From: an uncultured Clostridia bacterium
Lineage (GTDB): Bacteria > Bacillota > Clostridia > Christensenellales > Borkfalkiaceae
Length of the DNA: 36,427 bases
Direction: 5' to 3'
Assembly: GCA_947625605.1 (NCBI GenBank)
Contig: CANQOY010000013.1
Span: forward strand, 1 to 36,427
Below are positions 1 to 36,427 of this stretch, piece by piece (position 1 is the first letter of the stretch; every line of letters begins with the position of its first letter). Position numbers and translations under genes: made by a program. The notes beneath the pieces are model-generated. The model saw nothing but the letters and a program-made list of their open reading frames with translations. It was not told where the DNA came from and made no database searches.

Positions 1-89
1 TCGCGGGATACTTCGCCCTTGCGGGCTTGTGCCGCCCTTGGACAACGATAAGAACGTGCGGGCGGGGCGGTATGACAGGAAACCATGCC

Positions 90-109
90 CCTGTCCCACG
101 CTGTCATTC
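90..109. repeat. 20-bp direct repeat, copy 1
   Basis: CCTGTCCCACGCTGTCATTC occurs here and again, identically, at 400-419, 310 bases downstream. Both copies run into a short C-rich, hairpin-prone tract. This points to two copies of one small intergenic element. Confidence 0.8.
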
Positions 110-355
110 TGCTCCTCTTCTTGGCGCCCCCTTGAAGGGTGGAGCGGGGCAATGCTTGCTCAACAGTGCAGTGCACTGTGAGCTGCGCCGCGACAGGAGG
201 CGTGGCCTCGCCGACGGCATTACGGCGGTCCCTGCCGCCGCAATCGGGCTCCGCCGTTTACGGCGGTGGTGGGGGTTGCCCCTGTCATCGCAGGCGGTGA
301 GGCAGGGTGACGTGATTCAGAATGAACCCCCACCTGTCGCGGCTTTGCCGCGCCA

Positions 356-386
356 CCCGCCCCCTTGAAAAGGGGGCGGGTCTTTC
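356..386 (+). terminator. Strong hairpin, possible terminator of a gene upstream of the window
   Basis: An 11-bp perfect stem (356-366 with 370-380) with a GAA loop is followed by TCTTTCC. The stem is very stable but the U-tract is poor. It may be a terminator or simply part of the repeat element. Confidence 0.35.
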
Positions 387-399
387 CGCTCACTTCTCA

Positions 400-419
400 C
401 CTGTCCCACGCTGTCATTC
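400..419. repeat. 20-bp direct repeat, copy 2
   Basis: Exact second copy of the sequence at 90-109. It is followed by a stem-loop (CTCGGCTCCC with GGGAGCCGAG). Confidence 0.8.
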
Positions 420-504
420 CGCCGTCCTCGGCTCCCTCGGGAGGGGGGAGCCGAGGAAGGCGGAAAAAATGCACCGTTTTTTGCCGATTTCTCCCGCGAA
501 AGGC

Positions 505-533
505 TTGAAATTTCCATGAAATTGTTGTACAAT
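505..533 (+). promoter_or_regulatory. Promoter of ppdK
   Basis: TTGAAA (505-510), a 17-base spacer and TACAAT (528-533) form a good vegetative promoter about 40 bases before the ppdK start codon. Confidence 0.75.
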
Positions 534-576
534 GTTCTTTGGCAAGAAACGAAATCTTTCAGGAGGAATATTCTCA

Positions 577-3222
577 ATGGCTAAAAAGTATTGTTACCTT
601 TTCACAGAAGGCAACGCAAACATGCGCGAGCTGCTCGGCGGCAAGGGCGCGAACCTCGCGGAAATGACCAATATCGGTCTGCCCGTTCCGCAGGGGTTCA
701 CCATCTCCACGGAGGCGTGCACGCAGTACTATGAGGACGGCAGGCAGATCAATCCCGAGATCCAGGCCGAAATCATGGAATATATCGATAAAATGGAGCA
801 CATCACCGGCAAGAAGTTCGGTGACAGGGAGAATCCCCTCCTCGTCTCCGTCCGTTCGGGCGCGAGAGCTTCCATGCCCGGCATGATGGATACCATCCTC
901 AACCTCGGCCTCAACGAAGAGGTCGTCGAGGTCCTCTCGAAGAAGTCGGGCAATCCCCGCTGGGCGTGGGACTGTTACAGAAGATTCATCCAGATGTTCT
1001 CGGACGTCGTCATGGAAGTGGGCAAGAAGTACTTCGAGAAGCTCATCGATGAGATGAAAGAACAAAAGGGCGTGAAGCAGGACGTCGAGCTCAACGCGGA
1101 CGATCTCAAAGCGCTCGCCAACCAGTTCAAGGCGGAGTACAGAAAGCAGCTCGGCAAGGAATTCCCCTCCGACCCGAAAGAACAGCTCTTCGAGGCGATC
1201 AAGGCCGTGTTCCGTTCGTGGGACAATCCCCGTGCCAACGTGTACCGCATGGATCACGACATCCCTTACAGCTGGGGCACCGCCGTCAACGTACAGATGA
1301 TGGCCTTCGGCAACATGGGCGATAACTGCGGCACGGGCGTTGCGTTCACGCGCAATCCCGCAACGGGCGAAAAGGGCCTCATGGGCGAATTCCTCACCAA
1401 TGCACAGGGCGAGGACGTCGTCGCAGGCGTCCGCACTCCCATGCCCATCGCCAAGATGGCCGAGGTGTTCCCCGATGTCTACAAGCAGTTCCAGGAAGTC
1501 TGCACCATCCTCGAAAATCACTACCGCGACATGCAGGATATGGAGTTCACCGTCGAGAACGAGAAGCTCTATATGCTCCAAACGAGAAACGGCAAGCGCA
1601 CGGCGGCCGCGGCCATCAAGATCGCGTGCGACCTCATCGACGAGGGCATGATCTCCGAGCAGGAAGCGCTCATGCAGATCGACGCGAAGTCCCTCGACAT
1701 GCTGCTTCACCCGCAGTTCGATCCGAACGCCTTGAAAGAAGCGGATAAGAACAACGTCGTCGGCAAGGGCATCGCTGCCTCTCCCGGCGCGGCGGCGGGC
1801 ACCATCGTGTTCACCGCAGAGGACGCCGTCAAGGAAGGCAAGGCCGGCAAGAAGGTCGTCCTCGTCCGCCTCGAAACCTCTCCCGAAGACATCGAGGGCA
1901 TGAAGTACGCGCAGGGCATTCTCACCGTGCGCGGCGGCCAGACCTCGCACGCGGCCGTCGTCGCCCGCGGCATGGGTACCTGCTGCGTCTCCGGCTGCGG
2001 CGATATCAAGATGGATGAGGAGAACAAGCAGTTCACCCTCGCGGGCAAAGTTTACCGCGAAGGCGACGTGCTCTCCCTCGACGGATCCACCGGCAATATC
2101 TACGATACCCTCATCCCCACCGTTCCCGCCGATCCCAACAGCGGCTACTTCGGCAGGATCATGGCGCTTGCAGATAAGTACAAGGCGCTCGGCGTGCGCA
2201 CCAATGCGGATACCCCCAAGGACGCAAGGCAGGCGGCGGCGTTCGGCGCGCAGGGCATCGGCCTCTGCCGTACCGAGCACATGTTCTTCGACCCCGCAAG
2301 GATCGGGGCGTTCCGCGAGATGATCTGCGCGGATACCGTGGAAGAGCGCGTCAAGGCGCTCGCCAAGATCGAGCCCATGCAGCAGGCAGACTTCGAGGGC
2401 CTCTTCGAGGCGCTCGGCGGCCAGCCCGTCACCATCCGTTTCCTCGATCCGCCGCTTCATGAGTTCGTTCCCACCGAGGAGGCCGATATCGAAGCGCTCG
2501 CAAAGGCGCAGAAGAAGTCCGTCGCGCAGATCAAGCAGATCATCTCCGACCTGCACGAGTTCAACCCGATGATGGGTCACCGCGGCTGCCGTCTCTGCGT
2601 CACCTATCCCGAGATCGCCGTCATGCAGACGCGCGCCATCATCAAGGCCGCGATCGCCGTCTCCCGCCGCCATAAGGATTGGAAGCTCGTTCCCGAGATC
2701 ATGATCCCGCTCACCGGCGAAGTCAAGGAACTCAAATTCGTGAAGGACATCGTCGTCAAGACGGCGGAAGAGGTCATCAAGAGCAAGCACAAGAAGATCA
2801 AGTACGAAGTGGGTACCATGATCGAGATCCCCCGCGCAGCTCTGACGGCGGACGCCATTGCGAAGGAGGCGGAGTTCTTCTGCTTCGGCACCAACGACCT
2901 CACGCAGATGACCTTCGGCTTCTCGCGCGACGACGCGGGCAAGTTCCTCCCTGCATACTATGTCAACAAGATCTACGAGAGCGATCCGTTCGCCCGTCTC
3001 GATACGGCCGGCGTCGGCCAGCTCATGGAGATGGCGGTGAAGAAGGGCAGGAAGGCCAACAAGAAGCTGCACACCGGGATCTGCGGCGAACACGGCGGCG
3101 ATCCGTCGTCCATCGAGTTCTGCCACAACATCGGCCTGAGCTATGTCTCCTGTTCGCCGTTCCGCGTCCCGATCGCCCGCCTCGCAGCCGCACAAGCGAA
3201 CATCAAGAACCCGAGGAAGTAA
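577..3222 (+). CDS. ppdK: Pyruvate, phosphate dikinase
   Basis: This cytoplasmic enzyme interconverts pyruvate, ATP and phosphate with PEP, AMP and pyrophosphate, linking glycolysis and gluconeogenesis. The 881-residue product has the normal length. In order it shows the N-terminal nucleotide-binding domain (GGKGANLAEM near residue 21), the phospho-carrier His at about residue 458 within GGQTSHAAVVARG, and the C-terminal PEP/pyruvate barrel with catalytic Cys at about 836 in HTGICGEHGGDP. The ATG at 577 was chosen because AGGAGG (561-566) lies 10 bases upstream. The in-frame ATG at 532 falls inside the promoter. The gene stands alone. A short diverged copy of its last codons lies downstream at 3302-3340, so the true terminator may have belonged to an older allele. 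Identification is secure. Confidence 0.97.
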   Translation: MAKKYCYLFTEGNANMRELLGGKGANLAEMTNIGLPVPQGFTISTEACTQYYEDGRQINPEIQAEIMEYIDKMEHITGKKFGDRENPLLVSVRSGARASMPGMMDTILNLGLNEEVVEVLSKKSGNPRWAWDCYRRFIQMFSDVVMEVGKKYFEKLIDEMKEQKGVKQDVELNADDLKALANQFKAEYRKQLGKEFPSDPKEQLFEAIKAVFRSWDNPRANVYRMDHDIPYSWGTAVNVQMMAFGNMGDNCGTGVAFTRNPATGEKGLMGEFLTNAQGEDVVAGVRTPMPIAKMAEVFPDVYKQFQEVCTILENHYRDMQDMEFTVENEKLYMLQTRNGKRTAAAAIKIACDLIDEGMISEQEALMQIDAKSLDMLLHPQFDPNALKEADKNNVVGKGIAASPGAAAGTIVFTAEDAVKEGKAGKKVVLVRLETSPEDIEGMKYAQGILTVRGGQTSHAAVVARGMGTCCVSGCGDIKMDEENKQFTLAGKVYREGDVLSLDGSTGNIYDTLIPTVPADPNSGYFGRIMALADKYKALGVRTNADTPKDARQAAAFGAQGIGLCRTEHMFFDPARIGAFREMICADTVEERVKALAKIEPMQQADFEGLFEALGGQPVTIRFLDPPLHEFVPTEEADIEALAKAQKKSVAQIKQIISDLHEFNPMMGHRGCRLCVTYPEIAVMQTRAIIKAAIAVSRRHKDWKLVPEIMIPLTGEVKELKFVKDIVVKTAEEVIKSKHKKIKYEVGTMIEIPRAALTADAIAKEAEFFCFGTNDLTQMTFGFSRDDAGKFLPAYYVNKIYESDPFARLDTAGVGQLMEMAVKKGRKANKKLHTGICGEHGGDPSSIEFCHNIGLSYVSCSPFRVPIARLAAAQANIKNPRK

Positions 3223-3301
3223 GTCGCGGCGCGAGGCGCGGCGTACCGCCGAACGGAAGAGAACGGAATAGCGTTCTGCTGTATGAGGCGGTTTCGCAGA
3301 A

Positions 3302-3340
3302 GCCGCCGCACAAGCGAATATTAAAAATCCGAGGAAATAA
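3302..3340 (+). pseudogene. Echo of the ppdK 3' end (13-codon remnant)
   Basis: These 39 bases read AAAQANIKNPRK followed by TAA, the same residues that end ppdK at 3184-3222. Six bases differ, all in third codon positions and all synonymous. There is an in-frame stop (3284-3286) six codons upstream and no start, so this is a remnant. The pattern fits a diverged ppdK allele whose body was lost while its 3' end and terminator stayed behind. Confidence 0.75.
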
Positions 3341-3555
3341 TTCGCAAAATTTGTTATCGAATCCAAACAGCGCCCTGCATGGGGCGCTGTTTTCCTGAAA
3401 AATAAGGGCAACAAATTTTGCGAGGGGTAAGCTAAAAGCATCTCTTAAAGCTCTTCGGCCGCCACCATGTCCGCCATCTCCCGACAAGAAGCCGAAAGGG
3501 TTCGGCAAATTGAGTCGCCCACGGCGGAAGTGAATTCCGCCTAAGGCAGGGGGTT
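3341..3555. repeat. Intergenic repeat unit A
   Basis: The unit opens with an inverted repeat (CGCAAAATTTGTT and AACAAATTTTGCG) that encloses the terminator hairpin. It continues through AGGGGTAAG and GCATCTC to a 76-base block (3477-3552) that is identical in unit B. It has no coding signal. Confidence 0.75.
3366..3393 (+). terminator. Intrinsic terminator downstream of ppdK
   Basis: AACAGCGCCC (3366-3375) pairs perfectly with GGGCGCTGTT (3382-3391) around a TGCATG loop and runs into a short T-tract. It lies 26 bases after the stop of the ppdK echo and is embedded in the repeat unit 3341-3555. Confidence 0.7.
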
Positions 3556-3725
3556 CACACGATTTCTTTGCTGCGCAAACAAATCGTCGTGAGGGGTTAA
3601 GAGAGTGCATCTCAAAGCCCCGTTGCCCGCACTCATGTCTGCCTTCTCCCGACAAGAAGCCGAAAGGGTTCGGCAAATTGAGTCGCCCACGGCGGAAGTG
3701 AATTCCGCCTAAGGCAGGGGTTCAC
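3556..3725. repeat. Intergenic repeat unit B
   Basis: The layout is as in unit A, but the 5' inverted repeat is a different short hairpin (ACGATTT and AAATCGT) with the inner terminator hairpin missing. Positions 3645-3720 match unit A 3477-3552 exactly. Confidence 0.75.
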
Positions 3726-3885
3726 GAAATTTGTTATCGAATCCAAACAGCGCTCTAACATGGGGTGCTGTTTTCCTGAAAAATAAGGGCAACAAATTTT
3801 GCGAGGGGTAAGCTGCGTGCATCTCTTAAAGCTCTTTGGCCACAACCATGTCCGCCATCTCCCGTCAAGAAGCCGAAAGGGAAAG
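3726..3885. repeat. Intergenic repeat unit C
   Basis: This is a near copy of the first 155 bases of unit A, including the inner hairpin. It stops after CAAGAAGCCGAAAGGG and lacks the 3' block shared by A and B. Confidence 0.75.
3746..3775 (+). terminator. Diverged copy of the ppdK terminator hairpin
   Basis: AACAGCGCTC (3746-3755) pairs with GGGTGCTGTT (3763-3772) and is followed by TTCCTG. Relative to the hairpin at 3366-3391, two pairs have become G-U wobbles, so the fold is kept although the sequence changed. Confidence 0.5.
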
Positions 3886-3962
3886 ATTCTTTTCGGATAA
3901 AAGAATTGAAATGGGGACGGCTCTGCGGGGAGGGGATCTGTCAAAAAAGACGGCAAAAAAAC

Positions 3963-3991
3963 TTGCAATTTTGCGGTCCATCTGCTATAAT
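3963..3991 (+). promoter_or_regulatory. Promoter of the MATE transporter gene
   Basis: TTGCAA (3963-3968), a 17-base spacer and TATAAT (3986-3991) with an extended TGC just before it. Transcription should start near 3998. Confidence 0.85.
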
Positions 3992-3997
3992 ATCTAT

Positions 3998-4056
3998 AAG
4001 CGAGTAGCGCTTTGAGTGCGTAAGTCCGGCTTCGGACCTGCGCACTTATTTTTTTG
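3998..4056 (+). promoter_or_regulatory. Leader RNA with terminator-like hairpin before the MATE gene
   Basis: The predicted 75-base leader first forms a small stem (AAGCG 3998-4002 with CGCTT 4008-4012). A two-part stem follows (AGTGCG 4015-4020 with CGCACT 4041-4046, and GTCCG 4024-4028 with CGGAC 4033-4037). That stem ends in TATTTTTTT, so it is an intrinsic terminator placed between promoter and ribosome binding site. This is the layout of an attenuator. I could not match it to a known riboswitch class, so the signal it senses is unknown. Confidence 0.6.
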
Positions 4057-4072
4057 CGAGAGGAGAGTTGTG

Positions 4073-5470
4073 ATGGAAGAAATCAAGCAAAACAAGATGG
4101 GAACTGCGCCCATGCACAGGCTCATTTGGAGCATGGGGTTGCCGATGATCGTATCTATGATCCTGCAATCGGTCTACAACATTGTCGATACGGCGTTCGT
4201 GATCAATATGGGGGACGACGGCATCGCGGGAAACCTTGCGCTCACCTATGTCTTCCCCATTCAGCTATTGATCATTGCGGTCGGCGTGGGAACGGGCGTG
4301 GGCATCAACGCCTTACTCTCCAAGAAGTTGGGCGAAAAAGATGCGGACGGCGCGTCCAAAACCGTGGGGAACGGGATCTTCCTCGGCGTTTGCATATATG
4401 CCGTATTCCTTCTCTTCGGATTATTCGGCAGCCGTTGGTTTGTGTCGATGCAGGCGGGCAAGAATGTGCAGGCTGCCCGGATGGGGGCGAGTTACTTGAA
4501 GATCTGCTGCTGTTTTTCATTCGGCGCGATCGGCTTTACCGTGTATGAGCGCTTTTTGCAGAGTACGGGCAAAACGCTCCTTTCCACGATCTCACAGGTA
4601 TCGGGCGCAGTCGCCAATATCGTGTTGGATTACGTCTTCATCTATCCTTGTAAAATGGGAATAGACGGCGCGGCGTGGGCAACGGTGATCGGCCAAATCC
4701 TCTCCCATGCGGTGGCGATGCTCTTTCATTATCTTGCGAACAGGGAAATCAAAAACAGCCTTCGGGCCCTGATCCCGAGTTGGACGACGATCAAGGGGAT
4801 CTACAAAATAGGCATCTCCGCCGCCGTGATGCAGGGGCTGCTCTCCGTGATGATGCTTGGCATGACGGGCATTCTCGGAACGGCCGAGGGGGAGCAAACC
4901 GCCGAGCTCTTGCAGGGAAGTTTCGGGATCTATTACAAAATCATGCAGTTTGCGCTGTTTGCGGCCTTCGGATTATCGAATACGATCATCTCGGTGTTAT
5001 CGTATAATTACGGCCTGAAAGACAAACGGCGCGTGAAGGACTGCATCAAATACGGGATCATAGATTCGTTGGCGGTCGCCGCCGTGATCACGATCTTAGT
5101 TGAAAGTTGCGCCGTTCCCATCGCCCGCCTGTTCGGCATGGCGAGCGGAGAGGGCAGCGAGGCCATTCAGGCCGCCGTTACCACCGCGGTCCGCATTGCA
5201 AGTATCGGTTATCTCTTTATGGCGTTCAGCGTTGCGGTGCAGGGCGTGTTGCAGGCCTTCCGCTATGCGCTGTTTCCTCTGTTTATCTCATTTTTACGGT
5301 TATGCGCACTTCTCCTTCCGATCGCATATCTCTTTACGCTTTCGGAAAGCGTGCTCACTCTCGTATGGTGGGCATTCCCCATCGCAGAAGTTTTGACCGC
5401 CGCGGTTTCCGCGTGCATCCTCAAATTCGCTTACGATAAATGTATCAAATCGCTTTCGGATACAATGTAA
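4073..5470 (+). CDS. MATE-family multidrug/drug-sodium antiporter
   Basis: This is an integral membrane efflux protein of 465 residues with about twelve hydrophobic segments, the normal length and topology for the MATE family (MepA/NorM-like branch). The N-terminus MHRLIWSMGLPMIVSMI and the following SVYNIVDTAFVINMGDDGIA are typical of helices 1 and 2. A similar pattern recurs in the second half (GFSNTI-like LSNTIISVLSYNYGLKDKRR), as expected for the duplicated six-helix bundles. The ATG at 4073 follows AGGAGAG closely. An upstream in-frame ATG at 4016 lies inside the leader hairpin and is not used. The substrate cannot be read from sequence. The terminator-like leader suggests expression is induced by some signal. 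Confidence 0.9.
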   Translation: MEEIKQNKMGTAPMHRLIWSMGLPMIVSMILQSVYNIVDTAFVINMGDDGIAGNLALTYVFPIQLLIIAVGVGTGVGINALLSKKLGEKDADGASKTVGNGIFLGVCIYAVFLLFGLFGSRWFVSMQAGKNVQAARMGASYLKICCCFSFGAIGFTVYERFLQSTGKTLLSTISQVSGAVANIVLDYVFIYPCKMGIDGAAWATVIGQILSHAVAMLFHYLANREIKNSLRALIPSWTTIKGIYKIGISAAVMQGLLSVMMLGMTGILGTAEGEQTAELLQGSFGIYYKIMQFALFAAFGLSNTIISVLSYNYGLKDKRRVKDCIKYGIIDSLAVAAVITILVESCAVPIARLFGMASGEGSEAIQAAVTTAVRIASIGYLFMAFSVAVQGVLQAFRYALFPLFISFLRLCALLLPIAYLFTLSESVLTLVWWAFPIAEVLTAAVSACILKFAYDKCIKSLSDTM

Positions 5471-5532
5471 TCCGCGGTCGGAAGCGAGCGGGCGAGGTGC
5501 GCTTTTGGAGCTTTGAGAGCATGTACAGGCAT

Positions 5533-5545
5533 ACCATGCCCGAGG
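5533..5545 (+). repeat. ACCATGYCYGAGG motif, copy 1
   Basis: ACCATGCCCGAGG in the non-coding spacer between the MATE gene and the acetyltransferase gene. Confidence 0.6.
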
Positions 5546-5631
5546 TTTGCGATTCATTTTTGTATTCTATAAGATCAAAAGGCGGCAAGAATTATTATCC
5601 TTTTGGCGCAGGGATGGCCCGAGATAAATAT

Positions 5632-5660
5632 TTGACACGGGAGCGCTTTTGCCTTATAAT
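5632..5660 (+). promoter_or_regulatory. Promoter of the acetyltransferase gene
   Basis: Consensus TTGACA (5632-5637), 17-base spacer, consensus TATAAT (5655-5660). A GGAGG ribosome binding site follows at 5674-5678. Confidence 0.9.
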
Positions 5661-5683
5661 ATGGGCGAAAATCGGAGGGCGAA

Positions 5684-6259
5684 ATGGAAAGAGAACGGTT
5701 TATTGAGATCATGAGGACGGGAGCCTGTATCGAGGCGGGGTCCGAGACGCACCGCTACATGCACGAAATGTCGCAGCGGGCACTTCGTTACACGGCGGAG
5801 ATCAACGGTACGTATCATGCGCCTGCGGAGCTAAGGCGGCTCTTCTTCGAGCTCATCGGGAGGGAAGAGGACGAAACGTTCGGCCTGTTCCCGCCGTTTT
5901 CCACCGACTATGGGCTGAATATCACTTTGGGCAAGCGCGTCTTTCTCAATTCGGGCTGCTGCTTTCAGGATCAGGGCGGGATCGAGATCGGCGACGACTG
6001 TCTGATCGGGCAGCAGGTCGTGATCGCAACGCTCAATCACGATTTGGATCCCGCAAAGCGCGGCAATATGTTCCCCGCGCCCGTGAAGATCGGCAGCAGA
6101 GTTTGGATCGGCGCGCATGCCACGATCCTGCCGGGCGTCACGATCGGTGACGGCGCCGTGATCGGTGCGGGAGCGGTCGTTACGAAGGACGTCCCTGCGG
6201 GCATGGTGGCCGCGGGCGTCCCCGCGCGGGTGATCAAGGAGATCGCAAAGCGGGAATAG
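5684..6259 (+). CDS. Sugar O-acetyltransferase, maltose/galactoside acetyltransferase family
   Basis: The enzyme is predicted to transfer acetyl from acetyl-CoA to a sugar hydroxyl in the cytoplasm. The 191 residues match the family length. The N-terminal helical cap (about 1-60) is followed by a left-handed parallel beta helix built of hexapeptide repeats ([50 protein letters not shown]). The catalytic His lies at about residue 119 in [10 protein letters not shown]. The C-terminal [10 protein letters not shown] is also characteristic. ATG 5684 is set by GGAGG five bases upstream. It is a single gene with its own promoter, and the acceptor sugar is unknown. Confidence 0.92.
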
Positions 6260-6349
6260 GGCGGCGAACTTGTTCGTCGGGCATTCCCTCAATTCGGCCG
6301 GATAATATTCTTAAAAAATCCGAAAGATGTTTGAAATGCCGAAAAAATG

Positions 6350-6380
6350 TTGACAAAACAGGGAGAGGATGTGATATAAT
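6350..6380 (+). promoter_or_regulatory. Promoter of the 345-residue lipoprotein gene
   Basis: TTGACA (6350-6355) and TATAAT (6375-6380) with a 19-base spacer. The shifted hexamer GATATA at 6373-6378 would give 17. Confidence 0.7.
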
Positions 6381-6409
6381 ATTGCGGAAATCGAGTTAAG
6401 GAGGGAAAA

Positions 6410-7447
6410 ATGAAAAAATCTGTCATTTTTACCGGGATGGCGCTTGCCTCTTGCCTCTTTGCGCTTACGGGCTGCGGCGCAGCGATTCGGGATGGAAATA
6501 CGGCCGAAGCGCCCGTCGGTTCGTCCTCTCCTTCGGATGTAGGGACGCGGGAACCGCAGGGCGGCTATGCGGATCCGCTTGCCCTTCTCGATACGATCGA
6601 GGTGGCAGACGCGTTCGGGGACAGCGCCGCCGAGGGGTGGTCTCTTGCGCTCGAAGCGGTCGGCGATCTGACGGCTTCCTACGGGTTCTCGCTGTATTCC
6701 GAAGTCAGCGGAGAGGAAAAAGTCAACGTCGCATGCAGTGCGTCTCTTGGGCTCGAAGATCTCTTCGGGGTGCGTTCCGATGCGGAAAACGCGTCCGGAT
6801 TCGGGCTGTTCGGCGGCGGAAAGGTGAGTCTTTCCCTTTTGTACCGCGGTCCGGATGCGGGATCCGAGCCCGTTTCGAAAGAATATGACGTCAATTTTCA
6901 TCACGACGGCGATCTGATCTTATATGCCGAAGCGGGGGAGGGCGAAGTTCAGACTTCTCTTTCGGCGCTGCGGCAGAGGATCGAGGGTGCGGCGATGGCG
7001 GAGACGTTCGGGTGGATGGAAAACGCCTTCTCGGTGATCCCCGAAGAGCTGGGCAAGGGCGTCTCCTTGCGGCTTGCCGTGGAAAAGCTCATCGACCTCG
7101 GCTTTGCGGTGGAGGTTGACGATACGAACGGCCTCGCGGTATCCATACGGGCCGAAGAGGGCTTCTATACCGACCTCCTCAACGACATGCTGGAAGCGTT
7201 CCTCCCCGCCGAGTGGCTCACCTATCTTCCGCGCGTCGATTTTCGGTTTGAAAAGACGGTGTTCGATTTACAGTTGTGCTTTGACGAGAGCGGAATGTTT
7301 CGGGAGTACTCCATGACGAGCGACCTTGCGCTGGTCTCCTCTCTCGAAGTGCGCAACCTGTTTTCGGCGGAGAGCAGGATCCAACTGGGCGGCGGCATTT
7401 CGTTTACGGCGGGCGGCGAACTTCCCGAAGAACAGCCCGAAGAATAG
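6410..7447 (+). CDS. Putative lipoprotein of unknown function
   Basis: The 345-residue product has a lipoprotein signal (MKKSVIFTGMALASCLFALT) with lipobox Cys at residue 22. It is therefore expected on the outer face of the membrane. A low-complexity linker (about 23-55) follows, then a beta-rich region with no catalytic motif I recognise. Residues about 225-310 (VDDTNGLAVSIRAEE, then LPRVDFRFEKTVFDLQLCF) resemble in pattern the two internal repeats of the 1208-residue lipoprotein encoded convergently at 7615-11241. The start follows AAGGAGG at a good distance. I cannot assign a function. A beta-sheet surface protein akin to LolA/LppX-type folds is one possibility. Confidence 0.85.
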   Translation: MKKSVIFTGMALASCLFALTGCGAAIRDGNTAEAPVGSSSPSDVGTREPQGGYADPLALLDTIEVADAFGDSAAEGWSLALEAVGDLTASYGFSLYSEVSGEEKVNVACSASLGLEDLFGVRSDAENASGFGLFGGGKVSLSLLYRGPDAGSEPVSKEYDVNFHHDGDLILYAEAGEGEVQTSLSALRQRIEGAAMAETFGWMENAFSVIPEELGKGVSLRLAVEKLIDLGFAVEVDDTNGLAVSIRAEEGFYTDLLNDMLEAFLPAEWLTYLPRVDFRFEKTVFDLQLCFDESGMFREYSMTSDLALVSSLEVRNLFSAESRIQLGGGISFTAGGELPEEQPEE

Positions 7448-7464
7448 AGCGGTTGAAAGCGAAA

Positions 7465-7501
7465 AAAACCCGCCCTGCGTAAAAACGCGGGGCGGGTTTT
7501 T
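7465..7501 (+). terminator. Bidirectional terminator between the two lipoprotein genes
   Basis: AAAACCCGCCC, a T, then GCGT (7465-7480) pairs with ACGC, a G, then GGGCGGGTTTT (7485-7500) around an AAAA loop. T-runs are present on both strands, so it can end transcripts arriving from either side. Confidence 0.85.
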
Positions 7502-7614
7502 GCTTGTGCTGTGTCTTGGGACGGCCAGGCCCGAGGCGGGGCCAAGATCGCGGTCAGACCTTGGGCATGGCCGCGATCGAAAGCCGTTTTTTGCAGTTCT
7601 TGCGTTCGGGAGCC

Positions 7615-10600
7615 CTATGCCTGCGGAGCCGAGGCGGCGGCGACATACGTCTCAAATTGCGCTTCAAACTGGGTGAGATTGATCTGTACGAATAGCCACA
7701 TCTCATCCTTTGGATCATTCCCCCAAATATCATTAATGATCGTCGTCGGGAGTACTTTAGAGATCAGGAAGCGGAGCCCATGGATCCTGTCGAGCAAGGC
7801 TGCCTTTGCATCGTTATCCAACGAAAGGGTGGAGAAGTCCCACGTCACCGTACCGTCTTCCTCGGAGACGATCCTGCAGCTCCCGATCTTGCCGTAGAGT
7901 TCTGCGACCGCCTGTCCGATGACCTCTTTGAGCGCGGTCCCGAGCGCCGTTTCCACGGTGCCTTTGATGAGTTCTCTGTTCAGTGCGGTGACCTCGGTGA
8001 CTTTTTGGTTGAGTTCCGCCAGTGCGGTCTCCTCGAGCCACGTCGGTTTCAGCGCTGTAATCCACGTTTTGCCCCACGGCATCTTGGTCGCATCGTTGTC
8101 CATATTGGAAGTCCAATAATCGTAGCCGACGTACAGACCGTAGGCAGAGGAGAGCTTCCTCATCGTGCTAAGAAGGCTTTCGATCGACGCCTCGCTGCCC
8201 TGTGCGGTCAGCGCTTCGAGCTCGCTCTTGATCTCTTTATAGGAATCTATGACATCGTCAAGGTTCTTTTGGTAGACCTCGGCGACGAAATCCTGATACC
8301 CCGTGTCTTCCTTCAATGTGTCGGGAAGTTTGTCGTAGGTGGGCTTGAATTCGTTGACGATCTTAGTGAGCGCAGCGGTCCGGCCCGTGCGGTCGGTCGC
8401 CTGTTCGAACTCCGTCTTTGCTTGGGCGATGTCCGCCGTCAGCTTGCTCGCGACCGCCGACTCATGCGCCGCGCGCTTGGTGAGATAGGTCTCGACGGTC
8501 TCTGCGCCGACTGCGGTTTCGAGGGTCTCGTTCCCATCGATCGCGGGAACGGTGATGCCCGAAACAGTTGCGGACTTTTCGTAGAGGGCGTTGAGCGCGT
8601 CCCATTCGGTCTCGGGAGAATTTTCCGTGATGGTTGCAACCGTCGATTTGAATGTCTCCGCGCGGTCATAATAGAGCTGTGCGGTGAGAAGGAGAACGGT
8701 GGTCTTTTCGCCGACGACCTTTTCCGCGAGATAGGAGCTGTTGTACATGAGCGTCTTCACCGCGGGATCCTGTCCGTTGATCTCGTCTTGCAGGGCGGTG
8801 ACCCTTTGGACGTATTGCTCGTAACCGCTTTCGGTGACGTCCATGCCGTCGATGAGCTCCTGCAATTTATCGGCATATTCCGCCGCCTTTTCGTTCGCCG
8901 CTTTGAGTTCCTTGACTGCCTTGTCTGCGGCAAGGTCCGCCGATCCCATTTCCGTGAGCTCTTCCTTGTAGGTGAGGGTGAGCCCGATGAAGCGCACGGA
9001 CTCGGATCCCTCCGCGGTGGCGGGGATCGCATACACCGCGAGGTCGAACATGGGCTTGCCCTCCGCGGTCACGCCGAGGAAGAATTCCACGCCCGTGATC
9101 TCTCCGCCGAGCCAACCGCGGAGCATCGAGTCTGCAAACATGGCCGTAAATTCATCGAGATTTGCCGTCGCCTGTTGGACCAACGAATCGACAAGACCGT
9201 TGTATGCGGCGGCGATCGCCTGAACGGCGGGTTCGCCGAGCGCGATCGTTATGCCGTTTTCCGCCACCGTGAATGTGAGGGGAAGGAGGCTGAAAGCGGG
9301 CTGTTGCGGCGTTTCGGCGGGATCGGACGGATCCGTCTCCTCCGCGGCTACCGCCGTCTGCGTGCCGATGAGCGTTTTGAGATCGACCTCGGTCATGCCC
9401 ATGGGAAGATCGTTCGCGTCATTGAATGCAAGCGTGAGCATGCCGTCGCCCGTGTAATAGACGTCGAGGCTCGAAAGCTTCTCGTTGATGTAAGGAGGCA
9501 GATCGGGGATCATGCCGCCGACCGCTCCGATCAGCGACAAGAGCGCGGAAGCGGGCGTGAGATCGAGATGCAGGTGCGCCTTTGCGAGCGCGAAGTAGTC
9601 GCCCGACCACACGGCCGTCGGATCGAGACGGAAATCGAGATCGCCCGTAAACGGCTGTGCGATCGCGCCGCCGATGAGCTGCGTTTCGAGGGAGATGCCG
9701 ATCTTCTCGCCCTTGGTGACGTTTTCCCCGGGATCGGCTTTGACGGAGACGGCGATCCCGGTGAGCTCATCGAGCCCCGCGGCGTCGGCCGTGAGCTCGG
9801 TGAAGGTGAAGCCGAGCAGCGAGCGGAGGTAGCCGTGCGTATCGCCGAGTTTTTCTTCGAGCGCGGCGATCATCCCGCGGTATGCGCTGTTGAGCGCTTC
9901 GAGCGCATGGGGTTGGAGCGAGACCGTGTAGCCCGTCTGCGTCCGTTCGATCGAAAGGGTCTGCCCGATTGCGGTTTGGAGATCTTCGAGGGAGAAGTCT
10001 CCGCCCTGCGCAAAGAGCGCGCCGAGATCGGCAGCGTAAGTGAAGAGGTAGCGGTCGACGTTCTCCGCCCTGTCGTTGAGTATGAAGAGGAGCATGCCGC
10101 CGCCCTCGTAGCGCACCGTCAGGGTGTTCGCGAGCTGCGAGATGAGGGGCATGTCCGCGAGTGAGAGGTCAAAACGCAGCGAGAACGCGTCCGCGAGGTC
10201 GCCCTGTTCGAGCGCTTCCTGACGGAGCCGCAGCGAGAGATTCCCCGCAAGGTCTACCGCCGTGGCGGAGATGCCGAGGCCGAGGGAGACGGGAAGGGAG
10301 ACCGCATTGCGGTCGTCGAGCGCGTTGCCGAAAGCGGCCGTGAGCTGCATGAGGGGATCGGTCTCCTCCTGCGGCGGGACGGGCTCGGAGGGCGCGGAGC
10401 CGATCTTTTGGTTGAACTCCTCCACGCTCGGGATGGCGACCTGCCCGTTGACTTCGGAATAGGTGGATTCGAGCGTCTGTTCCACGTTCATGCCGAGCAC
10501 CTTCTTCGCGCTGTAAGAGCAGGTGGAGGTGTAGGAGACGGGCGTCCAGTCCCGCTTGATCGTGAGGCGGATATCCACGTCCGAGAAGGAGGGAAGGTTG

Positions 10601-11241
10601 TCGAGCGAGCCGTACGCCTTCGTCTGCAAGCGGATGCCCGTGGTGGCGGACTCCGTCGCCGTGCCGCTTTGGTAGGATTCGTCCCCCGCAAGGCGGAAGA
10701 AGTAGGTGAGGGTATCGCCCTCCTCGCTTTCGAGCCTTGCATAGCGGAGCGTCTTTTCGTTGACGATATACCCGCCGAGCGTGACCTCGTCCGCCGTGAA
10801 GCCGTACACCTTCTTATATTCTTCCTTGTCGGCGGCCTTCATTTCTCCGTCGAAGCTGTTGCGGTAGACGACCTTTCCGTTTTTGGAGAAGGATTGGTGC
10901 TTCATCTTCACGAGGGCGGAGCTCGACGAAGCCTCGTTGAGGAAGTCCTCCCCGTTCTTATAAGTGACGTTGTGGATATTCTGTCTGTATCCCGCAAGGC
11001 TGGCGACCGCGGCGCCCTCCGCCGTGATCTTGTAGCTCTGCAATTCGCTCTGCTTCTGCAAGAAGGCATAGATGACGTTTTCGGGCGACAGTTCGTCTGG
11101 CGCCTTGTTGGTGACGAGCGTCGAGGATTGCCCGCTTTCCGAGAGGGGCGCCTCGGGGCTGCCGCAGGCGGCGACGCCCGCCGTCACGGAGAGCGCGAGG
11201 GCTCCCGAAAGCAATAAGATCGCGATTCTGGATGGTTTCAT
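7615..11241 (-). CDS. Large putative lipoprotein with internal repeats, function unknown
   Basis: The 1208-residue product begins with a lipoprotein signal whose lipobox (VAAC) places the acylated Cys at residue 26. Residues about 50-275 form a beta-rich domain rich in Tyr, Ser and Lys, broadly like LolA/LppX-type folds. Two related modules follow. Module A (about 305-525) contains LTVRYEGGGMLLFILND and YTVSLQPHALEAL. Module B (about 530-760) contains LDVYYTGDGMLTLAFND and ITIALGEPAVQAI. The C-terminal third (about 760-1208) is mostly helical with coiled-coil character (KAVKELKAANEKAAEYADKLQEL) and a Trp-rich end. The ATG at 11241 was chosen because the signal peptide starts there and GGAGGA lies just upstream. 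No enzyme motif is visible. A surface scaffold or envelope-associated protein is an inference only. Confidence 0.85.
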   Translation of the reverse strand: MKPSRIAILLLSGALALSVTAGVAACGSPEAPLSESGQSSTLVTNKAPDELSPENVIYAFLQKQSELQSYKITAEGAAVASLAGYRQNIHNVTYKNGEDFLNEASSSSALVKMKHQSFSKNGKVVYRNSFDGEMKAADKEEYKKVYGFTADEVTLGGYIVNEKTLRYARLESEEGDTLTYFFRLAGDESYQSGTATESATTGIRLQTKAYGSLDNLPSFSDVDIRLTIKRDWTPVSYTSTCSYSAKKVLGMNVEQTLESTYSEVNGQVAIPSVEEFNQKIGSAPSEPVPPQEETDPLMQLTAAFGNALDDRNAVSLPVSLGLGISATAVDLAGNLSLRLRQEALEQGDLADAFSLRFDLSLADMPLISQLANTLTVRYEGGGMLLFILNDRAENVDRYLFTYAADLGALFAQGGDFSLEDLQTAIGQTLSIERTQTGYTVSLQPHALEALNSAYRGMIAALEEKLGDTHGYLRSLLGFTFTELTADAAGLDELTGIAVSVKADPGENVTKGEKIGISLETQLIGGAIAQPFTGDLDFRLDPTAVWSGDYFALAKAHLHLDLTPASALLSLIGAVGGMIPDLPPYINEKLSSLDVYYTGDGMLTLAFNDANDLPMGMTEVDLKTLIGTQTAVAAEETDPSDPAETPQQPAFSLLPLTFTVAENGITIALGEPAVQAIAAAYNGLVDSLVQQATANLDEFTAMFADSMLRGWLGGEITGVEFFLGVTAEGKPMFDLAVYAIPATAEGSESVRFIGLTLTYKEELTEMGSADLAADKAVKELKAANEKAAEYADKLQELIDGMDVTESGYEQYVQRVTALQDEINGQDPAVKTLMYNSSYLAEKVVGEKTTVLLLTAQLYYDRAETFKSTVATITENSPETEWDALNALYEKSATVSGITVPAIDGNETLETAVGAETVETYLTKRAAHESAVASKLTADIAQAKTEFEQATDRTGRTAALTKIVNEFKPTYDKLPDTLKEDTGYQDFVAEVYQKNLDDVIDSYKEIKSELEALTAQGSEASIESLLSTMRKLSSAYGLYVGYDYWTSNMDNDATKMPWGKTWITALKPTWLEETALAELNQKVTEVTALNRELIKGTVETALGTALKEVIGQAVAELYGKIGSCRIVSEEDGTVTWDFSTLSLDNDAKAALLDRIHGLRFLISKVLPTTIINDIWGNDPKDEMWLFVQINLTQFEAQFETYVAAASAPQA

Positions 11242-11253
11242 GTTTCCTCCATA

Positions 11254-11282
11254 TGTACAGGAACTTCCGCATGCGCTGTACA
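11254..11282. promoter_or_regulatory. Nested inverted repeats in the 5' untranslated region of the large lipoprotein
   Basis: TGTACAG (11254-11260) and CTGTACA (11276-11282) are perfect arms 15 bases apart. They enclose the palindrome CGCATGCG (11268-11275). A further palindrome, TTGCATGCAA, lies at 11290-11299 near the predicted transcription start. These could be a regulator site or an RNA hairpin. Confidence 0.4.
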
Positions 11283-11304
11283 TGGTTTTTTGCATGCAAC
11301 AAGC

Positions 11305-11333
11305 AGTATACACCGTGTGTGACATTTTGTCAA
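11305..11333 (-). promoter_or_regulatory. Promoter of the large lipoprotein gene
   Basis: Read on the minus strand: TTGACA (11333-11328), 17 bases, TATACT (11310-11305). The -35 box is covered by an inverted repeat. Confidence 0.85.
11320..11333. promoter_or_regulatory. Candidate operator 1
   Basis: TGACA-TTT-TGTCA with a trailing A, overlapping the -35 box of the minus-strand promoter. It shares TTTTGTCAA with the site at 11458-11471. Confidence 0.45.
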
Positions 11334-11457
11334 GGAATCATAGGAAAATATGACAAAAAAATTTCAGATGCGGGAAAGGGGCGTTCGTCGGCGCCCGCGA
11401 AGGCGCAAAAGAGCGCAAAGAATAGAAAAAATGCAATCAAAAACGCAGCCTATGCAA

Positions 11458-11471
11458 TTGACTTTTGTCAA
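11458..11471. promoter_or_regulatory. Candidate operator 2
   Basis: TTGAC-TTTT-GTCAA is a perfect 5-bp inverted repeat. It overlaps the -35 box of the uxaC promoter in the same way that site 1 overlaps the divergent promoter. Confidence 0.45.
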
Positions 11472-11485
11472 AAAAAGATTATTCT
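11458..11485 (+). promoter_or_regulatory. Promoter of the hexuronate operon
   Basis: TTGACT (11458-11463), 16 bases, TATTCT (11480-11485), about 50 bases before the uxaC start. Confidence 0.65.
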
Positions 11486-11537
11486 TTAAGAGAGAGGCCA
11501 AAGCCCGCAGAGGGCGCAGGCCGCCGCAGAGGATACC

Positions 11538-12872
11538 ATGAACGAAACCTTTTTCAGCGACAACGTATTGCTCCGTTCCCGCACGGCGGCGGAGCTCTAC
11601 CGCGGCGTCCGCGATCTTCCCATCGTGGACTATCATTCCCATCTCAACGAGCGCGAGATCGCGGAGGGCAGGACCTTCTCCACGATTACGGAGCTCTGGC
11701 TCGGATCCGATCACTATAAGTGGCGCGCGATGCGCGCCTGCGGCATTGAGGAGAGAAGGATCACGGGGGACGCGGGGGACTACGAAAAGTTTCTCGCATA
11801 CGCCTCGGTCATGCCCATGCTCTGCGGAAATCCGCTCTACTATTGGACGCACATGGAGCTCAAAGCCCTCTTCGGGATCCGCCTTCCGCTCAACGCGCAG
11901 ACAGCGCCCGAGATCTATGCGCGCGCAAACGAGGCGCTCGGGCAGCTCTCCGTGCGCCGCCTTCTCGAAAAATTCCGCGTGGAGTACATCGCCACGACGG
12001 ACGACCCCGCAAGCCCGCTCTCGCATCACGGGCAGTACGGCGGGGTGCGCGTCTGCCCGACCTTCCGCGCCGACAGGGCCCTGCGTGCGGACGGGGATTG
12101 CCTCGAAGCGCTCGGGGCGGCGTGCGGAAAGCGCATCGAGACGCTTGCGGATCTTCGGGACGCGCTCGAACAGAGGCTGCGCTTCTTCCTCTCGAAGGGG
12201 TGCGCGCTCGCGGACGTCAGCGTGGAGGAAACGCCCCTCGTCGGCGTCACCGAAGCGGAGGCCGAGGCGCTCTTCTCCCGCCGCGGAGAGCTCGAAGGCC
12301 TTGCGGCGCGCCGCCTCTTCTCGTACGGCTTGGCCTTCCTCGCGGAGCTCTGCCGCAAGTACGGGATCGTGCTGCAAATGCACATCGGCGCACTGCGCAA
12401 CGTCAACCGTCCCGCCTATCTCGCCCTCGGCGCAGACGCGGGCTACGACGTCATGCACGGCAGCGTGGATACCGACGGGATCGCGGCCTTTTTGGGGCGG
12501 CTGCATGCGGAGGGAAAGCTCCCGAAGGCCATTCTCTACACCTTGGAGCCGGGCTCTCTGCCCGCACTGTGCACGGTCGCAGGCTCCTTCCCGGACGTGC
12601 GCGTGGGCGCGGCATGGTGGTTCAACGATACCTTGCAGGGCATCCGCAGGCATTTGGAGACCGTCTCGGAATACTCCGTGCTCGGCACTTCGACGGGCAT
12701 GCTCACGGACAGCCGTTCCTTTGCGGGCTATTGCCGTTTCGACTTCTTCCGCCGCATCCTCGCGGACGCCGTGGCGGAGAAAGTGGACGCGGGCGAATAC
12801 GATCGAGGCGGCGCGGCGCAGCTTCTCTATGACATCTGCTACGCCAACCCGAAAAAATTCATGAAGATATGA
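11538..12872 (+). CDS. uxaC: Glucuronate (uronate) isomerase
   Basis: The enzyme isomerises D-glucuronate to D-fructuronate, and usually D-galacturonate to D-tagaturonate, as the first cytoplasmic step of hexuronate use. The 444 residues are close to the family norm. Visible marks are the amidohydrolase-like metal motif DYHSHL (His 33 and His 35), the QMHIGALRN segment, and VGAAWWFNDTLQGIRRHLETVSEY with STGMLTDSRSF near the C-terminus, all characteristic of UxaC. ATG 11538 follows a modest GCAGAGG site. It is the first gene of a five-gene run. The next start is 10 bases after its stop. Confidence 0.94.
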   Translation: MNETFFSDNVLLRSRTAAELYRGVRDLPIVDYHSHLNEREIAEGRTFSTITELWLGSDHYKWRAMRACGIEERRITGDAGDYEKFLAYASVMPMLCGNPLYYWTHMELKALFGIRLPLNAQTAPEIYARANEALGQLSVRRLLEKFRVEYIATTDDPASPLSHHGQYGGVRVCPTFRADRALRADGDCLEALGAACGKRIETLADLRDALEQRLRFFLSKGCALADVSVEETPLVGVTEAEAEALFSRRGELEGLAARRLFSYGLAFLAELCRKYGIVLQMHIGALRNVNRPAYLALGADAGYDVMHGSVDTDGIAAFLGRLHAEGKLPKAILYTLEPGSLPALCTVAGSFPDVRVGAAWWFNDTLQGIRRHLETVSEYSVLGTSTGMLTDSRSFAGYCRFDFFRRILADAVAEKVDAGEYDRGGAAQLLYDICYANPKKFMKI

Positions 12873-12882
12873 AGGAGGAGAG

Positions 12883-13716
12883 ATGAAGTTACCGTTCCAT
12901 GTGGATCTGAGCTCCGCCGTGGCTGTCGTTACGGGTGCGGGCGGCGTGCTCATGAGCGAATTTGCCAAGGCGCTTGCGGCCTGCGGCGCGAGGGTCGCGC
13001 TGCTCGATATCAACTTCGAGGCCGCCAAAAAATTTGCCGACGAGATCGGCGACCGCGCGATCGCCGTCCGCTGCAACTGCCTCGACCGCGAGAGCATTTT
13101 GCAGGCCAAGGAGACGGTGGGGGAGGCGTTCGGGCGCGTCAACCTCCTCATCAACGGCGCGGGCGGCAACAACGCAAGGGCCACCTGCGACAACGAGACC
13201 ATGGCGCCCGATCTCCCCGCGTCCGTCAAGAGCTTCTTCGACCTCGAAGAATCGGGGCTGAAATTCGTTTTCGACCTCAACATCACCTCGGCCTTCCTCG
13301 TCACGCAGGTCTTTGCGAAGGACATGGTGGAGGGCGGTGGCAACATCATCAACATTTCCTCGATGAACGCCTTCCGTCCGCTCACCAAGATCCCCGCGTA
13401 CAGCGCGGCCAAGGCGGGTGTTTCCAACTTCACGCAGTGGCTCGCCGTGCACTTCGCACCCTGCCACATCCGCGCGAACGCGATCGCTCCCGGCTTCTTC
13501 GTCACCAACCAGAACCGCGATCTCCTCTACGGGCCGGACGGCGCGCCCACGGCGCGCACGGGCAAGATCCTCGCCGCAACGCCGCAGAAGCGGTTCGGCG
13601 AAGTCTCCGACCTCATCGGGACCCTGCTCTGGCTCGCGAGCGACGAGGCGAGCGGCTTCGTCACGGGGTCGGTCATCGCGGTAGACGGCGGATTTGCCGC
13701 ATACAGCGGCGTATAA
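12883..13716 (+). CDS. SDR-family fructuronate reductase (D-mannonate oxidoreductase type)
   Basis: This short-chain dehydrogenase of 277 residues is predicted to reduce D-fructuronate to D-mannonate with NAD(P)H. The Rossmann motif reads TGAGGVLM (17-24), the NAG-type motif NGAGGN (91-96), and the catalytic set is Ser160, Tyr173 and Lys177 (PAYSAAKAG). The C-terminus VTGSVIAVDGGF is standard for the superfamily. The long insertion between about residues 98 and 125 is typical of the mannonate/fructuronate group rather than of small SDRs. An AGGAGGAG site precedes the start. The neighbour uxaC supports the substrate. SDR substrate calls from sequence alone remain uncertain. Confidence 0.85.
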   Translation: MKLPFHVDLSSAVAVVTGAGGVLMSEFAKALAACGARVALLDINFEAAKKFADEIGDRAIAVRCNCLDRESILQAKETVGEAFGRVNLLINGAGGNNARATCDNETMAPDLPASVKSFFDLEESGLKFVFDLNITSAFLVTQVFAKDMVEGGGNIINISSMNAFRPLTKIPAYSAAKAGVSNFTQWLAVHFAPCHIRANAIAPGFFVTNQNRDLLYGPDGAPTARTGKILAATPQKRFGEVSDLIGTLLWLASDEASGFVTGSVIAVDGGFAAYSGV

Positions 13717-13740
13717 AAAAGCTGTAAACAGGAGGCTGTC

Positions 13741-14799
13741 ATGAAGAAATATGCGATCGTCGCTCCCACGAGCATGGGGGTCAGGATCACGCCTGAAAAC
13801 AGGCAACCCGTGGGCATGGGTGGCCTGTTTCGCATGCAGGCGACGAGTGCGGAGAGCAATGTCCTCTCCATTTCCGCGGGGCTCGGGCTGCCCGTAAAGG
13901 CGCTCACCGCATTTGTGGAGGGGAGCCCCGTCGCGCAGTTCATCAAGGGGGATCTTCGCCGCAGGGGCATCGACTTCGAGGCGAAAGAGGTCCCGCAAGG
14001 CGGGCCGTGGGGATACCGCCACCAGTTCAACATTGCGGATAGCGGCTACGGCCTGCGGGCGCCCCGCGTCGCGAACGACCGCGCGGGGGAGGTCGGCAGG
14101 ACGCTCTCTGCCGCCGACTTCGACCTCAGCCGCATCTTCGGGGAAGAGGGCGCGGACGTCCTGCACCTCTCGGGGCTCATCGCGGCGCTCTCGCCGACGA
14201 CGGGGGAACTCTGCCTGCAACTTGCGCGCGCGGCGAAGCGGTACGGTGCCAAGGTCTGCTTCGACCTCAACTACCGCGCCTCTTTCTGGAAGGGACGCGA
14301 GGAGGAGCTCTCCAAGCTCTTCGGGGAGATTGCCTCGCTCACGGATATCCTCGTCGGGAACGAGGAGGACTTCCAGCTCTGCCTCGGCGTGCGCGGGCCG
14401 GAGACGGGCGGGCGCGACCTCGCGGAAAAGATCGGCGGATTCCAAAAGATGGTCGAATGCGTCAAGCGCGCATATCCCAACGCCCACACTTTCGCCACGA
14501 CGCTCCGTCAGGTCGTCTCGGCGAACGAGCACCTCTGGGGCGCCGTCGCCCTCTTCGGAGAGGAGTGGACGGTCATCGAGCCCCGCCCCATCCCCGTTCT
14601 CGATCGGATCGGCGGCGGCGACGGCTTCGTGGGAGGGCTGCTCTATGCCATGGAAAAGGGATATTCCCCCGCGGACTGCGTCCGCTTCGGCTGGGCGTGC
14701 GGCGCGTTCGTCACGACGCTTCTCGACGACTTCGGCCTTCCCGCAGACGAGAAGCAGATCTGGGATATTTGGGCGGGAAACGCCCGCGTACAGCGTTAA
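13741..14799 (+). CDS. PfkB-family sugar-acid kinase (KdgK-like; gluconate is a candidate substrate)
   Basis: This ribokinase-superfamily protein of 352 residues phosphorylates a sugar or sugar acid using ATP. The C-terminal signature is DRIGGGDGFVGGLLYAM, with catalytic Asp at about residue 294. DLNYRASFW near residue 175 is a motif also seen in 2-keto-3-deoxygluconate kinases, so automatic annotation would call it KdgK. Its operon, however, contains 6-phosphogluconate dehydrogenase and a LarA-family protein, while mannonate dehydratase and KDPG aldolase are not present. That makes D-gluconate to 6-phosphogluconate a plausible activity. The start is supported by AGGAGG about 6 bases upstream. 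Confidence 0.85.
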   Translation: MKKYAIVAPTSMGVRITPENRQPVGMGGLFRMQATSAESNVLSISAGLGLPVKALTAFVEGSPVAQFIKGDLRRRGIDFEAKEVPQGGPWGYRHQFNIADSGYGLRAPRVANDRAGEVGRTLSAADFDLSRIFGEEGADVLHLSGLIAALSPTTGELCLQLARAAKRYGAKVCFDLNYRASFWKGREEELSKLFGEIASLTDILVGNEEDFQLCLGVRGPETGGRDLAEKIGGFQKMVECVKRAYPNAHTFATTLRQVVSANEHLWGAVALFGEEWTVIEPRPIPVLDRIGGGDGFVGGLLYAMEKGYSPADCVRFGWACGAFVTTLLDDFGLPADEKQIWDIWAGNARVQR

Positions 14800-14809
14800 G
14801 GAGGGTACC

Positions 14810-16252
14810 ATGTCTGCGGATATCGGTATGATCGGGCTCGCCGTCATGGGGAGCAATCTCGTAAAAAACATGCTCGGGAAGGGCTACACCGTCGCCGTCT
14901 ATAACCGCGAACGGGAGATGACCGAGCACTTCATGGAGCAAAACAGGGGCGAAAAAGTGATCGCGACCTATTCCTATGCGGAGCTCGTAAAGAGCGTTGC
15001 CCGTCCGCGCAAGATCATGATGATGATCCGTGCGGGCGCGCCCGTGGATATGGTGCTCGAACAGCTCTTGCCCCTCCTCGAAGAGGGCGATATCGTCATC
15101 GACGGCGGCAATTCGCACTTCCCCGATACCATGCGCAGAACGGCGCTCCTCGAAAGCCGCGGCTTACGGTTCATCGGCATGGGCGTCTCGGGCGGCGAGG
15201 AGGGCGCGCTCCGCGGACCCTCTCTCATGCCGGGCGGCTCTCCCTCCGCATGGGAGGAGGTGAGGCCCATCCTCACTTCCATTGCCGCGAAGGCGGACGG
15301 CGTCCCCTGCTGCGAATGGGTGGGGGAAAACGGCGCGGGGCACTTCGTCAAGATGGTGCATAACGGCATCGAGTACGGCGACATGCAGCTCATTTCGGAG
15401 TGCTACCAGCTCATGCGCGACCACATGGGGCTCTCCGCGGACGAGATGAGCGCCGTGTTCGGCGAATGGCAGACGACGGAACTCGACAGCTACCTCATCG
15501 GGATCACGGCCGCCATCCTCGCGAAAAAGGACGGCGACGGCGCCCCGCTCGTGGACCGCATCCTCGACGCGGCGGGGCAGAAGGGCACGGGGAAGTGGAC
15601 GGGCATCTCCTCAATGGAGGAGGGCGTGCCGCTCACGCTCATCTGCGAGGCCGTGCATGCGCGCTGCCTCTCCGCGATGAAGGAGGAGCGCGTCGCCGCA
15701 TCGAGGGTATACGGCCGCAAGATCGCACCCTTTACGGGGGATAGAAAGGCCTTCCTCGAAGACATGCGCCGCGCACTCTACTGCGCCAAGATCGTCTCCT
15801 ACGCGCAGGGCTACACCCTCATGCGGGCGGCGGCAAAGACGTACGGTTGGAACTTGAACTACGGCGGCATCGCGCTCATGTGGCGGGGCGGCTGCATCAT
15901 CCGCTCCCGCTTCCTCGGCAAGATCAAGGAGGCGTACGGGAAAAATCCCGCGCTCGAAAACCTCCTGCTCGACCCCTATTTTCAATCTACTCTGGAAAAA
16001 TATCAGGAAAGTTGGAGGCGGGTCGCGGCGGCTTCCATCGCGTGCGGGGTACCCATGCCCGCAATGACCTCCGCACTTTGCTATTTTGACGGGTACACGA
16101 CGGAGCGCCTCCCTGCCAATTTGTTGCAGGCCCAGCGGGACTATTTCGGCGCGCACACCTATGAGCGCACGGACGCGCCCCGCGGCAAATTCTTCCATAC
16201 GAATTGGACGGGCGAAGGCGGCGACACCGTCTCCACGACTTACGAGGTGTAA
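14810..16252 (+). CDS. gnd: 6-phosphogluconate dehydrogenase, decarboxylating
   Basis: The enzyme oxidises 6-phosphogluconate to ribulose-5-phosphate and CO2 with reduction of NAD(P). The 480-residue product is of the long homodimeric type. It shows GLAVMGSNLVKNM at the N-terminus, VIDGGNSHFPDT, the substrate signature MGVSGGEEGALRGPSLMPGG, then GHFVKMVHNGIEYGDMQL with the catalytic Lys, KGTGKW, and the C-terminal tail AQRDYFGAHTYERTD and FHTNW. The reading frame is open far upstream, but AAGGAGG just before the ATG at 14810 and the family N-terminus fix the start. Being co-transcribed with hexuronate genes is unusual and is the main clue to the pathway proposed for this operon. Confidence 0.96.
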   Translation: MSADIGMIGLAVMGSNLVKNMLGKGYTVAVYNREREMTEHFMEQNRGEKVIATYSYAELVKSVARPRKIMMMIRAGAPVDMVLEQLLPLLEEGDIVIDGGNSHFPDTMRRTALLESRGLRFIGMGVSGGEEGALRGPSLMPGGSPSAWEEVRPILTSIAAKADGVPCCEWVGENGAGHFVKMVHNGIEYGDMQLISECYQLMRDHMGLSADEMSAVFGEWQTTELDSYLIGITAAILAKKDGDGAPLVDRILDAAGQKGTGKWTGISSMEEGVPLTLICEAVHARCLSAMKEERVAASRVYGRKIAPFTGDRKAFLEDMRRALYCAKIVSYAQGYTLMRAAAKTYGWNLNYGGIALMWRGGCIIRSRFLGKIKEAYGKNPALENLLLDPYFQSTLEKYQESWRRVAAASIACGVPMPAMTSALCYFDGYTTERLPANLLQAQRDYFGAHTYERTDAPRGKFFHTNWTGEGGDTVSTTYEV

Positions 16253-16254
16253 CG

Positions 16255-17520
16255 ATGGACCTGAAAGCGGTTGCTACGGGAGAGACCCTTTCGCGGGCGG
16301 AGATCGAAGAGACGCTGCGGCGCTCCCTCGCGGGGAGAACGCTTAAAAAGGTGCTCATCGTCCCGCCCGACTTCACCCGCTTCCACTCCAACGCGGGGCT
16401 GATCACCAACATATATTACCACCTCCTCAAAGACACGGCCGAGGTGGATATCATGCCCGCGCTCGGCACGCACGCCCCCATGACGCGGGAGGAGTGCGCG
16501 GAGATGTTCGGCGACATTCCCTTTGAGAGGTTTTTCGAACACCGCTGGCGGGAGGACGTTGTAAATATCGGCACGGTGCCCGCGGATTTTCTCCGCGAGG
16601 TCTCGGAGGGGACGTGGAACGAGCCCGTCGATTGCGAGGTCAACAAGATCCTCTTCCAAGGGTACGACCTCATTCTCTCCGTCGGGCAGGTCGTCCCGCA
16701 TGAGGTCGTCGGCATGAGCAACCACTCCAAAAACATTTTGGTGGGGCTCGGCGGGAGCAAATTCATCAACGCCTCGCACATGGTGGGCGCGCTCTATGGC
16801 TTGGAGCGGATGATGGGGCGGGACAACACCGCCGTGCGCAAGCTCTTCGACTACTGCGTCGAGCACTTCCTGCGGGAGCTTCCCATCCTCTGGGTGCTCA
16901 CCGTGACGACCGCGCCCGCGGGCGTCATCCACACGCACGGGCTCTTCATCGGCGAGGGAAGAAAACCGCTCGAAGACGCGATCGCCCTCTCCCAGCAGAA
17001 GAACCTCGACCTGCTCGAAAAACCCATCAAAAAGTGCGTCGTCTACCTCACGCCCAAGGAGTTCAAGAGCACTTGGCTGGGCAACAAGTCGGTGTACCGC
17101 ACCCGCATGGCGATCGCGGACGGCGGGGAGCTGTTGGTCCTCGCGCCCGGGGTCGAAAAGTTCGGCGAGGACCCCATTCAGGATCGGCTCATCCGCAAAT
17201 ACGGCTACGTCGGCCGCGCGCGCATTTTGGAGCTCTTCCGCGAAAATGAGGACCTGAGGGCGAACATGGGTACCGCGGCGCACCTCATCCACGGCTCGTC
17301 GGACGGGAGATTTCGCATCGTCTATGCGGTGAAGAAGCTCACGCGTGCGGAGATCGAGGGCGTGAATTTTATCTATGCGGATTACGACGAGGCCGCCGCG
17401 CGGTACGACCCCGAGACGCTGCGGCCGGGGCCGAACACCCTGCCGGACGGGGAGGAGATCTTCTTCATTCCCAATCCCGCTCTGGGGCTCTGGATGTCGA
17501 AAGACAGGATCGGAAAATAA
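16255..17520 (+). CDS. LarA-superfamily nickel-pincer racemase/epimerase (candidate mannonate/gluconate 2-epimerase)
   Basis: The 421-residue protein belongs to the lactate racemase (LarA, DUF2088) superfamily, which uses a nickel-pincer nucleotide to invert an alpha-hydroxy acid. The catalytic set can be traced by spacing: Asp39 and Arg42 in PPDFTRF, His73 in GTHAPMT, His149 in VPHEVVG, Lys159 ten residues later, and His175 sixteen further on. This matches R75, H108, H174, K184 and H200 of Lactobacillus LarA. The start is two bases after the gnd stop, with its GAGGTG site inside gnd, so translation is coupled. Some family members are known to epimerise gluconate and mannonate. The operon makes that the favoured role, but it is inferred. 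No cofactor genes (larB, larC, larE) are in the window. Confidence 0.88.
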   Translation: MDLKAVATGETLSRAEIEETLRRSLAGRTLKKVLIVPPDFTRFHSNAGLITNIYYHLLKDTAEVDIMPALGTHAPMTREECAEMFGDIPFERFFEHRWREDVVNIGTVPADFLREVSEGTWNEPVDCEVNKILFQGYDLILSVGQVVPHEVVGMSNHSKNILVGLGGSKFINASHMVGALYGLERMMGRDNTAVRKLFDYCVEHFLRELPILWVLTVTTAPAGVIHTHGLFIGEGRKPLEDAIALSQQKNLDLLEKPIKKCVVYLTPKEFKSTWLGNKSVYRTRMAIADGGELLVLAPGVEKFGEDPIQDRLIRKYGYVGRARILELFRENEDLRANMGTAAHLIHGSSDGRFRIVYAVKKLTRAEIEGVNFIYADYDEAAARYDPETLRPGPNTLPDGEEIFFIPNPALGLWMSKDRIGK

Positions 17521-17548
17521 AAAAATCGCCGCTTCTATTCCGCGGCGA
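17519..17548 (-). terminator. Terminator of the rlmI-type gene
   Basis: TCGCCGC (17526-17532) pairs with GCGGCGA (17542-17548). On the minus strand the stem is followed by seven T residues. Confidence 0.75.
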
Positions 17549-17566
17549 AGAGAGATCGGCGCGCCC

Positions 17567-17594
17567 GTGCACTTGGGTGTGCCGTTTTATTTTT
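17567..17594 (+). terminator. Weak terminator of the hexuronate operon
   Basis: GTGCAC (17567-17572) pairs with GTGTGC (17577-17582) around TTGG, and TTTTATTTTT follows one base later. The stem is short and contains two G-U pairs. Confidence 0.4.
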
Positions 17595-17611
17595 GCGCCG
17601 CGCGGACTTCC

Positions 17612-18775
17612 TTAAAGCACGCGCAGGACGAAAAATTTGAGGTAGAGCGTTTCGTCGGCGGAGAGCAGGGCGGGGTGGTCGGGCCCCTGCGAGCGCATTT
17701 CCACGCACTGCACGCGCCGCCCCGCGCGCTCGGCCGCTTCTGTCAGCATCTTGCGGAACATCTGGAAAGTCACGAAGTGGGAGCAGGAGCAGGTCACGAG
17801 GAAGCCGCCCGGCTTCACGAGTTTGAGCCCGAGAAGATTGATGTCCGCATAGCCCTTCAATGCGTCGGGCGCCTCGGCGGCGGATTTGCAGAAGGCGGGC
17901 GGGTCGAGGATCACCAAATCGAACCGCTTCCCTTGGGCACGGTATGCCCGAAGAAGCTCAAACGCGTCTCCGCACACCGTCTCCACATTGGAAAAACCGT
18001 TGCGCGCGGCATTGAGCCGAACGTTTTCGAGGGCGAATTCCGAGGCGTCGAGCGCGGTCACATGGTCGGCCCGCGCCGCCGCGTTCATGCTGAACCCGCC
18101 GCTGTTGCAGAAGCAGTCGAGGACGTCCCCGCAGGCGTAGCGGCGGACGGCGAGGCGGTTCTCCCTCTGGTCGAGAAAGTACCCTGTCTTTTGTCCGCGC
18201 CGCAGATCCACGGACATGATCAGGCCGTTCTCTTCGATCTCGACGCGGTCGGGCACCTCGCCGTAGAGTACGCCCGTCTCCTCGGGCAGGCCCTCCTTCT
18301 TCCGCACGGCCGCGTCCGAGCGCTCAAAGATCCCTTTCGGAGCGAACTCTTCGACGAGCGCCTGCGTGATCATCTTCTTGCGCAGATGCACCCCGAGGGA
18401 GAGAAACTGCACGCAGAGGTAGTCCCCGTAGCGGTCCACGATCAGGGCGGGGAGGTCGTCCGCTTCGGCGAACACCGCGCGGTAACAATTCCCGCAGCCG
18501 AGCGATTGACGAAAGGAATTTGCGGCATGAATGCGGGCATGGTATAGTTCTTTGCCGTCCTCCTCGCTTCCGCGGAGGAAGATGCGCACGAGGATCTTCG
18601 AGGCATGGTTGATATATCCTCTTCCGAGATACTGCCCGTCGAAAGACCTCACGGTCGCGAGCGAACCGTTCTTATCCTTCCCCTCGATGCGCGAGACTTC
18701 GTTGGCGTATACCCACGGATGCCCCGCCGCGATCCGCCGCTGTTCTCCCTTTTTCAAGTAAATTTCGTATGGCAT
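17612..18775 (-). CDS. rlmI: RlmI-family SAM-dependent rRNA (cytosine-C5) methyltransferase
   Basis: The protein methylates a cytosine of 23S rRNA in the RlmI family. The exact base here is not known. It has 387 residues. The N-terminal PUA-type RNA-binding domain (about 1-80) contains GHPWVYANEV. The Rossmann domain carries DCFCNSGGFSMNAA for SAM binding, DALDAS-like TALDASEFALE, the catalytic VILDPPAFCKS, and SCSH with a conserved Cys. The start at 18775 was chosen because the only consensus promoter has its -10 box at 18787-18782. An upstream ATG at 18793 would lie before the -10. The predicted transcription start coincides with the A of the ATG and no ribosome binding site exists, so this looks like a leaderless gene. 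Confidence 0.88.
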   Translation of the reverse strand: MPYEIYLKKGEQRRIAAGHPWVYANEVSRIEGKDKNGSLATVRSFDGQYLGRGYINHASKILVRIFLRGSEEDGKELYHARIHAANSFRQSLGCGNCYRAVFAEADDLPALIVDRYGDYLCVQFLSLGVHLRKKMITQALVEEFAPKGIFERSDAAVRKKEGLPEETGVLYGEVPDRVEIEENGLIMSVDLRRGQKTGYFLDQRENRLAVRRYACGDVLDCFCNSGGFSMNAAARADHVTALDASEFALENVRLNAARNGFSNVETVCGDAFELLRAYRAQGKRFDLVILDPPAFCKSAAEAPDALKGYADINLLGLKLVKPGGFLVTCSCSHFVTFQMFRKMLTEAAERAGRRVQCVEMRSQGPDHPALLSADETLYLKFFVLRVL

Positions 18776-18781
18776 GTTCCC

Positions 18782-18810
18782 ATTATACCGCACCCGCGCA
18801 GGATTGTAAA
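18782..18810 (-). promoter_or_regulatory. Promoter of the rlmI-type gene, leaderless geometry
   Basis: On the minus strand: TTTACA (18810-18805), 17 bases, TATAAT (18787-18782), then six bases and the ATG at 18775. Confidence 0.8.
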
Positions 18811-18855
18811 GGGGAATGGCGCGCCGCGCGCGAAAATTTCCGCACAGTGCGCCGC

Positions 18856-18883
18856 AAAAAAAGCCCTCGCGTTCCGCGAGGGC
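18856..18883 (-). terminator. Terminator of the EF-G-like gene
   Basis: GCCCTCGCG (18863-18871) and CGCGAGGGC (18875-18883) form a perfect 9-bp stem. On the minus strand it is followed by at least seven T residues. Confidence 0.9.
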
Positions 18884-18897
18884 GATCGGTTGAAATG

Positions 18898-20946
18898 TTA
18901 CTTTTTCAGGCTTTGGAGCACCGTGTCGGGCGCCTGTTCGTAGCGCGCGAACTCTTCGGTGAATTTTCCCCTGCCCTGCGTCATGGAGCGGAGGGAGGTC
19001 GCGTAGGTGAGGATCTCGCCCTGCGGCGCTTCCGCCGTGATGACCTGTATCCCGTCCTGCGCCTCCATGCCGATGATGCGGCCGCGGCGCTTGTTCATGT
19101 CGCCCATGATGTCGCCGACGTACTGCTCGGGCACCATGATTTTGAGGCTCTGGATGGGTTCGAGGATGACGGGCCTTGCGCGGCGGATGCCGTCGTCATA
19201 GGCGAGCTTTGCCGCGGAGACGAAGGCGACTTCCTTACTGTCTACGGGGTGATACTTGCCGTCGAAGAGCGTACATTTGAGGTTGACCATGGGGTAGCCC
19301 GCGAGCACGCCCTTCTGGATGGCCTCGCGCAGACCCTTTTCCACGGCGGGGATGAAGTTCTTGGGCACGGTGCCGCCGACGACCGCGTCAACGAATTGGA
19401 ACACGCCGTCCTCCGCACCCGGCTCGAAGCGGATGTTGACGACGCCGAACTGCCCTGCGCCGCCCGTCTGCTTCTTGTGCTTGCCCTCGGCTTCCGCCGT
19501 CCCCGTGATGGCTTCGCGGTAGGCGACGGTGGGAGTGGTGAATTCGGCGTCCGCGCCGAACTTCGCCTTCAACTTGCGCTTGATGATTTCGAGCTGGATC
19601 TCGCCCTGTCCGCATGCGAGCGTCTCGCCCGTCTCCGTATTCTTGCGGATGCAGAAGCTCTTGTCCTCCTCGGCAAGGCGGTGAAGGCCGCCGAACACCT
19701 TGTCCTCCGTGCCGCGCACGGTGGCGGAAACGGCCAGCGCGAGCATGGGCTCGGGGAATTCGATCGGCTCGAACCGCACGGGGGCATTGACGTCGCACAG
19801 CGTGTCGCCCGTGCCCGTGTTCGAGAGCTTGGAGACGGCGCCGATATCGCCCGCGGCGAGGCTCTGAACGGGTTCGAGCTTCTTGCCGCGGATGAGATAG
19901 AGCGCGTTGATGCGCTCGGTCGTGTTTGTGTTGGGGTTGAGCACGTCGGTACCCGTTTTGAGGACGCCGCGGCACACGCGGAGGTAGTTCATCTTGCCGA
20001 CGAACGCGTCCACCGCCGTCTTGAACACCTGCGCCGCGAGGGGAGCGTTTTCTTCGCACGCGACGGTGACGGGCTCGTTCTTTTTGAGGTCGGTCGCGGG
20101 AATGCCGGGGCGCTCCGCGGCGACGGGCATGAAGCAGATGAGCTCGTCCATGAGATTGATGACGCCCTTATTGAGGAGCGCGCTGCCCGCAAGGGTGGGG
20201 ATGACGCTCCCGCTGAGGACGCCCTGGCGGACGCCCGCGAGCGTCTCTTCGGGCGTGAGGGAACCCTCTTCGAAGTATTTGTCGAGGAGCTCCTCGTCGT
20301 TCTCCGCGGCGGATTCCTGCAAGATCGCCTGCATTTCTTCGAGCTCCGCACGGTTGGCCGCGGGAACTTCGATCTGCTCCACGCCCGAAGCTCCGAAACG
20401 GAAGGCCTTGCCGCTGATGACGCTGATATAGCCCGTCATCTTGCCGCCGTCCATGATGGGGATCTGGATGGGGGCGAGCTTGCCCTTGTACTTCTCCTGA
20501 TATGCGTTCACGGTGCCGTGATAGTCGGCATTTTCCTTATCCATGCCGTTGATGAACAGGAATACGGGCTTTTTGGCTTTGAGGCAGCCGTCGAGCGCCT
20601 TCTCCGCCCCGACGGTGACGGATCCGCCCGCCCCCGCGACGACGAGCGCGCCGCCCGCCGCACACATTGCGGAGCAGAGCTCCCCTTCGAAATCAAAGAA
20701 GCCGGGCACGTCGAGAAGATTGATCTTCGTGTCTTTCCAATTCAGATAGGCTACGGCGAGGGAGATGGATGTCTTTCTCGCGATCTCCTGATCGTCGAAA
20801 TCGCACACGGTGGTGCCGTTCTCGATCTTGCCCATGCGTTCGATGGCGCCCGCATTATAGAGCATCGCTTCGCAGAGCGTGGTTTTCCCCTCTCCGCCGT
20901 GCCCCACGACCGCAAGATTGCGGATATTTTTTGCTGATAAGTCCAT
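18898..20946 (-). CDS. Elongation factor G-like GTPase paralogue
   Basis: This cytoplasmic translational GTPase of 682 residues has the EF-G domain order: G domain, beta-barrel, and domains III to V. The P-loop is GHGGEGKTTL (15-24). Two usual EF-G features differ. The G3 motif is DVPGF (79-83), with Phe where EF-G has its catalytic His, and the G4 motif is NGMD (133-136) instead of NKxD. Both changes recall the EF-G-2 paralogues of some bacteria rather than canonical translocase. Domain IV (about 460-590) and the C-terminal PQGEILTYATSLRSMTQGRG are intact. A housekeeping fusA should exist elsewhere. A recycling, stress or slow-GTPase role is possible but unproven. The start is preceded by an AAGGGG site. 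Confidence 0.9.
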   Translation of the reverse strand: MDLSAKNIRNLAVVGHGGEGKTTLCEAMLYNAGAIERMGKIENGTTVCDFDDQEIARKTSISLAVAYLNWKDTKINLLDVPGFFDFEGELCSAMCAAGGALVVAGAGGSVTVGAEKALDGCLKAKKPVFLFINGMDKENADYHGTVNAYQEKYKGKLAPIQIPIMDGGKMTGYISVISGKAFRFGASGVEQIEVPAANRAELEEMQAILQESAAENDEELLDKYFEEGSLTPEETLAGVRQGVLSGSVIPTLAGSALLNKGVINLMDELICFMPVAAERPGIPATDLKKNEPVTVACEENAPLAAQVFKTAVDAFVGKMNYLRVCRGVLKTGTDVLNPNTNTTERINALYLIRGKKLEPVQSLAAGDIGAVSKLSNTGTGDTLCDVNAPVRFEPIEFPEPMLALAVSATVRGTEDKVFGGLHRLAEEDKSFCIRKNTETGETLACGQGEIQLEIIKRKLKAKFGADAEFTTPTVAYREAITGTAEAEGKHKKQTGGAGQFGVVNIRFEPGAEDGVFQFVDAVVGGTVPKNFIPAVEKGLREAIQKGVLAGYPMVNLKCTLFDGKYHPVDSKEVAFVSAAKLAYDDGIRRARPVILEPIQSLKIMVPEQYVGDIMGDMNKRRGRIIGMEAQDGIQVITAEAPQGEILTYATSLRSMTQGRGKFTEEFARYEQAPDTVLQSLKK

Positions 20947-20993
20947 AGGTCAGTACCCCTTTCTGAGATTGCGGAAAAATGCCGCTGTTTCCC

Positions 20994-21021
20994 ATTATAC
21001 ATGAAAATCGGGAAAAATCAA
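20994..21021 (-). promoter_or_regulatory. Promoter of the EF-G-like gene
   Basis: On the minus strand: TTGATT (21021-21016), 16 bases, TATAAT (20999-20994). The leader is about 40 bases. Confidence 0.65.
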
Positions 21022-21390
21022 GGGGGAAAAGAAAAATAATTGCAAAATTTGTGAAATTGTTCGAGGTCCGCTCCGGGCGGCGCAAGAGGGCCGCCTTTGG
21101 GAAGAAGAGAGGGCGGCGGCGGAGCCGATCGCGCAATTCGAGGGCTTACCCTCGGACATGGTATGGTCGTTTCTCGTCAAATACGTTGCGAATTTCGGAA
21201 ATGTCCATAGAGACCTTGCGCCGATCGCGGAAAAGTCACACCCGACCCTCCGCCCGCGCATAGACCTCTCCGCAAGCGAAGTGTATCGCGGGCGGCCCAT
21301 GAAGCCGCGCGGGTGGGCCTATGGCGCGCAAAAAAATTTCTCGGATTTTTCGGAAAACGACAAAAAAAGCGAGCTTTTTTCCCGAAAGTG
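21022..21390. other. Gene-free spacer before tRNA-Arg
   Basis: No frame here has a ribosome binding site or recognisable protein. The stretch contains a 6-bp hairpin (CGAGGG 21139-21144 with CCCTCG 21149-21154) overlapped by a copy of the ACCATGYCYGAGG motif. Nothing else stands out. Confidence 0.5.
21150..21162 (-). repeat. ACCATGYCYGAGG motif, copy 2
   Basis: Minus-strand copy (ACCATGTCCGAGG) in non-coding DNA, overlapping the right arm of a short hairpin. Confidence 0.6.
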
Positions 21391-21399
21391 TGCTATAAT
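21391..21399 (+). promoter_or_regulatory. Extended -10 promoter of tRNA-Arg
   Basis: TGCTATAAT, 13 bases before the tRNA. No good -35 hexamer is visible at the right distance. Confidence 0.6.
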
Positions 21400-21411
21400 C
21401 TCCATGTTGAC

Positions 21412-21487
21412 GCACTCGTGGTGGAATTGGATACCATCGCAGCCTCCGACGCTGCTGGTTCGGGTTCGAGCCCCGACGGGTGTACCA
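21412..21487 (+). tRNA. tRNA-Arg (anticodon CCG)
   Basis: All arms fold. The acceptor is GCACTCG with CGGGTGT (including G-U pairs). The D stem is GTGG with CCAT and the loop contains the GG pair. The anticodon stem is GCAGC with GCTGC around the 7-base loop CTCCGAC, giving anticodon CCG for codon CGG. The T stem is TCGGG with CCCGA around TTCGAGC. The CCA end is encoded. Confidence 0.93.
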
Positions 21488-21489
21488 CG

Positions 21490-21525
21490 AAAACCTCGGT
21501 CGAACTGTTCTCGGTCGAGGTTTTT
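21490..21525 (+). terminator. Terminator of tRNA-Arg
   Basis: AAAACCTCG pairs with CGAGGTTTT across an inner CGA/TCG stem and runs into a T-tract. Confidence 0.85.
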
Positions 21526-21642
21526 GTTTTCTTTCGTGAGACGGCGGCATCTCCTCGCCGCTCTTTTTTATTTTTACATGGCAAAATCATGCTATTTTTT
21601 GGCGCAAGGGGGCAAAAAGAATGGCGCAAAAGCGCAAGACCA

Positions 21643-22778
<1,136 letters not shown>

Positions 22779-22787
22779 GGTGCGAAG

Positions 22788-23477
22788 ATGACGGATTTTT
22801 TTCGGGACCGCGCTCCCGACTTTGAAAAACTCCGCGCGTACGGATTTCGCCCCGAGGACGGCGGCTTGGTGTACCGCACGGCCCTGATGGACGGGCAGTT
22901 CGAACTTGCGGTCAGGGTCTCCCCCGAGGGCGAGGTGCGCGACCTCCTCACGGACTGCGCCTTCGGCGAGCCCTATGCTCTCCATCTCGTGGAGGAGGCG
23001 GAGGGGGAATTTGTGGGGCGCGTACGGGAAGCGTATGCGCGCGCCCTCTCGGAGATCGCCGAGGCCTGTTTCGTCAGATCGGGCTTTCGCGGTGCGGCGG
23101 CGGACGCGCTGATCGCCTATGCGCGCGAACATTACGGCGAGGAGCCCGAGTATCTTTGGGAGAAGTTTCCGCACTATGCCGTTCTGCGCAGAGGGGATAA
23201 CCGGAAATGGTACGCCGCGATCCTCACCGTCGAGCGCGGAAAGGTCGGAATGGCGGGAGAGGGGATGGCGGAGATCGCCGATGTGCGCGCCGATCCGCAG
23301 GAGATCTTAAATCTTGTGGACGGGAAGCGGATCTTCCCGGGCTGGCACATGAACAAGAAGCATTGGATCGCGCTCCCGCTGGACGGCAGTCTCCCGCAGA
23401 GGAGCTCTTCGCGCGGCTTGAAAAGAGCCGTTCGCTCGCAGGCAAGAAATAAAGAAATTTGCCGAATTTTGCGGTAA
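22788..23477 (+). CDS. MmcQ/YjbR-family protein with an apparent C-terminal frameshift
   Basis: The product as read has 229 residues. Residues about 100-200 form the MmcQ/YjbR (CyaY-like) domain: YAREHYGEEPEYLWEKFP, then NRKWYAAILTVER, then FPGWHMNKKHWIALPLDGS. The biochemical role of the family is unclear; DNA binding has been suggested. After DGSLP the frame continues as basic residues unlike the family. The +1-shifted frame reads EELFARLEKSRSLAGKK and stops at 23452, which is what such proteins normally end with. A one-base loss near 23393-23399 is therefore likely, either a real mutation or a sequencing error. Translation should still give most of the domain. Confidence 0.8.
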   Translation: MTDFFRDRAPDFEKLRAYGFRPEDGGLVYRTALMDGQFELAVRVSPEGEVRDLLTDCAFGEPYALHLVEEAEGEFVGRVREAYARALSEIAEACFVRSGFRGAAADALIAYAREHYGEEPEYLWEKFPHYAVLRRGDNRKWYAAILTVERGKVGMAGEGMAEIADVRADPQEILNLVDGKRIFPGWHMNKKHWIALPLDGSLPQRSSSRGLKRAVRSQARNKEICRILR

Positions 23478-23532
23478 TTTTTGGAAAAAATAGGAAAAAT
23501 CATAGTATTTCGACAAAAATCGAAATAAAGAT

Positions 23533-23558
23533 CCGCCCGCATTGCGGGCGGTATTTTG
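23533..23558 (+). terminator. Terminator between the YjbR gene and spoIIR
   Basis: CCGCCCGC (23533-23540) pairs with GCGGGCGG (23544-23551) around ATT and is followed by TATTTTGT. Confidence 0.8.
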
Positions 23559-23623
23559 TCTATCCAAAGACTCTTTTCCACGGCAAATATGCCGAAAATA
23601 AGGCGCGCGCCGCGGCGGAGATC

Positions 23624-24154
23624 TCATTCAAAGAACGATCTGATCAGCTCGGCGATCAGGCTCTTGTAGACCACGTTTTCGCCGCCGCTCTTGAAGCAGA
23701 GCGGGGGATACACCACGCACCACCAATTGTCTCCGCGGCCCGACCCGAGCTCGATGATGAGCGCGTCGTACACGCCCGCCTGCAATGTCACCCCGTCATA
23801 GACGCGGGTGGGGAACTGCTCCTTGCGCAGGGAAGCGCGTGCGCCGTACGAAAATCCGTTTTCTTTCAGAACGCGTTCGGCGACGGCTTCGAGCCCGCCG
23901 AGCTGCGCGCCGATTTTCTTCATCGCCTCCTCCTTGGTGGCGCACCCTGCGACGGTGGGCGTGAGCGCTTCCACCACGGCGTCCCGCACGCGGTACTTCA
24001 CCGCCTGCGCCTCCGCTTCGTTGGAGTCGGCGCGGATGTGCACCCTCAAATAGGCCGCCTGTTCTTCGGCGGGTGCGGGAGCGGGCTTCCCGAAGGCAAA
24101 TGCGATCGCGCAGATCGCGATCAGAAGGGTAAGGACTACGGCAAATTTTTTCAT
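23624..24154 (-). CDS. spoIIR: Stage II sporulation protein R
   Basis: SpoIIR is made in the forespore, secreted, and triggers SpoIIGA-dependent activation of sigma-E in the mother cell. The 176-residue product begins with a signal or anchor segment (KKFAVVLTLLIAICAIAFAF). It then shows the family pattern: LRVHIRADSNEAEAQAVKYRVRD, an alanine-rich helical part, and FPTRVYDGVTLQAGVYDALII leading to GRGDNWWCVVYPPLCF. A GGAGGA site precedes the start. The gene has its own promoter that resembles forespore sigma-F/G sites. Its presence indicates a sporulating or recently sporulating lineage. Confidence 0.92.
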   Translation of the reverse strand: MKKFAVVLTLLIAICAIAFAFGKPAPAPAEEQAAYLRVHIRADSNEAEAQAVKYRVRDAVVEALTPTVAGCATKEEAMKKIGAQLGGLEAVAERVLKENGFSYGARASLRKEQFPTRVYDGVTLQAGVYDALIIELGSGRGDNWWCVVYPPLCFKSGGENVVYKSLIAELIRSFFE

Positions 24155-24175
24155 AAGGCTTCCTCCGACGGGAGA

Positions 24176-24205
24176 GGTTATGGCCCGATGAAAGAATTTT
24201 TATAC
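24176..24205 (-). promoter_or_regulatory. Candidate sigma-F/G-type promoter of spoIIR
   Basis: On the minus strand: GTATA (24205-24201), 15 bases, GGCCATAACC (24185-24176). This resembles the forespore consensus GYATA and GGNNANANTR, with mismatches at the last positions. No vegetative promoter is evident. Confidence 0.45.
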
Positions 24206-24264
24206 CTTTCCGCCGCAGAATTTGCTTCCTCGGCGCGCGCGGCGGAAGAAAGTGCATGAAATCG

Positions 24265-24293
24265 TTTGACAAGCCCTCCGAAAACCTCTATAA
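24265..24293 (+). promoter_or_regulatory. Promoter of pheST
   Basis: Perfect TTGACA (24265-24270), 17-base spacer, perfect TATAAT (24288-24293). The predicted start is near 24300. Confidence 0.9.
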
Positions 24294-24310
24294 TATGGAA
24301 AAAGGCGTTG

Positions 24311-24331
24311 ATGCGGATGAGACGCAGGTAA
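24311..24331 (+). CDS. Possible six-codon Arg-rich leader peptide of pheST
   Basis: ATG CGG ATG AGA CGC AGG TAA would encode Met-Arg-Met-Arg-Arg-Arg with four different Arg codons. It ends in the left arm of the antiterminator-like stem. The upstream site (GGAAAAAGG) is weak. There are no Phe codons, which is unexpected for a pheST leader, so it may be chance. Confidence 0.3.
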
Positions 24332-24376
24332 CCCGTGTAATGTTACGTCCTGCCGGATCCCGGCGGGGCCTTTTTT
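24324..24376 (+). promoter_or_regulatory. Attenuator of pheST: alternative antiterminator and terminator stems
   Basis: GCAGG with TAAC (24324-24332) can pair with GTTA (24342-24345) and CCTGC (24349-24353). The same CCTGCCGG (24349-24356) also pairs with CCGGCGGG (24360-24367) to form a terminator followed by TTTTTT (24371-24376). The two folds are mutually exclusive, the usual logic of transcription attenuation. The leader is too short for a canonical T-box and lacks its conserved bulge, so the sensor is unidentified. Confidence 0.6.
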
Positions 24377-24390
24377 ATGAAGGAGCGATC

Positions 24391-25410
24391 ATGGACGATA
24401 CCGAAAAGATGGTGGAAGAGGCGACTGCGGAGGCGGAGAGAGCGGAGAGCTCCCGCGCGCTCTATGAGGTCAAAATGAAGTTTTTGGGGCGCACGGGCAA
24501 GGTGACCGCCCTCCTCAAAAGTATGAAAGATCTTGCGGCCGAGCACAGGCCCGCATTCGGCAAGAGGGTGAACGCCGTCCGCGAGCGGCTCGAAGAGATG
24601 TTCTCCTCTTTCGAGCAGCGCGTGAAGGAGCGCGAGCTTGAAGCAAAACTCTCTTCCGAGCAAATTGACGTAACCATGCCCGCGAAGAGGCGCTCAAAAG
24701 GCGCGCTCCATCCCATCACGCGGACGAGGATGGAGCTCATCGACATTTTCTCGGGAATGGGATTCGAGGTGTTCGAGGGCCCCGAGATCGAGAACGAACA
24801 CTATAACTTCACCGCCCTCAACACGCCCCCCGATCACCCCGCCCGCGACATGCAGGACACCTTCTACATCACCGATGAATTTCTCTTGCGCACCCAGACG
24901 AGCGCGGGGCAGATCCGCTTCATGGAGAAGCGGGAGCCGCCCTTCAAGATGCTCTCGCCCGGCCGCGTGTTCCGCTCGGACGACGACGCGACCCACTCTC
25001 CCATGTTCTACCAGATGGAGGGGCTCGTCGTGGACAGGGGCGTCACGATGTGCGATCTTCAAGGCATGCTCGACGAATTTGCCCGTACCATGTTTGCGTC
25101 CACGAGCAAGACGCGCCTGCGGCCCTCCTATTTCCCCTTTACGGAGCCCTCGGTCGAAGTGGACGTGAGCTGTGCCGCGTGCGGCGGCGCGGGCTGCGCC
25201 CTCTGCAAGGGGACGGGGTGGATCGAGGTCCTCGGCGCGGGCATGGTCAACCGCCGCGTGCTCGAAAACTGCGGCGTCGATCCCGACGAATTTACCGGCT
25301 TTGCCTTCGGAATGGGGATCGAGCGCATCGCCATGCTCAAATACGGCATCGGCCACATTCGGTCGTTCACCGAGAACGACGTGCGCTTTTTGGAGCAGTT
25401 CAAGGATTGA
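24391..25410 (+). CDS. pheS: Phenylalanyl-tRNA synthetase alpha subunit
   Basis: This is the catalytic subunit of the cytoplasmic alpha2-beta2 enzyme that charges tRNA-Phe. The 339 residues have the normal layout. An N-terminal coiled coil (about 1-90) contacts tRNA. The class II core follows, with [20 protein letters not shown], then [20 protein letters not shown] (motif 2), the Cys-rich [20 protein letters not shown] typical of many Firmicutes PheS, and motif 3 [12 protein letters not shown]-like [16 protein letters not shown]. The ATG at 24391 follows AAGGAG. An in-frame upstream ATG at 24256 lies before the promoter -10 box. It is co-transcribed with pheT, nine bases downstream. Confidence 0.96.
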
Positions 25411-25419
25411 GGTGAGGAG

Positions 25420-27840
25420 ATGAAAGTACCTTTTTCGTGGCTGAAAGAATATGTGGAGATCGACATTTCCGCGCGGGAGCTCGAAGAAAAGCTCTTCTCG
25501 TGCGGGTTTGAGGTGGAAGAGCTCATCGACCTCGGCAAGGACGTCGAGAACGTCGTCGTCGGCAGGATCGAGGCGTGCGAAAAGCACCCCGACGCGGACA
25601 GGCTCACCGTCTGCACGGTGGATTGCGGGGAACTCGGCAAGCGGCAGATCGTCACCGCCGCGACCAACGTGTTTGCGGGGGCGCGGGTGCCCGTGGCTCT
25701 CGACGGCGCGACGGTAAAGCACGAGGGCGGCGTACAGAAGATCAAGACGGGCAAGCTCCGCGGGGTCGTCTCCGAGGGCATGTTCTGCTCGGGCGAAGAG
25801 CTCGGGATCAACGACGATTTTTACGAGGGCGCCGAGGTAAACGGTATCCTCATCTTGGACATGGGTACCCCGCTTGGCGTCGATATCCGTCCCATCGTCG
25901 GCATTGACGACTACATTTTCGACATTGCGGTGACGGCGAACCGCCCCGACTGTCAGAGCATTTACGGCATGGCGCGCGAGGTCGCCGCCGTCCTCAAAAA
26001 GCCTTTGAAGCGCCTCGTCGAGACGGACTTCCATCCCGTTTCCACCGACGTGAAGTTCTCCGTCGAAGTGAAAGAGCCCAAGCTTTGCCCGCTCTACGTG
26101 GGGAGCTATGTGAAGGACGTGAAGATCGGCGTCTCCCCGCGGTGGATGCGCCGCCGCCTCGCCCTCATGGGGCTCCGCTCGGTCAACAACGTCGTGGATA
26201 TCACCAACTATGTGCTTCTCGAAGTCGGGCAGCCCATGCACGCCTTCGACAGGAAATTTTTGCACGGGGACAAGATCGTCGTCCGCCGCGCCGAAGAGGG
26301 GGAGAAGATCGTAACGCTCGATGAAAAGGAGTTCACCCTGCACCCCGACAACCTCCTCATCTGCGACGGGGAGCGCCCCGTGGCGCTTGCGGGGATCATG
26401 GGCGGCCTCAACAGCGAGATCAAAGGGGACACGACCGAGGTGTTTTTGGAGGCGGCGGTCTTTGCCCGCGACAGCGTGAGAAAGACGTCCCGCGCGCTCG
26501 GGCAGAGGAGCGATTCCTCCGCCCGCTTCGAAAAGGGCGTGTATGAGATCTTCCCGTGGATGGCGATGACGCGCGCGCTGATCCTCATGGAGGAGCTCGG
26601 CTGCGGCACGCCCACCAAGTGCACCGCCGTCGGCAACCTCAACAGTCCCTCCGAATACGGCGGCATCGCGCCCAAGATGATCGAAACGACGTACGAAAAG
26701 ATCGACGGCCTGCTCGGGATCCACGTCCCGAAGGAGGAGGTCTATGACATTTTGAAGCGTCTCGGCTTCGGAGTTACGGACATGGGTGCCTCGTTTTCCG
26801 TCAGTGTCCCCCTCGAAAGGGGCGATATCGACGGTTGGCCCGACCTTGCGGAGGAAGTCATCCGCATGTACGGCTACGAGCATATCCGTCCCACCTTCCT
26901 CGAAAACGCGTCGGTCACGCACGGCGGACTCACGCCCGCGCAGAAGCAGGAACTGCACTTCAAGGAGACGCTCGTCGGGGAGGGCTACTCGGAGGCTTGC
27001 GGATACTCTTTCTATTCCGAAAAGGACCTCGACCTTCTCCGCCTTCCCGCGGACGCGCCCGAGCGCAGGGCGATCCGCATCAAGAATCCGCTCGGCGAGG
27101 ACCTCTCCGTCATGCGCACCATCCTTGCGCCGACCATGCTGCAAAATGTGGTCCGCAACGTGCGCCGCGGCAACGACAGCGGCCGCCTCTTTGAGCTTGC
27201 GAACGTCTACATCGCGGACATGCTCCCCCTTGAAATGCTCCCCGAGGAGCGGAAGCATGTGTCCATCGCGCTCTGGGGCGAAGGAGATTTCTTCGATTTG
27301 AAGGGTGCGGTCGAGGCCGTCGGCGAGGCGTTCGGCCTGCGCTTCGGCTATGAACGGGGCGAGAGGCCGTTCCTGCATCCCGGGATCTCCGCGCGCATCA
27401 AGCTCGGCGAACGGGAGGTCGGCTGGATCGGCGAGCTGCACCCCGCGATCGCGGAGGGGCTTGCCCTCGAAAGAAGGGTCTGCCTCTGCGAACTCGATTA
27501 CGCGGCGGTCTCCGCCAAGTTCCGCAAAGGGATCAGCTTCACGCCCGTGCCGAAGTTCCCCGACGTGCAGCGCGACCTCGCCGTCGTCGTGGATGAAGGG
27601 GTGACCTGTGCCGAACTCGAAGCCTGCATCCTGCATGCCTGCAAGGCGGCGAAACGGGCGGAGCTCTTCGACGTCTACCGCGACGCGCGCCTCGGAGCGG
27701 GCAAGAAGAGCGTGGCGTTGCACATCACCTTTGCGCCCGATCCTGCCGCGGATAAGCCGATCTCTCCCGAAACGGCAGACGGCTTCTTCAACAAGATCGT
27801 ATCCAATCTAAGGCGCTGCCTCGGAGCGGAACTTCGGTAA
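25420..27840 (+). CDS. pheT: Phenylalanyl-tRNA synthetase beta subunit
   Basis: The 806 residues have the usual full length. In order: an N-terminal helix (MKVPFSWLKEYVEI), an EMAP/OB-type tRNA-binding domain (about 40-150, VVGRIEACEKHPDADRL and KLRGVVSEGMFCSGEE), B3/B4 editing domain (about 200-370, RSVNNVVDITNYVLLEVGQPMHAFD), B5 domain (about 395-465), the catalytic-like core with GRLFELANVY, and a C-terminal FDX-ACB domain (KFPDVQRDLAVVVD near 705) that binds the anticodon. AGGTGAGGAG precedes the ATG. It needs PheS as partner and follows it directly. Confidence 0.97.
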   Translation: MKVPFSWLKEYVEIDISARELEEKLFSCGFEVEELIDLGKDVENVVVGRIEACEKHPDADRLTVCTVDCGELGKRQIVTAATNVFAGARVPVALDGATVKHEGGVQKIKTGKLRGVVSEGMFCSGEELGINDDFYEGAEVNGILILDMGTPLGVDIRPIVGIDDYIFDIAVTANRPDCQSIYGMAREVAAVLKKPLKRLVETDFHPVSTDVKFSVEVKEPKLCPLYVGSYVKDVKIGVSPRWMRRRLALMGLRSVNNVVDITNYVLLEVGQPMHAFDRKFLHGDKIVVRRAEEGEKIVTLDEKEFTLHPDNLLICDGERPVALAGIMGGLNSEIKGDTTEVFLEAAVFARDSVRKTSRALGQRSDSSARFEKGVYEIFPWMAMTRALILMEELGCGTPTKCTAVGNLNSPSEYGGIAPKMIETTYEKIDGLLGIHVPKEEVYDILKRLGFGVTDMGASFSVSVPLERGDIDGWPDLAEEVIRMYGYEHIRPTFLENASVTHGGLTPAQKQELHFKETLVGEGYSEACGYSFYSEKDLDLLRLPADAPERRAIRIKNPLGEDLSVMRTILAPTMLQNVVRNVRRGNDSGRLFELANVYIADMLPLEMLPEERKHVSIALWGEGDFFDLKGAVEAVGEAFGLRFGYERGERPFLHPGISARIKLGEREVGWIGELHPAIAEGLALERRVCLCELDYAAVSAKFRKGISFTPVPKFPDVQRDLAVVVDEGVTCAELEACILHACKAAKRAELFDVYRDARLGAGKKSVALHITFAPDPAADKPISPETADGFFNKIVSNLRRCLGAELR

Positions 27841-27843
27841 AAT

Positions 27844-27877
27844 AAACGCGCCGACCTCAGACATGGTCGGCGCGTTT
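27844..27877 (+). terminator. Terminator of pheST
   Basis: AAACGCGCCGACC (27844-27856) pairs perfectly over 13 bp with GGTCGGCGCGTTT (27865-27877). The T-tract beyond the stem is short. It also serves as a barrier for the convergent minus-strand gene. Confidence 0.75.
27855..27867 (-). repeat. ACCATGYCYGAGG motif, copy 4
   Basis: Minus-strand copy (ACCATGTCTGAGG) spanning the loop of the pheST terminator hairpin. Confidence 0.55.
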
Positions 27878-27892
27878 GCGTTCTGCTTGCCC

Positions 27893-28945
27893 TCAAACCG
27901 CGGGGGCGAGCTTTTTCTTTTTTTTGAGTTCTTTTTCGAGATCGGCGCAGTCCTCTTCGAGCTCGGTCTCCGAGCAGGAGACGTCTACGCCGTCGAGGAT
28001 GTCTTGCAGGCGGTACTCCCTGTTGAGGTAGCGCACGGTCTGGTAGCCGATGACCGTCGTGAGGGTGCCGTTCACGAGGCCCTGCACGGAGGAATCCACG
28101 ATCGCGGCGATGGCCGAGCCGAGGATGGGGATCCCCTTCACGGCGTTGCCCATCGTCTGGACGACCGTCCTGCCGATGTTCATCCCGCCCAGCCCGTAGG
28201 CGACGAGCGAATTGCTCAAAACGATTGCGAAGATGCGCAGCAGCTTTGCGTCGGAGGGACGGAAGCCGTAGAGATACACGAGATCTTTGATGAGCTGCAA
28301 ATTCACGGTCACGACGAGGACGGAGTCGAGCGTCGCGTTCTGCGAGACGGCGGAGTAGGCGGCGGATTTGAGCGCGCTGCGGAAGATGAGGCCGCGCGCG
28401 GACTTCTTCACCGAGCCCTTGTACAGGGCAGTGAGATGGCGCTTGACGCCCTCGTCGTCCCCCGTTTTTGCGGCGATGGCGAGCTTGCCGACCGTCTCGG
28501 AGTCGTACCAGCCCGCACCGTCCACTTTGGCGGTGAAGTCGATGATCTTATCCGCGATCTCCCGCCTAAGCTTTCTGTTGTGGCGCTGCGCCTTGCGCGC
28601 GGAGACGGCGTTGACGTTCGTGATGAAGTACCCCGTGCGCAGGATCTTGACGAGGGGGACGATAAAGAAAACGATGTAGAGGATGAGGCAGACGCCGCCC
28701 GTCGCATATCCCGCATAGCGGTTGATCTCGTACATCCGCAGGCTCAGAAGGAACAGGCAGACGAAGATCAAAATGCCGATGACGGCGGCGATCAGGCGCA
28801 GTATGAGTTTTGCGCCGCGCGCGTTCTCGCGCTTCGCGTATTTCCGCTCGTACTCGTACACGGTCATGGCGGGCTTTGGCTCCGTCGGCTGTTCGGTGGG
28901 TTCGGGGAGCTCGGGGAGGGGCTCCGCTTGCTTTTTGCGTTTCAT
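27893..28945 (-). CDS. DUF697/YcjF-like membrane protein, function unknown
   Basis: The 350-residue product has a Pro/Glu-rich cytoplasmic N-terminus (about 1-45). Two membrane segments follow (about 55-78, LILRLIAAVIGILIFVCLFL; about 88-108, GGVCLILYIVFFIVPLV). A C-terminal region (about 190-310) contains RSALKSAAYSAVSQNATLDSV and GLGGMNIGRTVVQTMG, resembling DUF697 domains. Such domains occur in YcjF-like proteins often near GTPases. The tail ends in a lysine run. The start at 28945 follows GGAG. It is divergent from the zinc-ribbon gene. The role is unknown. Confidence 0.75.
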   Translation of the reverse strand: MKRKKQAEPLPELPEPTEQPTEPKPAMTVYEYERKYAKRENARGAKLILRLIAAVIGILIFVCLFLLSLRMYEINRYAGYATGGVCLILYIVFFIVPLVKILRTGYFITNVNAVSARKAQRHNRKLRREIADKIIDFTAKVDGAGWYDSETVGKLAIAAKTGDDEGVKRHLTALYKGSVKKSARGLIFRSALKSAAYSAVSQNATLDSVLVVTVNLQLIKDLVYLYGFRPSDAKLLRIFAIVLSNSLVAYGLGGMNIGRTVVQTMGNAVKGIPILGSAIAAIVDSSVQGLVNGTLTTVIGYQTVRYLNREYRLQDILDGVDVSCSETELEEDCADLEKELKKKKKLAPAV

Positions 28946-28964
28946 AATTTCTCCTTTCCCTTTA

Positions 28965-28993
28965 AGAATACACCAAAACTGCGGATTTGTAAA
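28965..28993 (-). promoter_or_regulatory. Promoter of the DUF697-like gene
   Basis: On the minus strand: TTTACA (28993-28988), 17 bases, TATTCT (28970-28965). Confidence 0.7.
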
Positions 28994-29014
28994 GTCATTT
29001 GGGAAAAATAACGC

Positions 29015-29044
29015 TTGCAAAGCGGGCGCACTGTGTGGTATAAT
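29015..29044 (+). promoter_or_regulatory. Promoter of the zinc-ribbon/tex operon, leaderless geometry
   Basis: TTGCAA (29015-29020), 18 bases, TATAAT (29039-29044), then six bases and the ATG at 29051. Confidence 0.75.
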
Positions 29045-29050
29045 CGGAGC

Positions 29051-29314
29051 ATGAAGAAAAAGAACACAGTGTACGAGGATCGGGACGAGAAGCGGGCGGA
29101 ACGACTCAACCGCCACATGGTTGCCTGCCCGTATTGCGGCACGCCCGTTTTGGACCACATGACGCAGTGCCCCCACTGCAAAAAGGAGTTGAAGCCCGTC
29201 GGGTACCAGCCGCTGAGCGACCAAAAGCTCAAAAAGATCCGCATCGTGACGTATTCCATCGGCGCGGTGGTGACGGTCGTCATCATCGTACTTCTCTTCG
29301 TATTAAGGAAATAA
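29051..29314 (+). CDS. Small zinc-ribbon membrane protein
   Basis: The 87-residue product has a zinc ribbon (CPYCGTPVLDHMTQCPHC, cysteines 26, 29, 40, 43) followed by one C-terminal transmembrane helix (about 66-85). Its zinc-binding part should face the cytoplasm by the positive-inside rule. The start at 29051 was chosen because an earlier in-frame ATG at 29015 lies within the -35 box. The chosen ATG sits six bases after TATAAT, so the mRNA should be leaderless; CGGAGC between them is too close to act as a normal ribosome site. It is followed nine bases later by tex. The function is unknown. Confidence 0.8.
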   Translation: MKKKNTVYEDRDEKRAERLNRHMVACPYCGTPVLDHMTQCPHCKKELKPVGYQPLSDQKLKKIRIVTYSIGAVVTVVIIVLLFVLRK

Positions 29315-29323
29315 GGAGATCGT

Positions 29324-31504
29324 ATGAACATTATCCAAACGCTCGCAAAGGAGCTCGGCCGCTCGGAGGAGCACGTCTCCAACGTGGTGGCCCTTCTCGA
29401 CGAGGGCAACACGGTGCCCTTCATCGCCCGCTACCGCAAGGAGATGCACGGCACGATGGACGATCAGACCATCCGCACCCTCGCCGACCGCTTGCAGTAT
29501 CTGCGCAACCTCGAAGCCCGCAAGGCGGAGGTCAAAAATTCCGTCGAGGGGCAGGGCAAGCTCACGGAGGAACTCGCGCGCGCCATCGACGGTGCGGCGA
29601 CGCTCGCCGAGGTGGAGGACCTCTATCGGCCCTACAAGCAAAAGCGGAGAACGCGCGCCACCGTCGCAAAAGAACGGGGGCTGGAACCGCTCGCCGAAGT
29701 TATCTTCGCGCAAAATGCCGATACCATGCCCGAGGTTGAGGCGCAGAAATACGTCGATCCCGAAAAGGAAGTGGAGACGGCGGAAGCCGCGCTCGCAGGC
29801 GCGAGCGACATCATCGCCGAGTGGATCTCGGACAATGCGGAGATCAGAAAGGCGCTCCGCGCGTTCTTTGTAAAGTATGCCGATGTCGTCTCGGAAGCGG
29901 CGAAGAAGGACCCGGAGGACACCGTCTACCGCAACTACTACCGCTTTACCGCGCCCGTCTGCAAGGTGCAGGGACATCAGGTGCTCGCCTTCAACCGCGG
30001 GGAGCGGGAGGAGGTCCTCAAAGTCTCGATCTCGATCTCCCGCGAAGTGGCGCTGGGGCTCGTCACGCGGCGCTGCGTCAAGACGCCCGCCTGCCCCGCC
30101 TCCGCGTTTGTGGAGGCCGCCGCGGGGGACGCGTACGACCGCCTCATCTTCCCCTCCGTGGAGCGCGAGATCCGCTCCATGCTCACCGAGGCCGCCTGCG
30201 AGGGCGCGATCGGGCAGTTCGCGCTCAATTTAAGGCCGCTCCTCATGCAGCCGCCCGTCAAGGGCGCCGTGACGATGGGCCTCGATCCGGGCTACCGCAT
30301 GGGCTGCAAGGTCGCCGTGGTGGACGGCACGGGGAAAGTCCTCGATACCGCCGTGGTCTATCCGACATACGGCGAGAGGCAGAAGCGCGAGTGCATCGAA
30401 CGGCTCGCCGCGCTCATCAAAAAACATGCTGTCCGGCACATCGCCATCGGCAACGGTACGGCGAGCCGCGAGACCGAGCAGATGACGGTGGAACTCATCG
30501 CCTCCCTCGGACATGGTGCCGACGTTTCCTATATGATCGTCAATGAAGCGGGGGCCTCGGTGTACTCCGCGTCCAAACTTGCGGCCGCAGAATTTCCCGA
30601 GTACGACGTCAACCTGCGCTCCGCCGTATCCATCGCGCGGAGGTTGCAGGATCCCCTCGCGGAGCTCGTGAAGATCGACCCGAAATCCATCGGCGTGGGG
30701 CAGTATCAACACGATATGCCCGAGAAGCGCCTTTCCGAAGCGCTGAACGGCGTCGTGGAGGACTGTGTGAACGCCGTCGGCGTGGACGTCAACACGGCCT
30801 CCGCGCCCCTGCTCGCCCGCGTGGCGGGGCTGAATGCGAGCGTGGCGAACAACCTCGTGAAGTACCGCGAGGAGCACGGGGCGTTCACTTCGCGCAGGCA
30901 GATCATGAAGGTGAAGGGGCTGGGCGCAAAGGCATTCGAACAGAGCGCGGGCTTCTTGCGCGTGCCCGAGAGCGCCGAGGTGCTCGACAACACCGCCGTC
31001 CACCCCGAGTCTTACGGCGCGGCGGAGAAGCTGCTCGAAATCTGCGGCTATACCATGTCCGAGGTCAGGGCGGGAAAAATCCAACAGCTCCGCGAGCGGC
31101 TCGCCGCCTTCGGGGAGGCGAAAGCGGCCGTGGCGTGCGGCGTGGGCGTTCCCACCTTGCGGGACGTCGCCTCCGAACTCATGAAGCCCGGCCGCGACCC
31201 GCGGGACGAGCTCCCCGCGCCCGTCCTCCGCACGGATGTGCTCGAAATCAAAGATCTGAAACCGGGCATGGAACTCAAAGGGACGGTGCGGAACGTCATC
31301 GACTTCGGCGCGTTCGTGGATATCGGGGTGCATCAGGATGGCCTCGTACACATTTCGCAGATCTGCGACCGCTTTATCCGCCACCCCTCCGAGGTGCTCT
31401 CCGTCGGCGACGTCGTGACCGTCTGGGTGAAAGAGGTGGACGAAAAGAAGAACCGCATCTCGCTCACCATGCGGAAGGATCGCCTCTCCCCGAAAGGGTC
31501 GTAA
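29324..31504 (+). CDS. tex: Tex-like RNA-binding protein
   Basis: Tex is a conserved cytoplasmic nucleic-acid-binding protein linked to transcription and, in recent work on Firmicutes homologues, to ribosome rescue. The 726 residues match the family. The N-terminal helical region opens with VALLDEGNTVPFIARYRKE. The YqgF-like domain lies at about 320-450 (GLDPGYRMGCKVAVVDGTGK, IGNGTASRETE). Helix-hairpin-helix repeats follow (VNTASAPLLARVAGLNAS, then VKGLGAKAFEQSAGFLR). An S1 domain ends the protein (LKGTVRNVIDFGAFVDIGVH, QDGLVHISQI). AAGGAG precedes the ATG. It forms an operon with the zinc-ribbon gene. Confidence 0.95.
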   Translation: MNIIQTLAKELGRSEEHVSNVVALLDEGNTVPFIARYRKEMHGTMDDQTIRTLADRLQYLRNLEARKAEVKNSVEGQGKLTEELARAIDGAATLAEVEDLYRPYKQKRRTRATVAKERGLEPLAEVIFAQNADTMPEVEAQKYVDPEKEVETAEAALAGASDIIAEWISDNAEIRKALRAFFVKYADVVSEAAKKDPEDTVYRNYYRFTAPVCKVQGHQVLAFNRGEREEVLKVSISISREVALGLVTRRCVKTPACPASAFVEAAAGDAYDRLIFPSVEREIRSMLTEAACEGAIGQFALNLRPLLMQPPVKGAVTMGLDPGYRMGCKVAVVDGTGKVLDTAVVYPTYGERQKRECIERLAALIKKHAVRHIAIGNGTASRETEQMTVELIASLGHGADVSYMIVNEAGASVYSASKLAAAEFPEYDVNLRSAVSIARRLQDPLAELVKIDPKSIGVGQYQHDMPEKRLSEALNGVVEDCVNAVGVDVNTASAPLLARVAGLNASVANNLVKYREEHGAFTSRRQIMKVKGLGAKAFEQSAGFLRVPESAEVLDNTAVHPESYGAAEKLLEICGYTMSEVRAGKIQQLRERLAAFGEAKAAVACGVGVPTLRDVASELMKPGRDPRDELPAPVLRTDVLEIKDLKPGMELKGTVRNVIDFGAFVDIGVHQDGLVHISQICDRFIRHPSEVLSVGDVVTVWVKEVDEKKNRISLTMRKDRLSPKGS
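29723..29735 (+). repeat. ACCATGYCYGAGG motif, copy 5
   Basis: ACCATGCCCGAGG inside tex, in frame as Thr-Met-Pro-Glu. Confidence 0.6.
30505..30517 (-). repeat. ACCATGYCYGAGG motif, copy 6
   Basis: Minus-strand copy (ACCATGTCCGAGG) antisense within tex, where the coding strand reads Ser-Leu-Gly-His-Gly. This copy cannot be explained by a Thr-Met-Pro-Glu peptide. Confidence 0.6.
31052..31064 (+). repeat. ACCATGYCYGAGG motif, copy 7
   Basis: ACCATGTCCGAGG inside tex, in frame as Thr-Met-Ser-Glu. Confidence 0.6.
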
Positions 31505-31568
31505 CAGCGCTCTCTTGCGGTGCCGTGGGCGGATTTTCTGCCAAATCGCCGCAAAAACAGTTACATAG

Positions 31569-31597
31569 TTGACAATTTGCTTCAAACACGCTATACT
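31569..31597 (+). promoter_or_regulatory. Promoter of the epimerase/ferredoxin/flavodoxin/GH43 run
   Basis: TTGACA (31569-31574), 17 bases, TATACT (31592-31597). The leader then holds a small hairpin, GTCCG (31607-31611) with CGGAC (31618-31622). Confidence 0.85.
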
Positions 31598-31656
31598 TAG
31601 CTCGCAGTCCGTACGATCGGACCGCCGACGCCTGTAAGAACAAGAGGGAAAGACAT

Positions 31657-33201
31657 ATGAAAATCGCCATGACGGGGACAAGCGGAAATATGGGCCGAGA
31701 GGCGCTTGCGCAGACGATGGAGCTTGCGAACGTTGCGCTTGTCCGCGTGTTGCTCTCCAAGAAAAAGAAAAACGACCGGCTCGCCAAGAGGCTGAAAAAG
31801 CGGTACGGCGACAGGATCGGGATCGTGCGCGGCAGCGTGGCGGACCCGACGGCCTGCGCCGCGCTCGTCGAGGGCATGGATTACGTCGTACACATGGCCG
31901 CCGTCATTCCTCCCGCTTCGGATGCGCATCCCGCGGCCAGCGAGGCGTGCAACCTGCGCGGGGCCGTCGCCCTTGTGGACGCGGTGAAGGCGTGCTCCCC
32001 GCAGCCCAAATACATCCATGTCTCTACCGTCGCCCTCTACGGCAACCGCAACGAAAAGCATCCGTTCGGGCGGGTAGGGGATCCCCTCATCGTCAGTCCC
32101 TTTGACGTGTACGCCATGCACAAGCTCTACGGCGAGCGCTATTGCCTCGACGCCGAGCTCGACTGCTGGGCCGTTCTGCGCCAGACGGCGATGCTCTACC
32201 CCGACATGATGAAGGCCAACGTCTCGGACGGGCTCATGTTCCACACGGCGCTCAACGCGCCGCTCGAATGGGTGAGCGCGCGGGACAGCGGCTATCTCAT
32301 CAAGCGCATCCTCGAACGGGACGACGCGGGCGAGGTGCCCGGGTTCTGGAAGAAGATCTACAACATCGGCGCGGGCCTCAAAGGCAGGGAGACGGGGTAC
32401 GACACCTTTAACGATGGGTTTGCCATCATCGGCGGATCCGCGGAGAAGTTCTTCAAGCCGAATTGGCTCGCGAGCCGCAACTTTCACGGTCTCTGGTTCT
32501 ACGACGGCGACGAGCTCGAAACGCTCTTTGCCTACCAGCGGGACGGCGTGAAGGAGTATTGGCAGGAGATCGCCCGCTGCCACAAGATCTATGCGCTCGG
32601 CAAGCTCGTGCCCGCGAAGCTCATCGACCTCTTCCTGTTCCGCAAGCTCCGCAACCACCCCAATTCTCCCTATCGCTGGGTGAAGGATAAGGACGAGGCG
32701 CGGGTGACGGCGGCGTTCGGGTCCATGGAGGCGGCGGAGGCGCTCTCTCCGGATTGGAGGGACTACAAGCTGATCGCCAGAGGGGACTTCGGCGACTACG
32801 ATGAGATGCGAGACCCCACCCATGCCCGCCTTCTCTCTCACGGATACGATGAAAGCAAGGCGCAGGAGGCGTGGTCTCTCTCCGATTTCAGGCAGGCGGC
32901 GGCCTTCCGCGGCGGCGAGATCCTCTCCGATCAGTACGACGGAAATGCCTACCGCAAACTCACATGGAAGTGCGCCGACGGGCACGTCTTTACGGCGAGC
33001 CCCTATACCGTGCTGCGCGGGGGCCACTGGTGCCCCGTCTGCTGCCAGCCCGCGCCGTGGGACTTCGACCGCATTGCAAAGCGGAGCCCCTTCGTCGCGC
33101 AGGTCTGGTACGATTCCCATGCGCAGGATGAAAACCTCGTCTACGGCTTGGACGAAGCGGGCCGTCCCACCTGCGGCAAATTTACGGAGGAAGAGAAATG
33201 A
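31657..33201 (+). CDS. NAD-dependent epimerase/dehydratase fused to a C-terminal zinc-finger domain
   Basis: The 514-residue product starts with an extended SDR domain. It shows the glycine-rich TGTSGNMG (6-13), VVHMAAVIPP near 77-86, and YAMHK with Tyr152 and Lys156 as the catalytic pair. Ser/Thr at 123-124 (HVSTVALYG) completes the site. The SDR part runs to about residue 390. The remaining residues form a separate domain with AAFRGGEILS, then WKCADGHVF (Cys439, His443) and GGHWCPVC (Cys459, Cys462). This resembles the treble-clef zinc fingers found in nucleic-acid-binding or endonuclease-like proteins. The substrate is unknown. The next gene overlaps its stop by four bases, so the two are translationally coupled. 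Confidence 0.82.
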   Translation: MKIAMTGTSGNMGREALAQTMELANVALVRVLLSKKKKNDRLAKRLKKRYGDRIGIVRGSVADPTACAALVEGMDYVVHMAAVIPPASDAHPAASEACNLRGAVALVDAVKACSPQPKYIHVSTVALYGNRNEKHPFGRVGDPLIVSPFDVYAMHKLYGERYCLDAELDCWAVLRQTAMLYPDMMKANVSDGLMFHTALNAPLEWVSARDSGYLIKRILERDDAGEVPGFWKKIYNIGAGLKGRETGYDTFNDGFAIIGGSAEKFFKPNWLASRNFHGLWFYDGDELETLFAYQRDGVKEYWQEIARCHKIYALGKLVPAKLIDLFLFRKLRNHPNSPYRWVKDKDEARVTAAFGSMEAAEALSPDWRDYKLIARGDFGDYDEMRDPTHARLLSHGYDESKAQEAWSLSDFRQAAAFRGGEILSDQYDGNAYRKLTWKCADGHVFTASPYTVLRGGHWCPVCCQPAPWDFDRIAKRSPFVAQVWYDSHAQDENLVYGLDEAGRPTCGKFTEEEK

Positions 33202-34088
33202 GGGCGCTCTTTGCCGTCTTTTCGGGGACGGGAAACACCAGGCGCGTGAGCGATGGCCTCGCGGACGAGCTGCGCGCGCTCGGGCATGACGCAGAGATCT
33301 ATCCGATCCGAAACGAGGCACCCATGCCCGCGTTGGATGCGTTCGACGTGTTGATTTTGGCCTATCCCGTGCATGCGTTCAACGCTCCCGCGGCGGCCCT
33401 TGCCTTCATGAAGAAACTCCCCGCGGCGGAGGGTATGCCCGCCTATCTTCTGCGCACCTCGGGCGAGCCCTCCAAGCTCAACGACGCCTCGGGCATCACC
33501 CCAAAGCGCATTTTGGCAAAGAAAGGGTATGACGTTTTGGGGGAACTCTCCTATGTCATGCCCTACAACATCATCTTCCGCCACTCGGACGGCATGGCCG
33601 CGCGCATGTGGCGGGACGCGGAACTCCGCTTTCCCGAGGACGCCGCGGCGATCGCCGCGGGGGTGGGGGAGAAGAGGCGGGTCAACGCCCTCCGCCGCAT
33701 GGTCGCCTTCATGTGCAGGATCGAACATACCGCGATGCCCGTGCTCGGCAAGACGTTCCGCGCCTCCAAAAAGAAGTGCGTCGGATGCGGGGCATGTGCG
33801 GGGCTCTGCCCGCGCGGCAATATCAAAATGGTGGACGGCAGACCCAAGTTCGGGACGCATTGCGTGGGGTGCATGGCCTGTTCGTTCGGCTGCCCCGAGG
33901 ACGCGATCCGCATTTCCGTGCTCAACCTCTGGCGCGTCAACGGGAAATACTCCTTTGAGGGCGAGCCCGCGACCGATGAAGAGAACTGCCGCTACTGCCG
34001 CAAAATGTATCTCAAATATTTCCATGCCATCGAGGATCGCGCGGAGCACTCCGCCCGTGTTCCCGATGAAGAGGAGGAGAAGAAATGA
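33198..34088 (+). CDS. EFR1-type flavodoxin/ferredoxin fusion protein
   Basis: The 296-residue product joins an N-terminal flavodoxin-like domain (AVFSGTGNTRRVSDGLA, phosphate-binding loop) to a bis-4Fe-4S ferredoxin domain. The clusters are ligated by CVGCGACAGLCP and CVGCMACSFGCP at about 194-240. A further CRYCRKMY lies near the C-terminus. This architecture is the EFR1 family of electron carriers common in Clostridia, whose partners are mostly unknown. It overlaps the upstream gene by ATGA and the downstream flavodoxin gene by ATGA, so all three are coupled. A role feeding electrons to the neighbouring oxidoreductases is an inference. Confidence 0.88.
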   Translation: MRALFAVFSGTGNTRRVSDGLADELRALGHDAEIYPIRNEAPMPALDAFDVLILAYPVHAFNAPAAALAFMKKLPAAEGMPAYLLRTSGEPSKLNDASGITPKRILAKKGYDVLGELSYVMPYNIIFRHSDGMAARMWRDAELRFPEDAAAIAAGVGEKRRVNALRRMVAFMCRIEHTAMPVLGKTFRASKKKCVGCGACAGLCPRGNIKMVDGRPKFGTHCVGCMACSFGCPEDAIRISVLNLWRVNGKYSFEGEPATDEENCRYCRKMYLKYFHAIEDRAEHSARVPDEEEEKK

Positions 34089-34702
34089 AAGTCTTACTCA
34101 TCAACGGCAGCCCCAACGAGAGGGGCTGCACCGCTACCGCCCTCGGGGAGATCGCAGACACGCTGCGCGCCGAGGGGGTGGAGAGCGAGACGCTATGGCT
34201 GGGCGTCAAGCCCATCGCGGGCTGCATCGACTGCGGAAGTTGCAGAAAGACGGGGCGCTGCGTCTTTGACGACGAAGTGAACCGCCTGATCGCGCGGCTG
34301 AACGAGTTCGGCGCCATCGTGGTGGGTTCGCCCGTGTACTATGCGGGCCCGAGCGGCCAGCTCACCGCCTTTTTAGACCGCTTCTTCCACGCGGGCAGCG
34401 GCTTTGCGGGGAAGCTCGGCGCGGCGGTCGTGAGCTGCCGCAGAGGGGGTGCGACGGCCGCCTTCGACCGCCTCAACAAATACTTCACCATCAACTCCAT
34501 GCCCGTCGTCTCCTCGCAGTATTGGAATCAGGTGCACGGCTATACGGCGGACGACGTGAGAAAGGACGGGGAGGGCTTGCAGACGATGCGCACCCTTGCG
34601 AGAAATATGGCGTGGCTGCTTCGCTGCATCGAGCTCGGGAAGCAAAACGGCATAACCATGCCCGAGGCAGAGCCGCGGATCCAAACAAATTTCATTCGTT
34701 GA
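34085..34702 (+). CDS. Flavodoxin-fold NAD(P)H-dependent FMN oxidoreductase
   Basis: The 205-residue protein has the FMN-binding loop LINGSPNERGCTATAL at the N-terminus. CIDCGSCRKTGRCVFDDEV follows at about 44-62, with paired cysteines that occur in iron-sulfur flavoprotein-like relatives. Then come VVGSPVYYAGPSGQLTAFLDR, typical of this reductase family, and the C-terminal NFIR. The substrate is unknown. Its overlap with the ferredoxin gene suggests the two work together. The in-frame ACCATGCCCGAGG motif near the end encodes Thr-Met-Pro-Glu. Confidence 0.88.
   Translation: MKVLLINGSPNERGCTATALGEIADTLRAEGVESETLWLGVKPIAGCIDCGSCRKTGRCVFDDEVNRLIARLNEFGAIVVGSPVYYAGPSGQLTAFLDRFFHAGSGFAGKLGAAVVSCRRGGATAAFDRLNKYFTINSMPVVSSQYWNQVHGYTADDVRKDGEGLQTMRTLARNMAWLLRCIELGKQNGITMPEAEPRIQTNFIR
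34655..34667 (+). repeat. ACCATGYCYGAGG motif, copy 8
   Basis: ACCATGCCCGAGG near the 3' end of the flavodoxin-fold gene, in frame as Thr-Met-Pro-Glu. Confidence 0.6.
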
Positions 34703-34742
34703 AGCGCTCCCCTCGGCGGGCGGAACGGTGCGGAGGCGCGGC

Positions 34743-36188
34743 ATGAAACAGGCGTTCAATCCCTACTTGCCATCCTATGAATACATTCCCGACGCAGAGC
34801 CCCACCTCTTTGACGGCAGGGTCTATGTGTACGGTTCGCACGATCGGTTCAACGGCGCGTCTTTCTGTCTCAACGACTATGTCTGTTGGTCCGCGCCCGC
34901 GGAGGATCTCGCCGACTGGCGATACGAGGGCGTCATTTACAGGCGCACGCAGGATCCGAACGGTAAGGCGGGCATGCTCAACGCCATGTACGCGCCCGAC
35001 GTCTGCCGCGGCAAGGACGGCAGATTTTATCTCTACTACTTCCTCGGCCAAAACGGCCTCATCTCGGTGGCGGTGTGCGATACCCCCGCGGGCAAGTTCG
35101 AGTTCTTGGGGCATGTCCGCTATGAGGACGGCACGCCCCTCGGCAGAAAGGGTGAACCCTATCAGTTCGACCCCGGCGTGTTCATGGACGACGACGGGAA
35201 GATCTATCTCTATACGGGGTTCGGGCCGACCTTCTACCCGCTCCTCCTGCTCGGCCTGCGCAAGCCCACAAAGCACGGCCCGATGTGCTTCGAGCTCCAA
35301 GACGACATGCTCACCGTGAAGGGCGGCTTTTCCTATATCGGCGTCAAGGGAGCGCGCGAGAGCAAGGGCACGCCGTACGAGGACCACGCCTTCTTCGAGG
35401 CCTCCTCCATGCGCAAGTTCGGCGGGAAGTACTACTTCATTTACAGCTCCCGCCGCGGGCATGAACTCTGCTGGGCGGTGAGCGACGATCCCCGCACGGG
35501 CTTTGCGTACGGCGGCACGCTCGTCTCCAACGGCGACGTGGGGCTCGGCGGCAGAACGGAGAAGAATGCGCTCTGCCCGCTCGGGAATACGCACGGCAGC
35601 GTCATCTGCATCGAGGGGACGTATTACGTCTTTTACCACCGCCACACCAACCGCCACGCCTTTTCGCGGCAGGCCTGCGCCGAGCGCATCGTGTTCGAGG
35701 ATGGCGCGTTCCGACAGGCCGAGATCACCTCTTGCGGCCTCAACGGGGCGCCCCTGAAAGACCGAGGGGAATACGAGGCGCGGATCGCGTGCGGGCTGTA
35801 TTGCAGGAAGCCGTCCTATTTTTCCCTGATGCCGAAAAAGCCGAAAGGGGTGCGCCCGTACTTTACGCAGAGCGGGAAGGACCGCGAGGACAACCCCGAC
35901 CAGTACATCGCGAATTTCCGCAACGGGAGCACCGCGCTCTACCGATATTTTTGCTTTGAAAGCGCGCAGAACATCTCCGTGAAAGTGCGGGGAAAGGGCG
36001 GCGGCTGCATCGTCGTGAGGACGGAAGAGGGGGGCATGCCCGCGGCCGTGCTTCCGATCCCGCATTCCGCGGCAAAAGAGGAGAGGACGGTTTCGGCGCC
36101 GCTTTGCGTCGAACGGGGCACGCGTCCCCTGCTGTTTACCTACAAGGGCAAGGGCGTCGTCGATTTTTTGTCTTTCACGCTTGTGTGA
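34743..36188 (+). CDS. Glycoside hydrolase family 43 protein
   Basis: The 481-residue product has the five-bladed propeller signatures of GH43 (arabinofuranosidase or xylosidase type). The likely general base is Asp17 in PDAEPHLFDGRVYVYGSHD. The pKa-modulating Asp is probably Asp143 in FDPGVFMDDDGKIYLYTG. The general acid is Glu219 in HAFFEASSMR. The C-terminal part (about 385-481) looks like a small beta-sandwich carbohydrate-binding module. No signal peptide is visible, so it probably acts in the cytoplasm on short oligosaccharides. GGAGG (34732-34736) sets the start at 34743. The gene begins 40 bases after the flavodoxin gene. Confidence 0.88.
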   Translation: MKQAFNPYLPSYEYIPDAEPHLFDGRVYVYGSHDRFNGASFCLNDYVCWSAPAEDLADWRYEGVIYRRTQDPNGKAGMLNAMYAPDVCRGKDGRFYLYYFLGQNGLISVAVCDTPAGKFEFLGHVRYEDGTPLGRKGEPYQFDPGVFMDDDGKIYLYTGFGPTFYPLLLLGLRKPTKHGPMCFELQDDMLTVKGGFSYIGVKGARESKGTPYEDHAFFEASSMRKFGGKYYFIYSSRRGHELCWAVSDDPRTGFAYGGTLVSNGDVGLGGRTEKNALCPLGNTHGSVICIEGTYYVFYHRHTNRHAFSRQACAERIVFEDGAFRQAEITSCGLNGAPLKDRGEYEARIACGLYCRKPSYFSLMPKKPKGVRPYFTQSGKDREDNPDQYIANFRNGSTALYRYFCFESAQNISVKVRGKGGGCIVVRTEEGGMPAAVLPIPHSAAKEERTVSAPLCVERGTRPLLFTYKGKGVVDFLSFTLV

Positions 36189-36253
36189 GGCGCGCCTTGC
36201 CGTATGCGGTGGAGAAATTCCCGAAAAAATTTTTATTTTGACGGGAATATACT

Positions 36254-36282
36254 TTGACAATGCAAGAAATTTATGATATATT
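36254..36282 (+). promoter_or_regulatory. Promoter of the tRNA-Ser locus
   Basis: TTGACA (36254-36259), 17 bases, TATATT (36277-36282) preceded by TGA, an extended -10. It reads first through the tRNA remnant and then into tRNA-Ser. Confidence 0.8.
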
Positions 36283-36302
36283 GATAGGGTGAAGCGGGCC
36301 GT

Positions 36303-36345
36303 GCGGAAGTCCCCAAGCGGTTTTTCGGCAGCGCGGGTTCAATTT
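36303..36345 (+). pseudogene. Decayed or internally deleted tRNA-Ser copy
   Basis: GCGGAAG and CCCCAAGCGG match the 5' part of the adjacent tRNA-Ser. CGGCAGCGCGGGTTCAATT matches its variable-arm and T-arm part. The anticodon arm between them is missing and the 3' acceptor is not recognisable. It lies between the promoter and the intact tRNA. Confidence 0.6.
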
Positions 36346-36357
36346 CATAGAGAAGAT

Positions 36358-36427
36358 GCAGAAGTACCCAAGAGGCTCAAGGGGCTCCCCTGCTAAGGGA
36401 GTAGTGCTGGGAAACGGCAGCGCGGGT
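36358..36427 (+). tRNA. tRNA-Ser (anticodon GCT), cut by the window end
   Basis: The acceptor 5' strand is GCAGAAG. The anticodon stem is CTCCC with GGGAG around CTGCTAA, giving anticodon GCT for AGC/AGT. The long variable arm (GTGCTGGGAAACGGCAGC) is that of a class II tRNA. The T stem starts GCGGG and the sequence ends at the window edge. Confidence 0.88.

Follow-up and report, generated by a model that had tools for sequence, protein, structure and literature searches.

Operon Layout and Gene Content

The window analyzed here, the whole stretch of 36,427 nucleotides, carries a run of five open reading frames in the order uxaC, SDR, pfkB, gnd, and larA, each with an ATG start and a single terminal stop (Table 1). 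The intergenic gaps, in the same order, are 10, 24, 10, and 2 bases; these agree exactly with the first-pass annotation, and profile scores bear out the identities it had assigned to all five products. A TTG start for larA at position 16204, taken from the list of open reading frames, was rejected as a mechanical extension into gnd, and the ATG at 16255 was used instead. No transporter or regulator was seen within the operon in this window. Among relatives, an AraC-type regulator adjoins larA, and at L009 an MFS_2 transporter adjoins uxaC.

Table 1. Genes of the five-gene run, with predicted products and profile scores.
Gene	Product	Position	Strand	Length (aa)	Profile matches
uxaC	Glucuronate isomerase	11538..12872	+	444	PF02614, 441 bits; NF002794, 431 bits (cut-off 387)
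SDR	D-mannonate oxidoreductase (fructuronate reductase) type	12883..13716	+	277	NF006132, 388 bits (cut-off 281)
pfkB	PfkB-family sugar-acid kinase, predicted gluconate kinase	13741..14799	+	352	PF00294, 64 bits
gnd	Decarboxylating 6-phosphogluconate dehydrogenase	14810..16252	+	480	TIGR00873, 745 bits (cut-off 427)
larA homolog	Group 18, predicted nickel-pincer D-mannonate/D-gluconate 2-epimerase	16255..17520	+	421	NF052594, 625 bits (cut-off 500); PF09861, 58 bits

The first-pass annotation had noted neither uxuA nor eda, and a profile search of the whole source genome (G000, 97.05% complete) likewise finds no match to PF03786 or PF01081. Among related searches, uxuA was also not found in G027, G066, G140, and G145, nor eda in G027 and G066.

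The LarA-Like Protein

The score against NF052594, above its curated cut-off, places the larA product in group 18. Residues R42, H73, H149, K159, and H175 align with R75, H108, H174, K184, and H200 of LarA (numbering from PMC7583248), in agreement with the LarA spacing reported earlier, and both the pincer-binding pair (K159 and H175) and the catalytic histidines (H73 and H149) are present in the alignment. Across 49 distinct group-18 carriers, the pincer, catalytic, and signature residues D39, R42, H73, H149, E150, K159, H175, W274, and K278 are invariant. The protein also has the loop E-V/S and helix W signature of D-gluconate 2-epimerases (E150, V151, and W274), with position 151 being Val in 45 carriers, Ile in three, and Leu in one. 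Groups 19 and 20, which share this signature, interconvert mannonate and gluconate according to PMC7583248. The signature common to group 18 and the assayed enzymes upholds the earlier reading of a C2 epimerase, and from context we infer that the window protein would interconvert mannonate and gluconate. Its predicted model (pLDDT 90.5) has the LarA fold and is closest to 4nar of Thermotoga maritima (TM-score 0.83), the best PDB matches being 4nar and LarA structures.

Conserved Context Across Group-18 Carriers

Neighboring genes were counted within 6 kb of larA in the 49 carriers, which include 34 from the phylum drawn at a completeness of at least 90%, five from the family that are 97–98% complete, and named MAGs. 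On the same strand, gnd occurs in 27 of the 49; an SDR of at least 45% identity lies beside larA in 24, and UxaE is nearby in nine (confirmed as PF16257 in three). These neighbors of group-18 larA are found repeatedly across many genera, so their association is not chance; a search for the gene set in other genomes had been proposed as a check, and this recurrence is what it returned. Ten carriers have no SDR, gnd, PfkB, FGGY, or UxaE within 6 kb, some of these stretches stopping at a contig end. A KDPG-aldolase-like gene adjoins larA in nine carriers (one confirmed as PF01081), and in eight of these nine no gnd lies close by, so some of group 18 leads to other routes.

The Kinase Slot

The kinase position near larA is occupied by the PfkB clade in nine of the 49 carriers, by an FGGY protein in 16, and by both in none (Fisher p = 0.022, uncorrected for relatedness). 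All six slot FGGY proteins that were scanned have the gluconokinase TIGR01314 as their best NCBIfam model, at 214–304 bits, all below the cut-off of 648.55. Since the slot holds either a PfkB-clade member or an FGGY gluconokinase-like protein and never both, the window PfkB protein probably phosphorylates gluconate, as a kinase of unfamiliar ancestry. It is a member of PF00294, with no homology to the FGGY (TIGR01314) or P-loop (TIGR01313) gluconokinases, and a limited literature survey returned no PfkB gluconate kinase. The source genome has no match to P-loop GntK, and its FGGY matches are limited to GlpK (617 bits, cut-off 498) plus one rhamnulokinase-like protein (465 bits, cut-off 528). 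Counting against a gluconate-kinase role for PfkB, FGGY proteins outside the operon reach 250–300 bits against TIGR01314 in G551, G154, and G155, three of the nine genomes with the PfkB clade, equal to the operon-linked ones.

No NCBIfam model comes near its cut-off on the window PfkB protein. The best match, at 157 bits (cut-off 700), is to the kinase portion of a KDPG aldolase/kinase fusion, and models of 2-keto-3-deoxygluconate (KDG) kinases give 33–86 bits against cut-offs of 400–440. Under the fusion model, operon copies score 157–178 bits and a tandem second copy 103, vs. 364 and 370 for aldolase-linked kinases of the same genus. The operon copies are 62–81% identical to each other and 27–32% identical to those aldolase-linked KDG kinases, from which the lid segment of the window protein also differs. 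KDG kinases are among its nearest PDB relatives; the substrate segment of the clade is unlike that of known KDG kinases.

Missing Cofactor Genes

The nickel-pincer nucleotide (NPN) is a rare organometallic cofactor for which, to our knowledge, a single biosynthetic pathway has been described (LarB, LarE, and LarC). Neither larB, larC, nor larE was found in the source genome, where no LarE match exceeded its cut-off, or in five related carriers; the known cofactor supply is therefore missing in the source genome. The first-pass annotation had named the absence of these genes as evidence against its reading, and the idea that the pincer cofactor is made within the cell itself is not borne out. 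In the wider sample, LarC was found in 14 of the 49 carriers and not in the other 35, and LarE exceeded its cut-off in one of the 20 genomes searched (16 distinct carriers among them).

Two explanations were considered and rejected. The weak LarE matches that were scanned are not disguised LarE: for all six frames (L027, L029, L030, L031, L033, and L034) the best model is TtcA, at 194–216 bits (cut-off 272), vs. 33–39 bits for LarE. Assembly gaps do not account for the missing LarB and LarC either, given carriers that are at least 90% or 97–98% complete, the number of LarC-negative carriers, and a single-contig genome that is negative. That genome (G181, 100% complete) has four LarA-like matches and neither a LarC match nor a LarB above cut-off. 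The pincer Lys and His are retained in all three of the LarA-like proteins that were inspected, one of which has Arg in place of K278. The remaining match was not caught by the motif filter. Beside LarC-negative larA, no LarB-, LarC-, or LarE-like family was recognized among the neighbor clusters of 18 further LarA stretches and the group-18 loci, the clusters being judged by sequence starts and in part by profile scans.

Control genomes with other LarA proteins (40 of 142, chosen from the stronger matches, and possibly including DUF2088 groups without NPN binding) lack LarC in 13 cases; 12 of these are also without LarB, and G443 has LarB. The cofactor puzzle is therefore not special to group 18, in which LarC-negative genomes are more frequent (21/34 vs. 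13/40; Fisher p = 0.019, uncorrected for relatedness). LarC is present in five of six control genomes without LarA (six of 222), and G178 and G424 have LarC with no LarB over cut-off.

These absences raise the alternative that the protein, without NPN, is not an epimerase, being instead an apo-protein relic or a user of another cofactor for another reaction. The frequency of LarC-negative carriers, the failure to find LarB in the source genome, and the single LarE match speak for it. However, the pincer Lys and His and both catalytic His are invariant in all 35 LarC-negative carriers, the operon context is retained across LarC-negative genera, and dN/dS of larA is 0.04–0.19 in all nine LarC-negative pairs vs. 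0.05–0.21 in three LarC-positive pairs. Group-18 larA is thus under purifying selection, LarC-negative lineages included, and we consider this alternative improbable, though it is the strongest of those weighed here. We do not take the missing genes as refuting the epimerase, since all carriers retain the pincer site unchanged and selection persists where LarC is missing; they point to a cofactor puzzle more than a dead enzyme, and the cofactor probably either comes from outside or is produced by an undescribed route.

Proposed Route and Alternatives

Routes through UxaC yield two hexonates, mannonate and altronate, and gluconate is reached only by C2 inversion of mannonate; its 6-phosphate is the substrate of Gnd. 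In the proposed route, UxaC would convert glucuronate to fructuronate, which the SDR would reduce to D-mannonate. The group-18 LarA protein would then form D-gluconate by inverting C2 in a nickel-pincer hidden-redox step; NPN, or a cofactor very closely related to it, would reach the holoenzyme from outside the cell or through an undescribed maturation route. The PfkB kinase would form 6-phosphogluconate, which Gnd would decarboxylate to ribulose-5-phosphate. We thus read the operon as serving hexuronate catabolism by a path that avoids the dehydratase and KDPG aldolase, with predicted activities and a probability of roughly 0.7. The first-pass interpretation as a whole is partly supported. 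It had also held that Gnd recovers the NADH consumed by the reductase, and this is not supported because the two enzymes appear to differ in cofactor type: Gnd falls in the NADP-type family TIGR00873 and keeps N-R after the second strand, which we take to be NADP-type, and the SDR has Asp at the corresponding position, presumably NAD-type.

The order of epimerization and phosphorylation could be reversed, with PfkB acting as a mannonate kinase and LarA inverting C2 of mannonate-6-phosphate to give 6-phosphogluconate. The start points, end points, and genes would all be the same, the substrate segment of the PfkB clade differs from that of known KDG kinases, and group 18 is absent among the 13 LarA homologs tested in PMC7583248. 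The assayed relatives GntE1 and GntE2, however, act on unphosphorylated mannonate (same source), and the alternative slot kinases score best as gluconokinases, fitting a kinase that follows the epimerase. Beyond the counterparts of pincer and catalytic residues, the basic residues shared by all 49 carriers are limited to R195, R282, and H343, and no phosphate site could be placed. We regard this order as unlikely, slightly more so than the loss of epimerase function discussed above. Very improbable is the ordinary route, with PfkB as a KDG kinase and the operon as one piece of the standard uronate pathway: the best NCBIfam match and the PDB relatives of the kinase favor it, but the aldolase-linked kinases score far higher under the same model and differ in the lid, searches of the genomes listed above returned no uxuA or eda, and gnd would be left without a role.

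Under the preferred reading, epimerization followed by phosphorylation, the five genes probably give glucuronate, a sugar acid of plants, a way into the pentose phosphate pathway of a gut bacterium; the gut bacteria concerned probably use plant uronates. An unassayed LarA group gains a concrete substrate prediction, and the PfkB clade a predicted role as gluconate kinase. Intact, selected LarA in many genomes without the known NPN pathway, one of them a single contig, also makes it testable whether NPN is shared between microbes or has a second synthesis. The odds seem about even for a broader proposal, in which many LarA enzymes of anaerobes, the window epimerase included, would work without LarBCE on NPN from neighbors or from an undescribed second pathway, in this genus driving the hexuronate-to-pentose-phosphate route with a new PfkB gluconate-kinase clade. 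Our literature search returned no report of LarA without LarBCE.

Comparison With Known Systems

The route itself is not new, as entry of mannonate into the pentose phosphate pathway via gluconate has been proposed for T. maritima GntE2 (PMC7583248, citing Rodionova 2012). GntE2 (LarAH20) is likewise a LarA-superfamily C2 epimerase found with hexuronate genes, but it belongs to group 20 rather than group 18, and the window operon differs in its PfkB-clade kinase and SDR reductase. T. maritima, used as a search control, has LarC, in contrast to the source genome. The same holds for Corynebacterium glutamicum, also a search control, whose GntE1 (LarAH19) is a gluconate 2-epimerase in vitro (PMC7583248); it shares the loop and helix signature with the window protein, but is from another phylogenetic group and has a high KM for mannonate. 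The FGGY and P-loop gluconokinases would catalyze the same reaction as the window PfkB protein and differ from it in fold family, and FGGY gluconokinase-like proteins fill the same slot in other carriers. Finally, the Ashwell-type glucuronate pathway (UxaC, UxuB, UxuA, KdgK, and Eda; PMC6353982) has the same first two reactions. It proceeds through UxuA and Eda, neither found in the source genome, and ends in pyruvate and glyceraldehyde-3-phosphate, whereas the window route is predicted to end in ribulose-5-phosphate and CO2.

Operon Content and the Missing KDG Route

ORF listing, profile scans and alignment bear out the five-gene operon (uxaC, SDR, pfkB, gnd, larA) of the first-pass annotation in coordinates, gaps and residues. 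Its remark that uxuA and eda of the usual 2-keto-3-deoxygluconate (KDG) route are lacking holds genome-wide: neither was found in searches of the window's genome, G000 (1.43 Mb in 37 contigs, the window being contig C13; completeness 97.05%), nor in G027 or G066. Across the ten genomes searched, uxuA occurs in one (G057) and eda in four (G140, G145, G055 and G057). The three nearest named relatives (LarA identity 79–80%) are uncultured Clostridia MAGs, all from a single sample with the label Lapin-021. Judging from their motifs, the SDR looks NAD-type and Gnd NADP-type.

Features of the window and of compared loci
Locus	Coordinates	Strand	Feature
Window	11538-17520	+	uxaC, SDR, pfkB, gnd, larA
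Window	7615-11325	-	1236-aa protein upstream of operon, without Pfam match
L018 (G161)	4202-9628		most distant group-18 LarA here; adjoins thiolase and 3-hydroxyacyl-CoA dehydrogenase genes
L067	7128-8012		HAD-like relative directly adjoining group-18 larA
L017	9085-9966		HAD-like relative directly adjoining group-18 larA
L019	6274-7170		HAD-like relative directly adjoining group-18 larA
L086 (G178)	7945-10573		tandem pair of different larA homologues, the second 28% identical to window LarA
L009 (congener)	7430-8491		second PfkB gene in tandem with the first, ~50% identical to window PfkB
L100 (congener)	5452-6537		second PfkB gene in tandem with the first, ~50% identical to window PfkB

Distribution and Gene Neighborhood

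The window LarA scores over the cut-off of NF052594, the curated profile for group 18, which is named “nickel-dependent putative hexonate epimerase”. Profile searches placed group 18 over cut-off in 6 of 151 family genomes and in 34 of 398 genomes of a phylum sample, and a contig scan yielded 12 loci from Clostridia, Bacteroidales and spirochaetes (the named carriers); removal of two duplicates left 49 distinct carriers. Neighbors were counted on the same strand within 6 kb of larA, and these counts are lower bounds because several stretches stop at a contig end: gnd in 27/49, an SDR (≥45% identity) in 24, FGGY kinase in 16, the PfkB clade in 9, UxaE in 9 and uxaC in 5, with SDR, gnd, PfkB, FGGY and UxaE all missing in 10. 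UxaE (PF16257, 622–644 bits in three proteins scanned) would channel galacturonate into the same route. A KDPG-aldolase-like gene lies nearby in 9/49; since eight of these nine carriers lack a nearby gnd, part of group 18 appears to feed another end, and the group may hold more than one function. The LarA at L018, whose genome has LarB, LarC and LarE, probably has a different function. The related HAD-like proteins adjoining larA, from one Bacillota-type and two spirochaete genomes, may be relevant to how substrate or cofactor is handled.

The Kinase Slot

The kinase slot is occupied by either the PfkB clade or an FGGY protein, never both in the 49 carriers (Fisher p 0.022, uncorrected for relatedness). 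Gluconokinase is the best NCBIfam model for all six operon FGGY proteins scanned, at 214–304 bits, far below the cut-off of 648.55. Other FGGY matches in G000 are only GlpK and a rhamnulokinase-like protein, and a genome search there gave no match for P-loop GntK. FGGY proteins of 250–300 bits elsewhere in G551, G154 and G155 count against PfkB as the gluconate kinase. Operon PfkB copies share 62–81% identity with that of the window. Identity to the aldolase-linked kinases found in the congeners G140 and G145 is 27–32%; compared with these, the clade retains a D-x-N-Y-R segment but has different N-terminal and lid segments. Because the lid (residues 89–119) is modelled with low confidence, we draw no claim from its shape.

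Cofactor Genes and Intact LarA Proteins

Among its refuting conditions the first-pass annotation had listed the absence of larB, larC and larE, the described genes for the nickel-pincer nucleotide (NPN); none of the three was found in G000. LarC gave no match in ten genus and family genomes, six of them larA carriers, and was found in 1/12 named and 13/34 phylum carriers (14 with and 35 without over all 49). PMC7583248 reports gluconate epimerase assays on the LarA homologues of T. maritima and C. glutamicum; the same searches did match LarC in these two species, which served as positive controls. LarB was over cut-off in 11/34 phylum, 0/5 family and 1/12 named carriers, and LarE in one of 20 genomes searched (18 handles among them carriers). 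Weak LarE matches were rejected as true LarE, being TtcA-like in 6/6 scanned. The LarB search drew weak matches of the PurE type in most genomes but not in G000, an absence that hints at purine auxotrophy. Mapping LarC onto the LarA tree takes seven changes, six forced by well-supported branches.

D39, R42, H73, H149, E150, K159, H175, W274 and K278 are nonetheless invariant in 49/49 carriers, including the 35 LarC-negative ones. By simple Nei-Gojobori counting, with some pairs close to saturation, the dN/dS of larA is 0.04–0.19 in nine LarC-negative pairs and 0.05–0.21 in three LarC-positive pairs. Linkage to gnd is seen more often in LarC-negative carriers (24/35) than in LarC-positive ones (3/14; p 0.004, uncorrected for relatedness). 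The cofactor puzzle extends past group 18: the complete, single-contig genome G181 (2.88 Mb; L107–L110, L117–L120) has four LarA-like matches, at least three with pincer Lys and His, yet in profile searches LarC went unmatched there and LarB did not exceed its cut-off.

The most economical reading is a predicted working operon leading from hexuronate (glucuronate via fructuronate, mannonate, gluconate and 6-phosphogluconate) to ribulose-5-phosphate, with an epimerase needing NPN, which the cell does not produce through the described pathway. Candidate explanations are NPN sharing, a second biosynthetic route and a substitute cofactor. Replacement of a single enzyme is less likely, we infer, because G000 lacks the whole known set of three genes rather than one of them; a very different cofactor is disfavored by the invariant nickel site.

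Comparison With Characterized Epimerases

Built from 13 sequences, the AlphaFold model of the window LarA (mean pLDDT 90.5) has 4nar of T. maritima as its best structural match (TM-score 0.83), followed by lactate racemase structures. Conversion of mannonate to gluconate is described for groups 19 (GntE1, C. glutamicum) and 20 (GntE2, T. maritima); for group 18, absent from the 13 proteins tested there, a hexonate substrate was only hypothesized, from shared signature residues (PMC7583248). The label LarAH18 does not appear in the available text of the 2024 follow-up (PMC11770544). The central route of the first-pass annotation is prior art, since the 2020 paper (PMC7583248), with reference to Rodionova 2012, already has GntE2 probably giving mannonate entry to the pentose phosphate pathway; the present case is a variant of that proposed route.
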